Positions 1 to 64,000 of a stretch of DNA of 64,000 nt are shown one piece after another; position 1 is the first letter of the stretch, and every line of letters starts with the position of its first letter. The position numbers and the translations under genes are program-made. Under the pieces are notes generated by a model. That model was not told where the DNA came from. It saw only the letters and a list, made by a program, of their open reading frames with translations, and made no database searches. This DNA comes from Candidatus Binatia bacterium (GTDB taxonomy: Bacteria > Desulfobacterota > Binatia > UBA12015). The DNA is taken from NCBI GenBank assembly GCA_029248525.1, contig JAQWJE010000049.1, positions 186,001 to 250,000 on the forward strand, written 5' to 3'.

Positions 1-1
1 C

Positions 2-70
2 TTGCCCTCGTCCTCATTCATCACCGGAGCGTGTCTGAGCGTGGACGGCGGCATGTCGATTCAGAACTGA
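2..70 (+). CDS. C-terminus of a short-chain dehydrogenase/reductase (5' part outside window)
   Basis: The first 23 codons of the window read into a TGA at 68-70. The peptide contains FITGACLSVDGGMSIQN, the classical SDR C-terminal element (x-ITG-x-x-(L/I)-x-VDGG) that closes the cofactor/substrate side of the Rossmann fold. Only the tail is visible, so substrate and cofactor cannot be told. The next gene starts 3 bases after the stop, so the two are probably co-transcribed. The signature is short but specific to classical SDRs. Confidence 0.7.
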   Translation: MPSSSFITGACLSVDGGMSIQN

Positions 71-73
71 TGC

Positions 74-3000
74 ATGGCAACACCCCTCAAATTAGATACC
101 GTAGGGGTGATGGACGAAATGACGCGCGGAGAAAGGATGGGGGCCCTCGAGGACCTCGCGACCGAACTGGAGTCTACCAGTCCCGGTTTTGCCACCCGCC
201 TGCGTCAGTTTGGTGCGAAGGTTCAACCGCAGCAGAGTCCTGAGGCCTTCCGGGATCTGTCCGAAAGCCTGGCCCGGGTGGTGCGTCTGGAGGGGGTCGC
301 TCGCGAGGCCGGTTTGGCGCTCCTGACTCTGGACACCGGGGACGTTCTGCGCTTGCAGGGGCCGGTTCTGCGGGGCTGGGCAGACGCCATTTGCGAGATC
401 GGTTCGGTTTCCGTGCGTGCGGGGCAATCGTTCGGGGCCGCGGTGCTCCCCGCCTTGCCCGGCGCGGCTCCGGATCTTGCGGACCGTCTGGCGACCACCG
501 CCACGGCGCTGCGAGAATTCGTGGGCGCTCACCCGGGGGAACCGATCGTGAACCGTTGCGCGACTTTCCTCGGGGAAGCTTTCATTCACCACCCGACGCT
601 CGTCCATCAGGCGTGGCTTCGCTACGCGACCGCGGTCGCGTTTACGCCGCGACGGCCGCTCGATGTCCTTCGAGAATTGCCGAAGTCGATCGCGTTGAAT
701 CCGGAAGAGCTCGCAGCAATCCTCAATGTCGTGGCTCGTTGCGCCAGCTGGGATGTTCGTGAAGCACCCGCATGGTTTGTCGAAGCGCCGCATCTCTTGA
801 CCGGATTGCCCGGAGATAGTCGCGCCGGGTTGCTGGAAATTCTCGACACATTAAAGGACGACGCGGTTTCGGTTCTGGATCTCCTTCGTGGGGCAGGCCC
901 TGTGCTCCGCAGACTTTCGGCAGACGAGCGTGCACTCGTGCTGACGCACACCCTCGCAGTAGCAGTCGTTGCCCCGAAGGCGGCGCCGCGTTTTCTGCGA
1001 GGGGTGCTTCGAGTGGTTGAAGCTGTCGGCTTCGGGGAGGAACTGGAAGTCTTCGTGCAGGAAGGACTCTCCCTGGCGGAGATTCAGGAAGTCGCGGCCG
1101 AAGCGTTCTTCTCCCTCGAGTCCCGCGGCGCGAAGGCTTTTCTTGCGCGCCACGATACGGCCGTGCGCTTTGAGGATATCGAGACCACCCTTCGAGGTTA
1201 TCTTCGGATCCTCGAACGGAGAGCACCGAACCTGGTAGCCGTCGATCTTGGGGGATTGTTTCCCTTTCTGGACAATCGCAAGATCATCCCGGTGAGTGCC
1301 CGGTCGGGGACGTTTCCGACCTGGGAAGAAAACTTCATACTTCTGAAATTACAGGCAACACTGGCAACTCTCTGGGACGAGGCCGGGACTCGATCTTTCG
1401 ATCTGGGTCAATGGCTTGGGGAGGAGGCGGACGGCGGGTTCCGGGAACTCTATGCCCGTTTCGAGCTTCCGGAGGCGGCCGCCGGAATTCTGGCCCATGT
1501 GGAAGCAGCGCGGCTCGCGCCCTGGGTCAAGGAGAGGTTCCCCGGGCTGGCCGGGGATCTCGCCGACCTGCGCGCCCATGCCTTTCGCGGAGACTGCGTC
1601 CCTGCCGATGCGAGCGAACCCGAGGCGTTGCTCTTCCTTGCCCTGGGGGGATCATCCGAGCACATTGATTTCTCCTCGGAGGGAGCGGGGCTCGAAGGTT
1701 TCGCACGAATCGCGGCCGATCGGACGGCGACGATCTACGATAGTGTGAATGAAACGGTCCGAATGACGCGTCTTCTCGAGGCCGGCGAACTCATTCGCGT
1801 CACCAACCTCGAGGACCTTTTCCTCGAGGATCCGACGATGTCGTATTTGCTCGACGATGCCGACGAGGATGGAGGCCCCCCGCCGCCGGCGCCACCAAAC
1901 CCGGACAACCAGCCGATGGATGAGGCGAATATTCCGCAGGGCGAGCGATCGGAAGATACATCACCCGCGTCCGCCGTGGACCCGGAGCTACTGAAGGCCT
2001 ACCTCGAACAAAACCCCCGGGTGAAGGTCATGCGGTCCGAGGAGGCGCTGGATGCGACCGGATTGTTCGTCGCGGGGCTGACCGGTGGAGGCGGGGAACG
2101 ACCCGACCAGATTTCAAACGCGGAGAGGGAGCATGTCTTTGCCTTGTCGCGGGGTGCACGCGAAGCACGGGGCGTCTTCCTCTATGATGAGTGGGACCAT
2201 GAGATCGGTGATTATCGGGTCTCCTGGTGCCAGGTGCATGAGTTGGGTCTGGGCGATGATGATCCCGGATTTTTCTCGGAGACGCTGCAGCGATATCAAG
2301 ACGTTCTTCCGGAAGTGCGACGACAATTTCAGCGGGTCAAGCCGCAGGGCTATCGGACCATCCGTGGCCTCCTTGATGGTGAGGATTTCGACCTCGACGC
2401 GGTCGTTCTCGCCCGGAGTGACCTCCGGGCAAAGTTGAATCCGGCAACACGCCTCTACACCCAACGACAACGGGAAGAGCGCGATGTGGCGACGTTGTTT
2501 CTGCTGGATATGTCAGCCTCGACCGACGAAGAGGTCGAAAAACCGGACCTCGTCGAGAACTCGCAGGAATTGCCGGAAGATTTGTCAGACACCTTCTTGC
2601 CCCTTGAATCTCTTGAAAAAGAACGCGGTCGACGCGTCATCGATATTCAGAAGGAAGCTTTGACAATTATGTCACAAGCTCTCGAAGAGATCGGTGATTT
2701 GTTTTCGATCTATGGTTTTTCCGGACACGGCCGGGAGCGGGTAGAACTTTTTGACGTGAAGAGTTTCGATGAGGCGCTCTCTTTGGCGGTGAAGAGTCGG
2801 TTGAGCGCGATCGAGCCGCAACGTTCGACACGCATGGGGCCGGCGATTCGGCATTCGATCCGCCGGCTGGCCTCGGTGTCCTCGCGGTCGAAGCATCTGA
2901 TTTTGCTCTCGGATGGCTTTCCGCAAGATTTTGATTACGGTCGCGACCGGCGGTCCAATCTCTACGGCCTGCGGGATACTGCGCAGGCGTTGCGCGAGGC

Positions 3001-3163
3001 GGAGCAGGCAGGCATTTCCACTTTCTGCATTACGGTCGATCGTGCCGGTAACGATTATCTTCGCGAGATGTGCGACAAGGATCGATATCTCGTCATCGAA
3101 GATATTGCCGAGTTACCGCTCGAGCTTCCGAAGATCTATTCGCGGGCGACGCGCGACGGCTGA
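74..3163 (+). CDS. Large NorD-like VWA-domain protein
   Basis: A 1029-residue protein with a C-terminal von Willebrand A domain from about residue 800. The metal-ion-dependent adhesion site is intact (D812-x-S814-x-S816 in LLDMSAS), followed by a conserved LLSDGFPQD segment near residue 950. A proline-rich linker lies around residues 598-612. The first 600 residues are helical-looking and unrecognised. NorD/CbbO-type proteins work with MoxR-family AAA+ ATPases in maturing metalloenzymes; here the nearest MoxR gene (9200-10081) sits beside a different VWA gene. An in-frame TGA just upstream (68-70) bounds the start; no clear ribosome-binding site is seen, and ATGs at codons 13 and 16 are alternatives. 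The 3' end overlaps the opposing esterase gene by 28 bases. The family call is good; the target enzyme is unknown. Confidence 0.8.
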   Translation: MATPLKLDTVGVMDEMTRGERMGALEDLATELESTSPGFATRLRQFGAKVQPQQSPEAFRDLSESLARVVRLEGVAREAGLALLTLDTGDVLRLQGPVLRGWADAICEIGSVSVRAGQSFGAAVLPALPGAAPDLADRLATTATALREFVGAHPGEPIVNRCATFLGEAFIHHPTLVHQAWLRYATAVAFTPRRPLDVLRELPKSIALNPEELAAILNVVARCASWDVREAPAWFVEAPHLLTGLPGDSRAGLLEILDTLKDDAVSVLDLLRGAGPVLRRLSADERALVLTHTLAVAVVAPKAAPRFLRGVLRVVEAVGFGEELEVFVQEGLSLAEIQEVAAEAFFSLESRGAKAFLARHDTAVRFEDIETTLRGYLRILERRAPNLVAVDLGGLFPFLDNRKIIPVSARSGTFPTWEENFILLKLQATLATLWDEAGTRSFDLGQWLGEEADGGFRELYARFELPEAAAGILAHVEAARLAPWVKERFPGLAGDLADLRAHAFRGDCVPADASEPEALLFLALGGSSEHIDFSSEGAGLEGFARIAADRTATIYDSVNETVRMTRLLEAGELIRVTNLEDLFLEDPTMSYLLDDADEDGGPPPPAPPNPDNQPMDEANIPQGERSEDTSPASAVDPELLKAYLEQNPRVKVMRSEEALDATGLFVAGLTGGGGERPDQISNAEREHVFALSRGAREARGVFLYDEWDHEIGDYRVSWCQVHELGLGDDDPGFFSETLQRYQDVLPEVRRQFQRVKPQGYRTIRGLLDGEDFDLDAVVLARSDLRAKLNPATRLYTQRQREERDVATLFLLDMSASTDEEVEKPDLVENSQELPEDLSDTFLPLESLEKERGRRVIDIQKEALTIMSQALEEIGDLFSIYGFSGHGRERVELFDVKSFDEALSLAVKSRLSAIEPQRSTRMGPAIRHSIRRLASVSSRSKHLILLSDGFPQDFDYGRDRRSNLYGLRDTAQALREAEQAGISTFCITVDRAGNDYLREMCDKDRYLVIEDIAELPLELPKIYSRATRDG

Positions 3164-4719
3164 GCGTCGATCGACGAGAGAACCGGGGTCGGCGACAGCA
3201 GGGGACCCCAAAGCTTCCGGGCCGCCGCATGAGGGTCCTCCAGCACCCCGGGTTTTGCCGCCAGTCGCAGCGCCTGCCGGGTGGTGGGCTGCCAATGCGG
3301 CCAGCTGGGCAGACCATCGTGGCCGGGAACTTCACCGTGAGCAAAACGCGCCCAGGATTTTTGCATACGTCGGGAAAGAGTTCTGATGTCGGAGGACCAT
3401 CCCATGGTCGCGGCGAGCGGGCCTTTGCGCACGGTTCCGAAGACAAAGGGGATATCGAGCCCGTGAAATGCTCCCGTATAGGAGCCAACCAGCGGCAGCT
3501 GCCCGTCGAATCGGTAAAAATATACCTCGCCACCGGCGCGGCTCAGAGTGTCGGCGAGAATTCCGGCCGGTGCGTGAAAGACCATGTCGGACATGAACCG
3601 GCTCCATCGATAGCGGGGTGCACCGAGAGATTCGTTGTACGTTTCATGAAACCGGTCGAGGAGGTTTGGATCGATGCTGTTGGCCGAGAGCACTCGGAGG
3701 ATCCTGCGCTCGAGACCGGCTTCGTCGAGGCTTCGTCCCGAGCTATCGGCTGCCATGAACAGCGCCCACTCGTCCTGATTGCTCCCCATCAGAACCGGTA
3801 CGGGAGTTTTGCCCGAATTGCGGATCCTTTGCAGCGGTTGCTCGGAAAGAAGCTGTCCGTCGATCGATGGCTGCCACGGAAGGTTGGCCACGCCTACGGA
3901 AAGCTCGCGGGTCGTCGCTGTTTGCGCTGTGAGCAGGCGGCCGACGGGCACTCGACGCAGTTGCGCCGGGTTGGCTCGCGGCAAGCCGACGTAACGTAAA
4001 AAGGCACGCCCAACTCTTTCGGAGATCTCGTGTTCGGAGACATTTGAAGCCGCACCGCTTTGCAGAATGGCACGGTGAAAGAGTCCTTCCGCAGCCGGTG
4101 TACCCAGGAGGGTTCCAACGCTCATTGCACCTGCGGATTCACCAAAGATGGTGACGTTGCCCGGGTCGCCGCCGAAACAGGCGATATGGTCGCGCACCCA
4201 GCGCAGCGCGGCGATCTGATCCTTGATGCCCAGATTGGGTTCAATCTCATCCGGACGGCCTCGCAGCGCGTCCATATTGAGCGATCCGAGAACGCCGAGC
4301 CGATAGTTTGCCGAAACCACAACGACATCACCGCGTTGCGAAAGTCGGGAACCGCTGTAGAGGGCTGTCGACCCTGAGCCCAGAAGGAAAGCACCGCCGT
4401 GGATCCAGACCATGACGGGGCGAGGGCGGCTGTCGGCCGCGGGGGTCCATACGTTGAGGTAGAGACAATCCTCACTATTATCGTCAACCGTTCCGAGCAG
4501 TCGGCGGGCGGCCAGAAGTGTTTGCGGTGTCTGCTGGGCGGAGGGACCAAAGTGCGTTGCCTGTCGCACGCCCTGCCACGCGGGCATCGGTTCGGGCGAT
4601 CGGAAACGTCCCGGGCCTACAGGCGGTGACGCAAAGGGGATCCCTCGAAAAACGAGGCCACGCTTTTGCTGCTTTCCCTCGAGGGAACCCGAGGGTGTAT
4701 GCACGACAATCCGAGCCAT
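3136..4719 (-). CDS. Type-B carboxylesterase/lipase family hydrolase
   Basis: A 527-residue alpha/beta hydrolase of the carboxylesterase/cholinesterase family, which cleaves carboxylic esters through a Ser-Glu/Asp-His triad. Visible are the N-terminal FRGIPFA motif, SEDCLYLNVW (residues 82-91), the oxyanion HGG (107-109), the nucleophile elbow FGESAGAMS with Ser195, and a later FHGLDIPFVFG segment carrying the likely catalytic His. Length is typical for the family. No signal peptide is obvious, so it is probably cytoplasmic. It lies 46 bases downstream of the ferredoxin gene on the same strand and overlaps the NorD-like gene tail-to-tail. The substrate is unknown; para-nitrobenzyl-esterase-like proteins are the nearest familiar group. 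Confidence 0.88.
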   Translation of the reverse strand: MARIVVHTPSGSLEGKQQKRGLVFRGIPFASPPVGPGRFRSPEPMPAWQGVRQATHFGPSAQQTPQTLLAARRLLGTVDDNSEDCLYLNVWTPAADSRPRPVMVWIHGGAFLLGSGSTALYSGSRLSQRGDVVVVSANYRLGVLGSLNMDALRGRPDEIEPNLGIKDQIAALRWVRDHIACFGGDPGNVTIFGESAGAMSVGTLLGTPAAEGLFHRAILQSGAASNVSEHEISERVGRAFLRYVGLPRANPAQLRRVPVGRLLTAQTATTRELSVGVANLPWQPSIDGQLLSEQPLQRIRNSGKTPVPVLMGSNQDEWALFMAADSSGRSLDEAGLERRILRVLSANSIDPNLLDRFHETYNESLGAPRYRWSRFMSDMVFHAPAGILADTLSRAGGEVYFYRFDGQLPLVGSYTGAFHGLDIPFVFGTVRKGPLAATMGWSSDIRTLSRRMQKSWARFAHGEVPGHDGLPSWPHWQPTTRQALRLAAKPGVLEDPHAAARKLWGPLLSPTPVLSSIDAQPSRVARE

Positions 4720-4765
4720 CCGGTTTGGGGAAGAAAAGGAATCCGAGGTGAGCCTACGGACTTCC

Positions 4766-5119
4766 TCAGTTCGTCAGACCCCACTTCTTCTTGTTTTCTT
4801 CGATCGCGTCCTCGGAGGGATGGTCGGTCTTTTCCTGCTCCTTGACCTCGAAATTATCCATATCGTCGATCATCTTGTAATTCAGAGGTGTATCGTCGGT
4901 GAAGACTTCAGGCACAGCCACTTCTTCGTAGATCGCCTGCCAGGGGCATTCGGGCTCACAGGCCCCGCAGTCGATGCATTCGTCCGGGTTTATATAGAGC
5001 TGGTTCGGGAAGGAGTCCTTGTCACTGCCTTTGTATTCATAAATGCAATCGACGGGGCATACGGCGACACAGCCAGTATCCACACAATCGCGGCAGAGCC
5101 GTGTAACGATGTAGGACAT
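4766..5119 (-). CDS. fdxA: 7Fe/8Fe ferredoxin (FdxA type)
   Basis: A 117-residue low-potential electron carrier. The N-terminal half has C9-x2-C12-x4-C17-x3-C21-P plus C25, and the second motif is C48-x2-C51-x2-C54-x3-C58-P. This matches the Azotobacter FdI/FdxA layout, which binds one [3Fe-4S] and one [4Fe-4S] cluster. The C-terminal acidic extension (about 50 residues) also fits FdxA. The start MSYIVTRLC is chosen because AAGGAG lies just upstream (5125-5130 region); a longer reading has no such support. Likely a general cytoplasmic electron donor. The partner is not evident; the esterase downstream does not need one. Confidence 0.9.
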
Positions 5120-5259
5120 ATTTTCTCCTTCGGTCATCGCGTTGTAAGCGATAGTGACAAAAATTTTGGTAGCGTATCCGGGATAGCGAAGCAAAGCGCC
5201 GGTTGGCCTCGCGGATGGCGGGTTTCAGGCAGGCCGGCAGATCAGTTAGAGAGGTTTCC

Positions 5260-6708
5260 ATGACAGAAAAGAGCATGATTCCGGATGCCTCAACTCTGGC
5301 GGAATCCGTCCGTTCCCAAGCCCGGACTCCGGAGGAACTCCTCGATGAGGCGATTCTTTCCATCGAGAGAGAAAACCCTGAACTGAACGCTGTTGTCCAT
5401 ACCCTTTATGACGAGGCTCGGGCACGAATCGCGGCAGGGTTGCCGGACGGGCCCTTTCGCGGGGTGCCCATCCTGCTCAAGGATCTCGATGCGCCACTAG
5501 CGGGTGCACCTTTTCACTGCGGGACACGATTTCTTCGTGATCTGGAATTTCGTGCGGATACCAACGCGTATTTTGTCGATCGGCTTCTGGCTGCCGGGTT
5601 TGTCCCGATCGGCAAGACAAACACGCCCGAGTTGGGGCTCGCAGTGACCACAGAACCGCTTTCCTGCGGAGCCAGCCGAAATCCCTGGAACCCCGCGCAC
5701 TCTACCGGTGGGTCGAGTGGAGGTGCTGCGGCAGCGGTCGCAGGGGGGCTGATCTCGATTGCCCATGCCAGTGATGGCGGTGGATCGATTCGTATCCCGG
5801 CCAGCGCCTGCGGGTTGGTCGGGCTGAAGCCCTCTCGCGGTCGAGTTTCTCTGGGCCCGGATTACGGTTCTTATTGGCAAGGCTTTGTGACCAACCATGT
5901 CGTCACCCGCAGTGTGCGTGATACCGCCGCCGTTCTGGATGTCGTTTCCGGGTTGGAGCCGGGCGATCCCTATACAGCGCCGCTACCCGCGGGTCCCTTT
6001 CTGAACGAAACCTCGAAGTCTCCCGGGCGGTTGCGAATCGGCCTGATGATGCAGGCCCCGGGCGCTCGGAGCGCGCTGGATCCTGCGTGCGTGGAAGCCG
6101 TCCGTCGCGCCGGGCAGGCTCTGGAAAGTCTTGGGCATCAAGTGGATGAGTCACACCCGGAGGCCATCGATCAGGTAGACGAACGCAACGGGCATTTCAC
6201 AACGGTCGTAGTGTCGTGGACGGCAGCCGCCCTTGCGCATTGGGAGGCTCGGACCGGCGAACCCATCCCGGCTGAAGGGCTCGAGCCACTGACCGTCAAC
6301 CTCGCCGAGATCGGGAAGTCGATTTCAGCGGTTGACTATCTGGCGACGGTTCGCTGGTGCGAGTCCTTTACCCGGCAGATGGCCGCTTGGTGGGAGAATG
6401 GATATGATTTGCTGGTGACGCCGACTTTGGGAACGCCTCCGCCACCTCTGGGAACATTGACATCGCCGGATGGTGACCTCGCTGCCGTTATCGAATCTCT
6501 CGAGAAATTCAGTCCCTTTGTCGCGCCCTTCAACATGACCGGCCAGCCAGCGGTTTCGCTGCCCCTTCATCAAAGTCATGCCGGGTTGCCAATCGGCGTC
6601 CAATGTATCGCGCCTTATGCTCGGGAAGATCTTCTCCTGCAGGTAGCAGCGCAACTCGAGACGGCGATGCCCTGGGCGGATCGTCGACCTGCGGCCCTCG
6701 CGTCATGA
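5260..6708 (+). CDS. Amidase signature family hydrolase (paralogue 1)
   Basis: A 482-residue amidase-signature enzyme hydrolysing amide bonds with a Ser-cisSer-Lys triad: K74 in LLKDLDAP, cis-Ser S153 in GGSSGG, and the nucleophile S176 in DGGGSIRIP. The start ATG follows GAGAGG at close spacing and matches the N-terminus of the second amidase at 11837. Its stop overlaps the bioA start as ATGA, so the two are translationally coupled. The substrate is unknown; coupling to bioA hints at release of an acid from an amide in biotin metabolism, but this is only inference. It is divergent from the ferredoxin gene across a 140-base gap. Confidence 0.9.
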
Positions 6709-7994
6709 AGTCCGATCAACCCGTAGATCTTGCGTTCGATCGAGATCATCTCTGGCATCCATATACATCAATGAAGAATCCCCTGCCGGTGCAGCCGGTG
6801 GTTGCGGCGCGCGGTGTACGATTGGAGCTCGCAGACGGTCGTCATTTGATTGACGGGATGTCGTCATGGTGGGCGGCTATCCACGGATACGGCGTGTCCG
6901 CGATCGACGAGGCTGTTCGCGATCAGCAAGACCGGATGTCGCATATGATGTTTGGCGGTCTGACACATGCCTCGGCAATTGAATTGGCTCGGCAGTTGAT
7001 CAGATGGACCCCCGATGATCTCCAGCACGTTTTTCTGGCGGACTCCGGGTCGGTTGCTGTCGAGGTCGCGATCAAGATGGCGCTCCAGTACTGGCGAAGC
7101 GCGGGCGTGCCTCGCCGCGAGAAGTTGGTCACGGTGCGAGGCGGGTACCATGGAGATACTTTCGGGGCGATGGCGGTATGTGATCCCGTTACGGGCATGC
7201 ACGGACTTTTTTCAGGGTCGCTGGCTCAACATCATTTCGCTCCGCGGCCGCAGACCGCTTTTGGTGCGTCCTGGGATCCGATGGACCTCGACGCGATGCG
7301 AGACTTGTTGCAGCGCTCCGAGCACGAAATTGCTGCCGTGATCCTCGAACCGATCGTGCAGGGCGCGGGGGGTATGTGGTTTTACCACCCGGAGTATCTG
7401 CGTGGTCTGCGCGCGCTCTGCGACCAGCATGGGATCTTGCTGATCTTCGACGAGATTGCGACAGGGTTCGGGCGGACCGGCAAGATGTTCGCTCTGGAGC
7501 ACGCTGGCGTCACGCCCGATATCTTGTGCGTGGGCAAAGCCTTGACGGGTGGAACCATGACATTGGCAGCGACTCTGGCGTCGCGGCGGGTTGCTGCCGG
7601 TATTTCCGAGGGCGAGCATCCCGAGTTGATGCACGGCCCGACGTTTATGGGGAATCCACTGGCATGTGCGGCCGCTGTCGCGAGCCTGCGACTGCTTGAG
7701 GAGAGCCCATGGGAGGATCGCGTCAGCGGAATCGAGGCCCAATTGCGGTCCGAACTCGAGCCTCTCGGCGGCGCGCCGGCGGTCGCCGACGTGCGTGTTT
7801 TGGGGGCGATCGGGGTGGTGGAAATGTGCGAGCCGGTGGTGATGCGCGAGATACAGAGCTACTTTGTCGAGCAAGGTGTCTGGATTCGGCCCTTCGGACG
7901 CCTCGTCTATTTGATGCCACCTTTTGTGATCGAGACCGAGGACCTGTCCCGACTTACGGGCGCGATTGGTTCGTGGATTGAAAAGGGTTCCTGA
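6705..7994 (+). CDS. bioA: Adenosylmethionine-8-amino-7-oxononanoate aminotransferase
   Basis: A 429-residue PLP-dependent class III aminotransferase that converts KAPA to DAPA with S-adenosylmethionine as amino donor in biotin synthesis. Diagnostic BioA segments are WHPYTSM near residue 17, GMSSWWAAIHGY (51-62), the acidic FDEIATGFGRTGK (248-260), the PLP lysine K278 in VGKALTGG, HGPTFMGNPLACAAA, and the C-terminal GVWIRPFGRLVYLMPP. The resemblance to the enterobacterial enzyme is unusually close. The start ATG overlaps the amidase stop (ATGA). No other bio genes are in the window. The product would serve the biotin-dependent carboxylase at 17140. Confidence 0.95.
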   Translation: MKSDQPVDLAFDRDHLWHPYTSMKNPLPVQPVVAARGVRLELADGRHLIDGMSSWWAAIHGYGVSAIDEAVRDQQDRMSHMMFGGLTHASAIELARQLIRWTPDDLQHVFLADSGSVAVEVAIKMALQYWRSAGVPRREKLVTVRGGYHGDTFGAMAVCDPVTGMHGLFSGSLAQHHFAPRPQTAFGASWDPMDLDAMRDLLQRSEHEIAAVILEPIVQGAGGMWFYHPEYLRGLRALCDQHGILLIFDEIATGFGRTGKMFALEHAGVTPDILCVGKALTGGTMTLAATLASRRVAAGISEGEHPELMHGPTFMGNPLACAAAVASLRLLEESPWEDRVSGIEAQLRSELEPLGGAPAVADVRVLGAIGVVEMCEPVVMREIQSYFVEQGVWIRPFGRLVYLMPPFVIETEDLSRLTGAIGSWIEKGS

Positions 7995-7996
7995 AT

Positions 7997-9184
7997 CTAC
8001 TGTCGGGATCCGACCAGAGATTGAACGGCCTCGCCCATGCCATCGATCGAGAGATGGTACATCGGGAAAATTTTCCGAACCGTGCGGGTCGTGTGGTAGT
8101 TATCCCAGAAGCGTGATTCTTCCGGATTGATCCACACAGACCGATCAAAATGTGTCTCGATGCGTTGCAGCCATTCAATGCCGGGCGTAGCGGAGCCACG
8201 CCAAGGGTCGATCGAACCATTCGGTTCAAATAGTTCGGCGGGGTGCATACCGGCATCGCCGACGATCATGACTTTCCATCGGTCATCAAGACGGCGGAAA
8301 AGATCAGCGGTGGGGACAGCCTGATCTCGTGTCATACGAGCCCCGTTATAAACTTCATCATAGACGCAGTTGTGGAAATAATAGGCCTGGAATTCCCGCA
8401 AACCGCGCTCCTCGTGGAGGGCCGTCAGCAACTGGCTCACCGGTTCGAAGAACGGGTCCATGGTGCCCCCGACATCCATGAGCAGGAGGAGGCGGATGTC
8501 GTTTTTTCGGGGGGCTCGGAATACCAATTCGATCTCGCCTGCGTTCTTGCAGGTCTCATCAATTGTTTCGTCGAGAGCGAGTTCGGATTGTGCACCCCGT
8601 CGCGTCAGTTGGCGCAGTCGACGGAGAGCCATGCGAAGCTGCCGGATATCGATCGTCCGGTCAGTTCGATAATCAGAGAAGCGACGCTCTTCGGCGACTT
8701 TCATCGCCGATCGCGACTTTCCGGGTCCACCGACGCGAACGCCGGTCGGGTGCGTGCCGCCGTGGCCGAAGGGCGATCGACCACCGGTACCGACCCATTT
8801 GTTCCCGCCATCATGTTGCTCGGTCTGCTCCTCGAGGCGCTCGAGGAATTTCTTCATCAACTCGTCACTGGATAGTTCTTCGAGTTCGGCAAGTTGCTCC
8901 GGGGTGAGTTCGGGGAGATCCTTGGCTTCTTCGAGCCACTTCAGGACCTCGTCGGTGATCCCTTCGAGACTTCCTTCGATACCGCGGAAGACTTTGAGAA
9001 AGACCCGATCATAGGCATCGAACTGAGTCTCCGTCTTGATCAGACAAGTCCGACCGAGATGGTAGAAGCGCTCGAGGCTGGAGCCATGCAGGCCCTTCTG
9101 CATGGCGTCCAGAAGCCCTTGCCATTCCTGCAGGGAAACAGGAACGCCTTCTTTGCGAAGGCCGTAGAATAAATCCAGAAACAT
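7997..9184 (-). CDS. CoxE-like VWA protein, partner of MoxR ATPase
   Basis: A 395-residue VWA protein of the CoxE/YehP-like group. An N-terminal region (MFLDLFYGLRKEGVPVS) is typical of the group, a Gly-rich segment lies near residues 125-157, and the VWA domain starts at about residue 228. The adhesion-site motif reads D237-V-G-G-T241, so Gly replaces the first Ser of D-x-S-x-S; this variant metal site is seen in relatives. It lies 15 bases downstream of the MoxR gene on the same strand. MoxR-CoxE pairs act as chaperone-like modules that insert metals or activate partner enzymes. The client is not identifiable here. It meets bioA tail-to-tail with a 2-base gap. Confidence 0.88.
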   Translation of the reverse strand: MFLDLFYGLRKEGVPVSLQEWQGLLDAMQKGLHGSSLERFYHLGRTCLIKTETQFDAYDRVFLKVFRGIEGSLEGITDEVLKWLEEAKDLPELTPEQLAELEELSSDELMKKFLERLEEQTEQHDGGNKWVGTGGRSPFGHGGTHPTGVRVGGPGKSRSAMKVAEERRFSDYRTDRTIDIRQLRMALRRLRQLTRRGAQSELALDETIDETCKNAGEIELVFRAPRKNDIRLLLLMDVGGTMDPFFEPVSQLLTALHEERGLREFQAYYFHNCVYDEVYNGARMTRDQAVPTADLFRRLDDRWKVMIVGDAGMHPAELFEPNGSIDPWRGSATPGIEWLQRIETHFDRSVWINPEESRFWDNYHTTRTVRKIFPMYHLSIDGMGEAVQSLVGSRQ

Positions 9185-9199
9185 AATCCGAGGTTCGCC

Positions 9200-10081
9200 T
9201 TATTGCTGGTAACGCGGTCCGAGTTCGCTCCAGTCCTTGGGGTACTTGCCGCCCTTTTCGTCGTAGCTCTGAAGGGCTTCGATATCCTGCTCCTTCTTCA
9301 GCAGGGCCCCGAGGAACGGAATGTGCGACTCGATCTTCTCCAGGGGCATTCCGGAGCTGAGCAGGGCGCTGATCCAGTCCACCAACTCCGAGGTGGAGGG
9401 CTTTTTGCGCAACTCGCTTTGCTCGCGGAGCCAGTAGAATTTGACCAGAACCTGATCGAGAAGTGCGGCATCGAGGTGCGGGTGGTGGACATCCACAATC
9501 TGCCGCATCAAATCGGGTTCCGGGAACTCGATGAAATGGAAGACGCACCGTCGCAGAAAGGCGTCCGGGAGTTCTTTTTCGTTGTTCGACGTGATCAGAA
9601 TCAGTGGACGCTTCCGAGCTGCGATTTCTTCGCCGGTCTCGGTGATGGTGAATCGCATTTCGTCGAGTTCGCGCAACAGATCATTCGGGAACTCGAGATC
9701 GGCCTTGTCGATTTCGTCAACCAAAACGACCTGTCGCTCGTCGGCGGCAAAAGCCTGCCCGAGCGGACCATGCTTGATGTACTTCCGGATATCGGAGACA
9801 TCTCCGCCGCCGAAGCGACTATCGTTCAACCGCTGGACCGTATCGTAAACGTAGAGGCCATCGACCGCCTTGCTGGTCGATTTGATATGCCACTGCAGCA
9901 GCGGCATTTTCAGACCTTCGGCGACGTGGCGCGCGAGCATCGTTTTCCCGGTTCCGGGTTCGCCCTTGATCAGCAAGGGGCGCTCGAGTGCAATGGCGCA
10001 GTTCACGGCATCTACCAACGGGCCCGAGGCAATATAGCCTTCGGTCCCCTGGAATTTCTGAAAATCGTTCTTTTCGGACAT
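9200..10081 (-). CDS. MoxR-family AAA+ ATPase
   Basis: A 293-residue AAA+ ATPase with Walker A GEPGTGKT at about residues 40-47, Walker B VVLVDEIDKAD, the sensor-1 segment LILITSNNEKELPDAF and an arginine-bearing DAFLRRC. MoxR proteins remodel or mature protein complexes together with VWA partners, here the CoxE-like product immediately downstream. The ATG start (MSEKNDF) has GGGAG about 10 bases upstream; an upstream TTG could add 12 residues. The next gene in this direction is 15 bases away, so the two form an operon. Confidence 0.92.
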   Translation of the reverse strand: MSEKNDFQKFQGTEGYIASGPLVDAVNCAIALERPLLIKGEPGTGKTMLARHVAEGLKMPLLQWHIKSTSKAVDGLYVYDTVQRLNDSRFGGGDVSDIRKYIKHGPLGQAFAADERQVVLVDEIDKADLEFPNDLLRELDEMRFTITETGEEIAARKRPLILITSNNEKELPDAFLRRCVFHFIEFPEPDLMRQIVDVHHPHLDAALLDQVLVKFYWLREQSELRKKPSTSELVDWISALLSSGMPLEKIESHIPFLGALLKKEQDIEALQSYDEKGGKYPKDWSELGPRYQQ

Positions 10082-10251
10082 GCTCTTTTTTCTCCCTTTG
10101 GATCGCGTGCTGTCCAAATCCCTAGCCCTCCCTCAGGAGGGTCGCAATGCCGGGGATTTTTCATCCCGAGAGCCTTCAGGGTGGGTTTTCTCGAATCCGA
10201 CAGGGTAGATTTGACTGTGCAATCGTCGCAGGCGCCGTCTATATTGCGTCA

Positions 10252-10938
10252 ATGGCAGGCGAGATTTCTCCCTATAAATGTGAGTTCATCGAGTTCATGG
10301 TCCGCTCCAAGGTTTTGACCTTCGGAGATTTTGTAACCAAGAGCGGACGAAAAACCCCCTATTTCGTAAATACGGGACGTTATCGGACGGGCGGCCAGCT
10401 GACGCGGCTATCGGAGTTTTATGCCCGCGCGATCCGCGACCAACTCGGGAGCGACTTCGACATTCTTTTTGGCCCGGCTTACAAGGGTATCCCTCTGGCT
10501 TCGGCTACCGCAATGACTCTGGTTCGGGATCACGGGCACGATGTGGGTTTCTGCTTCAATCGCAAGGAAGCCAAAGATCATGGTGAAGGCGGGGCGCTGG
10601 TTGGGTGCGTCCCCGAGGACGGCGACCGGATCGTGATCATCGAGGACGTCACCACTGCGGGCACCTCGATTCGAGAAACGGTCCCGGCCTTGCGTGCCGC
10701 AGCAAATATCAAGCTTTCGGGTCTGGTCGTTTCAGTGGATCGGATGGAGCGAGGGACCGGGGACGTGACCGCCCTGGCCGAGATCGCGTCGACCTGGGAG
10801 ATGCCGACGTTTGCCATTGTCACGGTCGAGGAGATCATGGACCACCTTCGGGGGCGCGAGGTCGATGGTGAGGTTGTGCTTGGTGAGGACAGCTACGAAC
10901 GCATGGTCGCTTATCGAGAAGAGTTCGGCCCTCGTTAA
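10252..10938 (+). CDS. pyrE: Orotate phosphoribosyltransferase
   Basis: A 228-residue type I phosphoribosyltransferase making OMP from orotate and PRPP in de novo pyrimidine synthesis. Visible are the orotate-binding FVTKSGRKTPYFVNTG, the FGPAYKGIPLA loop, the FNRKEAKDHGEGG flexible loop and the PRPP motif VIIEDVTTAGTS. The start is chosen because the family begins with this ISPYKCEFIEF-type helix. It has no ribosome-binding site. An in-frame ATG at 10147 follows GGAGGG with 5-base spacing and would add 35 residues unlike other PyrE proteins. pyrF lies 51 kb away at 61232. The stop shares TTAA with the opposing gene. Confidence 0.92.
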   Translation: MAGEISPYKCEFIEFMVRSKVLTFGDFVTKSGRKTPYFVNTGRYRTGGQLTRLSEFYARAIRDQLGSDFDILFGPAYKGIPLASATAMTLVRDHGHDVGFCFNRKEAKDHGEGGALVGCVPEDGDRIVIIEDVTTAGTSIRETVPALRAAANIKLSGLVVSVDRMERGTGDVTALAEIASTWEMPTFAIVTVEEIMDHLRGREVDGEVVLGEDSYERMVAYREEFGPR

Positions 10939-11729
10939 GTCCTCTTTCCCTTTGGTACGCTGAGAACGCGTGCGTTCCTGGCGAACGGAGCCAGAGGGAA
11001 TGGGAAGTGCTTGTCCCGATCCATGCTTCGGGCGTGAGCGCGAAGATTCGCCGTGCGCCCGAGCGTTTTCAGACCGCCGACAAGAAGTCTGTTCCAATCG
11101 GAAGGCATCTCGACCTCGAGACTCGCGGCGGGGAAAGCGCGCGCGAAGGATTGGCGTGTGGCCGCTTCCTCTCGTCGGGTGCGCAGAGAAACGTTGGCGG
11201 CGCAGATTCCTCCGGCGGTCAGGGATGCGGCCGCCAGAGAAAAGAAATCCGTCGAAGCGAAGCGGTCCGAGAGAGTCGGCCCATCGTATGCGTCGAGCAA
11301 GATGAAGTCATGGAGGTCGCGGTTGGATACGAGGTGAAGGATTGCGTCTGTGGTATGAATCCGAGTTTTCCTGCTCTCACGGATCCGAAAATGGGATTTC
11401 GCCAGCCCGACCACGCAGGGATCGATTTCGACGATATCGATCTCTATCCGCGGGTAGCGTTTGCGCAGAAAGCGCACGAAACCGCCTCCGCCAAGACCGA
11501 CGAGCAGGGCTCGTTTGGGCGGCGTGGCCAAAGAGAGTGCCCATCCCGCGGCGCGCAAATAGGCCGGGATCGGGCGTTCCGGCCTCGCCAGATCGACCCG
11601 ACTTTGCTCGACTTCATCCCGGGAGCCGAAGCGCATCGAGCGACGCGTCCCGCAGGCTTCCACGAAAATCGGACCGAACATTCCTGATTCGGTCGCGAGC
11701 AGACGTTTATTCTTGGTTGGCGAGGGCAT
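10935..11729 (-). CDS. Spermidine-synthase-like SAM-fold protein
   Basis: A 264-residue Rossmann-fold protein of the polyamine synthase/methyltransferase superfamily. The nucleotide-binding loop LLVGLGGGGFVRFL (about residues 95-108), the acidic VEIDPCVV after beta-2 and LLDAYDG after beta-4 follow spermidine synthase order. Many such proteins are SpeE-like without proven polyamine activity. I see no clear pair of catalytic Asp residues in the usual spacing, so the reaction is left open. It is convergent with pyrE and divergent from the second amidase across 107 bases. Confidence 0.72.
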   Translation of the reverse strand: MPSPTKNKRLLATESGMFGPIFVEACGTRRSMRFGSRDEVEQSRVDLARPERPIPAYLRAAGWALSLATPPKRALLVGLGGGGFVRFLRKRYPRIEIDIVEIDPCVVGLAKSHFRIRESRKTRIHTTDAILHLVSNRDLHDFILLDAYDGPTLSDRFASTDFFSLAAASLTAGGICAANVSLRTRREEAATRQSFARAFPAASLEVEMPSDWNRLLVGGLKTLGRTANLRAHARSMDRDKHFPFPLAPFARNARVLSVPKGKRT

Positions 11730-11836
11730 CGGAATCGGAGGGCAGCCTCGGTATGCCTATGCCGGGAGAACTTCGCAAGATTACGGATATCTCCTTTTGA
11801 TTGCGAGAGCCCTGCAGGTTTCGATAAGCGTTGGGT

Positions 11837-13267
11837 ATGACGTCGCAAGATCTGGAGTTTCTCGACATGGTCAGTCAGGCCGCCCTGGTTCGTTCGGGCG
11901 AAGTTTCCCCACTGGAGTTGGTCGATGCGACGATCGCGCGCGCGGAAGCACGCAATGAGTCCCTGAATGCGATCGTCCTTCCTTTTTACGAAGAGGCGCG
12001 GAAGCAGGCTGTCGGAGATCTTCCTGACGGTCCGCTTCGTGGCGTGCCTTTCCTGCTCAAGGATCTCGGCGGGCAGCTCGCGGGCGCTCCTCTGACGTGC
12101 GGAATGCGAGCCTTGCGTGATGCAGGTTGGCATGAGCCCGCCGACTCCTATTTCACAGCGAAACTCCGCGCGGCGGGCGTCTGTTTTATTGGCCGGAGCA
12201 ATTCACCGGAGCTGGGCCTCTATCCCGGGACTGAACCTGAGGCATGGGGTCCGACGCATAATCCCTGGAAGCGAGGCTACTCACCCGGCGGTTCGAGCGG
12301 CGGCTCGGCCGCGGCTGTTGCGGCGGGTATCGTATCCGCTGCGCATGCGAGTGACGGCGGCGGTTCGATCCGAATTCCCGCCAGCCATTGTGGTCTGGTG
12401 GGCCTGAAACCGACGCGTGGACGATCCTCGTTCGGGCCCTCTGCCGGAGACCGGTGGTCGGGTTTCTCCTGCGAAGGGTTTGTCACACGAACGGTCCGGG
12501 ATACCGCAACACTTCTGGATGCTGTTTCCGGTGCGATGCCGGGTGATCCACACGCCGCCCCGCGACCCGCGCGCCCCTTTGCCGAATCACTGGAGCCGGG
12601 ACGGCGTTTGCGAGTCGGGTTCATGACGACCGGACCTCGCGGAACGGAGGTGCATCCGGATGTTTTGCCGGCAGTTGAGGTTTGCGCAGCAGCACTTGAG
12701 GACCTGGGCCATCAAGTGGAACCGGCGTACCCCGACGCACTGGACGATCCACAAGCGATCCAGGCTTTCGTTGCCATTGTTGCCGCCAATATCGCGCATA
12801 CCGTCGACGTCTGGGGCGAGAAGCTGGGCCGAGTTCTCGGCGAAGATGATCTGGAGCCGCTGACTTGGGCCCTGGCGAATTCGGCGCGCAAGCGGACGAC
12901 TCTGGACTACCTGGAATCCCTCGATACCTTGAATGTGGTGTCTCGCGACCTGGCGGCTTGGTGGGATCAGGGTTTCGATCTTCTGCTCACACCATGCTCG
13001 GCCGAGCCACCGCCGCCCCATGGAACTTTTATTGCCACACCAGAGGAACCCTTCAGCGGGTTTACCCGCGCCGCCCCGTTCAGTATCTACACGGCGCCTT
13101 TCAATATGTCGGGACAGCCGGGGATCTCCCTTCCCTTGCATTGGACACCGTCCGGATTGCCGATCGGGAGTCACCTTGTGGCGAGATTTGGCGAAGAGGC
13201 TACCCTACTTTCGGTGGCGGCCGAATTGGAAGTTGCGATTCCCTGGGCGAACAAAAGACCGTCGTAA
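11837..13267 (+). CDS. Amidase signature family hydrolase (paralogue 2)
   Basis: A 476-residue amidase-signature enzyme and clear paralogue of the one at 5260. K75 in FLLKDLGG, cis-Ser S154 in GGSSGG and the nucleophile S177 in DGGGSIRIP form the triad. Shared segments with paralogue 1 include the LAGAP element, the AAWW region, APFNM-GQP and the SLPLH and GLPIG motifs near the C-terminus. The ATG start is at MTSQDLEF; an upstream TTG would add two residues. No strong ribosome-binding site is seen. Followed after 37 bases by a PaaI-type thioesterase on the same strand. Substrate unknown. Confidence 0.9.
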
Positions 13268-13304
13268 CCGTGAAGCTGGACTCTTCGCGGGGTAAGGAAA
13301 CTTT

Positions 13305-13775
13305 ATGGATTTGAAACTCATCGCGCCCAACCGTGATCGTTTTCCGGACCTGCCCGAGGAGCGCAAGAAGTGGTGGGTCAAATTCCCGAACTTCAAGAAA
13401 CCGGTTTTTCCGAGTTATCTGGGGATTGAACTCGAAGAACTGCGCGAGGACTACGCCCGACTGAAACTCGGCTTTCGCGAGGAATGGACCCAACCCGCAG
13501 GTGTGGTGCATGGCGGCGTAATCGCTTCCTTGATTGATACCGTCGTCGTTCCGGCGATCGGTGCTGGTTACGAGGATCGCCCCGATCTTCTGACGATCAA
13601 CATGCAAGTGCAATATATGGGTGCCGTTGTGGAAAAGGATCTCTACGCGGAGGGGTGGGTTACGAAACGAGGTCGGACGGTCGTATTCGCCGAGGCTGCT
13701 GTTCGCGGCGCTGACGGCCGAATTGCGGCCACGGGGACTCTTGCGTACGCCATCCGGCATCGCCCCAAGTCCTGA
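13305..13775 (+). CDS. PaaI-family hotdog-fold thioesterase
   Basis: A 156-residue hotdog-fold protein that probably hydrolyses acyl-CoA thioesters. The core PAGVVHGGVIASLIDT (about residues 63-78) carries the HGG oxyanion turn and the acidic residue on the long helix used for catalysis in PaaI/YdiI proteins. The late GRTVVFAEAAVRGADGR strand pair is typical. A ribosome-binding site (AAGGA) sits 8 bases before the ATG. It lies between an amidase and a glutathione transferase, all on the plus strand. The acyl group is unknown. Confidence 0.85.
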   Translation: MDLKLIAPNRDRFPDLPEERKKWWVKFPNFKKPVFPSYLGIELEELREDYARLKLGFREEWTQPAGVVHGGVIASLIDTVVVPAIGAGYEDRPDLLTINMQVQYMGAVVEKDLYAEGWVTKRGRTVVFAEAAVRGADGRIAATGTLAYAIRHRPKS

Positions 13776-13837
13776 TTCTCATATCTGTCGGCGCGGGATG
13801 CGCTGGTCGCGGAAGACAGCGAACGAAAGGAAGTTTG

Positions 13838-14677
13838 ATGAGTGATTCGACCTACACGCCCCCTGAAGTCTGGAAATGGGATGCCGAGAGCGGGGGGCGG
13901 TTCGCGAATATCAACCGGCCGATCGCCGGTTCGATGGAGGACAAGGAGCTGCCGGTCGGCGAGCACCCTCTGCAGCTTTATTCATTGGGTACACCCAATG
14001 GTGTGAAGGTGACGGTGTTGCTCGAGGAGCTTTTGGCTTTGGGGCATGACGGGGCCGAGTACGACGCCTACCTGATCAATATTGGAAAGGGAGATCAATT
14101 CGGCAGCGGGTTTGTCGCGGCAAATCCGAACTCCAAAATCCCCGCACTGGTCGATCGGAGCACTTCTCCGCCGACGCGAGTTTTCGAGTCGGGCGCCATC
14201 TTGATGTATCTCGCGGAAAAGTTTGATGCCTTTTTGCCGGTTGCGGCGTCGGCACGAGCCGAAGTTCTTTCGTGGCTCTTCTGGCAAATGGGAAGTACGC
14301 CGTATCTCGGTGGAGGCTTCGGACATTTCTACGCCTATGCCCCCGAAAAGTTCGAGTACCCGATCGATCGATTCGCCATGGAGGTAAAGCGCCAGCTCGA
14401 TGTGCTGGATCGCAATCTGGCGGATCGTCGGTTTCTTGGTGGCGACGATTATACGATTGCGGATATCGCGACCTGCCCCTGGTACGGCAGCCTTGTTTTG
14501 CACGACCTCTATAAAGCCGAGGTTTTCCTCGAAACGAAGTCGTATGTGAACGTCGTGCGTTGGGCAACGGAGGTCGAAGCCAGGCCGGGTTACCAGCGTG
14601 GGCAGTTGGTGAACCGACCTTGGGCACCTGAGGGCAAGGGTCTGGCCGAGCGCCATAGCGCCAGCGATTTCGATTAG
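13838..14677 (+). CDS. yghU: YghU-type glutathione S-transferase
   Basis: A 279-residue thioredoxin-fold/helical transferase closely resembling E. coli YghU over its whole length. The N-terminal cap reads VWKWD...FANINRPIAG, followed by LPVGEHPLQLYSLGTPNG, NPNSKIPAL for glutathione binding, RVFESGAILMYLAEKF, GGGFGHFYAYAP and the closing ERH.ASDF. YghU has disulfide-bond reductase and organic hydroperoxidase activity and binds two glutathiones, using backbone and Thr/Asn contacts rather than a classic Ser or Tyr. The start ATG follows GAAAGGAAG. The C-terminus touches the opposing amidohydrolase gene. Confidence 0.93.
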   Translation: MSDSTYTPPEVWKWDAESGGRFANINRPIAGSMEDKELPVGEHPLQLYSLGTPNGVKVTVLLEELLALGHDGAEYDAYLINIGKGDQFGSGFVAANPNSKIPALVDRSTSPPTRVFESGAILMYLAEKFDAFLPVAASARAEVLSWLFWQMGSTPYLGGGFGHFYAYAPEKFEYPIDRFAMEVKRQLDVLDRNLADRRFLGGDDYTIADIATCPWYGSLVLHDLYKAEVFLETKSYVNVVRWATEVEARPGYQRGQLVNRPWAPEGKGLAERHSASDFD

Positions 14678-16398
14678 TCGAGAGGTGTCACTGTCCGAGT
14701 GTCGCGTCCCGAGCGCAGGAGTTGTCCGGGGATCGCTCCAGTTTCCTGACCGTCGCGGACAATTTCGCGCCCATTGACAAAGACGTGCCGGATGCCTTCG
14801 GATGCGGCAAATAGGCGGTCGCAGTTACCCGGCAAATCTGTCCGGTTTTTGATCGGCCCCGAGGCGATAGTCGCGGGGTCAAAAACCACGATATCGGCAT
14901 GCCAGCCTTCCTCGAGTCGGCCGCGCTCGCGCAGTCCGAAGAGTCGAGCGGGCTTGTCGGTCATGAGTTGAATGGCTTCCTCCAAAGGAAAGAGGCCACG
15001 GTCGCGAACAATATCCCCGAGGAATCCGGTCGGATAGGAAGCACCACACATGCGGTCGAGGTGGGCCCCGGCATCCGATCCTCCGATCAAGGCGCGCTCG
15101 TCACGCCAGACTTCCGCGCGCATTTTCCAGCTGGCCTCATCGTCGTCGGGGGGAAGTGGCCAGAGGCCTGTCTCCAATCCGTCCGCGCATACGATATCGA
15201 AAAGCGTATCCTGCTCGCTTTGTCCGCGGGTTTTGGCGATCTCCTCGATCGTCTTTCCGAAGAGTCCTTCATTTTCCGCAGAGACAGTATCACCGATCAC
15301 ATAGGCGCCCCAGCGTGACAGTGCGGTCAGGACGCCGGCCCGTGGATCTCTTGCCATCTCGTCCATCTGTCGGCGTGTTTCGGGATCGCGCAGGCGCTCG
15401 ATTCTCTCGGGAACCGGCAACTGCATGATCGGCTCCCATCCCGGAATCAGGAAGAGGGCACAATGGTCGAGAAAGCTCATTTTCAGGCCGCCGATGGTCG
15501 GCATTGTGAGCGCCATGATCCGTGCGCCCTTCGCCTTGGCCTTGCTTCCGGCTTCAAGTTGATGCTGATGACGATCCGGATCCGTAGCCCCCACGCCCAT
15601 CACATTCCAGTTGATCGGACGGTTGGCGGCCAGCGACATATCGATCAGGAGATCGGTTTCGCGATCGGTGAATTTCCCCAGACAACCATCCACGATCACC
15701 TCGAGGGTTGTCCCTTCATGGTCTCGGCAAACGCCGGCAAGCGCTATGATTTCCTCGGCCGAAGCAAACCGGGAAGCCACGTAGTTCCCGTCGCCGTCCT
15801 GGTGAGTATGCGCCTGAGTGGTGGAAAATCCGATTCCGCCCGCCGTGATGGCCTCACGGAGCAGGGCTTTCATCTCCTCGACTTGGGCAGGCGTTGCCTC
15901 ATTGCCCGTGGCGGCGGTCCCCATGACCAGCCGACGAATCTGGCAATGGCCCACAAGGAAGGCTGCATTACAGGCAATTTTTCCGTCGAGGCGATCGAGG
16001 TACTCCCCGAAGGTTTTCCAATTCCAGTCGATGCCTTCCTCGAGAGTCTTGAGAGGCATGCCCTCGACTTTGGCCATCATGCGACGCGTATAGTCAGCAC
16101 CTTCCTCGCCGAGAGGGGCGAGACCGAAACCGCAATTGCCTCCGATCACGGTGGTCACGCCGTGGAGCGTCGAGGGGGTGGCGAAGGGGTCCCAGAGAAG
16201 CTGAGCATCGTAATGGGTGTGGGGGTCCACAAAGCCGGGAGCAACGACGCAGTCGGACGCGTCGATCGTTTCGGCTGCGGTTTCGGTAATTTTGCCGATC
16301 TGGACAATTCTGCCCGTTCGGATCCCCAAATCAGCAGCGAAGCGCGGGGCGCCACTTCCATCGACAACCATTCCGTTTTTGATCAGCAAATCCAGCAT
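14674..16398 (-). CDS. N-acyl-D-amino-acid deacylase family amidohydrolase
   Basis: A 574-residue metal-dependent amidohydrolase of the D-aminoacylase group. An N-terminal beta-sandwich (MLDLLIKNGMVVDGSGAPRF) is followed by the metal-binding VDPHTHYDAQLLWDP, TTVIGGNCGFGLAPL with the Cys ligand typical of D-aminoacylases, and GGSDAGAHLDRMCGA carrying the catalytic Asp. The C-terminal DIVVFDP-type strand and FVNGREIVRDG close the sandwich. These enzymes release D-amino acids from N-acyl forms; some act on N-acyl-D-glutamate or related amides. The start is set at the canonical MLDLLIKNG. Confidence 0.88.
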   Translation of the reverse strand: MLDLLIKNGMVVDGSGAPRFAADLGIRTGRIVQIGKITETAAETIDASDCVVAPGFVDPHTHYDAQLLWDPFATPSTLHGVTTVIGGNCGFGLAPLGEEGADYTRRMMAKVEGMPLKTLEEGIDWNWKTFGEYLDRLDGKIACNAAFLVGHCQIRRLVMGTAATGNEATPAQVEEMKALLREAITAGGIGFSTTQAHTHQDGDGNYVASRFASAEEIIALAGVCRDHEGTTLEVIVDGCLGKFTDRETDLLIDMSLAANRPINWNVMGVGATDPDRHQHQLEAGSKAKAKGARIMALTMPTIGGLKMSFLDHCALFLIPGWEPIMQLPVPERIERLRDPETRRQMDEMARDPRAGVLTALSRWGAYVIGDTVSAENEGLFGKTIEEIAKTRGQSEQDTLFDIVCADGLETGLWPLPPDDDEASWKMRAEVWRDERALIGGSDAGAHLDRMCGASYPTGFLGDIVRDRGLFPLEEAIQLMTDKPARLFGLRERGRLEEGWHADIVVFDPATIASGPIKNRTDLPGNCDRLFAASEGIRHVFVNGREIVRDGQETGAIPGQLLRSGRDTRTVTPLD

Positions 16399-16502
16399 GG
16401 GGCCGATTCGAGCAAATCCCCGCCCCAACTGCCAGCGGGGCCCGGGAAAATCTGATCCGGGGCGTGCAATTATGCGCGAGTAAATGTTAACGCGAAGGTA
16501 CA

Positions 16503-17018
16503 ATGAGTAATCCAATAGCGACTTGTGAGACGACCTTGGGCACCTTCGAAGTGGAGCTTTTTCTCGAAGAGATGCCGATTACGGCCCAGAACTGGATCGA
16601 TTTGGCGAAAAGCGGGTTTTACGACGGCCTGCATTTCCATCGAGTGATCAATGGCTTCATGTGCCAGTTCGGCTGCCCGCACAGCCGGGATCCGCAGAGC
16701 CCGAGTGCCGGGACCGGTGGCCCGCCGCATGGAACCATCGAGGACGAGCACCCCGAGGCCTATAAATTCTCGAATGAGCCGGGGACACTTTCGATGGCGA
16801 ACACCGGACGTCCCAATAGCGGCGGTTCGCAGTTCTTCATCAACACAGCGAACAACGCATACCTGGACTTTTTCTCCCCGGGTGCGTCCAAGCACCCCGT
16901 CTTTGCCCGGATTTCCTCCGGGATGGATGTGATCCAGAAAATCGAAAAGACCCCGACCGACGGTTCGGATCGTCCGACCACGCCGGTCGAGATGATCAAA
17001 GTGACCATCGCCGAGTAG
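16503..17018 (+). CDS. ppiB: Cyclophilin-type peptidyl-prolyl cis-trans isomerase
   Basis: A 171-residue cytoplasmic cyclophilin that speeds proline isomerisation. Family motifs include [19 protein letters not shown] with the catalytic His-Arg pair, [12 protein letters not shown] with the substrate-binding Gln-Phe-Phe, and [14 protein letters not shown]. It has an insertion with Cys and His residues after the first motif ([13 protein letters not shown]). No signal peptide is present. AAGG lies 6 bases before the ATG. A perfect 12-bp hairpin follows the stop. Confidence 0.93.
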
Positions 17019-17025
17019 CGCGCAT

Positions 17026-17065
17026 CTCCCGAACTCCGGCGATCCGCTGGAGTTCGGGAGCGTTT
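17026..17065 (+). terminator. Hairpin terminator after ppiB
   Basis: CTCCCGAACTCC (17026-17037) pairs perfectly with GGAGTTCGGGAG (17049-17060) around an 11-base loop, followed by CGTTTACT. It begins 8 bases after the ppiB stop. The T-run is short, so it may be partly Rho-assisted. It insulates ppiB from the large carboxylase gene. Confidence 0.65.
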
Positions 17066-17139
17066 ACTCTGCTGGATCTGTTGGTCCAGATCGAGTACCG
17101 ATTCCCTAGGTTGGAACGCGAGACTGGGGAGGAGGTCCG

Positions 17140-20100
17140 ATGATCCGTCGGTTGGCGATTGTAAACCGCGGCGAGGCGGCCGTGCGCTGTTTGCGGACTG
17201 TCCGTGCCTGGTCGGGGAGGACGGGGCAATCGCTATCTTCGGTCGCCCTTTTTACGGATGCTGAACGAGACGCTCCTTTTGTCCGTCAGGCGGATGTTGC
17301 TGTCGAATTGGCTTCGCCCTCGACACCGGTGGGGTCTTATCTCGATCACGATGGCTTGATCGCCGCGATTCAGGCGGCGGAGGCCGACGCTGTTTGGCCC
17401 GGTTGGGGTTTTGTCTCGGAGGATGCAGACTTCGTCGACCGCCTCGAAGCCGAAGGGCTGACTTTTCTCGGCCCTCGTGCAGCGACCATGCGACGTTTGG
17501 GCGACAAGATCGCGGCCAAGCAATTGGCGGAATCCGCGGGCGTCTCGATCGCTGCCTGGAACGGTGGCGTCCTGAAGGGCCCGGAGGAGGCTCGCAACGT
17601 GGCTTCCCGGATCGGGTTTCCCGTGGCGATCAAGGCGTCAGCAGGTGGCGGCGGTCGCGGGATTCGCATGGTCCATTCCGATCAGGATATCGAGGAAGCC
17701 TACCGCTCTGCAGCGTCCGAGGCCGAGGCGGCTTTTGGTGACGGAAGACTTTTTATCGAGGCTTGCATCACAAATGGGCGGCATATCGAGGTCCAGATCG
17801 CCGGCGATCATTTCGGCAATATCTTTGCTTTGGGGTGTCGCGACTGTTCGGTGCAGAGACGGCATCAAAAAGTTCTCGAGGAGGCGCCGCCCCCGGGGCT
17901 TTCCGCGGGGACCATGAAATCCTTGCAGGAGGCTGCGGTGCGATTGGCGCAGGCGGTCGGCTATCAGGGGGTCGGAACCGTTGAATTTCTGGTTCAGGGC
18001 GCGACGCCGTTTTTTCTCGAGGTGAATCCGCGGCTTCAGGTTGAACACGGTTTGACCGAGAGTCTGACCGGTCTGGATCTGGTGGAGTTGCAAATACGAA
18101 TTGCGCAGGGAGAAAATCTCTCCGGTCTGAAGATCCGCGAGACGGGTGCGGCGATCGAGGCTCGGGTGTGCGCGGAGGACCCCTCGGCAGGGTTCCTCCC
18201 CGCCCCGGGACGCGTGGAGCGGTTTGATGTGGCCTTTGGCCCGGGTGTTCGAGTGGATAGCGGGATTGTTGTCGGTAGCGAAATCTCGCCGTATTTTGAT
18301 TCGCTGATCGCAAAAGTGATTGCCTATGCACCCGACCGAGCGGGCGCGCTGTCCCGCTTGCAAGGTGCGTTATTTGCGACCGACCTTGTCGTTTCCGGTG
18401 GCGCGACCAATAAAGGTTTTTTGTTGGAAATCTTGCAGGACGCCGATTTTCAGGCTGGCGGCGTGGACACCACGTGGTTGGAGAGGCGTCTGGCGTCCGG
18501 ATTTCCGGTCGATGAAAAAACCCAGCGCGATGCGATGGTCCTTGCGGCGATCCTTGGCTATCAGCGAAACCGCAAGTCGGCACGAGGTAACTTCTTTGGG
18601 GATACCTCTTCGCTGGAACTTGAGCGGGTTCCGCGCTCGACGGGTCAGACTGTCGAGTTGGGCTATCGGGGTGGCGACTATGAGTTGGACGTTCTGGGCG
18701 TTGGCTCCTGGCGATATCGCGTCCGTCTTGGCGGTAACGAGGTGTCCGCGGCGTTACGTTCGCTCGATGATTATACCGGACTCCTCGAGGTCGACGGCGA
18801 GCGCTGCCGGGTCGCTTACGCGGCCGACGATGCAGGCCTGCGTGTAGAGGTCGACGGGCTTCCTTTTGCATTCTCCTGGTATGGTGCGGGCCGAGTGCGT
18901 GCCGCGACGCCGGCTTTGGTGGTCTCCCTGAGCGTGGCTGTCGGTGATCGCGTTCATGCCGACGATGCGCTCGGAATCCTGGAAGCGATGAAAATGGAAA
19001 TCGCCTTTCGCGCACCGGTTTCCGGGCTCGTTCGAGAAGTCGCGGTGCGCGCGGGGCAGCAAGTGAGAGCCGGGGACCTTCTTGCGGTTCTGGAAACGGG
19101 CGAAGCAGATTTGGATGCAGCGGAGGCGGTTCGAGTCGTCTTCCCGGCGGTATCAACCGCCGATGTTTCGCTGCGGGAAGAAGTTCAGGCCGTGTTTTTG
19201 GGCTACGATTCCGCGCCGTCCGGGCTGGAGCAGCTGGTGTCGGCGATGGAGCCAGGGACTTCGTCCTCGATCGGCTTTGCCGAAGACGAGGCTGAGAGCC
19301 TGCGCCGCGAGTTGCGCCTCTATATGGAGACCGAAGAGTTATTTCTACGGACACCGACTCGCGGGCGCGAAGGATCGGTTTCCAACCACGCTCTTTTGCA
19401 CCGCTATGTGCGGCGAATCGGCGCGGGCGGGGAGGGCCTGGATCCGGAATTCCTCGAACGAGTGGCGCGGATTCTCCAATGGTACGGACTCTCTAGGCCC
19501 GAACCGGGTCCTGTCCTGGAGAGAGCGATCTTTCGTCTCTTTGCCGCGCGTCGGTCGGCTGAACTTCGTCATCGATTGGCCTTGGCTCTGGTGCATCGGC
19601 TGGAGGCATGGGTTTCTGACGGACACGGACTCCGCCGCCATGATGAGCTCTCCGATACCCTGACACGAATGGCTGCGATGCGAGGGCATTTGCCCGAAGC
19701 GCTCGCGGATGCGGCCATCGAAGCGCATCACGAGATTTTCGCAGCCCCCAGGCTACGGCGCCGCCTCGCCCGGGCGGAACGAGACGCAGAGGATAGCCCG
19801 GAATTGCGAGCGGCTCTATCGCGGATGGAAGCCTTCGATCTGGAGAGACTCGAGGCACCGCCGGGGTTGGCTTGCCTGCATGCACGAGCCCGGAACCACT
19901 CGGGCGACGAGCGAATATTCGTGGTTGCCGAGGTTCGCGGCCGCCGGCATAGGGCGGGGAGATTGACTCGCTTGCACCTGGCCGCCTTCGAGAGTGCCTT
20001 TCATGATGCGACCCGACTGTTGCGAACCGTCCTCGCCGAGAGGGATCCGCGAGACCGTCTGCAATGGAATCGAATCTTTCTGATGGTGCAGCCGGAGGTT

Positions 20101-22014
20101 TTGCTCGGTGCGGGTGTCGTCGATGAATTGGTCGCTCGATTGGCACCGGCAACACGTCGACTTGGTCTCGAGAAAGTCATCGTGCGCTTCTCTCGTCTCG
20201 ATTCGGAAGATCCCGAAGCTGGGAGCGAGCAGTGCGAATTAGTCGTTTCTGATTTGACGGGCAATCGTCTGGATATCGAACTGCGGGCACCGAGAGATAA
20301 AGTTCTTGAACCACAGACGCCCTACGAAAGGCGAGTCGCTGAAGCGCGCCGACGAAACCTGCTCCCGCCACATGAAGTGATTCCATTATTTGGTGATTCC
20401 TTCGAAGAGTTCGACATTGATTCGGGGGCACCATCCCCAAAGTTGATTAGTGTCAGGGGTCGAGCATCGGGAGAGCATGAGGCTGGCTTGGTCGTAGGAG
20501 TGATTGGCTCGTCGACGGATGAAGTTCCCGAGGGGATGTTTCGTGTCGCGATCGTCAGTGATCCGACACGCGATATGGGTGCCTTGGGTCCAGCGGAATG
20601 TGATCGAGTTGTGGCGGCTATCGACCTTGCGGAAGAGCGTGGTTTGCCGGTGGAGTGGATTCCCATATCGGCAGGTGCGCGAATCTCGATGGAAAGTGGC
20701 ACGGAAAACCTGGATGCGACCGCTCGGGTGGTTCGAAGGCTCGTCACCTTCACTCAGAACGGCGGTATGATTCATGTTGTCGTAGCCGGCGTAAACGTTG
20801 GCGCCCAGAGTTATTGGGACGCACTGGCGACGATGCAGGCGCATTGTCGAGGGGCTTTGATCATGACGCCGGAGGGCTCGATGGTCCTCACCGGTCGTGC
20901 CGCGTTGGAGGCAGCAGGCTCGGTCGCAGCCGAGGACGAGGTCGCGATTGGGGGCTATGAGCGAGTCGCGGGTCCGAACGGAGAGGCTCATTATTTCGCG
21001 CGAGATCTGGCAGATGCGAGTCGCATTCTGCACCGACACTACAAGTTCACTTACGTAGTGCCCGGAGAGTTGATGCCACGATCGTTGCAGACCGAGGATC
21101 GCAAGGATCGAGACGTTCGCGCCACGGATTACGAGTGCGAGGATTCGGAGTTTTTGTCAGTTGGCGATCTTTTTGACGACGCCAAAAACCCCGGCCGGAA
21201 GAAGCCCTTTGCGATGCGGCAACTCATGGCGGCAACAGCAGATGCCGATATTGAACCCCTCGAACGCTGGCGCGACTGGGAAGGCGCCGAGACAGCGATT
21301 GTTTGGGATACATCGTTGGGAGGACATCCGGTCTCCTTGCTGGGCATCGAAAGCCGCAACATTCCGCGCCTTGGTCACCGCCCTCTGGACGGGCCGGCGG
21401 AGTGGACCGGGGGCACGCTTTTCCCGCAGTCCTCGAGGAAGGTCGCCCGCGCCCTGCAAGCATCGAGCGGGAATCGTCCGGTCGTCGTTCTGGCAAACCT
21501 TTCGGGTTTCGATGGCTCGCCGGAATCGATGCGGAACCTGCAGCTGGAATTCGGCGCAGATATTGCCCGCGCTGTCGTGAACTTCACGGGCCCGATCCTC
21601 TTTGTCGTCGTGTCTCGCTACCATGGTGGCGCTTATGTCGTCTTTTCGCAGGAACTTAATTCGCGACTGCGCGCAGCAGCACTCGAGGGTTCGCATGCTT
21701 CGGTGATCGGTGGTGCGGCGGCGGCGCAAGTCGTATTTTCCCGAGAAGTCGAGAACCGCGCTCGCCAGGCGAAGGCGGTTCTCGCTGCCGAAGCGGAGGG
21801 TCGAGGGTCTCCCGGTGCAGCTGCCCAGGCGGTTCTGGATCAAGTTCTGTCCGAGGCTCGTCTCGAGGCGCGCCTCGCGGTTGCTGCCGAATTTGATGCC
21901 ATTCATTCAGTGGATCGCGCGAGAGAGGTGGGCTCTTTGCACGAGATTGTTTCTCCGGGGGACCTCAGGCGTTATCTTATTGAAACCTTGTTTGGTGAGG
22001 CCGGAAAAAACTGA
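17140..22014 (+). CDS. Single-chain multidomain biotin-dependent acyl-CoA carboxylase
   Basis: A 1624-residue fusion with the order biotin carboxylase, biotin carrier, central region, carboxyltransferase. The ATP-grasp part has K165 and GGGGRG (169-174) and the catalytic EVNPRLQVEH (294-303). The biotinylation site is LEAMKME with K618. Residues about 640-1070 are helical and resemble the central spacer of eukaryotic-type acetyl-CoA carboxylase in position. The carboxyltransferase half (about 1080-1600) has TPYERRVAEARR, LANLSGFDGSPESM, SRYHGGAYVVFSQ (near 1495) and an oxyanion-type IGGAAAAQVVF. It should carboxylate an acyl-CoA (acetyl-, propionyl- or longer) using bicarbonate and ATP. The start follows GGGGAGGAGG. 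Most bacteria use separate subunits, so this architecture is notable. Acyl specificity cannot be read from sequence here. Confidence 0.9.
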   Translation: MIRRLAIVNRGEAAVRCLRTVRAWSGRTGQSLSSVALFTDAERDAPFVRQADVAVELASPSTPVGSYLDHDGLIAAIQAAEADAVWPGWGFVSEDADFVDRLEAEGLTFLGPRAATMRRLGDKIAAKQLAESAGVSIAAWNGGVLKGPEEARNVASRIGFPVAIKASAGGGGRGIRMVHSDQDIEEAYRSAASEAEAAFGDGRLFIEACITNGRHIEVQIAGDHFGNIFALGCRDCSVQRRHQKVLEEAPPPGLSAGTMKSLQEAAVRLAQAVGYQGVGTVEFLVQGATPFFLEVNPRLQVEHGLTESLTGLDLVELQIRIAQGENLSGLKIRETGAAIEARVCAEDPSAGFLPAPGRVERFDVAFGPGVRVDSGIVVGSEISPYFDSLIAKVIAYAPDRAGALSRLQGALFATDLVVSGGATNKGFLLEILQDADFQAGGVDTTWLERRLASGFPVDEKTQRDAMVLAAILGYQRNRKSARGNFFGDTSSLELERVPRSTGQTVELGYRGGDYELDVLGVGSWRYRVRLGGNEVSAALRSLDDYTGLLEVDGERCRVAYAADDAGLRVEVDGLPFAFSWYGAGRVRAATPALVVSLSVAVGDRVHADDALGILEAMKMEIAFRAPVSGLVREVAVRAGQQVRAGDLLAVLETGEADLDAAEAVRVVFPAVSTADVSLREEVQAVFLGYDSAPSGLEQLVSAMEPGTSSSIGFAEDEAESLRRELRLYMETEELFLRTPTRGREGSVSNHALLHRYVRRIGAGGEGLDPEFLERVARILQWYGLSRPEPGPVLERAIFRLFAARRSAELRHRLALALVHRLEAWVSDGHGLRRHDELSDTLTRMAAMRGHLPEALADAAIEAHHEIFAAPRLRRRLARAERDAEDSPELRAALSRMEAFDLERLEAPPGLACLHARARNHSGDERIFVVAEVRGRRHRAGRLTRLHLAAFESAFHDATRLLRTVLAERDPRDRLQWNRIFLMVQPEVLLGAGVVDELVARLAPATRRLGLEKVIVRFSRLDSEDPEAGSEQCELVVSDLTGNRLDIELRAPRDKVLEPQTPYERRVAEARRRNLLPPHEVIPLFGDSFEEFDIDSGAPSPKLISVRGRASGEHEAGLVVGVIGSSTDEVPEGMFRVAIVSDPTRDMGALGPAECDRVVAAIDLAEERGLPVEWIPISAGARISMESGTENLDATARVVRRLVTFTQNGGMIHVVVAGVNVGAQSYWDALATMQAHCRGALIMTPEGSMVLTGRAALEAAGSVAAEDEVAIGGYERVAGPNGEAHYFARDLADASRILHRHYKFTYVVPGELMPRSLQTEDRKDRDVRATDYECEDSEFLSVGDLFDDAKNPGRKKPFAMRQLMAATADADIEPLERWRDWEGAETAIVWDTSLGGHPVSLLGIESRNIPRLGHRPLDGPAEWTGGTLFPQSSRKVARALQASSGNRPVVVLANLSGFDGSPESMRNLQLEFGADIARAVVNFTGPILFVVVSRYHGGAYVVFSQELNSRLRAAALEGSHASVIGGAAAAQVVFSREVENRARQAKAVLAAEAEGRGSPGAAAQAVLDQVLSEARLEARLAVAAEFDAIHSVDRAREVGSLHEIVSPGDLRRYLIETLFGEAGKN

Positions 22015-22052
22015 AGGTCGCACCAGACCCCGAAGGCAGGTAGGCGTTGGAC

Positions 22053-24143
22053 ATGGGATTGCTTCTCAGGGATTTGCGGAGTCTTTTTCTGTGCGCTTGC
22101 ATCGGGGCCCTTGCTCCGGGATGTGCTTCGGTTCCGGAAGAGATCGTCGAAGTCAACGAGGATTCGTCTGCGGCGCCGGGGGCGACACCTTACGCCCAAA
22201 ATCCATGGTCGCACCCGGAGATCAAGGCAGAGCTTCTGCTCGACCGCCAAGTGGCTCGCGACCCCTCGGATGGGGGTGGAACCGCTCGGTTGCTCGACTT
22301 GCCGCCGGAGGGGCCGCGCCCGATCCCGGCCAGTTCTCGGCAAAGCTTTGTCATTGAATATGAAGCAGGACCTTTGGGGATCGCGCCCGGGGGCACCATT
22401 TTCTTTCAGGTCTCTCCCTTTTGGGGTTGGGAGTTACCGCAGACCGGGACCGACCAGCGGGGCGGTTTCCTGCGTGCGACGACCTCGGTTGCGGGAGTGA
22501 ACCTTTCCACGACACCGCTGACGCAAGGACTGGTGGCGATTGAGGTGAATGGCCCGGGCCTGCGTGCCGGCGAAACGGTTCGAATCGAATTCGGGGCAGG
22601 CGCCAGCGGCACTCGAGTGGATCGCTTTGCGGAGACCGGCGAACGTTTGTGGTTGGCAGTTGACGGCAACGGTGACGGCATTCGCAAACTGATCGAGGAG
22701 TCGCCATCGGTCGACATCATGGCTCGCGAAGCTTCCCGTCTGCACCTCGCATTACCCGGATCAGCTGCGGCCGGTGCCATCGTCCCTCTGACGATTGCGC
22801 TGCTTGATCGAGCCGGGAATAGCGGGATGCCATGGGTTGGCCAGATCGATCTTGCTGTGGAGGGCGCCGAGGCTGGCATTACGATGCCGGCCGCCGTTTC
22901 GCTTGCTCCGGAGGATCAAGGTCGCAAGACGATCGACCTTCGAGTGCCTGCTCCGGGTGTTTACCGGATTTCTGCTGTCGCTCGGCCTTCGGGCACGGAG
23001 GAGGCAGGCCCGGCAGCGCAAAGTAACCCGCTTGTCGTGCAGGAGTCGCCGACGCAAACGCTTCTCTGGGGCGATTTGCAGGTTCATACGCAACTCTCGG
23101 ATGGTTCCGGTTCCACTCTCGAGAATCTGGTCTATGCGAGAGACGCCGCTGGTATCGATGTGGTTGCACTAACCGACCATGATCATTGGGGCCTGAAAGC
23201 CCTCGACGATTTCCCCGAGGTCTGGCAAGAGCAGCTCGGCGAGGTGCAGGCATTCAATGAGCCCGGTCGATTTGTGACGGTCCCCGCATTTGAATGGACG
23301 AATTGGGTTGAAGGACATCGCCATGTTCTCTTCTTTGGGTCGGAGTCCCCCGAACTTCTGAGTTCGCTGGACGAGCGTTACGATACGCCTCCAGAGCTTT
23401 GGGCCGCATTGGCTGGAAAGAATGCCATGACGATCGCCCATCATTCTGCCGGGGGGCCGGTTCCAACAGATTGGTCGATTCCACCCGACCCCGACCTTGA
23501 GCCTCTGACGGAAATTGTTTCGGTTCATGGCTCGAGCGAATCTCCGGATTCACCGATGCCGATCTACAAGGCGAAGCCGGGAAATTATGTTCGTGATGCT
23601 CTCGATCGCGGGTATCGTCTCGGTTTTCTGGGCAGTAGCGACGGTCACGACGGGCATCCTGGTTTGGCGGGAATTGCGAGCGGTGGCAAAAGCGGTCTTG
23701 CCGGTATCTGGGTCGACGGTAAGGAGCCGAGGACACGCCGGGCCATCGCGAGGGCTCTGCGGGCCCGCTCGGTATATGCGACCAGCGGTCCGCGAATCTA
23801 CCTCCGGGTCGACCTCGATGGTTTGCCTATGGGTAGTGTTCTCGACGCGCCGATCGGTGGCGAGGCTGACCGCACGCAGGTTCTTTCGTGGGAGATCGCG
23901 GCCGAGACAAGTCTCGAGCGACTCGATATCATTCGTCGGGGAGCCAGGGTCATGTCGATCCGCCTCGACGGCGAACGCGATCTTGCCGGAAGCATCGAGG
24001 TGCCGGTTCTCGGCCCCGGCGACTGGCTCTATTTGCGCGCCGTCCAGCGCGATGGTGGCGCGGCCTGGTCGAGTCCCTTCTTCGTTCTTCGCTTGCAGGA
24101 AGTGGATGCCCGGACCGAGGTTGGTTCGAGCCCGCAACCTTGA
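22053..24143 (+). CDS. DUF3604/PHP-like lipoprotein
   Basis: A 696-residue exported protein. The N-terminus is a signal peptide ending at a Cys (LAPGC, about residue 25), a slightly atypical lipobox, so a lipoprotein anchor is likely. Residues 30-330 are beta-rich and unassigned. From about residue 335 a PHP-like metal site appears: LWGDLQVHTQLSDG, ALTDHDHWG, a later IAHHSAGG, and LGSSDGHDGHPG. DUF3604 proteins have the polymerase/histidinol-phosphatase metal fold; their substrates are mostly unknown. The ATG is preferred over a TTG two codons upstream. The stop lies inside a hairpin shared with the opposing small gene. A second DUF3604 gene is at 35933. Confidence 0.82.
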   Translation: MGLLLRDLRSLFLCACIGALAPGCASVPEEIVEVNEDSSAAPGATPYAQNPWSHPEIKAELLLDRQVARDPSDGGGTARLLDLPPEGPRPIPASSRQSFVIEYEAGPLGIAPGGTIFFQVSPFWGWELPQTGTDQRGGFLRATTSVAGVNLSTTPLTQGLVAIEVNGPGLRAGETVRIEFGAGASGTRVDRFAETGERLWLAVDGNGDGIRKLIEESPSVDIMAREASRLHLALPGSAAAGAIVPLTIALLDRAGNSGMPWVGQIDLAVEGAEAGITMPAAVSLAPEDQGRKTIDLRVPAPGVYRISAVARPSGTEEAGPAAQSNPLVVQESPTQTLLWGDLQVHTQLSDGSGSTLENLVYARDAAGIDVVALTDHDHWGLKALDDFPEVWQEQLGEVQAFNEPGRFVTVPAFEWTNWVEGHRHVLFFGSESPELLSSLDERYDTPPELWAALAGKNAMTIAHHSAGGPVPTDWSIPPDPDLEPLTEIVSVHGSSESPDSPMPIYKAKPGNYVRDALDRGYRLGFLGSSDGHDGHPGLAGIASGGKSGLAGIWVDGKEPRTRRAIARALRARSVYATSGPRIYLRVDLDGLPMGSVLDAPIGGEADRTQVLSWEIAAETSLERLDIIRRGARVMSIRLDGERDLAGSIEVPVLGPGDWLYLRAVQRDGGAAWSSPFFVLRLQEVDARTEVGSSPQP

Positions 24144-24156
24144 CTTCAAGGTTGCG
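24133..24156. terminator. Perfect hairpin spanning two opposing stop codons
   Basis: CGCAACCTTGA (24133-24143) pairs perfectly with TCAAGGTTGCG (24146-24156) around a 2-base gap. The TGA of the plus-strand DUF3604 gene and the TGA of the minus-strand small membrane protein both lie in the stem. No T-run follows on either side, so it may terminate with Rho, or protect both 3' ends. Placed between convergent genes as a bidirectional element. Confidence 0.5.
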
Positions 24157-24424
24157 CGAGATCAGTTTCGCGACTGGCGGCATCCTGAATGGTTTTTTGC
24201 TCTTCCAGATAGCTTCGACAGTCCAACAAGGTGCAGGCTCCTCGTGCGGTCAGAATGACCGCCGTCCCAAGGCCCAGAAAGCTTCCCAGAAAGACCACAA
24301 GAACCAGGAGCCCCTTGCGTGGTTTTCCGGCGAGCCGACTCGCCTCCAGTTGTCTCCAGGACGTGACGACCGCGATCACGATGGCCACCAGAGCGAGCGC
24401 AAGAATCAGAGCCGAACTGGTCAT
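24146..24424 (-). CDS. Small two-helix membrane protein, unknown function
   Basis: A 92-residue protein starting MTSSALILALALVAIVIAVV. Helix 1 is residues 4-21, followed by a basic loop (RQLEASRLAGKPRKG), helix 2 (LLVLVVFLGSFLGLGTAVIL) and a tail with two Cys (ACTLLDC). The basic loop suggests both termini face out. The start is the ATG that begins the hydrophobic helix; an upstream reading adds 14 unlike residues. It fills the gap between the DUF3604 gene and the acyl-CoA dehydrogenase. I do not recognise the family. Confidence 0.55.
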   Translation of the reverse strand: MTSSALILALALVAIVIAVVTSWRQLEASRLAGKPRKGLLVLVVFLGSFLGLGTAVILTARGACTLLDCRSYLEEQKTIQDAASRETDLAQP

Positions 24425-24507
24425 GGTTGTCCGATCTTCGCCCGCGCACCAAGTTGCTCTTGGCATTGCAAGGCGATGTTTTTTTGTTGGGGTTCAGTCA
24501 CGCGTGC

Positions 24508-25653
24508 TCAGTAACCGCTCAGCGCGGCCCAGCGATTCCGATGGAATACGGCGTCGCCGAAAAGAAGTTCCGTACTGCGGGCGCGCTTGAGGAAGAAACC
24601 GATATCGTGTTCGTCGGTCATGCCGATTCCCCCGTGCATCTGGACAGCCTCGTTGGCGATTTCGACGTAGGACGCGGACAGCAACCCCTTGGCCAGTGAG
24701 GCCATTTCGGGAATATTCTTGTCGCCCTCGTCGATGGCGCGAGCGGCAGCCATCACCGTCGAGCGAGCGAGTTCGACCTGCACGAACATACGCGCCGCGC
24801 GATGCTTGAGCGCCTGAAAGCTGCCGATCTTGACCCCGAATTGTTCCCGGTCGCGAAGATAAGAGGTGGTCATTTCGAAGGCCGTGCGCATCCCGCCAAG
24901 CATTTCGGCCGATAGTCCCACCAGGGCGCGGTCGATCACGGGATCAAGAATATCGGCGCCGTGCCCTACTTGGCCGACGACGGCAGATGCGCCGAGTCTC
25001 ACGCCACTCATGTTGAGAAGCGAGGCCCCGCGGGTATCGATCAAATGCTGGTTGGTCCGCGAAAGACCCGGAGTTCCAGCTTCCACCAGGAAGAGGGTGA
25101 TCCCATCGCGATCACCATCTGCGCCGCTGGTCCGGGCCGATACGATTATTTTTTCCGCGGCCGGTCCGTCCAGCACCAGATCTTTCTCGCCGTCGAGCAC
25201 GAAGTCTTCGCCATTGGCCACCGCTCGCGTGCTCACCCGATACATCTGGTGACGCACGCCGGGTTCGTGGTGGGCAAGCGCGAGAAACCTTTCACCGGAA
25301 GCAACGGCGGGAAGCACTTCTTGCTTCTGGGCCTCGCTGCCACCGAGGAGCAGGGTATTGGCGCCGAGCAAAACAGTCCCCAGGAAGGGTTCCGGCGCGA
25401 GAGCGCATCCAAGTTCCTCGAGGACGACGACCATTTCTGCGTAACCAAGGCCAAGGCCGCCATAAGCCTCGGGAATCAGGATCCCTGGCCAGCCGAGGTC
25501 GGCCATCTCCTTCCATACGACCGGATCGAAGCCGATCGCCTCGCCGGCATCTCGGAGAGCGCGCATGCGCGCGACAGGCGATCGTTGGGCGACAAAATCG
25601 ACAGCACTGTCGCGGAGCAGGGATTGTTCTTCGTTCAATATCAGTGGTTGCAT
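24508..25653 (-). CDS. Acyl-CoA dehydrogenase-like subunit without the usual catalytic Glu motif
   Basis: A 381-residue FAD acyl-CoA dehydrogenase-fold protein. It has the N-terminal helical domain (EMADLGWPGILIPEAYGGLGLG), a middle beta domain and the C-terminal helices ending MHGGIGMTDEHDIGFFLKRA. The C-terminal E-G-T-x-Q motif that bears the catalytic base in short- and medium-chain enzymes is not present; the region reads ELLFGDAVFHRN. Such subunits occur in alpha2-beta2 dehydrogenases of the FadE28-FadE29 kind, where only one subunit is catalytic. A complete partner gene is at 26318, one gene upstream. The two together may oxidise a CoA-linked intermediate of hydrophobic-compound catabolism. 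Confidence 0.85.
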   Translation of the reverse strand: MQPLILNEEQSLLRDSAVDFVAQRSPVARMRALRDAGEAIGFDPVVWKEMADLGWPGILIPEAYGGLGLGYAEMVVVLEELGCALAPEPFLGTVLLGANTLLLGGSEAQKQEVLPAVASGERFLALAHHEPGVRHQMYRVSTRAVANGEDFVLDGEKDLVLDGPAAEKIIVSARTSGADGDRDGITLFLVEAGTPGLSRTNQHLIDTRGASLLNMSGVRLGASAVVGQVGHGADILDPVIDRALVGLSAEMLGGMRTAFEMTTSYLRDREQFGVKIGSFQALKHRAARMFVQVELARSTVMAAARAIDEGDKNIPEMASLAKGLLSASYVEIANEAVQMHGGIGMTDEHDIGFFLKRARSTELLFGDAVFHRNRWAALSGY

Positions 25654-25671
25654 GAAATTTTCTCCGTAGGC

Positions 25672-26301
25672 TCAGTTCGCGGTTCGCGTGAAGGATGCGA
25701 CCAGAGACTGACAATCGGTAATAGTCGCGACCATGGGCAGCGAGTGTTCGAGGACCGCTTGGGCGTACGCGGGCGGAGTCGCGGCAGTTCCATCGTGGGG
25801 AACGACGACTTGATAGCCGGAATTCACAGCCTCGATAGCACTCCCCAAAATGGCGATGTTCAGGCTCACTCCGAGAAGTACGACGGTCTTGACGTTGAGG
25901 TTTCGTAGCAGGGCATCCATTTCGGTCCCATGGAAAATGGTGACCCCATGAATCCGCGGCACGATAAAATCGCTATCGGCCGGTCCGAACTCGGGAATGA
26001 TCCGGGCATTATCGGAGCCCGGCAGGAGTCCCTCTCCCGGCGCCTTCATCGCCATGGCCAGCAGCCGACAATTCGCGGTCTGGCCGCCACGGTCTTCGCG
26101 ACGATGGGCGACCCCATGCAGGACAGGAGAACCGGCCTTGCGAGCGGCTGCAAGAACGGATTGTCCGTTCGCAATCATCCCCGACTCGTTGACGGCATCG
26201 ACCAGAGCGGGGAAAATCGCGCCGGCACCGATGACGCCGCGCTGGCATTCAACGGTGATGACCGCCGTGCTGGGCGGGTCTATGATTTGCGCGAGGTTCA
26301 T
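25672..26301 (-). CDS. Isochorismatase-fold protein lacking the D-K-C triad
   Basis: A 209-residue protein with the isochorismatase/cysteine hydrolase layout. The first strand reads TAVITVECQRG where active enzymes have a catalytic Asp; here it is E18. The catalytic Lys position is R116 in IVPRIHGVTIF, and the nucleophile Cys of G-x-x-T-x-x-C is A150 in GVSLNIAIL. All three triad residues are therefore changed. The fold and the following EAVNSGYQVVVPHDG remain intact. It may bind a ligand or have another chemistry rather than be a hydrolase. It lies between two acyl-CoA dehydrogenase genes with gaps of 18 and 16 bases, so it is in their operon. Confidence 0.75.
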   Translation of the reverse strand: MNLAQIIDPPSTAVITVECQRGVIGAGAIFPALVDAVNESGMIANGQSVLAAARKAGSPVLHGVAHRREDRGGQTANCRLLAMAMKAPGEGLLPGSDNARIIPEFGPADSDFIVPRIHGVTIFHGTEMDALLRNLNVKTVVLLGVSLNIAILGSAIEAVNSGYQVVVPHDGTAATPPAYAQAVLEHSLPMVATITDCQSLVASFTRTAN

Positions 26302-26317
26302 GGGTGCAAGACTTTCT

Positions 26318-27511
26318 TCAGTCGGGTAATCCGAGAACGCGCTTGGCGATAATATTCAGTTGGACCTCCGAGGTGCCGCCTTCGATCGAGTTGCCGCGAG
26401 ACCGCAGCCAGGATCGGGCCGTGCCCAATTCTCGGTCATCAAACCCTTCGCCCTCCCAGCCAATCGCTTGCGGGCCTGCAATCTGCATTTCGAGTTCGTT
26501 CCGGCGCATATTGATTTCGGTGCCGTGAAGTTTGAAAAACGAGGTTTCGGGCCCCGGCTTGTGGCCGGCCTTCATGCCGTCGCGTGAGCGCATCATGGTG
26601 AGTTCGAAAGCGCGCTGATCCATTTCGCCAGCGGCAATCTTGTCCCGCAATACGGCATCGGCGAGGCGACCATTTTCCTCTCCGGCATAGCGCTTGGCCC
26701 GAGCCGAGATGCTCTCGCCCTTACTGTTACCGCCGCCGGTACCAAACCCGGCAATCATGGTCCGTTCGTGGCCGAGCAAAGCTTTGGCCAGACGCCAACC
26801 GTCGTTTTCCGTGCCAACGAGGTTGGTCGCAGGGACGCGCACATCAGAGAGGAAGGTTTCGCAAAAGGGCGAGTAGCCACTGATCAACTGAATGGGCTTG
26901 GCCTCGACGCCCGGACTACGCATATCCATCAGGAGGAAGCTGATCCCGGTATGCTTGGTCGCGTCAGGGTCGGTCCGCACCAGAATAAACATCCAATCTG
27001 CCTGGTCGGCATACGAGGTCCAGACTTTTTGGCCATTAAGGACAAAATCATCCCCGTCTCGATCTGCTCGTGTGCGCAGGCTGGCGAGATCCGAACCTGA
27101 GCCGGGCTCCGAGTACCCCTGACACCAGCGGATCTCTCCGCGAATGATCTTGGGCAAGTGTTCGGCACAGAGTTCCTCGCTCCCCTCCTGCAGCAGAAGG
27201 GGTCCAATCATGCTGAGTCCGAAACCGATCAATGGCGGGCGCAGGCGGCGTTTGCGCATTTCCTGCGCGAGGATCTTGTCCTCCTCCTTGCTGAGACCAC
27301 CACCGCCGTACTTTGTGGGCCACTGGGGCGCGGTCCAACCTTTCGCGGCCATGCGATCGAGCCATTCTTTTTCGCCCGGATCAGCGAATTGCCAATGGGA
27401 ACCGCCCCAGCAGATTTCGTCGTTGTCTTTGACCGGCTTTTTGGCGAATTCCGGGGCATTCGCGTCGAGCCACTCGGCGGTTTCGTTTCTGAAATTTTCC
27501 AGTTCGGACAT
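26318..27511 (-). CDS. Acyl-CoA dehydrogenase
   Basis: A 397-residue acyl-CoA dehydrogenase, an FAD enzyme that introduces an alpha,beta double bond in an acyl-CoA. It has WLDANAPEF at the start, PTKYGGGGLSKEED, the FAD-side WCQGYSEPGSGSDLASL, and a C-terminal SIEGGTSEVQLNIIAKRVLGLP that carries the usual catalytic Glu position. The start MSELENF is supported by AAGGAG 8 bases upstream. It heads a three-gene minus-strand set with the triad-less isochorismatase-like protein and a second dehydrogenase that lacks this Glu, suggesting a heteromeric enzyme. Confidence 0.9.
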   Translation of the reverse strand: MSELENFRNETAEWLDANAPEFAKKPVKDNDEICWGGSHWQFADPGEKEWLDRMAAKGWTAPQWPTKYGGGGLSKEEDKILAQEMRKRRLRPPLIGFGLSMIGPLLLQEGSEELCAEHLPKIIRGEIRWCQGYSEPGSGSDLASLRTRADRDGDDFVLNGQKVWTSYADQADWMFILVRTDPDATKHTGISFLLMDMRSPGVEAKPIQLISGYSPFCETFLSDVRVPATNLVGTENDGWRLAKALLGHERTMIAGFGTGGGNSKGESISARAKRYAGEENGRLADAVLRDKIAAGEMDQRAFELTMMRSRDGMKAGHKPGPETSFFKLHGTEINMRRNELEMQIAGPQAIGWEGEGFDDRELGTARSWLRSRGNSIEGGTSEVQLNIIAKRVLGLPD

Positions 27512-27600
27512 CAGCAGTACTCCTTCGTTGCCCCTATTTAACGCCGGGAAGGGAGGGTTCACAAGGTGTCCGAAAAACCCGCCTCCGGTAGGGGTCTACA

Positions 27601-27630
27601 TTGACCTGCAGGGCGGATCTGACTTATGAA
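27601..27630 (+). promoter_or_regulatory. Candidate sigma-70 promoter of glpK
   Basis: TTGACC at 27601-27606 and TATGAA at 27625-27630 are 18 bases apart, with four of six matches in the -10. Transcription would start near 27637, giving a 23-base leader to glpK at 27660. It lies in the divergent gap between the dehydrogenase operon and glpK. No operator is recognised. Confidence 0.35.
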
Positions 27631-27659
27631 GGCGTCGAGAAACGAGGCGAATCGAGAAA

Positions 27660-29102
27660 ATGTCCAAGGCAGCCAGTCATACGATCGGAATCGACGAAGG
27701 AACTACAGGAGTGCGGGCGATCGTCCTCGATGCGGGGGGAACCCTTGTCGGACATGCCTACCAGCCCGTTCGCGCGGACTACCCGCATCCCGGCTGGGTG
27801 GAGCATCCCGCCGAGGAACTTTGGCAGACCACCAAGGGGGTCCTCGATCGGGCCCTCGCCGATGCCGGATTACGCGCTCCGGATATTGCCACGATCGGGA
27901 TTGCGAACCAGCGAGGTGCTGCCGCAATTTTCGATCAGATAGGTCAGCCCCTCGGTCCGATTTTGGGTTGGCAGGATCAACGCACGGCGACCCGCTGTGT
28001 CGAACTTCTGGAGCAGGGTTTCTTCATCATTCCGAATACAGCCGCTTCCAAATACGAGTGGCTCCTCCGGGAGCACGGTGGCGCGGGGCCGAAAGTACGC
28101 CTTGGGACGATCGATGCCTATCTCGCTTGCCGACTTTCGGAAGGTGATATCTTTGCCAGCGATCATTCCAACTACTCGGTCAGCGGTGTTTACGAGTTCT
28201 TCGGGGGGACGCTCGATCAGCGGACGATTGACCATTTGCAGATTGATGCGGATGCTCTGCCGACGCTTGTGGATTCGAGCAGCATCCTTGGTCATACCAG
28301 CGCGCGTGTCTTCGGAGCAGAGGTCCCGATCGCTGCCCTCGCGGGCGATCAGCATGCCGCGATGTACGCACAGGGGTGTCATGAGGTCGGGACGATTGAA
28401 ATCGAGATCGGCACATCAGCGATGGTCAAGAGAAACGAAGGTGAAGCCCTGGGCGAGGCACCGGCTGGCTCGTATCCTCTGGTACTCTGGTCCCTCGATG
28501 GGTCGCGGACCTTTTGCGTGGAGTCGCCGGTTTTGACAGCGGGAGCCGCGGCAGGCTGGTTGCTGGAAGGCCTCGGTCTGGTGGCTGATATCGAGAGTCT
28601 GGAACCCCTCGCACGCTCGGTTACAGATGCTGGCGGCGTATGGGCCGTTCCCGCTCTCGCGGGTCTCGGTGGACCCCATCTGGACCTCGAGGCACGGGGG
28701 ATGATCGGGGGGATCTCGCGCGCAACCTCAAAGGCGCATATCGCGCGCGCGATGTTGGAAGGAATTGCATGGAGGTGTGCCGAGGCAGCTGTCGCTTTGG
28801 GCGGGGAAAATGGGGCAGAGCGCATTCGGGTTGCTGGAGGCGCAGCGGCCAACGACCTTCTTCTGCAATTGGTGGCAGACGCCTCCGGGGCAGAGGTTCA
28901 GCGGCCTGCGTTACTGGATCGAGCTGCCTTGGGAGCAGCGTACCTCGCGCAGCGGGCTCTCGGCTTGACCACCGATCAGGAAATTTCGGAGCGTTGGCGA
29001 GCGGATCAAAGCTTTACGCCAAGCTGGTCACAGGATGAGCGCGCCACTCGGCGAGAAAAATGGCTTAGCCGGATCGCACTCTCTCGCGCTGCCGGCACCT
29101 GA
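27660..29102 (+). CDS. glpK: Glycerol kinase (FGGY family)
   Basis: A 480-residue sugar kinase-fold protein that phosphorylates glycerol to sn-glycerol-3-phosphate with ATP. The phosphate-1 motif GIDEGTTGVRAIVLD, the substrate-side PGWVEHPAEELW, the ANQRG segment and LGWQDQRT, the AGDQHAAMYAQG loop and VAGGAAANDLLLQ all follow glycerol kinase order. It is slightly shorter than the usual 495-500. Paralogous FGGY kinases with other polyols cannot be ruled out. The glycerol-3-phosphate dehydrogenase gene is separate at 45375. The ribosome-binding site is weak (CGAG). Confidence 0.78.
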   Translation: MSKAASHTIGIDEGTTGVRAIVLDAGGTLVGHAYQPVRADYPHPGWVEHPAEELWQTTKGVLDRALADAGLRAPDIATIGIANQRGAAAIFDQIGQPLGPILGWQDQRTATRCVELLEQGFFIIPNTAASKYEWLLREHGGAGPKVRLGTIDAYLACRLSEGDIFASDHSNYSVSGVYEFFGGTLDQRTIDHLQIDADALPTLVDSSSILGHTSARVFGAEVPIAALAGDQHAAMYAQGCHEVGTIEIEIGTSAMVKRNEGEALGEAPAGSYPLVLWSLDGSRTFCVESPVLTAGAAAGWLLEGLGLVADIESLEPLARSVTDAGGVWAVPALAGLGGPHLDLEARGMIGGISRATSKAHIARAMLEGIAWRCAEAAVALGGENGAERIRVAGGAAANDLLLQLVADASGAEVQRPALLDRAALGAAYLAQRALGLTTDQEISERWRADQSFTPSWSQDERATRREKWLSRIALSRAAGT

Positions 29103-29138
29103 CTTCTCTTAGGCACTCAGCTAAGATGCGAGGTCGCG

Positions 29139-30443
29139 ATGGAGCAAATATCTTCGGATAAAAAACAGCTTTGCGGAAGGCTGGTCGCGCTTCTCGCAAT
29201 CTTTTGGAGTTGTGTCGGCCCGCTCTCGGCCGACGCCGCCAAAGTCCCCGAATTGCTGGGCAGCGAACCGGTGGTGGGCGATCTCAGGTCTCTCGCGGAA
29301 CCCCGGCCTCGACCCCTTGACGATCTGAATGCGGAGCTGAGCCCCTATGGTGTCCGATTGGGGCTCGGTTATACGACAACGGTTCTGGGTAATCCTGTTG
29401 GCGGAGCGAACCAGGGCGTGAGCTATGCGGGTTTGATGGCCTTCGGCGTGTTCCTTGATCTGGAGGAATGGTGGGGGTGGAGCGATACGGAGTTCCATAT
29501 TTCAGGCTCCTGGGCCACAGGGTCCAGCTTGACTGCGGACCATATCCACAACACGGTCAATGTCTCCAATGTCTTCAGCGGGCAGGCCGCGCGGCTTTAT
29601 GAATTGACATTGCAATCCAAATTTTTCGATGAGCAGTTCGAAATTCGTATCGGAAAAATTTCGGCGGGCGAATATTTTGCGGTGAACCCGCTTGGTTCCT
29701 ATTTCCTCAATCTATCCTTTGATGACAACCCGGCTGCCGTCGCATATAACGACCCTGCTTTTGCAATTGACCCCGTCGCACTCTGGGGCATCATGGGCAG
29801 TCTGAAGTTGACCAACGAGCGATGGAACCTTCGGGCGGCGGTTTATGATGCCTCCAACCCGACGCAGTGGAATGAGTATAACAGTGGCTTGAATTTCAGA
29901 TTCAATCCCGCCAACGGCATGCTGTTTACGGGGCAACTCGACTACCATCTCCCGAGCATTGAGGGCGCGGGCCGCGGGGGCAGTCAGATGTCTATCGGCA
30001 TGTTTGTCGACACGGGGAAGCGCCCGCTTTTGACAAACGCCCAAGCCTCTCAGGAAGGCAACACCAATTTCTGGTTGACGGTACAGCATGATTTCGGAGA
30101 GATCGTGAATACAGGAGATCAGCTGGCCGGATTTTTGACAATGACGGGCGCGCCTCAGACGAACCTGAATATGTTTCCGTTCTCCGTCGCTTCCGGGTTC
30201 GTCTGGAACGGGCTGCTCGCTCAGAGGCCATCAGACGCTGTGGCGCTGGCCGCCTCCTATTATCGGTTCAGCTCCAAGCTCCCCGGGCAGACGCACGAGA
30301 TTGCTCTGGAGCTTGCCTATACCCTGAGGCTGACTCCATGGATGACCATACAGCCAGACCTGCAGGGCGTGCTCCGCCCTTCGGGTACGGGGAAAATCCC
30401 CAGTGCTCTGGTGATGGGTTTTTCTACCGAAGTCGTTTTCTGA
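29139..30443 (+). CDS. OprB-type carbohydrate porin
   Basis: A 434-residue outer-membrane beta-barrel protein. A signal peptide (LVALLAIFWSCVGPLSADA) follows a polar N-terminus. The mature part has LSPYGVRLGLGYTTTVLGNPVGG, a long run of alternating hydrophobic strands, SEFHISGSW-like amphipathic segments and a terminal strand ending in Phe (STEVVF), as outer-membrane proteins require for assembly. The family is the carbohydrate-selective porin OprB group, passive channels for sugars or polyols. It follows glpK by 36 bases on the same strand, so glycerol or a related compound is a plausible cargo; this is inference. It is good evidence of an outer membrane. Confidence 0.85.
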   Translation: MEQISSDKKQLCGRLVALLAIFWSCVGPLSADAAKVPELLGSEPVVGDLRSLAEPRPRPLDDLNAELSPYGVRLGLGYTTTVLGNPVGGANQGVSYAGLMAFGVFLDLEEWWGWSDTEFHISGSWATGSSLTADHIHNTVNVSNVFSGQAARLYELTLQSKFFDEQFEIRIGKISAGEYFAVNPLGSYFLNLSFDDNPAAVAYNDPAFAIDPVALWGIMGSLKLTNERWNLRAAVYDASNPTQWNEYNSGLNFRFNPANGMLFTGQLDYHLPSIEGAGRGGSQMSIGMFVDTGKRPLLTNAQASQEGNTNFWLTVQHDFGEIVNTGDQLAGFLTMTGAPQTNLNMFPFSVASGFVWNGLLAQRPSDAVALAASYYRFSSKLPGQTHEIALELAYTLRLTPWMTIQPDLQGVLRPSGTGKIPSALVMGFSTEVVF

Positions 30444-30577
30444 TTCCGGGCATTTTCCCGTATTCTGCGCTCGGCCTGTTCAGAATCCACGCAATTCCGT
30501 CGAGGGTAGAAGCAAGGGAAACAATAGGCGGGGTTCTGATTCGGAACGCTCCTTCAGCCAAGCGGAGGCATTCTCTG

Positions 30578-30778
30578 GTGTCGCCCTGGAAGCAAAAAAA
30601 TCTCACTCGATTGATCGTATACGGTCTGCTCTGCGCGGCGACCGGAGCCTACGTGTATTTTGGCTACGGCAAATGGATCGACACCTCAGTAGATTCTCTC
30701 TTTCACTGGAGGAGTGCGGCTGTAGATTCTGCCCGCGATTATCGAGGCGGGTCGGATCGCTCCGAAGAAAATCCGTGA
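30578..30778 (+). CDS. Small single-helix membrane protein, unknown function
   Basis: A 66-residue protein beginning with GTG (SPWKQKNLTRLIVYG). GGAGG at 30564-30568 stands 9 bases before the GTG and decides this start over longer readings. A positively charged start is followed by one membrane helix (residues about 11-27, LIVYGLLCAATGAYVYFG) and a polar, Asp/Arg-rich tail (DSARDYRGGSDRSEENP). It lies 134 bases after the porin and is convergent with the response regulator. The family is not recognised. Confidence 0.6.
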   Translation: MSPWKQKNLTRLIVYGLLCAATGAYVYFGYGKWIDTSVDSLFHWRSAAVDSARDYRGGSDRSEENP

Positions 30779-30833
30779 AGCTGATTGTCGACAGGAGCGG
30801 CGACGAGCTGTCGGGCCAGCAGTCTCGATGAGC

Positions 30834-32231
30834 CTATCTCACCGGGCGAAAGGAGGAGGCTTCGATCCCGTACTCGGCGAGCTTTCCCTGCAGGTGCTGG
30901 CGGTACATGCCAATTGCTTCTGCTGTCCTCGAGATATTTCCCTCGTGGCGAGCGAGGGCGGCTTCCAGAAAGGAGCGCTCGAACTCCGCAACGACAATTT
31001 GTTTGGCTTCCTTGAAGGGAAGCGTGTGGTCGACAGCCACGCCGACAGTCCCTGCTGTCGACTGTCGGACAGTATCCGGGAGGCCTTCGATATCGATCTC
31101 GATCCCGTCGGCCAAAACGACAGATTGTTCGATTACATGCTCCAGTTCCCGAACGTTTCCCTTCCACTCTGCGTCGGCCAGGGCGCGCATTGCCGCTGGG
31201 GTGAATCGAGCTCGCTCGCGGCCGAGGCGTTCGGCAATGCCGTCAAGGAAATAATCTATCAGAATAGGCAGGTCGCCTTCGCGCTCCCGGAGGGGAGGTA
31301 AGGATATCGGGACGACGTTGAGCCGGTAGAAGAGGTCTTCTCGAAAAGTCCCATCGGCCACCTTGGCTTCCAGATCGTGATTGGTAGCCGCAATGATCCG
31401 AACATCGACCTTCAGGGTGATGTCGCCGCCGACGCGTTGAATTTCCTTTTCCTGCAGTGCGCGCAGGATTTTCGCTTGTGTCTCGAGAGCCATATCGCCG
31501 ATCTCATCGAGAAAGAGTGTGCCCCCGTCCGCAAGTTCGAACTTGCCCTCGCGCGCGCGAACCGCCCCGGTAAAAGCCCCCTTCTCGTGGCCGAAGAGTT
31601 CGCTTTCGACGAGCTCGCGAGTGAAGGCCGCACAGTTCACCTTGACCAATGGTCGTTGTTTCCGGGGACTCCCGAGGTGGATCGCGTTGGCCACCAGTTC
31701 TTTGCCCGTCCCGCTGGGCCCCCGAACCAGGACCGTGAGGTCCGAGTCAGCCACTTTGCGAATCACTTCGAAAACGCGCTGCATGCTCGGGCTTCGACCT
31801 ACAAAATTATCAAGCCCGAGGGATGCTCCGATCTGTTCCCGAAGAAGTTGGTTTTCGACTCGGGTCGTACGCGTGTCGAGAACTCGCGAGACTTTGAGGA
31901 GCAACTCGTCATTATCGAACGGTTTGGGCACATAGTCCGACGCACCCAGTTTCATGGCGTCGACAGCGGTTTTTTCGGAGCCATAGGCTGTGATCATGAT
32001 CAGGGCTGTTTCGGAGGCGTTCTTCCGGGTCCAGGCAAGAAGCTCCATGCCGCTCATTCCCTGCATGCTGAGATCGCTGATGATGAGATGGTACGGGGTT
32101 TGCCCGATCGCCTCGATCGCCTCTTCACCCGAGGTGCAGACATCAACTCGGTAGCCCTTTTTTTTGAGCAACCTTTGAATCGCAATGCCGATGGCGGCTT
32201 CGTCGTCGACGACGAGAATCGAATGTTTCAC
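30834..32231 (-). CDS. Sigma-54-dependent response regulator (NtrC family)
   Basis: A 465-residue transcription activator. The receiver domain (residues 1-120) has VVDDE and the phosphoacceptor Asp in LIISDLSM. The AAA+ domain (about 140-380) has Walker A GPSGTGKE, the sigma-54 contact GAFTGA, Walker B TLFLDEIGD and the arginine-finger REREGDLP. A Fis-type helix-turn-helix ends the protein (NISRTAEAIGMYRQHLQGKL). The GTG start overlaps the kinase stop (GTGA), so they are co-translated and form a cognate pair. Target genes are not visible; a sigma-54 promoter search of neighbours would be the test. Confidence 0.95.
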   Translation of the reverse strand: MKHSILVVDDEAAIGIAIQRLLKKKGYRVDVCTSGEEAIEAIGQTPYHLIISDLSMQGMSGMELLAWTRKNASETALIMITAYGSEKTAVDAMKLGASDYVPKPFDNDELLLKVSRVLDTRTTRVENQLLREQIGASLGLDNFVGRSPSMQRVFEVIRKVADSDLTVLVRGPSGTGKELVANAIHLGSPRKQRPLVKVNCAAFTRELVESELFGHEKGAFTGAVRAREGKFELADGGTLFLDEIGDMALETQAKILRALQEKEIQRVGGDITLKVDVRIIAATNHDLEAKVADGTFREDLFYRLNVVPISLPPLREREGDLPILIDYFLDGIAERLGRERARFTPAAMRALADAEWKGNVRELEHVIEQSVVLADGIEIDIEGLPDTVRQSTAGTVGVAVDHTLPFKEAKQIVVAEFERSFLEAALARHEGNISRTAEAIGMYRQHLQGKLAEYGIEASSFRPVR

Positions 32232-34309
32232 GCGTAGATCTCCTCGGAGTTCATGGGTAAATCAATTTGAAAAGAGAGACCGCTACCCGGAACCTGAGAG
32301 GCGCGAATCTCGCCGCCATGCGCTTCGATCGTTCTTTTTGAAATAGCCAGTCCAAGCCCGGTGCCTGTTTCCTTGGTTGTGAAAAAAGACTCGAAAAGGT
32401 TGTCCAGATCCTGCGCCGGCACGCCGGGCCCTGTGTCGGTGACCTCGATGGAGACCTTGTTGAGGGCCGAGCTGACAGCGACGCGAATCTCCTTGGTCCC
32501 TTCGCTGTCGGCGAGAGCATCGCGGGCATTTTCGATCAGGTTGACCATGACGAGACGGAGTTTTTCGGCATCGGCTTTGGTGGAGAGTGCCGCCGGCGAT
32601 TGTACAATCAACTCGATTCCGGCAGAGCGCAGGCTGGGGCGTAATTCTTCGGCTGTACGCCGGGTAAGAGCGGCGAGATCGACCGATACCAGGGTAGGAT
32701 CGTCGCGCTTGGCGTACCGGAGAAGGAGCGCGACCTGATTTTCGATTCGGTCGAGAGACTCAACGATCAGCGTATGTTCCTGTTGGTAGGGCGAGTCGGG
32801 TTCCTCCACGAGCTGCTGGGCCAGACTGCGCGCCGCGGTGGCGGGGTTTCGGATCTCATGGGCCACTCGAGCCGTGAGTTCGCCGATCGCGGAGAGCTTC
32901 TCCGCGTGGGCAAGAGAGCGCTCGACCTCCAGGGTGCGTCCGAGCATATCGGCCCCGTCGAGAAGTAAACCGAGCTGGTCGGCGAAGCCTTCGATGGCCG
33001 ACAACTCTTCACTTCCGAAACTTGAGCCAACGAGATCCGTGCGCATCAGGATATGTCCCCATAGACGGCGCGAGCCACGGACGCAGACGACGCCTACGAC
33101 ATGAGCTTGATTGCGCGGACCACGCAACTCTTCCGGGAGGTGGGTGAGCTCGCCTCCTGCCAGCGTGCGCTTGGCGAGAGCATCTGCAGCCTCGCCGCGC
33201 GGCCAGATCTCTTCGAGTTTCTCGATGCGAAATTTCCCGAACGTCTGCGCGCCACCATCGCGCCAGATCAGGCCGGCACCCTCGAGTTGGAAGGCGTGAG
33301 TCAGAGCTGCCAATGCGCGGACGGAACATTGCTGCGTCCCCAGCGCCGGAGAAAGAGCATGAAGCGCTTCGCGCAAGACGCCTTGCTTGTTGTGGGCGCG
33401 CCTGAAAATGATGCGATCGAAGAGCGCCCAGCAAGCCTGCAGGCCTGCGCCGGCGATCAGGAGTCCATACACGGACCCGAGAAAGATCTGCATCCAGAAG
33501 CGCTCGTTTTCCGGAAGGAAGGAAGTCTCCCAATAAACGAGAAACGCACCGGCAATACCGGTTCCCACAAAGCAGAGCGCGACGAGTGTATCGCGCAAGA
33601 CTGCGCCGAGGTTCCGGATCGCAAAGGGCGCCGCGACCAGTGCACCGAAGAGAGCCATGGTCCACGCGGCGGTGAAGATCTTGGCGTCGCTGCTCTGGGT
33701 GAGGACGACACCGCTTACCGTGATCAGCAGAACGACGGCGGCACTGGAAACGACGCGAAGTGGTCGTTCGGTTGCACCAAATGGAGTCTTCCAGCTGGAG
33801 GTCTCGTTCTTTCGCAGACCCTGAATTGAAAGAAAGAACATCAGGGCCATATAGCCATATGTGATCCCGCCGTAGAGACGGCTGCCGAGACTTTGGTCGT
33901 AGGGCTGCGTGGATCCTGCCATCGCAATCAGACTGACAATGGTCGCAGAGCCATAGTTCAGGAGTAACCAGCGCCGACGCAAGATTGGCGCGCCCGGCTC
34001 GAAATAATGAGCCATATGGCGAAAGAGTGCGACCGCGGCGAAGCCCGCGAGATCATTCGCCATGACCATATAGGTGCCCAGGATCGAGTTGTCCGGATCG
34101 AGAGCGTCGGGAGCCAGAGTGGAGAGGGCTGCTGTAAAGTAGGCGATGCAGGTCGCAATGCCGAGCAGTGGGTGCAGGCGTGAGATCGGACCTTGCGCGC
34201 GGCCGGTGCGCAGGGCAATCCAGCCGGTCCGCGCGATGACCGCCCAGACCAGCATAACCAGAAAAAAGGCTCCGCTGACCAGAAGGTTGGAGAGTGGGAT
34301 TACGTGCAT
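32228..34309 (-). CDS. Membrane sensor histidine kinase
   Basis: A 693-residue kinase with about eight N-terminal transmembrane helices (residues 5-290), a GAF-like middle region (about 300-440) and the kinase core. The H-box is VAHEIRNPATAARS, with the phospho-His near residue 465. The ATP-binding part has NLIENARDAL, DTGPGVP and the GTGLGLAI G-box. The TM sensor resembles 7TM-type sensors. The H-box differs from PrsK (which has LHDLKN), so this is not the PEP-CTERM kinase. AGGA lies 7 bases before the ATG; an upstream TTG is less likely. It is co-translated with the sigma-54 activator. Confidence 0.92.
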   Translation of the reverse strand: MHVIPLSNLLVSGAFFLVMLVWAVIARTGWIALRTGRAQGPISRLHPLLGIATCIAYFTAALSTLAPDALDPDNSILGTYMVMANDLAGFAAVALFRHMAHYFEPGAPILRRRWLLLNYGSATIVSLIAMAGSTQPYDQSLGSRLYGGITYGYMALMFFLSIQGLRKNETSSWKTPFGATERPLRVVSSAAVVLLITVSGVVLTQSSDAKIFTAAWTMALFGALVAAPFAIRNLGAVLRDTLVALCFVGTGIAGAFLVYWETSFLPENERFWMQIFLGSVYGLLIAGAGLQACWALFDRIIFRRAHNKQGVLREALHALSPALGTQQCSVRALAALTHAFQLEGAGLIWRDGGAQTFGKFRIEKLEEIWPRGEAADALAKRTLAGGELTHLPEELRGPRNQAHVVGVVCVRGSRRLWGHILMRTDLVGSSFGSEELSAIEGFADQLGLLLDGADMLGRTLEVERSLAHAEKLSAIGELTARVAHEIRNPATAARSLAQQLVEEPDSPYQQEHTLIVESLDRIENQVALLLRYAKRDDPTLVSVDLAALTRRTAEELRPSLRSAGIELIVQSPAALSTKADAEKLRLVMVNLIENARDALADSEGTKEIRVAVSSALNKVSIEVTDTGPGVPAQDLDNLFESFFTTKETGTGLGLAISKRTIEAHGGEIRASQVPGSGLSFQIDLPMNSEEIYA

Positions 34310-34456
34310 AGTCGGTTCCTGTCGCAAGAAGCGAGCCAGACCAGCGGGCCATTGGACCAGCGGGTTCTCTGGGCCCTCGGGAGGACCGTCGACATTCGGA
34401 TCGCCACACTGCCTAATTCCCTATGCAGTGGGCTGCCGTAAAGAGTTTGGGGCGAG

Positions 34457-35440
34457 TTATTTTGGATCGGCGTCTGCCGCAAAGGTTTCTCTCAGGCAGG
34501 TTACCATATCGCGTGGTTTCCAGCCGAGTTCGTCGAAGATTTTTCGGTTCTCCAGCAGGGGTGGGACAGGGACCGGAATCGGGATCAGAAGGCGGGCGCG
34601 TGGCCCGCCGGCCTGGGACCAGGCTTCGGCAAATTCCCATAAGCTCTCGCCACCACCGCATACGTTATACGCTTCCCCGATCGATCGTTCGTTCTCGAGG
34701 CAGAGCAGCAGGGCTTCAGCGACGTCGGCGCCATGGACCAATTGAAGATGGGTGCCAGCCGGCCAGAGGGTGATCGGTGGTCGCAACACGAGGCGAACCC
34801 AGTGCATGAAGTTGAAGTCGTTGGCGCCGTAGATGCCTGTCGGTCGCAAGATCGTCAGTGAAAGATTCCGGTCCGCGGCGATAGCGCAGGCGCGTCGCTC
34901 GGCTGCGGCTTTGGATATGCTGTAATTATTGTTCAGCAAGCCGATCTCGTCGAGATCATGCAGGGGGGAGTCTTCGCGCAACGGAGCTTTCCGGTCGCGG
35001 TAGACATTCGCGCTCGATACGTGGACGATCCGCCGAACACCGCAGGCATCGGCAGCCTCCAGCACGCGCTCGATTCCACCGACGTTGGTCTGGATATAGG
35101 CGTCACGCTGCTTTTTGCGGATGCTGTACATGCTGCCGACACTGATCATTGCGGCAACCGAAGCGACGGCATCGCATTCCACGAAGCTTTCCTTGAGCGC
35201 CTCGAGATCGCCGAGGTCCGCGCGGCGAAGCTCCACGCCCGCGGCGCGAAGCTCGGGTACACGATCCGGGTTGCGCACAACTCCGATCGGAATAGCACCC
35301 CTCTGCAGCAAGGCGTCCACTACGTAGCGACCGAGAAAGCCGGTTGCGCCGGTGACAGCGATTTTCTTTCCCGAAAGATTGTCCACGGAAGGTTCGTACT
35401 GTGCGGAGGGAAGGCAGGCAAATTCCGCCGTCGCGGGCAT
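34457..35440 (-). CDS. NAD(P)-dependent epimerase/reductase (extended SDR)
   Basis: A 327-residue extended short-chain dehydrogenase. The cofactor loop is GATGFLGRYV after a 26-residue lead, and YSISKAAAE carries the catalytic Tyr and Lys. Other parts (LRADLGDLEALKE-like, PTGIYGANDFNF) fit NAD-dependent epimerases and 3-beta-hydroxysteroid-type reductases. The ATG is supported by GGAGG 5-6 bases upstream. It lies upstream of the kinase on the same strand with a 147-base gap, and is divergent from the deazaflavin-type gene with only 37 bases between starts. Substrate unknown. Confidence 0.82.
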   Translation of the reverse strand: MPATAEFACLPSAQYEPSVDNLSGKKIAVTGATGFLGRYVVDALLQRGAIPIGVVRNPDRVPELRAAGVELRRADLGDLEALKESFVECDAVASVAAMISVGSMYSIRKKQRDAYIQTNVGGIERVLEAADACGVRRIVHVSSANVYRDRKAPLREDSPLHDLDEIGLLNNNYSISKAAAERRACAIAADRNLSLTILRPTGIYGANDFNFMHWVRLVLRPPITLWPAGTHLQLVHGADVAEALLLCLENERSIGEAYNVCGGGESLWEFAEAWSQAGGPRARLLIPIPVPVPPLLENRKIFDELGWKPRDMVTCLRETFAADADPK

Positions 35441-35477
35441 TGGACCCTCCGAGCGCTTCTATGAGAGAAGGTCAGGA

Positions 35478-35936
35478 ATGGTGAGAACAATGGTGCGACT
35501 TTGCCTGCCTCTGATTACAGGCATTCATCGATTCATTTTCGAGAAAAGCGGTCACCGCATGGGTTGGGGAGCCGCCGGATTCGAGTTTCTGGTGCTGGAA
35601 AATATCGGGCGCAAAAGCGGTCTGGTGCGCCAGACGCCGCTGCTTTTCGTGGCTCATCACGGGACCTGGCTGATCGCGGCATCGAATGCAGGTCAGGACA
35701 AGGATCCGGTCTGGTGGTTGAATCTCTGCGCGAGTCCGGATGTGCATATTCGCACCAAGCAGGGTCGGACGGCCGTTCACGCCCGGAGAGCCGAGCCGCC
35801 CGAAGAGGAAAAGCTATGGGCGGTGATGATCGAGGTGATGCCGTGGTTCCAGAACTATCGCGCAGGGACGAATCGAACGATACCGCTGGTGATTCTGGAG
35901 CCCCGAGAGATCTCCCCCGGGGAGGCAACGATATGA
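35478..35936 (+). CDS. Deazaflavin-dependent nitroreductase-family protein
   Basis: A 152-residue split-barrel protein of the DDN/F420-dependent oxidoreductase group. Features are ENIGRKSGLVRQTPLLFV near residues 40-58 and the WWLNLCASPDVHI segment that lies by the cofactor pocket in this family. Members use F420 or other flavins; some are hydrophobic-compound reductases. The start ATG follows AGAAGG. The stop overlaps the next gene as ATGA, so the DUF3604 protein is translationally coupled. F420 biosynthesis genes are not in the window, so cofactor is inferred from the family. Confidence 0.82.
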   Translation: MVRTMVRLCLPLITGIHRFIFEKSGHRMGWGAAGFEFLVLENIGRKSGLVRQTPLLFVAHHGTWLIAASNAGQDKDPVWWLNLCASPDVHIRTKQGRTAVHARRAEPPEEEKLWAVMIEVMPWFQNYRAGTNRTIPLVILEPREISPGEATI

Positions 35937-37915
35937 GGATCCATTATCATCTACTTTCTTTTCTGCTGATCGCCTTGCTCCCACATCAGGCTTCCGCGGA
36001 GCTCCGACCCTATTCCGTGACCGAGGAGCGAGAACCTTGTACGGATTACGATCCGCTCAAGAGGCCGTTTTTTGGCGACACTCATATTCATACGGCATTC
36101 TCCTTCGATGCGAGCACGCAGGATACGAGAAATCGGCCGAGGGATGCCTATCGGTTTGCGCGCGGCGAGGAGTTGGGCATCCAGCCTTATGATGCCAGGG
36201 GGGAGCCGGCTCGACGGGTCCAGTTGGATCGGCCACTGGACTTCACTTCACTTTCGGACCACGCCGAGTTTCTCGGTGACGTGCGGATTTGTCGCACGCC
36301 GGGGGAATGGTCGTACTGGCATCCGGTTTGTGTCGCCTTCCGCCATTCGCCGCCTTTGGGGCTCACGCTGCTCGCAGCGCCTGGCCTGATCTATGGTTAT
36401 CGCTGGGGCTTTTGCGGCGAGGAGGGTGAGGCTTGTGACCGGGTCGCCGGCAGCGTCTGGGAAGAAATTCAGGCGGCGGCGGAGGAGGCCTACGACCGGA
36501 GCTCGCGCTGCGAATTCACCTCCTTTGTCGGCTATGAGTGGACCGGGAGTGTGGGTGAGGGGCAAAATCTGCACCGGAACGTCATTTTCCGCAACGCTCT
36601 GGTGCCGGCATTACCGCCGAGTTGGCGCGATACGGAGTCGGCCTGGGCCCTCTGGGACCGTCTCGAGAGCGAATGTGTCGAGGGATTGCCGGGCTGCGAC
36701 GCCCTGACGATTCCGCACAACTCAAACCTCAGCGGCGGTTTGATGTTTGAATCGGCCCGCGCCTCGCGGGAAAATGTCGACGGACTTTTCTACGGAAAAG
36801 GAGAACCGGTCCCGTCCATCGATGCCGAAGAGGCGGCGCGACGCAGCCGTTGGGAACCGCTGGTTGAAATCATGCAGCATAAGGGGGACTCCGAGTGTGA
36901 TCGCCGCGCGGGCTGGGGCTCTGATGAGTTTTGCGATTTCGAGAAGCTTCCCTATGACCGATTCGGTGCCAAGACGGGAGGGAGTGTTGGGGAAATTGCC
37001 CCCCGCCGTTCGTTCACCCGCGCGGCGCTGTCGCAGGGGCTGGCCATTCGCGAAGCTGAGGGAGCGAACCCGTTCCAATTCGGACAAATCGCAGCGACCG
37101 ATACGCATCTGGGAACGCCGGGTCTGGTAGCCGAGAAGGACCACCCGGGCCATGGCGGCGCTGGAATGCATTCAGGTGGTGGGAGCGAGGTTGTGGGATT
37201 GCCGGACGATATCGAATTCGGCCCGGGGGGATTGGCTGTGCTTTGGGCCGAGGAGAATACGCGTGATTCCCTGTTTCACGCGATGCAGCGCCGGGAAGCC
37301 TACGGGACAAGCGGTACGCGACCCATCGTGCGGTTTTTTGGAGGTTGGGATCTGCCCGAGGATCTATGCGCTCGCTCGGACCTTGTTGCGACCGGCTATG
37401 CGCGCGGGGTTGCGATGGGATCGGTCCTGCCTGCATCTGGCAAGGGGAATACCAGGGGCCCCCGTTTTGTCGTCCATGCGACAAGGGATTCGGGCACCGG
37501 AAAAGATGCCGGAGGCCCGCTACAGCGTATCCAGATTATCAAGGGATGGCGGGAGAATGGAGAGCCCCAAGAAAAAGTACTTGACGTTGCCGGTGGGGAT
37601 AATGGAGTGACCGTCGACCCACGAACCTGCGAGCCCAGCGGGGGCGGTGCGGCGGTTCTGTGTGCGGTTTGGGAGGATCCGGAATTCGATGCGGGTGCGG
37701 ATGCTTTTTACTATGCTCGGGTGATTGAAAACCCGAGTTGTCGCTGGAGTCAGTACGCTTGCAACAAGGCGCAAATAAGTTGTGCTGGTGATGTAATGGC
37801 CTTGCCCGAAGGGTTGCGGCCCTGCTGTGATCCTGAGTACCCGGGAATTCAGCAGGAGCGAGCGTGGACTTCTCCGATCTGGTTCGAGCCTGCCGAAGGC
37901 ACCAAGGACGGCTGA
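35933..37915 (+). CDS. Secreted DUF3604 protein
   Basis: A 660-residue exported protein. The signal peptide is LLSFLLIALLPHQASA, probably cleaved after ASA. The PHP-like metal site is visible as FFGDTHIHTAFSFD, SLSDHAEFLGDV and IPHNSNLSGG, and further TDTHLGTPG and GHGGAG segments add His/Asp ligands. Several Cys pairs suggest disulfides in the periplasm. It is much richer in Cys than the paralogue at 22053. The start ATG is preceded by GGGGAGG and overlaps the previous stop. DUF3604 function is unproven; neighbours suggest a role in breakdown of a hydrophobic compound, as inference only. Confidence 0.85.
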   Translation: MRIHYHLLSFLLIALLPHQASAELRPYSVTEEREPCTDYDPLKRPFFGDTHIHTAFSFDASTQDTRNRPRDAYRFARGEELGIQPYDARGEPARRVQLDRPLDFTSLSDHAEFLGDVRICRTPGEWSYWHPVCVAFRHSPPLGLTLLAAPGLIYGYRWGFCGEEGEACDRVAGSVWEEIQAAAEEAYDRSSRCEFTSFVGYEWTGSVGEGQNLHRNVIFRNALVPALPPSWRDTESAWALWDRLESECVEGLPGCDALTIPHNSNLSGGLMFESARASRENVDGLFYGKGEPVPSIDAEEAARRSRWEPLVEIMQHKGDSECDRRAGWGSDEFCDFEKLPYDRFGAKTGGSVGEIAPRRSFTRAALSQGLAIREAEGANPFQFGQIAATDTHLGTPGLVAEKDHPGHGGAGMHSGGGSEVVGLPDDIEFGPGGLAVLWAEENTRDSLFHAMQRREAYGTSGTRPIVRFFGGWDLPEDLCARSDLVATGYARGVAMGSVLPASGKGNTRGPRFVVHATRDSGTGKDAGGPLQRIQIIKGWRENGEPQEKVLDVAGGDNGVTVDPRTCEPSGGGAAVLCAVWEDPEFDAGADAFYYARVIENPSCRWSQYACNKAQISCAGDVMALPEGLRPCCDPEYPGIQQERAWTSPIWFEPAEGTKDG

Positions 37916-37946
37916 CGGGCCCGCAGGGATCCCTGCGAAACCGGGC

Positions 37947-38723
37947 TCAGGGCATATGTTCGCCGGCGTTGACCAGCAGGTGTTGGCCGGTGATCATTCG
38001 GGCGCGGTCGGACGCAAGGAAGAGCACAGCTTCGGCAACGTCTTCGTCTTTGGGGATTTCGCCCAAAGGCATATCCTTTGTGATCCCCGCAATGATCTCT
38101 TCTTCCGAGACCTTCTCCTTGTGCGACATCAATTTCACATAGCCCTGGACCGGAGGGCCCCACATCCAGGTCGGTACGACGGTATTGACCCGAATTCGAT
38201 CCGGCCCCAGCTCCTGCGCCATATAGTACATCGCCGTAATCATGGCGCCCTTGGAGGAGGCATACCCAATCTGCGGCATCTGGGGCACAAAGCTGGATTG
38301 GGATCCGATCAGAATGATGCTGCCGCCACCGCGCGAGCGCATCTGCGGCACGAGAGCTCGGACGGCGAGCGAGGCACCGATGACATTTGTCTCCAATGCG
38401 TTTCGCCAGGTCTCGATATCGGCATCCATCACATTGCCGAAGGTATTATCGACGGCGGCCACGAGTGCCAAGGCATCCACGCCACCGAAGCGGTCGTGCG
38501 CGATCCCGGCAAGTTTTTTGCAGTCGTCTTCTTCGCGAATATCGGTCACTGCAATTGCGATGCGATCGGGTGCCTGCAGTTCGTCAGCGAGAGCCTGTAG
38601 TTTTTTTTCGGTTCGCGCAGCGAGAACGAGATTCGCTCCATCCCGAAGCGCGCCGCGGGCGATTTCCGAACCCAGTCCCGGCCCGGAGCCGCAGACGACG
38701 AGAGTTTTATCCTTGAGCATCAT
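37947..38723 (-). CDS. Short-chain dehydrogenase/reductase
   Basis: A 258-residue classical SDR. The cofactor loop is GSGPGLGSEIA, in which the usual T of TGxxxGxG is replaced by S; the family NNAG element is altered to LVAAVDN. The catalytic Ser-Tyr-Lys is in GSQSSFVPQMPQIGYASSKGA, and the C-terminus has ITGQHLLVNAGEHMP in place of ITG..L.VDGG. It probably oxidises or reduces a hydroxyl/keto group with NAD(P). It is convergent with the DUF3604 gene across 31 bases. Substrate unknown. Confidence 0.88.
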   Translation of the reverse strand: MMLKDKTLVVCGSGPGLGSEIARGALRDGANLVLAARTEKKLQALADELQAPDRIAIAVTDIREEDDCKKLAGIAHDRFGGVDALALVAAVDNTFGNVMDADIETWRNALETNVIGASLAVRALVPQMRSRGGGSIILIGSQSSFVPQMPQIGYASSKGAMITAMYYMAQELGPDRIRVNTVVPTWMWGPPVQGYVKLMSHKEKVSEEEIIAGITKDMPLGEIPKDEDVAEAVLFLASDRARMITGQHLLVNAGEHMP

Positions 38724-38767
38724 GCTGCCGGTTTAACCGGAACCGGTCGGTAGGGGAAGTCGATTCG

Positions 38768-39664
38768 TCAGCGGATCCATTGCAAATCTTCGACCAGCCG
38801 CTTGCGGGCCTCCAGTTGCCCTTGGCGTTCTTCCCGCAGGACGTGGTGCCGGTCGATGGCTGCATTGAGCTCCTCCGCCAGTTCCCGAGCGATGGACCAG
38901 GAGTCGGCTCTCAGCCCCGGGGCACTCAGGGGAATCGACTCCAGTAAATCGTCATATTCGTCACGGACCTCGCCGATCATTTCCGCCAATTCGTTCAAGG
39001 CACGTTGATCGCGCTCCAACTGCTCGTCAAAAGTATCCAGCCGCGCTCGGCCCGCGGCTTGCAGATCACGCACCTCCTGCGACGCCTCGACATGAAAATC
39101 CTCATGCCGGCGTTTGGTCAGACTTCTTTGTTGGCGAAGTAGTTCGTCGACGTAATTCGCACACGCCGATTGTCCTGCAGCGGTGATTTTGCCGTCCGTG
39201 ATGCCCCGGCGCAGGCGTTGCGTGAGCTCTTCGAGCCCGCGCAATTCAATTTCGACATGCCGGTACTCATGCGCCTCCACCGCCGTTTCGTAAATCTCCC
39301 AATTACGCTGAGCATCAGGGTCCAGATTTCTCGAGCTCGCGTGTCGTGGCAGCGTGATCACGAGGTTGAGGTCGAGTTTCAGGGAGAGAACTCGACAGGG
39401 CTTGTTGCCGCCATAGGTGGACTCGAGCGAATAGCTCAATTTACTTTCCGTCAAGCCACTGGCCGATCGCCCGGGAATATTCCCGATTTTTTGTTTGCCG
39501 ATGGATGAAAAAACTTCCGCGGCTGTCGCTCCGCGTACCTCATAAAAGCGATCTCGACTCCGGGATGAAGCTTCGATGGTCGGGGTCGGAATTTCAGGCG
39601 CCGCGGAGAGGGCCGGGCTGCTCAGCAGCAGGCCGAGAAGCGGAATGAGAATCAAGGCTTTCAT
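38768..39664 (-). CDS. Secreted DUF922-like putative zinc protease
   Basis: A 298-residue exported protein. A signal peptide (LILIPLLGLLLSSPALSA) precedes a mature part with beta strands, then AVEAHEYRHVEIE containing H132-E133-x-x-H136, the zinc site of metalloproteases. This agrees with the DUF922 family, proposed zinc-dependent proteases. The last 120 residues are a strongly charged helical coiled-coil (AGRARLDTFDEQLERDQRALNE region). It sits downstream of rpe on the same strand. Protease activity is predicted from the motif only. Confidence 0.72.
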   Translation of the reverse strand: MKALILIPLLGLLLSSPALSAAPEIPTPTIEASSRSRDRFYEVRGATAAEVFSSIGKQKIGNIPGRSASGLTESKLSYSLESTYGGNKPCRVLSLKLDLNLVITLPRHASSRNLDPDAQRNWEIYETAVEAHEYRHVEIELRGLEELTQRLRRGITDGKITAAGQSACANYVDELLRQQRSLTKRRHEDFHVEASQEVRDLQAAGRARLDTFDEQLERDQRALNELAEMIGEVRDEYDDLLESIPLSAPGLRADSWSIARELAEELNAAIDRHHVLREERQGQLEARKRLVEDLQWIR

Positions 39665-39774
39665 GAGCTCTAGCTTCTCAGCCTTGAGGACAACGCCCCC
39701 GGGGTCAAGACCGCGATTTGTGCCGGGCAGTTTCCCCAGATGAAGCGAGACAAGGAACTTCGGGAAAGAGGTCG

Positions 39775-40446
39775 TCAGGCGTCGCTGGTTGCGTGATTAC
39801 GGAGCGCCGTGATCGAGGTTTGATAGTCATCGGCGTCGAAGACCGCGGAACCCGCCACAAAGACCTCAACACCTGCGGCGGCGCACGCAGCCGCGTTATG
39901 GGCCTTGATGCCGCCGTCGATCTCGATGTCGTAATGGTGTCCCTCGGCGTCGCGCCAATCGACCAGCGTGCGGACTTTGTCGAGTTGGTCGGGCATGAAA
40001 CTTTGCCCGCCAAAACCAGGTTCCACGCTCATGATCAAAACTCTCTCGACCATTCCTGCGACAGCTTGAATCGATTCGATCGGTGTTCGCGGGCAAAGGG
40101 TGATCCCGGCGCGTTTGTCGAGATCGTGAATCTGTTGGATGACGTCGATGGGATCCGGGCAGGTCTCGATATGAACGGTGATCGAATCGGCCCCGGCTTT
40201 GGCGAATTCCGGGATATAGTCCCAGGGCTTCTCGATCATCAAATGAACGTCCAGTTCCAGATCGGTGACCGGTCGAAGCGAGTTGACCACCAGAGGCCCG
40301 ATCGTCAGGTTGGGCACGAAATGGCCGTCCATCACATCGACATGAATGATATCGGCACCGCCGGCTTCGACACGGCGGACTTCGTCCCCCAGAATGCTGA
40401 AATCGGCAGAGAGAATCGACGGGGCAATGCGCGCGCTGGAGGCCAT
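39775..40446 (-). CDS. rpe: Ribulose-phosphate 3-epimerase
   Basis: A 223-residue TIM-barrel epimerase interconverting ribulose-5-phosphate and xylulose-5-phosphate in the pentose phosphate pathway. Family motifs are APSILSADFSILG, the metal-binding HVDVMDGHFVPN, the MSVEPGFGGQSF loop and EIDGGI, with the phosphate-binding GSAVF near the end. Length is normal. It follows the MATE gene by 9 bases on the same strand. Confidence 0.95.
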   Translation of the reverse strand: MASSARIAPSILSADFSILGDEVRRVEAGGADIIHVDVMDGHFVPNLTIGPLVVNSLRPVTDLELDVHLMIEKPWDYIPEFAKAGADSITVHIETCPDPIDVIQQIHDLDKRAGITLCPRTPIESIQAVAGMVERVLIMSVEPGFGGQSFMPDQLDKVRTLVDWRDAEGHHYDIEIDGGIKAHNAAACAAAGVEVFVAGSAVFDADDYQTSITALRNHATSDA

Positions 40447-40455
40447 GAGAAGGTT

Positions 40456-41886
40456 CTAGCCAGCAGGTTGCCCGGGGTCGAGTCCAGTGGTGTTCGATGT
40501 CGTAATTCGATGCTGCAGGGGGTTTCTTGCCTGACGGTTCCACACCCAGAGCAAGGCGACGGCGGCCACAGCCAGGCCGGCGATAAAGCCATACCAGAGG
40601 CCGAGTACGCCCAAATTCTGGTGGAAAGCCAAGATCGTCGCCAAGGAGATCCCGACGACCCAATAGGCAAAGGCACCGATCACGACCGGGATCCGCGTTT
40701 CTCCGAGTCCGCGCAGGGCACCGACGGCGATCACCTGAAGTCCATCGAAGAGTTGGAAGGCCCCGGCGACGACGAAGATGCTGGCGGCGATGGCGATTAC
40801 CTCCGTATCGGACGTGAAGATAGCGGCAATTTCCCGCCCGAGGGTCAGGAAGATCACGGCAAAGCCGAGCATCAAAACCCCGCCCGAGGTCAGGGCCGTC
40901 CGGCCGGCGAGTCTGGCACCGGGGGCATCTCCTCGCCCGACAGCCTGCCCTACACGAACGGCGGTTGCCGAGGAAATGCCCAGAGGCGCCATAAAGGAAA
41001 AGGCGGCAACGGTGATGGCGACTTGATGCGCCGCCAGCGGTAATGGGCCCAGCCGTGCGGCCATGAGCGCCGCGATATTGAAAAAACCTGTTTCCAGAAG
41101 GAATTGACCACCGGCGGGTAGTCCGATCCGGGTGATCCGGAGGAGCAGAGGCATCTCCACTCGCAGAGGTGTCTGGAGAAGTCCGGTCTGCTTGTGGCGC
41201 GCGTGGGCGATTGTGTAGATCGCGAGTGCGATCATCATGAAGGCTCGTGAGATCACCGTTGCCCAAGCGGATCCACTGGCTTCCATTGCAGGAAAACCCC
41301 AGTGACCGAAGACAAGAACCCAATTGACCAGAGCATTGAGGATATTGGCGACCAACACGATCACCATAAAGGCGCCGACGAGATTCATGGCTTGCAAATA
41401 GCGCCTTAGGGCCATGAAGATCGAAAGCGCCGGCATGCTCAAGGCGGTGATCCATAAATAGGATTGGGCGTAAGGCAGGACCTCTGCCGGGATGCCGACA
41501 TACTCCAGGTTCATTGCCGACACGAACATGCACAGGGTCAGGAGCAAGGAGGAAACCAGCGCCAGAATGAGCCCCTGAATCAGGGACCGATGGGCTTCCT
41601 GGATGCGACCCGCGCCGATCGCCTGAGCCACGACCGTGTCGAGGCCGAAAAGAAACCCGAGTCCGCCTCCCATGAAAAGAAAAAAGACGTTGCTTCCAAC
41701 AGCCACAGCACCCATCGCGATCGGAGATACCTGGCCGACCATGGCCGTATCGACCAAGCCCATGCCCATCCACCCCAATTCGGCGATCACAACCGGGGTT
41801 GCCAGACGCGCGAGGCCGGTAAACTCCTCTCGGACCGAAGGCATTGGCGGCGGAGTGGCCGCCGGGGTTTGTGGGTCGTTCGACAT
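40456..41886 (-). CDS. MATE-family efflux transporter
   Basis: A 476-residue integral membrane protein with about 12 helices in two homologous halves. The first half has LARLATPVVIAELGWMGMGLVDTAMVGQ and the second begins LLRITRIGLPAGGQFLLETGFF, the paired start-of-half motifs of multidrug and toxin extrusion proteins. They export cationic drugs or metabolites by Na+ or H+ antiport. A short N-terminal polar extension (SNDPQTPAATPPP) is present. Transcribed with rpe downstream. The gene begins 42 bases after selC. Confidence 0.92.
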   Translation of the reverse strand: MSNDPQTPAATPPPMPSVREEFTGLARLATPVVIAELGWMGMGLVDTAMVGQVSPIAMGAVAVGSNVFFLFMGGGLGFLFGLDTVVAQAIGAGRIQEAHRSLIQGLILALVSSLLLTLCMFVSAMNLEYVGIPAEVLPYAQSYLWITALSMPALSIFMALRRYLQAMNLVGAFMVIVLVANILNALVNWVLVFGHWGFPAMEASGSAWATVISRAFMMIALAIYTIAHARHKQTGLLQTPLRVEMPLLLRITRIGLPAGGQFLLETGFFNIAALMAARLGPLPLAAHQVAITVAAFSFMAPLGISSATAVRVGQAVGRGDAPGARLAGRTALTSGGVLMLGFAVIFLTLGREIAAIFTSDTEVIAIAASIFVVAGAFQLFDGLQVIAVGALRGLGETRIPVVIGAFAYWVVGISLATILAFHQNLGVLGLWYGFIAGLAVAAVALLWVWNRQARNPLQHRITTSNTTGLDPGQPAG

Positions 41887-41927
41887 GGTTTCTCGGCTCG
41901 AGCCGATCCTTCCCGATCAGGTACGTT

Positions 41928-42024
41928 TGGCGGAGGAGGGATGGAGTCGAACCATCCAGCCCCATGTATATGGCGCTCTAACGGTTTTGAAGACCGCGGC
42001 GGGCACCGGCCCGCATCCCCCTCC
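41928..42024 (-). tRNA. selC: tRNA-Sec (anticodon TCA)
   Basis: A 97-base tRNA with encoded CCA end. Acceptor GGAGGGGG pairs with CCTCCTCC as 8 bp, and the D arm is a 6-bp stem (GCGGGC/GCCCGC) with a 4-base loop, both diagnostic of selenocysteine tRNA. The anticodon loop CTTCAAA gives TCA (41988-41990), reading UGA. A long variable arm and a T arm (GATGG, TTCGACT, CCATC) complete it. It implies selenocysteine insertion in this organism. No selA, selB, selD or selenoprotein gene is recognised in the window. Confidence 0.95.
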
Positions 42025-42078
42025 ATTCAAAACGAATAGCTCTAGGGTATGGGTCTCCCCGGCCGGGGCGCAAGCGCG

Positions 42079-42918
42079 TCAGGGACTATTGCCGCTGGGG
42101 ACCTGAACTCGATGCTCCTCGATGCGCGCACTTTTCGCCCTGCGAGCCTCGGCACTCTCGGTCGTTTTGGAGGTGAGGAGAAAGAGGGACCGCCCATCGG
42201 GACCGCCGAGAGTGCAGGCGATCGCCATGCGGTCGACCTCGATTCTATCCAGAATCTCGCCACCCTCGCGCACTCGGACGAAATCATTGGTGGTGGGGCT
42301 GGCTACCCAGACCGCCCCTTCGTCGTCCAGGCAGCAACCATCGGGTGCCCGGCCCGTCATCTCCGCCCATATGCGGCGGTTTTCCAGACTTCCGTCGGAC
42401 CGAATATCAAAAGCTGTCATTCGTCCGGCGAAGGTCTCGCCGACGATCAGTGTTTTGCCATCGGGTGTAATCACCGAGCCATTGGGAAAGAGGAGATCTT
42501 CGGCGACCACCCGGGCCTGTCCGTCGGGGGAGACGTAGGCGAGTTTTGCTGGATCGGGGAAAACCGTTCCCTCTCCCTCGATGCTCGAGCCGAAGTTCCC
42601 GATATACGCGCCGCCGCGCGCGTCCACGACCATATCGTTGGTATCGAAAGTGGCGATTGAGGAAAGGTCGGCCACGGTTTCCAGCTGCGAACCGTCCCAG
42701 CGCAGCAGCGAGCGATTTCTCATCGAGACGATCAGGAGTCTCCCCTGAGGATCCCATCCCAATCCGGAAGGGCGTTCCCTGACTTCGACGACTTTCTCGA
42801 CGCCTTTGCCTTCGCACCAGCGAAAAACTGCTTCGCTATGCATATCCGAAAAATAGAGGGAATCTTCGCGCCACCGCGGTCCCTCCAGAAAAGCAAAGCC
42901 CTCGGCGATCACATTCAT
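42079..42918 (-). CDS. SMP-30/gluconolactonase-type beta-propeller
   Basis: A 279-residue six-bladed beta-propeller of the SMP-30/gluconolactonase family, calcium- or zinc-dependent lactonases. It has the first metal ligand in FLEGPRWREDSLYFSDM, NDMVVDARGGAYIGNFG, a second NGSVITPDGKTLIVGET and DGCCLDDEGAVWVA with the Asp/Asn ligands. An ATG four codons upstream (42930) is an alternative start. It lies downstream of the P450 gene on the same strand, suggesting a lactone intermediate in a shared oxidation route. Substrate is unknown. Confidence 0.85.
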   Translation of the reverse strand: MNVIAEGFAFLEGPRWREDSLYFSDMHSEAVFRWCEGKGVEKVVEVRERPSGLGWDPQGRLLIVSMRNRSLLRWDGSQLETVADLSSIATFDTNDMVVDARGGAYIGNFGSSIEGEGTVFPDPAKLAYVSPDGQARVVAEDLLFPNGSVITPDGKTLIVGETFAGRMTAFDIRSDGSLENRRIWAEMTGRAPDGCCLDDEGAVWVASPTTNDFVRVREGGEILDRIEVDRMAIACTLGGPDGRSLFLLTSKTTESAEARRAKSARIEEHRVQVPSGNSP

Positions 42919-42967
42919 GCGAATCACCATACGCAAACCGACGTCGGTTCGGGAAGGGGTGCCTAGG

Positions 42968-44155
42968 TCAGGGGGCCGTCGTCAGAGGAAGGGCTTCGTG
43001 GCGACGCACGACCGCACCGCGCGCGAATTCTCCTGCGGCCACGTCGGCGGAGAAGTTCGGGCATCGCTGTAGGAGTTCCTCGAGAACGATCTGGCCCTGC
43101 ATTCGTGCGGCCGCAGCCCCGAGACAATAATGGGGGCCGATGGTGAAGGTGAGAATTCTGTCAATTTTACGATCAACGTCGAAATCGCTCGCGGTGGGTC
43201 CGAATTCACGTTCGTCACGATTGCCGGATCCGTAATGCAGCAGCACCTTGCGACCCGCAGGAATTTTCTGGCCATCGATCTCAACGTCACGGGTGAGGGT
43301 CCGCGCGAGTCCCTGGACGGGGGATGTGAGGCGAAGCAGTTCCTCGACCGCATTGGCAATTTTACCCGGATCATCAATCAGCTTCTGGCGCTGCTCGGGG
43401 TAGGTGGTCAGAAGTTCAGCGGCGCCCGCGAGCAAGCCGGTGGCGGTGTCGTTGCCGCCGGTGATCATGACGAAGGCGTAGCCCAGGATTTCGAGGATCC
43501 CCAGCGGGTTTCCTTCCAACTTCGAAGCAATCAGCTCCGAGACCATATCGTCTCCGGGGTGGCTCCGTTTCTGCTCGACCAACGCGGTGAAATATTCATA
43601 GAGCTCGCCTACAGCTGCAGCGCCGCCGCCGGCATCCAGAAGATTCCCTTCGGCGCTGCCGCCGACAATTGCATGGGTCCAGTCGTCGAAGAGAGGCCGA
43701 TCTTCAATGGGCACGCCGAGATAGTTGGCCACGACCCAGCAGGGGAGAGGGCGCGCGAGCCCTTCGACAAAATCACAGGAGCCCTTGCCGCGCATTTCCT
43801 CAATTTTTTCAACTACATACGACCGCATCGCAGGTTCGAGCGCCTGTACCTTGCGAGGCGTGAAGCCGGCGCTGACCAATTTGCGAAAATCAGTATGACG
43901 GGGCGGGTCCATCATGACCATCGTCGGCGCCAGGTTCATCGCTTCCATATCGCCGTAAGTTGTTGTCAGGCCGGAGGCTGATGAAAAGGTTTCGGTGTCG
44001 CGAGCCGCCTGCCAGATCTCCTCAAAGCGGGATAAAACCCAGTAATCTCCCTTGGGTACGTGGAGAATGGGGCCATGATCTCGCATCGCCTTGTACATCG
44101 GGAATGGATCTCTCCAGCTTGGGCCGCTGCGCGGCTCGAAGGTCACCGTTGCCAT
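42968..44155 (-). CDS. Cytochrome P450
   Basis: A 395-residue soluble P450. The haem-binding loop FTIGPHYCLG has the thiolate Cys at about residue 344, the ExxR is in EELLR (about 272-275), and the I-helix ITGGNDTATG carries the oxygen-activating residues. It needs two electrons, probably from a ferredoxin; a 7Fe-type ferredoxin gene is far off at 4766. The start MATVTFEP is preferred; an upstream GTG would add 26 residues. AAGGAGG lies just before the ATG at unusually close spacing. The promoter is in the same gap as the Fur-like box. Confidence 0.93.
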   Translation of the reverse strand: MATVTFEPRSGPSWRDPFPMYKAMRDHGPILHVPKGDYWVLSRFEEIWQAARDTETFSSASGLTTTYGDMEAMNLAPTMVMMDPPRHTDFRKLVSAGFTPRKVQALEPAMRSYVVEKIEEMRGKGSCDFVEGLARPLPCWVVANYLGVPIEDRPLFDDWTHAIVGGSAEGNLLDAGGGAAAVGELYEYFTALVEQKRSHPGDDMVSELIASKLEGNPLGILEILGYAFVMITGGNDTATGLLAGAAELLTTYPEQRQKLIDDPGKIANAVEELLRLTSPVQGLARTLTRDVEIDGQKIPAGRKVLLHYGSGNRDEREFGPTASDFDVDRKIDRILTFTIGPHYCLGAAAARMQGQIVLEELLQRCPNFSADVAAGEFARGAVVRRHEALPLTTAP

Positions 44156-44237
44156 AGCCTCCTTGCCTATGGCAATTCCGCGGTGTTGTCGTCCGGAAAT
44201 CAAAAAATCGGAGTCAAAGTGCAGAAGGTTCACAAAT

Positions 44238-44262
44238 GATATTGATATTGATATTCATATTC
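44238..44262 (+). promoter_or_regulatory. Fur-box-like hexamer array
   Basis: Three GATATT units (44238-44255) are followed by CATATTC. The 19 bases at 44244-44262 match 15 of 19 positions of the classical Fur box GATAATGATAATCATTATC. The element overlaps a possible promoter (TTGATA 44242-44247, TAGGAT 44266-44271) of the haem-protein gene and lies in the divergent gap with the P450 gene. Iron-dependent repression of one or both is likely. Confidence 0.5.
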
Positions 44263-44283
44263 AAATAGGATAGAAACAATACC

Positions 44284-44736
44284 ATGAGTGTTTGTGGCCA
44301 CGGCGAATCTGAAGAAAACAGCACCAAGGACGGGCGTTATATCGAAGACCTCGTCGAGGAAATGCGGTTTCTTGGTCAGGCGAGGATTATCCTGCGGAAC
44401 GCCCTTGGTGCCTCGGAGCTTTTTGCCGACCTCGCCGACCTGCAGGTGCGGGACGGCTGGATTCATATCGTAAACAAGAAATTCCACATTCATTTATGCT
44501 GCGCGGATATCGCTCGTGTGCGCTTCTGCGAGCGTCATCAATACGCTCATGAGGCCCCGACGATCAGCTTTTTGGCAGACCAGGGCGGTCCCTCCGTCGT
44601 TCTGACCTTTGACCAACTGGCCGGCGCCGAAGCGCAGGAGCAGGCCAACGAAGTCCGCGGGATCGCGCGACGGCACGAGGATGAGACTCATCTGGTGTCG
44701 GAGCATACGCGACCCGCGATGGAAGATTTGCATTAA
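44284..44736 (+). CDS. HutX/ChuX-like haem utilisation protein (candidate)
   Basis: A 150-residue soluble protein resembling the HutX/ChuX haem carriers in size and pattern: an acidic helix (DLVEEMRFLGQARIIL), ELFADLADLQVRDGWIHI, a strand pair IVNKKFHIHL and CCADIARVRF that matches the IA.v.f core, and a late FLADQGGPSVVLTF. Those proteins bind and release haem inside the cell. A Fur-like box stands directly upstream, which suits iron control. The similarity is weak per position, so function is a candidate. Translation signals are poor (only AGGAT 12 bases away). A hairpin follows the gene. Confidence 0.55.
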   Translation: MSVCGHGESEENSTKDGRYIEDLVEEMRFLGQARIILRNALGASELFADLADLQVRDGWIHIVNKKFHIHLCCADIARVRFCERHQYAHEAPTISFLADQGGPSVVLTFDQLAGAEAQEQANEVRGIARRHEDETHLVSEHTRPAMEDLH

Positions 44737-44783
44737 CCCGAGGGCCATCTGCGAGGAAGGGATTTGGCTTTTTTTACGGTAGA

Positions 44784-44808
44784 AGGGGCGCCGCCCCCCG
44801 GCGCCCCT
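44784..44808 (+). terminator. Possible terminator hairpin after the haem-protein gene
   Basis: AGGGGCGCC (44784-44792) pairs perfectly with GGCGCCCCT (44800-44808) around a 7-base loop, followed by weakly T-rich GACTTCCTCATCTTT. It lies 47 bases after the haem-protein stop. Nothing else is seen in the 246-base gap 44737-44982 except a possible TAGACT -10 element near 44971. Confidence 0.4.
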
Positions 44809-44982
44809 GACTTCCTCATCTTTACCGACCGATTCTTCGGGTCCAGCCGGGGTGGATCGTTCCGATATCTGGTCGATGGTGCCGCGCTTGGGTTCTTGTC
44901 CGAGCATTTCGACCTCAGATCGAGCGGTGGCGTACTTTCTCGATAGCGGCAGCACCGACCCATTCTGTGCTAGACTGAGAAC

Positions 44983-45378
44983 GTGGAAGAGACAGCACGA
45001 GCCACATCCTGGATTTCACGATCCCGCTTTCGAGCGCTGGTGACGCAGGCACTGGACGGGATTCCGTCCTCTGTGCAGGAGTCCATTCGCAATGTCGAAA
45101 TCGTTATCGAGGACGCACCCTCCGACGAGGTTCTGAAATCCTTGGGACTGGCGCGCCGGGAAGGCAGCCTGTTTGGTCTTTACGAGGGTGTCCCGCCGAT
45201 CGAACGCGGCAGCGATTTTCCGATGCTGCCAGATCGTATCGTACTTTATTATGAAACGCTGACAGACGCGCATCGAGATGAGTATCATCTTCGGCGGGAA
45301 GTGAGGCGGACACTGATTCATGAACTCGGGCATCATTTCGGGTTCGATGATCGCCACCTGCGAGGGAGAGGATATTGA
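44983..45378 (+). CDS. Minigluzincin-like metallopeptidase (PF06262 type)
   Basis: A 131-residue small metallopeptidase-like protein. The C-terminal helix carries H113-E114-x-x-H117-x-x-G-x-D122 in LIHELGHHFGFDDRHL, the zinc motif of the short DUF1025/PF06262 zincins. Earlier DRIVLYYETL is the expected edge strand. The GTG start has no strong ribosome-binding site. The gene overlaps glpD, whose TTG start sits in its TGA. Small zincins of this family have unknown substrates. Confidence is high for family, none for role. Confidence 0.82.
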   Translation: MEETARATSWISRSRFRALVTQALDGIPSSVQESIRNVEIVIEDAPSDEVLKSLGLARREGSLFGLYEGVPPIERGSDFPMLPDRIVLYYETLTDAHRDEYHLRREVRRTLIHELGHHFGFDDRHLRGRGY

Positions 45379-46901
45379 GTTTTTCAGTTGATACCAGAAT
45401 TTCGGATCTTGATGCCATGGAAGCGGAGGGCGTCGACCTTCTCGTCGTTGGGGGTGGAATTACCGGTGCCGGTATCGCCCGAGATGCCGCGATGCGGGGA
45501 CTCTCCGTCGGGTTGGTTGAGCGAGGAGATTTTGCCTCCGGCACCTCGAGTCGCTCGTCCAAATTGATTCACGGCGGCCTGCGTTATCTGGAGCAGGGAG
45601 AGATCAATCTGGTTCTCGAAGCCAACCGGGAGCGGAAATGCCTCACCGAGATTGCTCCGCACCTCGCAATGCACGCACGGCTGGCGTTTCCGGTTCACGG
45701 CCGGACAAGTGCCGGCTTGATGAAGCTGCGGGCTGGACTTTGGGCCTTCGAGAAGATGGCGAAAATACCAGCTGAAGAATTGCATGAAGTCTGGGATCGC
45801 GACGAATCGGTCGCGCGAATCCCCGGATTACTCAAGGACCGACTGCAGGGATCGGCTGTCTACACGGAGTATATTACCGACGATGCCCGCCTGACACTGG
45901 AAACTCTGAAATCGGCCAAGCGCTATGGAGCGAGGGTCGTCAACCGAGCCCCTGCAACTGCGCTGCGAGAACAGGAGTCCGCGCTGACGGTATCCGGCGA
46001 TGGACAGAGCCGGAGGGCGGGCCTTGTCGTTGGTCTGCGCGATGACCTTTCGGGACGCTCGCTGGATGTGAATGCGGCTGTCGTGGTGAATGCAGCCGGC
46101 CCGTGGGTCGATTCGGTCCGCCGTCTTGGCGGTGCCGCAAATGATCGCATGCAATTGACCAAGGGAATCCATCTGGTGGTCGAGCGAGAGCGTCTTCCCG
46201 TCGATGATATTGTCGTGATGCGAGCGCAGGACAAGCGTATTCTTTTCGTCGTTCCCTTTGAGGATATCTGCTGGATCGGTACCACCGATACATTCTATCC
46301 AGAGGCGGTAGAGCGACCGGAGATCACCCGCGAGGATGTCGACTATCTACTCGAGGCCACCAACCGGAACTGGCCTGATCAGCCCATCGATCCAAGCGAG
46401 GTCCGGGGCGCCTGGGCTGGCGTGCGACCGCTTTTGCGACAGGAGGGAAAAAACCCCTCGGAGATCTCGCGAAAGGATGAAGTTCTCATCGAGCCTAACG
46501 GTCTTCTTTCGATTGCTGGTGGCAAGCTCACCACATACCGCCAGATGGCGGAGCGAGTGGTGGATGCCGTTGTGGAGCGATTGGGCGGGGCGGGAACGCC
46601 ATGCCGCACCGGCGAAGTTCCTCTGGTGGAAGGCGAGGAGCCAATCTCGATGGTGCGCACGCGTCTCTCGGATGAGGAGATCCGCTTCGCGATCGAAGAA
46701 GAGAGCGCATCTTCGGTGACCGACGTTCTCGAGCGTCGGGCCCGTGCAAACTTTTTCGCAGCGGATAATGGTCTGGGTGCCGTGGAGAGCGTGGCGTCCA
46801 CGCTGGCCGGACGGATGGGTTGGACAGATGAAGAGACGGATCAGGAGATTCGCCTCTATCAAGCGAGGATCCGTGAGGATCTGGCCTGGCGGCAGGAGTA
46901 G
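45375..46901 (+). CDS. glpD: Glycerol-3-phosphate dehydrogenase (FAD)
   Basis: A 508-residue flavoenzyme oxidising sn-glycerol-3-phosphate to dihydroxyacetone phosphate, peripheral to the inner membrane and feeding quinones. The FAD loop is LLVVGGGITGAGIARDAAMRG, followed by TSSRSSKLIHGGLRYLEQ, a substrate-binding AFPVHGRTSAG, and ISIAGGKLTTYR-like SIAGGKLTTYRQMAE. The start is TTG, supported by GGGAGAGG upstream; an ATG 14 codons in is a weaker choice. It overlaps the metallopeptidase gene and is followed directly by an AGPS homologue. Substrate may come from glpK at 27660. Confidence 0.92.
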   Translation: MSFSVDTRISDLDAMEAEGVDLLVVGGGITGAGIARDAAMRGLSVGLVERGDFASGTSSRSSKLIHGGLRYLEQGEINLVLEANRERKCLTEIAPHLAMHARLAFPVHGRTSAGLMKLRAGLWAFEKMAKIPAEELHEVWDRDESVARIPGLLKDRLQGSAVYTEYITDDARLTLETLKSAKRYGARVVNRAPATALREQESALTVSGDGQSRRAGLVVGLRDDLSGRSLDVNAAVVVNAAGPWVDSVRRLGGAANDRMQLTKGIHLVVERERLPVDDIVVMRAQDKRILFVVPFEDICWIGTTDTFYPEAVERPEITREDVDYLLEATNRNWPDQPIDPSEVRGAWAGVRPLLRQEGKNPSEISRKDEVLIEPNGLLSIAGGKLTTYRQMAERVVDAVVERLGGAGTPCRTGEVPLVEGEEPISMVRTRLSDEEIRFAIEEESASSVTDVLERRARANFFAADNGLGAVESVASTLAGRMGWTDEETDQEIRLYQARIREDLAWRQE

Positions 46902-46907
46902 TTGAAC

Positions 46908-48320
46908 GTGGATATCATCAAAATGCTGGAGGAGGGACTTCCTGCGGGGAGAGTCGTCGTCACGGAAGACGATCGTCAGGCACACGCTCATGATTATTGG
47001 GCGCTTGAAGCGATTCGTGATCTCGGCGGGACCCCTGCTGCGGGGCCGCTTTGCGTGGTCTATCCCGAGAGCACGGAGGAAGTTTCCAAAGCGCTGCAGC
47101 TGGCGTCGCAAAGCGGGACTGCGGTGGTGCCCTACGGCCTGGGGTCCGGAGTTTGCGGCGGTGTCCGGCCCGGAGCGGCGGCCATTGTCGTCGACCTGTC
47201 GCGCATGAACAAGGTTCTGGAACTCTCGGATGAAGCTCTGACCTGCCGCGTGCAGCCGGGGATGAGGGGCTCGGAGTTTGAAGAGCATCTCGAATCCCAT
47301 GGTCTGACCTTGGGCCATTTCCCGCAGTCGATCGCCGTATCGAGTGTTGGGGGCTGGGTGGCTACGAGAGCATCAGGCCAGTTTTCCACGCGTTATGGGA
47401 ACACGGAAGATATGGTGCTCTCCCTTGAGTGTGTGCTGCCCGATGGGACGGTCGTTCGGACGTTTCCGTCGCCCCGCAGTGCGACCGGGCCCGACCTCAA
47501 GGCCCTTCTTCTGGGTTCTGAGGGAACCTTGGGCATCCTCACCGAGGTCACTTTCAAGTGCTGGCCAAAGCATGCTTTTCGTTCCGGGACGGCCTACCGC
47601 CTGCCCACCTGGGATGATGGTCTCGAGATTACGCGGAAAGTCCTGCGAGATGGTTGGCGCCCAGCCGTTCTCCGTCTCTACGACGGAGTGGAGGCGCAGC
47701 GCAATTTCGGAGAGTGGGTTCCCGAGCCCGAACCACTCCTGTTGGTCATGACCGAGGGCAGCGAGTCCATGCAACCCGCACTGGAACTGGAATTGGCGGC
47801 GGTCGAGAAATCCTGCCTGGCTCACGGCGGCGAGGACCTTGGATCGGCTCCTCTCGATCAATGGATGGGGCATCGGAATTCGGTTCCCTCATGGGAGGAA
47901 TTGCTCAAGGCGGGTCTGGTCGTCGACACCATTGAGGTCGCGGCGACCTGGGATCGGATCACGCCACTCTACGAAGCTGTGACAGCGGCCATTATGGCGG
48001 TACCGGGTGTTTTGATTGCCAGTGGTCACACTTCGCATGCCTATACGACAGGGGTGAATATCTATTTCACCTTCGTGGGTCAGTCCGAGGATGCAGCGGA
48101 GCAGGAGAGAATCTATTCCGCCTCCTGGAATGCCGCCATGCAGGCAACGATCGATGCCGGCGCCACGATTGCACATCATCATGGCATCGGCCGGGTGCGC
48201 CGAGACCATCTCCCGCGCGAGCATGGAGCTGGCGGCATGGCACTCTTGCGGGCGCTGAAAGCCGCGATGGACCCGGATGGTATCCTGAACCCTGAGGTCC
48301 TGATCGCGAAAGAAGACTGA
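46908..48320 (+). CDS. Alkylglycerone-phosphate-synthase homologue (FAD)
   Basis: A 470-residue FAD-binding oxidase family protein that closely follows eukaryotic AGPS in motif order. FAD segments are PYGLGSGVCGG and HFPQSIAVSSVGGWVATRASG; then YGNTEDMV, TGPDLKALLLGSEGTLG, RLYDGVEAQRNF with the Arg equivalent to the active-site Arg, YTTGVNIYFTF with the conserved Tyr, and IAHHHGIGRVR. AGPS replaces the acyl group of acyl-dihydroxyacetone phosphate with a fatty alcohol, the ether-bond step of ether lipids. The GTG start has AGGAG 9 bases upstream; a TTG directly after the glpD stop is 6 bases earlier. Adjacent glpD supplies dihydroxyacetone phosphate. Other FAD oxidases of this fold are alternatives. 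Confidence 0.82.
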   Translation: MDIIKMLEEGLPAGRVVVTEDDRQAHAHDYWALEAIRDLGGTPAAGPLCVVYPESTEEVSKALQLASQSGTAVVPYGLGSGVCGGVRPGAAAIVVDLSRMNKVLELSDEALTCRVQPGMRGSEFEEHLESHGLTLGHFPQSIAVSSVGGWVATRASGQFSTRYGNTEDMVLSLECVLPDGTVVRTFPSPRSATGPDLKALLLGSEGTLGILTEVTFKCWPKHAFRSGTAYRLPTWDDGLEITRKVLRDGWRPAVLRLYDGVEAQRNFGEWVPEPEPLLLVMTEGSESMQPALELELAAVEKSCLAHGGEDLGSAPLDQWMGHRNSVPSWEELLKAGLVVDTIEVAATWDRITPLYEAVTAAIMAVPGVLIASGHTSHAYTTGVNIYFTFVGQSEDAAEQERIYSASWNAAMQATIDAGATIAHHHGIGRVRRDHLPREHGAGGMALLRALKAAMDPDGILNPEVLIAKED

Positions 48321-48346
48321 TTGCCGCTCGGTCGGGAAGCGGAGTT

Positions 48347-49582
48347 TCAGGACATCGCGAGTGCGGGTTGCAGTTCGAGCAGGCGGGGCAGGTAAACCGG
48401 ATCGGGCACCAACCCCGTGCGCCGGAAGGCAGACGCGAGAAGGTCGCGAACCTCTCGCTCCATCAGGAACGAGACGTGACCGCCCCGATACCAAACCATT
48501 TTGGGCCGCCCCCAATGGCGCCACAAGGCTCGCGCCTGTTCGGGGGGTGCTACCTGGTCGTACAAGCCGGCGAAAATGAAACATTTGGAATTGTCAGTTT
48601 TCAATGACAATTCCAGAGGGGAGACGACCCGGAGCATCTCGCAGATGCTGTCCCAGGGAAATCCCAGCAGCCCGGTGACGCGCAGGGCCCATCCGGCTGT
48701 GTTGGATTGGACGAGGTCTACAAAGTCGATTGTCGGAATACCGGCGACGACGCAGTCGAGATCGTCTTCCAGAGAAGCAATCATCGCTGTCGTATAGGCT
48801 CCCAGCGAAAGTCCGTAAATACCGAGCGCGGGCGCACCTTGTTCTCGAATCCATGCCAGCAGCTTCCGGATATCCCAAATAGCCTGCGTTTCGGCGTGGA
48901 GAGTATCGATAAAATCGCCAGCGAGGAAGTGATCGCCGCTCCGTCTTCCAACCGTGCGTGGGCCGTGCAGGGGAAGCGTGGGAATGGCTACGTTCAGGCC
49001 GAGGTCGCGATGCAGCCATTGCACCCGGAAGGCTACCGAATCCGCAAGGTCCTGGCCCATCCGGTATCCGGGGATACATACGACCCAAGGACGATCTTCT
49101 CCGGGATGTCGGAAAATCTTCGCATGGGCCTGATGGTTTTCTTCATATCCCAGCCAACGCTCCCGCCCTGGCTCACCTTTCCAGGGGGCATAACCGCTGT
49201 GGAACGAGATCCGTTCGGCGTCCAGGCCGGCGATCTCGGCCGACTCCAGATGGACATGCGTCGGCGCCTCGGGGGTTCGATGGTATTTCTCGGGATTTTC
49301 CAGCCAACCGTTTTCCCGGAAGAAGATAATAGCCTCTTTGGTTTCGGTGGCGATTCGTTTGGCGTCCATCAGCGGCAGGGGCGCTCCGCCCAGAACCTCG
49401 GACGCGAAGAAAAGTTCGTCGACGGCGGCTTTGGCTCGAACGGCAAGGCTTGCGGTACCGGGTCCTCGTGGCACCAAATCTCTTCCGGAGTCGCCGCTCA
49501 GCCATCTTGCGGCAAGGATCCAGGGCAATGCCATGAGTCGGGTGGCGGCTTCTGCCGCCTGAAATACGCTTTCTTGGACCAT
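48347..49582 (-). CDS. Alpha/beta hydrolase, possibly esterase-type
   Basis: A 411-residue alpha/beta hydrolase. The nucleophile elbow is YGLSLGAYTT, the acid is in FAGLYDQVAPPEQA, and the catalytic His is in YRGGHVSFL. About 170 N-terminal residues precede the CIPGYRMG oxyanion strand, including a helical LMALPWILAARW stretch. The family resembles uncharacterised actinobacterial/myxobacterial hydrolases. A GTG 66 bases upstream could extend it. It ends 27 bases from the opposing AGPS homologue. Substrate unknown. Confidence 0.8.
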   Translation of the reverse strand: MVQESVFQAAEAATRLMALPWILAARWLSGDSGRDLVPRGPGTASLAVRAKAAVDELFFASEVLGGAPLPLMDAKRIATETKEAIIFFRENGWLENPEKYHRTPEAPTHVHLESAEIAGLDAERISFHSGYAPWKGEPGRERWLGYEENHQAHAKIFRHPGEDRPWVVCIPGYRMGQDLADSVAFRVQWLHRDLGLNVAIPTLPLHGPRTVGRRSGDHFLAGDFIDTLHAETQAIWDIRKLLAWIREQGAPALGIYGLSLGAYTTAMIASLEDDLDCVVAGIPTIDFVDLVQSNTAGWALRVTGLLGFPWDSICEMLRVVSPLELSLKTDNSKCFIFAGLYDQVAPPEQARALWRHWGRPKMVWYRGGHVSFLMEREVRDLLASAFRRTGLVPDPVYLPRLLELQPALAMS

Positions 49583-49690
49583 AAAATTACTTGTCCGTTC
49601 TTGCTGAGAAACCCGGCTTATCAAGTTTTCGCGAGACGGGGAAGTCACAGAAAGAAAATCGCTCTGTAAAGTGATGGTTACCGAGAAGCA

Positions 49691-50359
49691 TTACGGGGTC
49701 TCATCCGCGGGGGCAGCTTCCGCAATGCCCATGAGCACAGCACATCGATGCAGGCAGTCGATCGTCGAGGCCTCGTCGGCAACGATCAGTTCCAGAAGCA
49801 GGCGGCTTTCGAGGTCGTCCTCAATCTGATCGATGACCTCGCGAAGCGGTGCGGTCGCGGCCTCGGCATTCGGGAGTCGCGACAGGACTTCACGCAATTT
49901 TTCTACATCAGAGATTCGTGTCGAGGCGAGTCTTGCCTGAGTCGCCTCGGCGAAACTCGCAGGGAGGCAGGCCGTCTCGGTTCCTCCGATCTCGCGCAGT
50001 CGGGCGGCGAGAATTCTGCCGTGCATCGCTTCTCGACCGCTGATGGCTCGCAGGGTTCCGCGGAGACCGGGGTGACTGGCTACTTCTTGCCATCGCTGGA
50101 AGATTTCCCCGCCGAAAGACTCCCCGGCACGAAGCTCATCCAGGAAATGGCGGAGCAGGGATTGTTCCGACGAAAACAATTTCCCCTGACTATGCCATTG
50201 GCGCGCCGGGGGTGTCGGTGCGGAGGACGGGCTGGTCTCGCCGGATTCTCCCGACTCCAGATCGCGGAGCTGTTCCTCGAAAATTTCGTCCGAAATCAGG
50301 CCCTTGCGATAGGCTTTCAGGAGCTGGCGGAGCTCGAAGTTGCGGTCGACGGTAGACAT
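49691..50359 (-). CDS. Ferritin-like domain protein, unknown function
   Basis: A 222-residue protein. An N-terminal LRQLLKAYRKGLISDEIFEEQLRDLE looks like a short bihelical motif, then a Ser/Pro-rich linker (residues 40-55), then four helices with Glu and His placed as in ferritin-like folds: SLLRHFLDELRAGE, ISGREAMHGRILAARLREIGG, and LESRLLLELIVADEAS.IDCLHRCAVL. Conserved E/H pairs could hold two irons, but the ligand set is not certain. It follows clpA by 44 bases and could be co-transcribed. Function unknown. Confidence 0.6.
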   Translation of the reverse strand: MSTVDRNFELRQLLKAYRKGLISDEIFEEQLRDLESGESGETSPSSAPTPPARQWHSQGKLFSSEQSLLRHFLDELRAGESFGGEIFQRWQEVASHPGLRGTLRAISGREAMHGRILAARLREIGGTETACLPASFAEATQARLASTRISDVEKLREVLSRLPNAEAATAPLREVIDQIEDDLESRLLLELIVADEASTIDCLHRCAVLMGIAEAAPADETP

Positions 50360-50403
50360 CAGGGGTTCCAAAGAAGAATCAACGTCAGATTCTTCCGATC
50401 ACT

Positions 50404-52680
50404 TTACTCCCCTGAGTGAATGTCGAGCGATAGTTTTCCTTTCGAAACCTGTATTTTGACTTTTCCGCCCAGCGCCAGGCGCCCAAAGAGGATTTCGTCG
50501 GCCAGCGGGCGCTTGATTTCACGCTCGATGAGGCGAGCCATAGGGCGAGCGCCATAGAGCTTGTCAAAGCCTTCCTTCGCCAGCCATTCTCGAGCCCCCT
50601 TGGTCAGTTCGAGCCGAACCGACTTTTCGGCCAATTGCTCGCGGACCTCGACCAGATTCTTCTCGACCACCTTTAGAATCGCATCGGGGTCGAGGGGGTC
50701 GAACATGATCGTCGCATCGAGTCGGTTTCGGAATTCGGGGCTGAAAGTTTTCTCGATCGCCTGTCGAGCGGAGCCGGTTGAATGGTCACCGGTAAAGCCG
50801 ATCGCGGTGGAGGTCATCTCGCGGGCCCCGGCGTTGGTCGTCAGGATCAGCACAATATTGCGGAAGTCGGCTTTGCGACCCGTATTGTCGGTGAGAGTTG
50901 CGTGATCCATCACCTGCAAAAGAATGTTGAAGAGGTCGGGATGCGCCTTCTCGATTTCGTCGAGGACGACCACCGAATGCGGGGTTTTACGAACGGCATC
51001 GGTCAGGAGACCGCCCTGATCAAACCCGACATAGCCCGGAGGGGCGCCGATCAGTCGCGAGACGGTATGCTTCTCCATATACTCACTCATATCGAAGCGA
51101 TGCAGTTCGACGCCGAGGACAGAGGCTAGTTGGCGCGCAAGTTCCGTCTTGCCCACGCCGGTCGGCCCCGCGAAGAGAAAGGATCCGACCGGCCTCTCGG
51201 TATGTCCCAGGCCTGAGCGCTGGAGCTTGATGACGGACGCCAGTTGATCGATCGCATGGTCTTGGCCGTATATGACAGCCTTCAGGTCGGGTTCGATCTT
51301 TTCGAGAAGCTCGCGAGCATCCGTCGAGACTTTTTTCTCGGGTATTTTCGCAATCCGCGCGACGGTAATCTCGATTTCGGCCTCGGTGATTTCGCGACGC
51401 TTCTTGTCGTCCGGCAGGATGCTGTCGGCGGCGCCCGTCTCATCGATGACATCGATGGCCTTGTCGGGCAGGTGTCGATCGCTGATATAGCGAGCCGATA
51501 GATCGGCGGCTGTGCAGATAGCTTCGTCGGTGTAGGTCACGCCGTGATGTTCTTCGTAGCGGCTCTTCAGGCCGCGCAGGATTTCGACGGTCTCGTCGAC
51601 GGAAGGCTCGGGAACATCGATTTTCTGGAATCGTCGCTCGAGAGCACGGTCCTTGTCGAAGGATTTCTTGTATTCGCCAAATGTGGTGGCACCGATGCAG
51701 CGTAGCTCGCCATTGGCCAGAGCCGGCTTCAGCAGGTTGGAGGCATCCATGGTCCCGCCGCTAGTGGCGCCCGCGCCGACAATCGTATGGATCTCATCGA
51801 TAAAGAGAATGGAGTGGTCGCGTTCGTTCAGCGCCTTGATGACGCTTTTCAGCCGCTCTTCGAATTGGCCGCGAAATTTTGTTCCGGCGATTAGCGCTCC
51901 CATATCGAGCGCGAATATATTCGCTTCCTTGAGGGTATCGGGAACATCTCCGGTGTGAAGCTTGCGAGCCAGACCTTCGACGATCGCGGTTTTACCAACC
52001 CCGGCCTCGCCGACGAAAATCGGGTTGTTTTTGCGGCGGCGTGCGAGGATATGAATGGCTCGCTCCAGCTCCTGATGGCGTCCGATCAGAGGATCGATAT
52101 CGCCGGCTTCCGCGCGTGCGCGCAGGTCGGTCGTCCATGCGGCCAGAGGATCGGTCGCCGGGGCTTCATCGTCTTCGTCGGAGGGAGAGATCTCCTCCCG
52201 AGATGCCCCTTCTTCGCCGCCAGCACCGGAGGTGCCACCATCCTTGAGGTTATGTGAGATGATGCGCACCACATCCAGACGACTGACGCCCTGGCTTTCG
52301 AGCGCCCAGAGGGCGTGGCAACTCGGCTCGCGAAACAGAGCGACGATCAGGCCCGGGCCGTCGATGGTCGCTCTCTCTGCATTCACTGCGTGCAGTGCTG
52401 CCCGCTGCAGCACCCGTTGCAATGCCGGAGTCTCCTGCGGTGCCTGATCCATTCCCTCGGGCAGCGCCTCGACGGTATGCTGGAGGTGCAATTCGAGTTC
52501 ACTCCGGACCTGTTCGAGGTCGACGTTGAGAAGCTCCAGGAGTAACTGCACCTCCTCGTTGTCGAGCAAGGCCAGCAATACATGCTCGAGAGTCAGGTAT
52601 TCGTGCCGGCGCTCTCGAGCCGACTCGAAAGCGGCGCGCAGGGAGGTCTGAAGATCGTTGGTGACCTGTGGCGGTGTCAT
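50404..52680 (-). CDS. clpA: ATP-dependent Clp protease ATP-binding subunit
   Basis: A 758-residue Hsp100 unfoldase. An N-domain (residues 1-150) binds ClpS; two AAA+ modules follow with Walker A motifs GEAGVGKT and GPTGVGKT, a [16 protein letters not shown] first-module part, and the sensor [18 protein letters not shown] in the second. It feeds folded proteins to ClpP (gene not in window). The C-terminal tail [11 protein letters not shown] has no strong LGF loop visible; the ClpP-binding loop should lie in the second module. The start ATG overlaps the clpS stop (ATGA). Confidence 0.96.
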
Positions 52681-52991
52681 TCTGGCTCCATCGTCGTCAG
52701 CAGAGGGAACTCGTACTCCTCGGCCAGTGTTGTGGTGCGCTGGATCTTGGCTTCGGCAACCTCGAATGGATAGACCCCCGCCACACCAATTCCGTTATTA
52801 TGTACATGCATCATGATCTGCACAGATTCCGATTCGCTTCTTTGGAACACCATGCGCAGGATCCACACCACGAACTCCCGCGTCGTATAGTCATCATTAT
52901 GGAGAAGCACCTTGTAGAGCTTGGGACGCTCTACCTTGCGCTTGGCCTTGGTGATGACGGCTTCTTCTGAATCGCGATCCGGACCTGCCAT
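52677..52991 (-). CDS. clpS: ClpS adaptor, N-end-rule protease adaptor
   Basis: A 104-residue adaptor that brings N-degron substrates to ClpA. The binding core is KVLLHNDDYTTREFVVWILRMVF, with the Asn-Asp-Asp substrate pocket, then MMHVHNNGIGVAGVYPFEVAEAK. A short flexible N-terminal stretch (MAGPDRDSEEAV) precedes it, as expected. The start is the ATG at 52991; a longer upstream reading is not family-like. Coupled to clpA by ATGA. The gene upstream is asd. Confidence 0.95.
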   Translation of the reverse strand: MAGPDRDSEEAVITKAKRKVERPKLYKVLLHNDDYTTREFVVWILRMVFQRSESESVQIMMHVHNNGIGVAGVYPFEVAEAKIQRTTTLAEEYEFPLLTTMEPE

Positions 52992-53064
52992 TGCTTCCGC
53001 TCCGATTATACCGCTGGTCGATCGGCCACGCCATCGCTTTGGCGCGGAAGGCCCGAAAATCCAC

Positions 53065-54144
53065 TCACAGCTGGCCGGAATCCGCCATATGTTCGGCCAC
53101 CAGAACAGCACCTTTGGCGGCGCCCATTTTGGTATTATGAGAGACGAGCATGTAGCGGAGACCAGCCTCGTCGACGCGGAGCCGCCCTACCGACGTGGTC
53201 ATTCCACCGCCGGCTTCCCGGTCGAGCTTCGGCTGTGGTCGGAAAGGGTCGTCATGCACGTGAATCAGGGCCTCGGGCGCCGAGGGGAGACGGCGAGCGC
53301 AGAATTCCTTTCCGAAATCCTGGAGCACGGACTGCACTTCGGCGGCATCCGGGGTTTGCGTGAGGCGGACGGTCACGGCTTCGGTATGACCTTCGCTGAC
53401 ATTCGCGCGGGTGCAGGTTGCACTGACCAAAGCCTGATGGTGGTCAAAGCCGCTGCTGCCGACCGAACCCAGAACCTTGCCGGTCTCCCAGGCCACTTTT
53501 TCCTCTTCGCCGGAGATGAAGGGGATGATGTTGTCGAGAATATCCATCGCACCGACGCCCGGTGTTCGGCCGGCCCCCGAGAGGCCCTGCATGGAGGTGA
53601 GGATAACCTGCTCGAGCCCAAAGGCATCGGCGAGAGGTTTCAGCGTCACCACAAGTCCCATGGTGGTGCAGTTCGGTAGGGGAACCACGAAGCCCTCCCA
53701 GCCGCGATTCTTTCGTTGTGCGTCGAGCACCGAGAGCTGATCGAGGTTGACCCCGGGGACGGCGATCGGCACGTCGGATTCGCGACGGAAGGCAGAGGCG
53801 GTGGAAAATACCGGGATCTTCACGGCGAGTCGGGGTTCGACTTCCTTGGCGGCATCGCTTTCGATGGCCGCAAAGACCAGATCGACCGAATCCGGGTCGA
53901 GATCCATCGCGTTCTGTACCTCGAGATCGAGGACATGGTCGTCAGGCTCGTGGGCGCAGTACCATTTGCGCGCTCCATTCTCGTCGAGCAGCGCTTTTCG
54001 GAAGCTCTTGCCCGCGGAACGGGGAGAGGCCGCAACCGCGGTTACGTTGAACCAGGGGTGTCCCCGCAGCGATTCGAGAAATTGTTGGCCCGCGACACCT
54101 GTCGCACCGACTACCGCGACGTTCCATGTCCGAGAGGGCGCCAT
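53065..54144 (-). CDS. asd: Aspartate-semialdehyde dehydrogenase (archaeal/fungal-type)
   Basis: A 359-residue NADP enzyme that reduces aspartyl phosphate to aspartate semialdehyde, at the branch to lysine, threonine and methionine. The cofactor loop is VGATGVAGQQFLESL and the catalytic Cys is in LPNCTTMGLVV; TSMQGLSGAGRTPGV is the conserved mid-domain. The length and LPNCTT context place it with the archaeal/fungal-type enzymes rather than the E. coli form. The start lies 18 bases from an opposing upstream reading. It heads a minus-strand series: asd, clpS, clpA, ferritin-like. Confidence 0.93.
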   Translation of the reverse strand: MAPSRTWNVAVVGATGVAGQQFLESLRGHPWFNVTAVAASPRSAGKSFRKALLDENGARKWYCAHEPDDHVLDLEVQNAMDLDPDSVDLVFAAIESDAAKEVEPRLAVKIPVFSTASAFRRESDVPIAVPGVNLDQLSVLDAQRKNRGWEGFVVPLPNCTTMGLVVTLKPLADAFGLEQVILTSMQGLSGAGRTPGVGAMDILDNIIPFISGEEEKVAWETGKVLGSVGSSGFDHHQALVSATCTRANVSEGHTEAVTVRLTQTPDAAEVQSVLQDFGKEFCARRLPSAPEALIHVHDDPFRPQPKLDREAGGGMTTSVGRLRVDEAGLRYMLVSHNTKMGAAKGAVLVAEHMADSGQL

Positions 54145-54320
54145 TAGAAAGAGCTCCGCGCGTGAATATCCATGAAATAATGTTCGGGACCGGACGCGGG
54201 AAAGTCAATATGGCGATGTCTTTGGCGTCGGCACGATTGTGCGAAGGCACATCTATTCATGGGGCTGATCTTCCAGATGCAGTGAGGTTGGGCATCCTTG
54301 GGCCGGGAGGTCGAGCAAAT

Positions 54321-54806
54321 ATGAGGGCTTTTGAGCACATAATTTTGAGTTGCATGAGCTCCTCGGTGCAGACGGGCCGGGAAATCGCGAACGTCTACGC
54401 ATCCCGTCTGGGAGTTGATCCCAGCCCGCGGGTGCGGGTGTATACGATTCTGCCCGGGTTGGCGCATCGCGGATGGATTGTCAGCCTGGGTAAATCCGGA
54501 CGCGCCAATCGCTGGGCCTTGTCAGCCGCCGGCCGGACGGAACTCGAATGCTGGCTGCATGGGCCCGGAGGGCGCCCCCCGGGAGGGCGTTCCATCGAAT
54601 TGATGGTCACGCTTGGCTGCCTCTCGGTACCGCGAGAAGACACGGGCTTCCTTCTTCGACGCGAGATTTCCCGTCTGAACCGTCCGGCAGAGGATCCTTT
54701 ATTCGGAGGAGAGGCTCTGCGGAGGAGGCTGCGGCGGCGGCAGAATCTGGCAGATGAGGTCCTCGGGAAATGGCTCAGATCTGTCCAGGCGTCAGGGTGT
54801 CGATGA
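54321..54806 (+). CDS. PadR-like winged-helix regulator
   Basis: A 161-residue predicted transcription factor. The first 75 residues form a winged helix: AFEHIILSCMSSSVQTGREIANVYASRLGVDPSPRVRVYTILPGLAHRGWI, with the recognition helix near VRVYTILPGL and a wing (LGKSGRANRWALSAAG). This is the PadR-family N-domain; the C-terminal helical part is Arg-rich. The start has GGGAGG 10 bases upstream and begins the conserved domain. The 3' end overlaps the opposing LysR gene by 32 bases. Confidence 0.72.
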   Translation: MRAFEHIILSCMSSSVQTGREIANVYASRLGVDPSPRVRVYTILPGLAHRGWIVSLGKSGRANRWALSAAGRTELECWLHGPGGRPPGGRSIELMVTLGCLSVPREDTGFLLRREISRLNRPAEDPLFGGEALRRRLRRRQNLADEVLGKWLRSVQASGCR

Positions 54807-55659
54807 ACTTCTCGGCCGCGGGCGAAAAATGACGCCCTTCCTTATGGATAATACCCAGTTGCCGGACAAAATGTTCGTCGGAAAAGGGAATGGCCACCAG
54901 AGACTGGCTCCGGATTTCGGGCCCGACAGCCGGGGCGGGCGCGATCGAGATCCCGGTACCAACCTCGACGATGCGTTTGATCACCTCAATATTGTCGACT
55001 TCGGCGACATAATTGACCCGCACCTGATGCTTTTGGAGGACCTTGTCGATTGCCTTATGGGTCGGGATGTCCTTCTCGAAGCCCACAAAATTCTGCCCTT
55101 CCAGCTTTTTTACCGAGATCGTCTTGTGCCGGGCGAGAGCATGAGTCGGATCGCAGATCATGACTAGCTGATCCTCGCGAAAGGGGATCAGTCGAATCTG
55201 GGGTCTTTTATGTGGGTAGGCGATGACGCCGACATCGAGCGTCCCGGCCAGAACGTCTTCGTAAATCTGGCTGGATTTTTTATATTCGAGCCGGACGTTT
55301 ACGCTCGGGTAGGCCTTCACATAACGCTTTAGCTCGTCGGAAAATTCATAGAGTCCCACAGAATGCACCGTGGCAACGCGGACAGTGCCGGCCACGATAT
55401 TGGAGAAAGCCTGCAAGCGGGCTTCGAGGTCCTGGTGCCGGGCCACAATCTCGCGGCTGATTTCATAGAAGATCTCGCCCGCGGGGGTCGGTCGCACCCG
55501 TCGTTTGGCCCGCTCCACCAATTTGCGGCCATAGCGAGTTTCCAGGGTGCGGATCTGCTGGCTCACCGCGGATTGCGTGACGTAGTTCTGGGCGGCGGCG
55601 ACGGAGAAACTGCCCGTGTCCACAAGGTCGCAGAATACTTTCAGGGTTTCGATATGCAT
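54775..55659 (-). CDS. LysR-family transcriptional regulator
   Basis: A 294-residue LysR regulator. The N-terminal winged helix-turn-helix is MHIETLKVFCDLVDTGSFSV and TQSAVSQQIRTLETRYG, and a periplasmic-binding-fold effector domain follows (residues 90-290), with AYPHKRPQIRLIPFREDQLVMICDPTHAL. It normally activates a neighbouring operon in response to a small molecule. An inverted repeat directly upstream may be its own operator. No obvious target is divergent from it. Confidence 0.92.
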   Translation of the reverse strand: MHIETLKVFCDLVDTGSFSVAAAQNYVTQSAVSQQIRTLETRYGRKLVERAKRRVRPTPAGEIFYEISREIVARHQDLEARLQAFSNIVAGTVRVATVHSVGLYEFSDELKRYVKAYPSVNVRLEYKKSSQIYEDVLAGTLDVGVIAYPHKRPQIRLIPFREDQLVMICDPTHALARHKTISVKKLEGQNFVGFEKDIPTHKAIDKVLQKHQVRVNYVAEVDNIEVIKRIVEVGTGISIAPAPAVGPEIRSQSLVAIPFSDEHFVRQLGIIHKEGRHFSPAAEKFIDTLTPGQI

Positions 55660-55677
55660 GGGTCTTATTCAGCTGTT

Positions 55678-55703
55678 CTAATCCAACTGGCCTGTCGGAT
55701 TAG
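55678..55703. promoter_or_regulatory. Inverted repeat upstream of the LysR gene
   Basis: CTAATCC (55678-55684) and GGATTAG (55697-55703) are perfect 7-base arms around a 12-base spacer, 18 bases from the LysR start. The arms and T/A ends fit the general form of LysR-type operators. It could also be a short 5' leader hairpin. The rest of the 253-base gap 55660-55912 shows nothing clear. Confidence 0.35.
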
Positions 55704-55912
55704 GCTAGCACGCATTAAGAACCCCGCAATCCTGAAATCAGTAGGTTTTTTAGGGATTTCCTGAATTCGTCTCGATTCGCGGGTGGAGATCGGCACCACG
55801 GGCTTTGGGATACCGGTTACTTTGGGGCGGGTTTTGGCTGCCGGCTGTGATCCGGGCCCGCTGCGAATGGCAGGAATCGTTGGCCAAAACCGCTCGGCCA
55901 AAGAAATCCGGT

Positions 55913-56122
55913 TCAGGAGGAAAGAGGACGCTTCCTCTTTGCGACGACGACGACGTCCTGGCCTTTGACGCGCACCCGCCGACCGCCGGGAGCTTGCCAG
56001 GCCGAGGGCTTGGCCGACGCACTCTTCTCAAAAAGCTGCGAGCTCAACGATGCCATCGTGTCTGCTTCGCGCGCCCGATTCTCTCGCCACTGACGGAGAT
56101 CCCGCTCCAGACTTGTTTCCAT
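55913..56122 (-). CDS. Small basic protein downstream of rpoD, unknown function
   Basis: A 69-residue protein starting METSLERDLRQWRENRAREADTM, with an N-terminal charged helix and a basic, Gly/Val-rich C-terminal half (GGRRVRVKGQDVVVVAKRKRP). GGAGGAG 8 bases before the ATG is a strong ribosome-binding site and is the main evidence that it is a real gene. It lies 163 bases after rpoD on the same strand. The tail resembles a small RNA- or DNA-binding surface only by charge. The family is not recognised. Confidence 0.55.
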   Translation of the reverse strand: METSLERDLRQWRENRAREADTMASLSSQLFEKSASAKPSAWQAPGGRRVRVKGQDVVVVAKRKRPLSS

Positions 56123-56285
56123 GAGACCACTCCTCCACACAACACCACAACCGACGCCTCCCGTGAGGCACTCTCGTCGTCGGCCAGTAACGCCGACAAA
56201 CCTTGTTCTACAGGAAAACGCAGGCAAGGCGAAGCGAGAATCGGAAAAACTTGTGGGCCGCGCGATGGGCGGGCGGGGCGATGGA

Positions 56286-58400
56286 TCAGCCGCCGCTGAA
56301 AGTCTCGAGGGTTTTGGCCCGCGCGGGATTGCGCAGTTTGCGCAGAGCTTTGGCCTCGATCTGCCGGATACGTTCGCGCGTGACGGCAAACCGTTGACCG
56401 ACTTCTTCGAGGGTGAAGTCGGAGCGCTCGCCGATTCCGAAACGCATCCGCAGGATTTGTTCCTCGCGCGGCGTGAGAGTCGCCAATACCTTGCGCGTCT
56501 GCTCCTCGAGACTGATCGCCATTGCGGCGTCGGCCGGGGAAACGCCTTGGCGATCCTCGACGAAATCGCCCAAGGCGCTCTCTTCATCGTCGCCGATCGG
56601 AGTTTCGAGCGAGACGGGTTCTTTGACGATCTTCAGAACCTTGCGCACCTTGTCGGCCGGCATTTCCATTTGCTGGGCGATTTCATCCGGCGTTGGTTCT
56701 CGGCCGAGTTGCTGGACAAGGTAGCGTGAGGTTCGCAGGACCTTGTTGATCGTCTCGATCATATGAACCGGAATACGAATCGTACGGGCCTGGTCAGCGA
56801 TTGCGCGAGATACGGACTGCCGGATCCACCAGGTGGCATAGGTCGAGAATTTGTAGCCGCGCTGATACTCGAACTTCTCCACGGCGCGCATCAGTCCGAT
56901 ATTGCCTTCCTGAATCAGGTCGAGGAAGCCGAGTCCGCGGTTTGTGTAGCGTTTGGCGATCGATACGACGAGGCGTAAATTGGCCTCGATCAGCGCGCGC
57001 TTACCTTCCTGCGCGTGCCATTCTCCTCGTTGAATCCTGTCGGCTGCGGTGATGAGTTCTTCGGCCGTCATTCCGACTTCGCGTTCAACCTGAGCGGCGT
57101 CCTTGCGAACTTCTCGCAGATTGATCACATGGCTCATGATCCGATCGGCGCTCATCCGGAGGGTTCGAGCGACTGCCGTCGCGCTGGCCTTGTCTCCGGG
57201 CTTCACCTTCTTGAGAATCGTGAGCACGTCAGCTTCGTTTTTACCGCTTCGCTGACGCACCTTGCGCACGATCCGGGCAGGAGCTTTCGCCAATTCTGCG
57301 GCTTCGGCGATCTTCGATGCGATATCGTTGATATGCTTGGGGCTCAGGTTCATGGCCCGTAGTGTGGCGATTGTCTTGTCGGCGAATGTGGCGAGCTTTT
57401 TTCCGTGTTTGGTGGTTTCGGCGGCTGTTTTGCGTCCCTTGCCGGCCTCTTCCAGTTTGACGCTCTCGACCGCGAGTCGGTTCAGGGAGGGAAGGTGCTT
57501 GACGAAGGCAGCAACTTTCTTTTCGTAGCGGTCGTCGGGCGTCTCGTCGTCGGACCGGTCTTCCTGAGGCGCTTCGTCATCGCCGAAGACTTCCCGAGGC
57601 GTCAACTCCTCGCTTTTGAGCTTTTCACAGACGGTGATCGCATACTGCAGGGCGAGAGGCGTCGAGAAGACCGCGACCTCAACTTCGTTCTCGCCGGATT
57701 CGATCTGCTTGGCGATGGTGACTTCTTCTTCTCGAGACAGCAGCGGTACGCCGCCCATCTCTTGCAGATACATCCGCACAGGATCGGAAGTGTCGGAGGC
57801 ATTCGTCGTCGATGCCGGGGTGCGCGTGCGGGCCCGGGTGCCCGTGCTCGGTTCTGCGGGGGTTGCTTCCTCGGCCTCGGGTTCAGGCGAATCGAATTCC
57901 GGACCCTCGGTGTCGGCCTGCTCGACAACCTCGATGTCCAGCTGTCCCAGCATGGTCATCACATCTTCGATGGCTTCCGGTGTGCCGGCCTGCTTTGCGA
58001 AACTCTTGCTGACTTCCTCGGTCGTCAGAAAGCCACGCTCCTTGCCGAGTTCGATCAGCTTTTCCAGCCTGGCCTCAGCTTTGGCCTGAGCAGCTGTTTG
58101 CGCCTTGGTGGCGGTCTTGCCAGAAGCAGCGACCTTTTGGGTGCCTGCCTTTTTCGCCCGAGTCGAAGTTTTTCCTCCGGGAGCACTCTTGAGGACGATC
58201 GGCTTGGTTGCCGTCTTTGGCGATGCCGGTTTTTTTGCAGCCGTTTTCTTCTTGGCTGCCGTCTTGGTCGCCTTCTTGGCCGTGGCCGCCGTCTGCTTTG
58301 GCGCAGTTTTGGCGGCTCGTTTCTTGGCCGCGGCCACCTTTGGAGAGGTGGTTTTTCGGGCTCCAGCTTTCTTCGCGACAGCGCTCGGGGTCTTTTTCAC
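56286..58400 (-). CDS. rpoD: Primary sigma factor with Lys/Ala-rich N-terminal tail
   Basis: A 704-residue sigma-70 (RpoD). Region 2 ([21 protein letters not shown], core binding and -10 recognition), region 3, and region 4 ([48 protein letters not shown]) are complete. Before region 1.1 there are about 105 residues rich in Ala, Lys and Thr with AKK and TAAKK repeats, resembling histone H1 tails. Such tails are known in actinobacterial primary sigma factors. The GTG start has AAAGG 7 bases upstream; another GTG 78 bases earlier is less likely. It follows two M16 peptidase genes and precedes a 69-residue gene. Confidence 0.93.
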
Positions 58401-58463
58401 GGCTATACCTTTCGCAGCGAACCGGGCTGGTTCCTCGTATGAAACGGGTTGCTCAAGACATGA

Positions 58464-58492
58464 TGGGTAGTTTCGCACTGGAGGGGAGTCAA
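58464..58492 (-). promoter_or_regulatory. Candidate rpoD promoter
   Basis: On the minus strand TTGACT (58487-58492) is 17 bases from TACCCA (58464-58469), a good -35 with a poor -10. A start near 58457 would exclude the upstream GTG. It lies between the M16 gene and rpoD. A bulged hairpin (58500-58530) is just upstream. Confidence 0.25.
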
Positions 58493-58551
58493 GGGAGGGC
58501 CCGGATCTCGAATTTTCGCGAGATTCCGGGTGTGGGTCGAGAAGAGGCTTG

Positions 58552-59880
58552 TCATGGGGCTTGCGTCGATTCTGTCGCGGGGCCGTTTTCCGGACCTACG
58601 GTGATGACGATCAGGCCTTCGGGTCGCAGATACTTCCGGGCGACCGCTCGAACTTCGTCGACCGTGACCTCGCGAACCCGACCCGCGTACTTGGCGATAT
58701 AGTCAGTGCCAAGGTCGAAATACTCGATTTGGGCAAGCAGGCCGGAGAGCTTTCCCGTGGAGTCGAGACGCAGAGGGAAGCTGCCTGTCAGGTAGTCCTT
58801 GGCCGCCTGTAGTTCTTCCTGTGTCGCACCGTCCTGGTGCATATTGGTGATTTCTTCCCGTACAATGCGGATGGCTTTCTCGGCATTTTCAGCTTTTGTC
58901 TGCAGCCCGATCCGGAAAGATCCCGGAAGTCGGGTGGACGAAAGCCGGCTGTAGATCGAGTAGACCAGACCCTCCCGGGTGCGGACGCGCTCGACCAGCC
59001 GCGAGGAGAAGCCGCCCCCTCCGAAAATATGGTTCATCAGAAGTAGCGGGAAATAATCCGGGTTGTCGCGCGCAATGCCCAGTTGGCCAATGATGATGCT
59101 CGCTTGGGTTGTCTGCTGGAAAACAGCGATTTCGCGGGAGTTCGGTGGGGTTGCCCCGGTGGCGTTCTCGGCGGCGGCGACGCCTTGCCAGTCTCCGAAA
59201 AAAGTCTTCATCTGCGCAAGAGCTTCGACTTCAGGCACATCTCCCACAATCGCGCAGATCGTTTGGTTGGGTCTCAGATTTCGTGCGTGAAAGTCGACGA
59301 TGTCCTGACGGGAAATTGCGCGGACGGATTCAGGGGTTCCGATGATGGGGTGGCCATAGGGTGAGTCACCGAACAGGGCGGCACGGAAGGTCCGTGAGGC
59401 GATCGCGGCGGGGTTTTCATCGGAGGCCGTGATCGAACCCAGGGTTTCGCGCCGGATACGCTCGATCTCCGCTTCGGGAAAGGTGGGCGATCGGAGGCTG
59501 GCGGCCAGCAGTTCAAGCCCGGTTTGGAAGTCGCGGGACAGCAGAGATGCGCCTGCGTGAATCCAATCCTGTCCGGCGCCCATGCTCAGAGAGCCTCCGA
59601 GGGAGTCAATTTTTCGCGCAATCTCGGGCCCGGTCGCCTGGGAAGTACCCTCGTCAAGAAGGTCGGCGGTAAAGCTGGCCAACCCCGGCTTCAGCCGGGG
59701 GTCCACTCGAGCACCACCATCAACCAGACAGTCGATGGTCACAATAGGTACTGTTGTTTGCTCAAGGATGATCAGACGAAGCCCGTTGTCGAACGTGTGG
59801 CGAGAGGCCTCGAGGGCATGGCTGTTGTCGACGGCACCCAACAAGAACAGGGGAAGCAGGAAGTGAAGGCGGCGCATCAT
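58552..59880 (-). CDS. M16-family peptidase-like subunit without zinc motif
   Basis: A 442-residue M16 (pitrilysin/mitochondrial-processing-peptidase family) protein with a signal peptide ([16 protein letters not shown]). The catalytic HxxEH position is occupied by LASFTADLL, so it lacks zinc ligands. It keeps the rest of the fold, including GYGHPIIGT and [14 protein letters not shown]. Such inactive subunits pair with an active M16 partner, here the adjacent upstream gene. Periplasmic or outer-membrane-associated processing of peptides is likely. Start overlaps the partner's stop (ATGA). Confidence 0.88.
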
Positions 59881-61235
59881 GATTCATCTCCTGAGACCGG
59901 CGAAGGATCCTCGGGGTGCAGGATGCCCGTCGTGCGCTTTTGGGGATCGAGCCATCGTTGTGCGGCTTTTTGCACATCGGCAGGCGTGACCGCTTCGATC
60001 GCGGCCAGATAATCATCAACGCGCTGCCAGTCGCCGGCCATCGCATAATGCCCGAGGAGCATGGCCCGTGAGAAAACAGAGTCTTGCGAGAATACAAAAC
60101 TGGATTCGATTTGTCGCCGAGCCCGACGCATTTCCTCTTCGGTTGGCGGAGCGTTGCGTACCTTCTCGACTTCGGCGATCAAGGCGGCCTCGACGGCCAC
60201 AGCGGAAGTTTCTGGCTGAGCCTGCGCGGACAGAGTGAAGGTGCGATCGTCGACGGAGGTGGGCCGATAGGATGCGCCGGCATAAAGAGCCACCTGTTGT
60301 TCACGGACGAGCGACTCGCGCATGCGGGAACTTTTTCCGGCAGAGAGGATCACGCTCAACATCTCGAGTGCTGCATAATCAGGATTGCTCAAGTTCGGTG
60401 CCGGATAACTCAAGATGATGAATGGCAGCTTGGCGGGTCGAGTCACCTCGATGCGCCGAGGGCCCCGTGGCGGCTCTTCACGGATGATCATGGGGGGTGC
60501 GGCCGGGCCGGCGGGGATGGTGCCGAAGAAATGCTCGATCCGGGCAGCGAGCTCCTCCGGCTCGAAATCACCGACGGCCACAATCACGGCATTGCCCGGC
60601 TGGTAGAATTGATCGTAGTGGCTTTGTAGATCAGCGAGCGTCCAGTTCTCGATATCCTCGCTCCAGCCGATCACGGGCTGTCGGTACGGATGAATGGCAA
60701 AGGCGGTGGCGGTGAGACTTTCGCGCAAATAAGAGATCGGATCGTCGTCGACACGCATGCGACGCTCTTCGGCGACGACCTGCCGCTCGGGCTCAAATTC
60801 ATCGGCGCGGAGGGCGAGACCGCGCATCCGGTCAGCTTCCAATTCGAGAAGAATATCCAGCCGGTCCGAAGCGAGTTTGGCGAAGTAGGTTGTTGCATCC
60901 GCCGAGGTGAAGGCATTTTCGTTACCGCCCTGCCGCGCAATGATCCTCGAATACTCCTCGGCGGCGTGGCGCTCGGTGCCCTTGAACATCATATGTTCGA
61001 GCATATGGGACAGACCAGTTTTCCCCGGGACCTCATTGCGGGAGCCGACGCGGTACCAGACCTGAATTACGGCAACCGGTGCTTTATGGTCCGGTAGAAG
61101 AAGCATCTCGAGCCCGTTCGGGAGAGTCTTGGCGAAGACCTGTTCGCGATAATCGGTGGCGGCTGACGCGCTCATCGCCTGGACGAGGGCGGTGAAAACG
61201 CAGGCCAGAACAAGGGAGCGGTTTTGAAGATTCAT
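59877..61235 (-). CDS. M16-family zinc peptidase (active partner)
   Basis: A 452-residue M16 metallopeptidase with a signal peptide (LVLACVFTALVQAMSASA). The inverted zinc motif is complete: H77-M-L-E80-H81 in GLSHMLEHMMFKGT, and the third ligand is E159 in VVAEERRM. A characteristic GGNENAFTSADATTYF segment follows. It probably forms a heterodimer with the inactive subunit coded just downstream. Function is likely periplasmic peptide or signal-peptide clearance. The start overlaps the pyrF stop by 4 bases. Confidence 0.92.
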   Translation of the reverse strand: MNLQNRSLVLACVFTALVQAMSASAATDYREQVFAKTLPNGLEMLLLPDHKAPVAVIQVWYRVGSRNEVPGKTGLSHMLEHMMFKGTERHAAEEYSRIIARQGGNENAFTSADATTYFAKLASDRLDILLELEADRMRGLALRADEFEPERQVVAEERRMRVDDDPISYLRESLTATAFAIHPYRQPVIGWSEDIENWTLADLQSHYDQFYQPGNAVIVAVGDFEPEELAARIEHFFGTIPAGPAAPPMIIREEPPRGPRRIEVTRPAKLPFIILSYPAPNLSNPDYAALEMLSVILSAGKSSRMRESLVREQQVALYAGASYRPTSVDDRTFTLSAQAQPETSAVAVEAALIAEVEKVRNAPPTEEEMRRARRQIESSFVFSQDSVFSRAMLLGHYAMAGDWQRVDDYLAAIEAVTPADVQKAAQRWLDPQKRTTGILHPEDPSPVSGDES

Positions 61236-61993
61236 TCTTTTTTGTCTCGCAGGCGCAGGCCTTCGTTGATCTCCAGAGTGATCTCTCTGGCGACTTCTGC
61301 GGGGATTTTTGCGTCGCGGATGGGTCGACCCACCACGAGGAAATCAGCTCCGGATGCAATGGCCTCGGTGGGGGTCCGAACGCGTTTTTGATCCCCCCAG
61401 TCGGCTGCGAGCGGTCGCACGCCGGGCGTTACCAGGCTGGGTCGGGTTCCGCATTCCGCGCGGATTCGTTCGACCTCCATCGGGGAGGCGACCAGTCCAT
61501 CAATCCCGCTATCGCAGGCGAGCCGGGCAAGTCGCACGACCTGATCTTCGATCGAGTCCGTGATGCCCAGAGAGGCGAGGTCTTCGGGAGACGAGCTGGT
61601 GAGTACGGTGACGCCGAGCAGTATGGGGCGACGGTGGCCTTCGGTCTCGCACGCGGCGTCGACAGCCTCGCGCGCGGCGCGCAGCATCTCTCCCCCGCCG
61701 GAGGTGTGCAGGGTGAACATCTTGACCCCGAGGCGGGTGGCCTCGACGCTCGCGAGGGCGGTGGTCTGCGGGATGTCGTGGAATTTGAGGTCGAGGAATA
61801 CGTCGCACCCACGATTCTGAATCGCGTGCACGATTGCCGGACCCGATTTTACAAATAGTTGCTTGCCAACCTTGAAAATCCCGACATCCTGATGCAGTTC
61901 CTCGACCAGGCCAAGCGCAGTCTCGCTGTCGGGAACGTCAAGGGGAAAAATCAATCGTTCCCGAGCACTGAGAGTCGGCGCGGCTGCTGTCAT
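61232..61993 (-). CDS. pyrF: Orotidine 5'-phosphate decarboxylase
   Basis: A 253-residue TIM-barrel enzyme that decarboxylates OMP to UMP. Catalytic motif D-x-K-x-x-D is in VFLDLKFHDIPQT, and the phosphate loop is TPGVRPLAADWGDQKR with the late VVGRPIRDAK. It is a class 1/prokaryotic type by length. It sits between proS and the M16 genes with 4-base overlaps on both sides, so translation is coupled. The matching PyrE is at 10252. Confidence 0.95.
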   Translation of the reverse strand: MTAAAPTLSARERLIFPLDVPDSETALGLVEELHQDVGIFKVGKQLFVKSGPAIVHAIQNRGCDVFLDLKFHDIPQTTALASVEATRLGVKMFTLHTSGGGEMLRAAREAVDAACETEGHRRPILLGVTVLTSSSPEDLASLGITDSIEDQVVRLARLACDSGIDGLVASPMEVERIRAECGTRPSLVTPGVRPLAADWGDQKRVRTPTEAIASGADFLVVGRPIRDAKIPAEVAREITLEINEGLRLRDKKE

Positions 61994-63711
61994 CGACCGA
62001 TACCGGCCCGCTCGGCAATCACCGCACCCGCTGCCTCCAGGGGCAGTTCTTCGGTTTCGCCTCCGGCACGCGGGCGCACCTCGACAAGCCCATTTTCCAG
62101 ACCACGAGGCCCGATCGTCACTCGCAATGGAGTGCCCATCAAATCTGCGTCCTTGAATTTGACTCCCGGCCTCTCGTCGCGGTCATCGAGAAGGACGTCG
62201 ACCCGTCGTTCGCAGAGATCGGCATAGAGGTTTTCGGCCGCGCTACGCACGGCGTCGTCCTTCATTTTGGTGGGGACGATCTGCACCGTAAAGGGGGCCA
62301 GCGGTACCGGCCAGATGATTCCGTTCTCGTCGTGGCTCTGCTCGACGGCGGCAGCCAGAGTGCGGGAAATGCCGATGCCGTAGCACCCCATCTCCAGCGG
62401 TCGTTCCTTGCCCTGATTGTCGAGAAAGGTGGCGCCCATCGATTCGGAGTATTTGGTGCCGAGGTAGAAGACCTGGCCGGATTCGATGCCGCGGTGGATC
62501 GCGTATCGGCCGTTCTCGCAACGGGGGCAACTCTGGCCTGCTTGCGCTTCCCGCAGGTCTGCGAAGCGCGTGCCTTCAGGAAGATCGCGTGACGGCCGGA
62601 TCCCCTGAATATGATGGTCGGCCTTGTTGGCGCCGGCGACGGCCGCGGACATCTCCTGGAGGGCGAAGTCGGCGATCACCGGCAGTGACAAACCGATTGG
62701 CCCGGCGAATCCGACCGGGGCACCGGTGACCTCCCGGACGACCTCGGGGCCTGCCAGTGTCAGCGCTTCGGTTCCCAGGAGGTTCCGAAGTTTGGCTTCC
62801 GAGATTTGGTGGTCGCCGCGTACCAGCGCGGCTACCGGTTCTCCGTTGGCCTGAACGTAGATCAAGGTTTTCAGGAAGTCCGTCGCAGGGAGGTCGAGAA
62901 AAGCCGAGACTTCCTCGATGGTGCGCTTTCCCGGAGTTTCGACAAGTTGCGGGGTTTGGTCAACGGCCTCTGGTGCAAGGGTGTCTGCCGGTGCCGCGAT
63001 TTCCGCCTTCTCGATATTTGCGGCGTAGGAGCATTGGTCGCAGGCCGCGATCTCGTCTTCGCCCGAAGAGGCCAGAACCTGAAACTCGTGGCTCAAACTG
63101 CCGCCGATGGCTCCGGTATCCGCTTCCACAGCGCGGAAGTCGAGTCCACATCGTGTGAAGATTCGCTCATAGACCGCGTACATCTCATGATATTCCCGCT
63201 CGGCGTCCTCGCGATCCGCGTGGAAGGAGTAGCCGTCTTTCATGAGGAACTCGCGACCGCGCATCAATCCGAATCGGGGGCGCACCTCGTCCCGAAATTT
63301 TGTCTGGACCTGATAGAGGTTCTTGGGAAGGTTCCGATAGGATCGAATCTCACCGCGAACCAGGTCTGTCACGACTTCTTCGTGTGTCGGCCCGAAACAG
63401 AAATCGCGATCATTTCGGTCACGGATTCGCAGTAATTCCTTGCCATAATGGCCCCAACGCCCGCTTTCCTCCCAGAGTTCGGCAGGGCAGATGGCCGGCA
63501 TGAGGATTTCTTGACATCCGGCGCGGTCGAGTTCCTCGCGGACGATCGCCTCGATCCGGCGCAGGACCCTGAGCCCCAGAGGCAGATAGTCGTAGATGCC
63601 CCGCGCTACCTGCCGGATCATCCCGGCGCGCACGAGCAGCTTATGGCTGATCACATCCGCATCAGCTGGGTCGTCCTTGAGGGTCGGAGCAAAAAATTTC
63701 GTCAGGCGCAC
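61990..63711 (-). CDS. proS: Prolyl-tRNA synthetase
   Basis: A 573-residue class IIa aminoacyl-tRNA synthetase of the bacterial long type. Class II motifs are visible as GIYDYLPLGLRVLRRIEAIVREELD, the motif 2 part RFGLMRGREFLMKDGYSFH, and GCYGIGISRTLAA. An INS editing domain is present in the middle (residues about 230-390; TPGKRTIEEVSAFL), which clears mischarged alanine. A C-terminal anticodon-binding domain closes the protein. The GTG start at VRLTKFFAPTL agrees with the family N-terminus; an upstream GTG adds 8 residues. The stop overlaps pyrF. Confidence 0.95.
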   Translation of the reverse strand: MRLTKFFAPTLKDDPADADVISHKLLVRAGMIRQVARGIYDYLPLGLRVLRRIEAIVREELDRAGCQEILMPAICPAELWEESGRWGHYGKELLRIRDRNDRDFCFGPTHEEVVTDLVRGEIRSYRNLPKNLYQVQTKFRDEVRPRFGLMRGREFLMKDGYSFHADREDAEREYHEMYAVYERIFTRCGLDFRAVEADTGAIGGSLSHEFQVLASSGEDEIAACDQCSYAANIEKAEIAAPADTLAPEAVDQTPQLVETPGKRTIEEVSAFLDLPATDFLKTLIYVQANGEPVAALVRGDHQISEAKLRNLLGTEALTLAGPEVVREVTGAPVGFAGPIGLSLPVIADFALQEMSAAVAGANKADHHIQGIRPSRDLPEGTRFADLREAQAGQSCPRCENGRYAIHRGIESGQVFYLGTKYSESMGATFLDNQGKERPLEMGCYGIGISRTLAAAVEQSHDENGIIWPVPLAPFTVQIVPTKMKDDAVRSAAENLYADLCERRVDVLLDDRDERPGVKFKDADLMGTPLRVTIGPRGLENGLVEVRPRAGGETEELPLEAAGAVIAERAGIGR

Positions 63712-63776
63712 GGTCCAGTCACTGTAGACAACCACCGCGGCTCTTGCATCCTTATTTCTGCCCGTATGCGAAACTC

Positions 63777-63824
63777 TTCAAGCGTGAAGTTTTTCTGTTC
63801 AATCGGCTGACTTTCAAGCTTGAA
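63777..63824. promoter_or_regulatory. Pair of near-identical palindromes
   Basis: TTCAAGCGTGAA (63777-63788) and TTCAAGCTTGAA (63813-63824) differ at one base and lie 36 bases apart start to start, between divergent proS and the ribbon-helix-helix gene. The second is a perfect 12-base palindrome. Ribbon-helix-helix repressors bind tandem palindromes and often repress their own gene, so these are candidate operators. Confidence 0.45.
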
Positions 63825-63842
63825 TAGGATCTACTGATAGCG

Positions 63843-64000
63843 GTGGCTGATTCGGTCGATATCCCAGATGATTTGCTCCGCTTGATGGATGCAAAAGCCA
63901 AATCTCGGGGACTTACCAGAGACCGATTGATTGTGGAGGTTTTACGGCGGTCCTGCAGTCACTCTCCGACAGGCGTGAATCCGTCCGCGGGTGGCTCCGA
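63843..64000 (+). CDS. Ribbon-helix-helix (CopG/Arc-type) protein, truncated by window end
   Basis: The reading frame begins GTG-GCT-GAT and gives VADSVDIPDDLLRLMDAKAKSRGL and then TRDRLIVEVLRRS. That is one beta strand (SVDIP), helix A (DDLLRLMDAKAKSRG) and helix B (TRDRLIVEVLRRS), the Arc/CopG fold used by antitoxins and repressors. An in-frame stop at 63825-63827 limits the start. The C-terminal part and any partner gene are outside the window, so a toxin-antitoxin role is possible but not shown. The upstream palindromes fit self-regulation. Confidence 0.6.
   Translation, partial: MADSVDIPDDLLRLMDAKAKSRGLTRDRLIVEVLRRSCSHSPTGVNPSAGGS

Follow-up and report, generated by a model that had tools for sequence, protein, structure and literature searches.

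A predicted single-chain acyl-CoA carboxylase with a reduced eukaryote-type central domain in a Candidatus Binatia bacterium

When a bacterial biotin-dependent carboxylase carries biotin carboxylase (BC), biotin carboxyl carrier protein (BCCP) and carboxyltransferase (CT) in one chain, in the order of eukaryotic acetyl-CoA carboxylase (ACC), is its central region also of the eukaryotic kind, and what does such an enzyme do? To our knowledge, the large central scaffold was formerly held to occur in eukaryotes only. We addressed this question with one gene, encoding the protein P0001, on a 64,000-nucleotide stretch of contig JAQWJE010000049.1 (hereafter the window). By its Pfam domains P0001 is one chain, whereas the bacterial heteromeric AccABCD consists of separate subunits. 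The initial annotation had treated this as out of the ordinary; the implied surprise proved weaker, since such a bacterial enzyme, SACE_4237, has been published together with substrate assays. According to the portion of the report available (PMC6491548), SACE_4237 of Saccharopolyspora (S. erythraea) is a multidomain ACC that forms a homodimer and has a central region of the eukaryotic type, is active on acetyl- and propionyl-CoA and inactive on palmitoyl-CoA, and is essential; the same portion lists relatives in Actinobacteria, including Streptosporangiaceae, and proposes an actinobacterial origin for eukaryotic ACC. Enzymes of the SACE_4237 type are single chains of BC, BCCP, a eukaryote-type central domain and CT, as is P0001. 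As a stand-in for the SACE_4237 sequence we used its presumed orthologue from Nonomuraea (Streptosporangiaceae), which was 49% identical to P0001 in BC, 58% in CT and 24-26% in the central parts. Three of five actinobacterial homologues shared 53-58% CT and 49-50% BC identity with P0001, which falls short of the two annotated ones (1817 and 1830 aa) by some 190-205 aa.

The reading frame and its catalytic domains

The three carboxylase functions had been assigned to one 1624-residue chain in the order BC-BCCP-spacer-CT, and both the intact reading frame and the order of the Pfam domains bore this out. The gene, its flanks and its catalytic parts are as follows.

17026..17060 (+): terminator-like hairpin of 16 pairs between the upstream cyclophilin gene and P0001 (sequence)
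17126..17135 (+): Shine-Dalgarno-like GGGGAGGAGG ahead of the P0001 ATG (sequence)
17140..22014 (+): predicted single-chain eukaryote-type acyl-CoA carboxylase gene (P0001, 1624 aa; ORF, Pfam, profiles, model)
17140..18495 (+), residues 1-452: BC domain (Pfam; 13 catalytic-site positions intact)
18496..18888 (+), residues 453-583: BT-like stretch (a sub-threshold ACCA_BT match at 502-573, E 0.023, and nothing else)
18889..19095 (+), residues 584-652: BCCP domain with the motif EAMKM (Pfam Biotin_lipoyl, 594-651)
18991-18993 (+): codon of the biotinyl Lys618 of the BCCP (EAMKM motif)
20467..21999 (+), about residues 1110-1620: CT domain (Pfam, profiles, model)
22047-24143 (+): 698-aa DUF3604 protein directly 3' of P0001

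The frame at 17140-22014 (+) runs uninterrupted over 1624 codons from ATG to stop, with a GC content of 0.71/0.49/0.63 at codon positions 1/2/3; the longest ORF antisense to it spans 17768-19354 (528 aa). Terminator-like sites numbered 12 in the window against 9.6 +/- 2.4 in shuffled sequence, a class not above chance. Chance can be ruled out for P0001 itself, because a same-species genome (G082) carries its last 517 residues at 100% identity and 12 relatives at 44-58% identity have the same organisation. A record titled MAG Deltaproteobacteria bacterium UBA12015 also matched at 100% over residues 434-965 of a 965-aa query. The source genome of P0001 comprises 4.27 Mb in 59 contigs and is 98.9% complete.

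Pfam placed Biotin_carb_N at 1-117, CPSase_L_D2 at 122-328, Biotin_carb_C at 340-449 and Carboxyl_trans at 1132-1595. All 13 BC catalytic-site positions that we checked were intact, with the E. coli residue numbers and their motif-based placing taken as we presume them to be. In a 96-row alignment, in which gaps stem from incomplete contigs and one row (s_G036) is apparently frame-shifted at its N-terminus, the BCCP lysine was kept in 90 of 90 filled rows and the CT HGG in all 96. Single-sequence and A1-profile searches found the BC half nearest to MCC/PCC alpha subunits among PDB sequences; in the comparison with the PCC/MCC/GCC alpha-beta enzymes, BC and BCCP are likewise most similar to MCC/PCC alpha. 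The CT carries RYHGG where fungi have LRGG, and its motifs SGTEN, GVNVGAQ and SRYHGGA recur with small changes in the actinobacterial homologues. Since these motifs differ from the fungal ones, the fold alone cannot give the substrate.

Pyruvate carboxylase was considered and rejected. That enzyme has an HMGL-type CT in place of Carboxyl_trans; P0001 has Carboxyl_trans and no HMGL-type domain among the 19 Pfam families matched at E up to 1, and NCBIfam PRK12999 scored 534 bits against a cut-off of 965, with its best stretch at 2-466.

Two same-family genomes carry second copies, at L065 3029-7849 (-) and L063 3-4205 (+). Many of their BC catalytic positions are gone, and the L065 copy also lacks a stretch of the ATP-grasp; both still carry the biotinyl EAMK and the CT motifs, and may be BCCP-CT chains that rely on a separate BC.

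The central domain and its missing block

The available part of the yeast ACC study (PMC4833862) describes a central domain made of CDN, a four-helix linker CDL and the like-folded alpha/beta domains CDC1 and CDC2; the regulatory Ser1157 loop sits in CDC1, and CDL is tightly packed with CDC1. The corresponding parts of P0001 are as follows.

19147..19821 (+), about residues 670-894: CDN-like helical part of the central domain (models, profile)
19804..19806 (+), residue 889: junction where CDL-CDC1 (AC3-AC4) is absent (A3 alignment, long-relative model)
19834..20286 (+), about residues 899-1049: single CDC2-like alpha/beta domain (model, profile)

No Pfam family scored above cut-off between the BCCP and CT of P0001. 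Establishing the homology of the spacer needed profiles, because Pfam ACC_central (PF08326) matched one of 11 family members (E 0.029) and not P0001. We therefore built profile A2 from 11 family rows and profile A3 from 46 members including the five actinobacterial ones; for A3, 77 C-terminal halves were reduced to 60 by a 78% identity filter, and 45 were used together with P0001, L134 and L135 being left out after a motif filter. Against the PDB, the best 20 of 48 sequences found by A2 were all eukaryotic ACC (E 3e-25 to 6e-19), with PCC-beta next at 1.5e-11. A3 aligned yeast ACC 942-1610 as one stretch (whole-sequence E 2e-36) that ends in the N-terminal part of CT, and it also matched yeast chains that lack CT (5i6e 3e-14, 5csa 7e-14, 5cs4 1.8e-10).

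An AlphaFold2 model of P0001 residues 653-1624 (41 sequences, pLDDT 80.9, pTM 0.78) pointed the same way. The best 50 of 227 Foldseek matches (E up to 0.001) were all eukaryotic ACC, at 13-20% identity. In VIA, the model (7..972) superposed on the yeast holoenzyme 5csl_A over 832 residues with Z 31.3 and rmsd 5.8. The VIA list was headed by three mycobacterial AccD6 rows covering CT only (Z 33.6-33.9), and the best human ACC1 rows reached Z 33.0 (CT part) and 32.7 (model 22..972). Profiles and model thus show that the spacer is homologous to the central domain of eukaryotic ACC, and among solved structures the CT is by sequence profile nearest to those of eukaryotic ACC, closer than to any PCC/MCC/GCC beta subunit, which P0001 also differs from in being one chain. 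The description "eukaryote-like" therefore holds in a stronger sense than was claimed.

The eukaryotic order stood only in part: BC, BCCP, CDN, CDC2 and CT are there, and two of the four central subdomains are absent. P0001 is empty at 171 consecutive A3 positions (284-454), at residue 889, a gap that equals about yeast 1050-1279 when counted along the yeast-A3 alignment. Its model has helices up to model residue 242, one alpha/beta domain at 247-397 and then CT; the alpha/beta domain runs through three strands, a helix, a strand, a helix, two strands and an extra strand, which would fit the account of CDC2 in the available part of PMC4833862. L086, a long relative, was modelled over its central domain (31 rows, pLDDT 84.6, pTM 0.81) and shows two alpha/beta domains after a helical linker; in VIA this model spanned the yeast central domain in full, with eukaryotic ACC in rows 1-17 at Z 26.6-17.7 and the next row at 7.9. 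With one CDC-type domain in P0001 against two in L086, P0001 lacks CDL-CDC1. To equate CDL-CDC1 with AC3-AC4 is our own step between two naming schemes, taken via the title of 5cs4 (AC3-AC5, 1036-1494).

The absence is not confined to P0001. All or most of the block was missing from 10 of the 46 A3 rows (0 to 42 of 171 positions filled), and the junctions differ between the group of the window and that of L116. Mapped on the trees, counts that do not separate gain from loss, the short form required 3 changes on the CT tree (52 rows), at least 2 of them forced by starred branches, and 4 on the BC tree (45 rows), at least 3 of them forced. Loss is the simpler reading, because yeast and all five actinobacterial rows have the block. 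The absence of CDL-CDC1 is therefore real in the window lineage and repeated within the family. The checked BC, BCCP and CT positions were also intact in the short forms L079, L081, L082, L116, L124, L132 and L154.

Compared with the ACCs of yeast, Chaetomium and human, P0001 thus agrees in how CDN, CDC2 and CT are ordered and folded, but it is far diverged, lacks CDL-CDC1 and the Ser1157-type regulatory loop, and has RYHGG for LRGG. Compared with the actinobacterial homologues, which belong to another phylum, 171 profile columns of its shortfall are CDL-CDC1. Without a complete CDN-CDL-CDC1-CDC2, P0001 is a variant and not a standard member of the eukaryote-type, SACE_4237-type ACCs; as such it largely falls to a known bacterial family whose substrate, according to the portion available of PMC6491548, is defined through SACE_4237, an outcome that the initial annotation had named as counting against it.

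Relatives, gene neighbourhoods and other carboxylases

The spacer plus CT matched at >100 bits in 17 of 39 related genomes, the window's own included. From an even draw of the class, in which the genome of the window and its family were again counted, 26 of 145 genomes were carriers at E up to 1e-40. A contig scan of genomes with the peptides [DE]SGTENLD and NVGAQSY[WF] counted 304 relatives, of which 80 were listed, all titled MAG: 38 are titled Deltaproteobacteria, 28 bear Myxococcota names, and 14 have other titles, including one Alphaproteobacteria and one Spirochaeta. The current NCBI taxonomy places "Deltaproteobacteria bacterium" in Myxococcota, and 66 of the 80 listed loci are Myxococcota-like by title. 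The actinobacterial homologues do not carry these peptides as such and would be missed by the scan, so that nothing follows from finding no Actinomycetota in the 80. A scan of viral contigs gave no relative. The frequency of the family in Myxococcota-like genomes is new here; in the open-licence literature, a body that leaves most subscription journals and all of bioRxiv outside, we recognised no work on Myxococcota or deltaproteobacterial members. The part available of Lombard and Moreira (PMC3199775) reports no bacterial form with the central domain, judges the divergence of eukaryotic ACC too great for it to be placed and leaves its origin open.

The actinobacterial homologues, five in all, come from records that are filed as plasmids. 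One of these, from Nonomuraea, measures 11.85 Mb and is probably a chromosome; the other eukaryote-type ACC genes lie on Tsukamurella plasmid 10 (386 kb), on Gordonia p174 (174 kb) and on two Embleya records of several megabases.

In the BC tree, the better behaved of two, for which two of four chosen AccC loci were usable and which has no eukaryotic BC row, the family formed one set (100/100); the 36 remaining rows, of myxococcal type, were set apart at 99/97 from the actinobacterial rows and L156 (86/31). The CT tree included fungal ACC and outgroups of the PCC/LCC type and again united the bacterial family, actinobacterial rows included, as one set (100/100); it differs from the BC tree in placing the actinobacterial rows beside the L116 group together with L155 and L156 (96/98). 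The tree suggested with the initial annotation yielded one bacterial set and no root: we claim none, because the outgroup branches reach the maximum length of 10 and L147 comes first at zero length.

Gene context was compared at 41 loci with flanks, using as many as three ORFs per flank and identifying representatives with Pfam. A lipid-synthesis-type gene lay within three ORFs at 33 loci and at none of the other 8. Upstream on the same strand stood a ketoacyl-synthase-type (KAS) ORF in 26/41, an acyltransferase in 23/41, a phosphopantetheinyl-transferase-like ORF in 14/41 and a FabA-like ORF in 12/41. The window copy has no lipid-synthesis neighbours; the genes near it include those of an acyl-CoA dehydrogenase, a thioesterase and an amidase, and the best counterpart in its genome of the KAS from the relatives' cluster is a 34% match.

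A run of KAS, PlsC-like acyltransferase, phosphopantetheinyl transferase and eukaryote-type ACC recurs at L086 (1521-4829, 10434-11369) and similar loci, and from its gene content looks like a lipid-synthesis cluster. A lipid A-type acyltransferase lies downstream at 9/41 loci. In a Myxococcales MAG (L156 79-4458, +), a FAS-I-alpha-like ORF with FAS_I_H, Fas_alpha_ACP and ketoacyl synthase is directly upstream of the eukaryote-type ACC. The Tsukamurella plasmid has a similar pairing, with an annotated "type I polyketide synthase" and a holo-ACP synthase near the ACC.

The genome of P0001 gave no canonical AccA (best E 1e-9) and no AccC above cut-off, the latter as in 21 of 39 genomes; it has one gene of the biotin/lipoate-ligase family. 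It also holds a separate gene for a 1142-aa LCC-like chain, and an alpha/beta carboxylase pair beside a 587-aa ORF that NCBIfam leaves unnamed; P0001 therefore need not be the sole ACC. A 918-aa protein (G000 C13, L049 4335-7091, +), with a partial BC at about 250-565 and a biotinyl domain towards the C-terminus, adjoins a carboxyltransferase gene and by its domains appears to be an unusual alpha subunit. That the family replaces AccABCD was unsupported: canonical AccA was missing from 10 of the 17 genomes that have the family and from 8 of the 22 that do not (Fisher p 0.21), in a test on 39 genomes that kinship makes loose and that covered AccA.

Probable function and its meaning

We consider it probable, and with good confidence, that P0001 is a homomeric, presumably dimeric acyl-CoA carboxylase of the SACE_4237 type, which would likely convert acetyl-CoA to malonyl-CoA and also act on propionyl-CoA, with its scaffold reduced to CDN and CDC2. 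BC would carboxylate biotin on Lys618 with ATP and bicarbonate, and the BCCP arm would take the carboxybiotin to the CT active site of a presumed CT dimer. The central domain would act as a non-catalytic scaffold between BC/BCCP and CT, pared in the window lineage to CDN and CDC2 by loss of CDL-CDC1; with that loss, the CDC1/CDC2 hinge and its regulatory loop should be absent.

The same fold might instead serve another main substrate, an acyl-CoA with a longer or a branched chain, and work in the breakdown of lipids or in secondary lipid synthesis, with housekeeping malonyl-CoA coming from the LCC-like chain or the alpha/beta pair. The acyl-CoA dehydrogenase, thioesterase and amidase genes near P0001 speak for this, as do the KAS, acyltransferase and phosphopantetheinyl transferase genes that often adjoin the relatives and could make special lipids; moreover, 7 of the 17 family-bearing genomes among the 39 examined keep canonical AccA, so that the family need not be the housekeeping ACC. 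We nevertheless regard it as unlikely, given that the sole assayed member, SACE_4237, uses acetyl- and propionyl-CoA and is essential, according to the portion available of PMC6491548, and that P0001 shares the three CT motifs with the actinobacterial homologues.

The two further explanations are much less probable. P0001 could be a large LCC with an unrelated spacer, as LCCs have BC, BCCP and CT in the same order in one chain and the genome encodes an LCC-like chain. P0001 differs from them by its central domain: the family spacer is homologous to that of eukaryotes, LCCs are described without one in the available part of PMC4833862, and the spacer-plus-CT query reached another CT of the genome at just E 3e-4, the LCC-like chain not being among the matches listed. 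We rate as slightly less credible still that the missing didomain has left an inactive or purely structural relic. Decay does occur in this family, since the L063 and L065 paralogues have a ruined BC; the checked positions are intact in P0001 and in seven other short forms alike.

If P0001 is a SACE_4237-type carboxylase, it is a one-piece enzyme that starts fatty-acid synthesis, built like that of yeast and human with one scaffold block fewer, in a little-known bacterium. A further reading, which we put forward tentatively and think rather less likely than its negation, is that eukaryotic ACC including its central domain descends from a bacterial family with Myxococcota and Actinomycetota branches, the split between which is that of the BC tree; if so, the fusion and the scaffold would predate eukaryotes, and the window lineage would be a natural experiment, its regulated CDL-CDC1 hinge excised to leave a permanently unlocked minimal single-chain ACC. 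The SACE_4237 paper changed the view of the scaffold for Actinobacteria, and the same scaffold appears here in many Myxococcota-like genomes. These members widen the question of the source of eukaryotic ACC, for which an actinobacterial origin has been proposed, and the subset without the phospho-regulated hinge block provides a natural test, ready to hand, of the purpose of CDL-CDC1.
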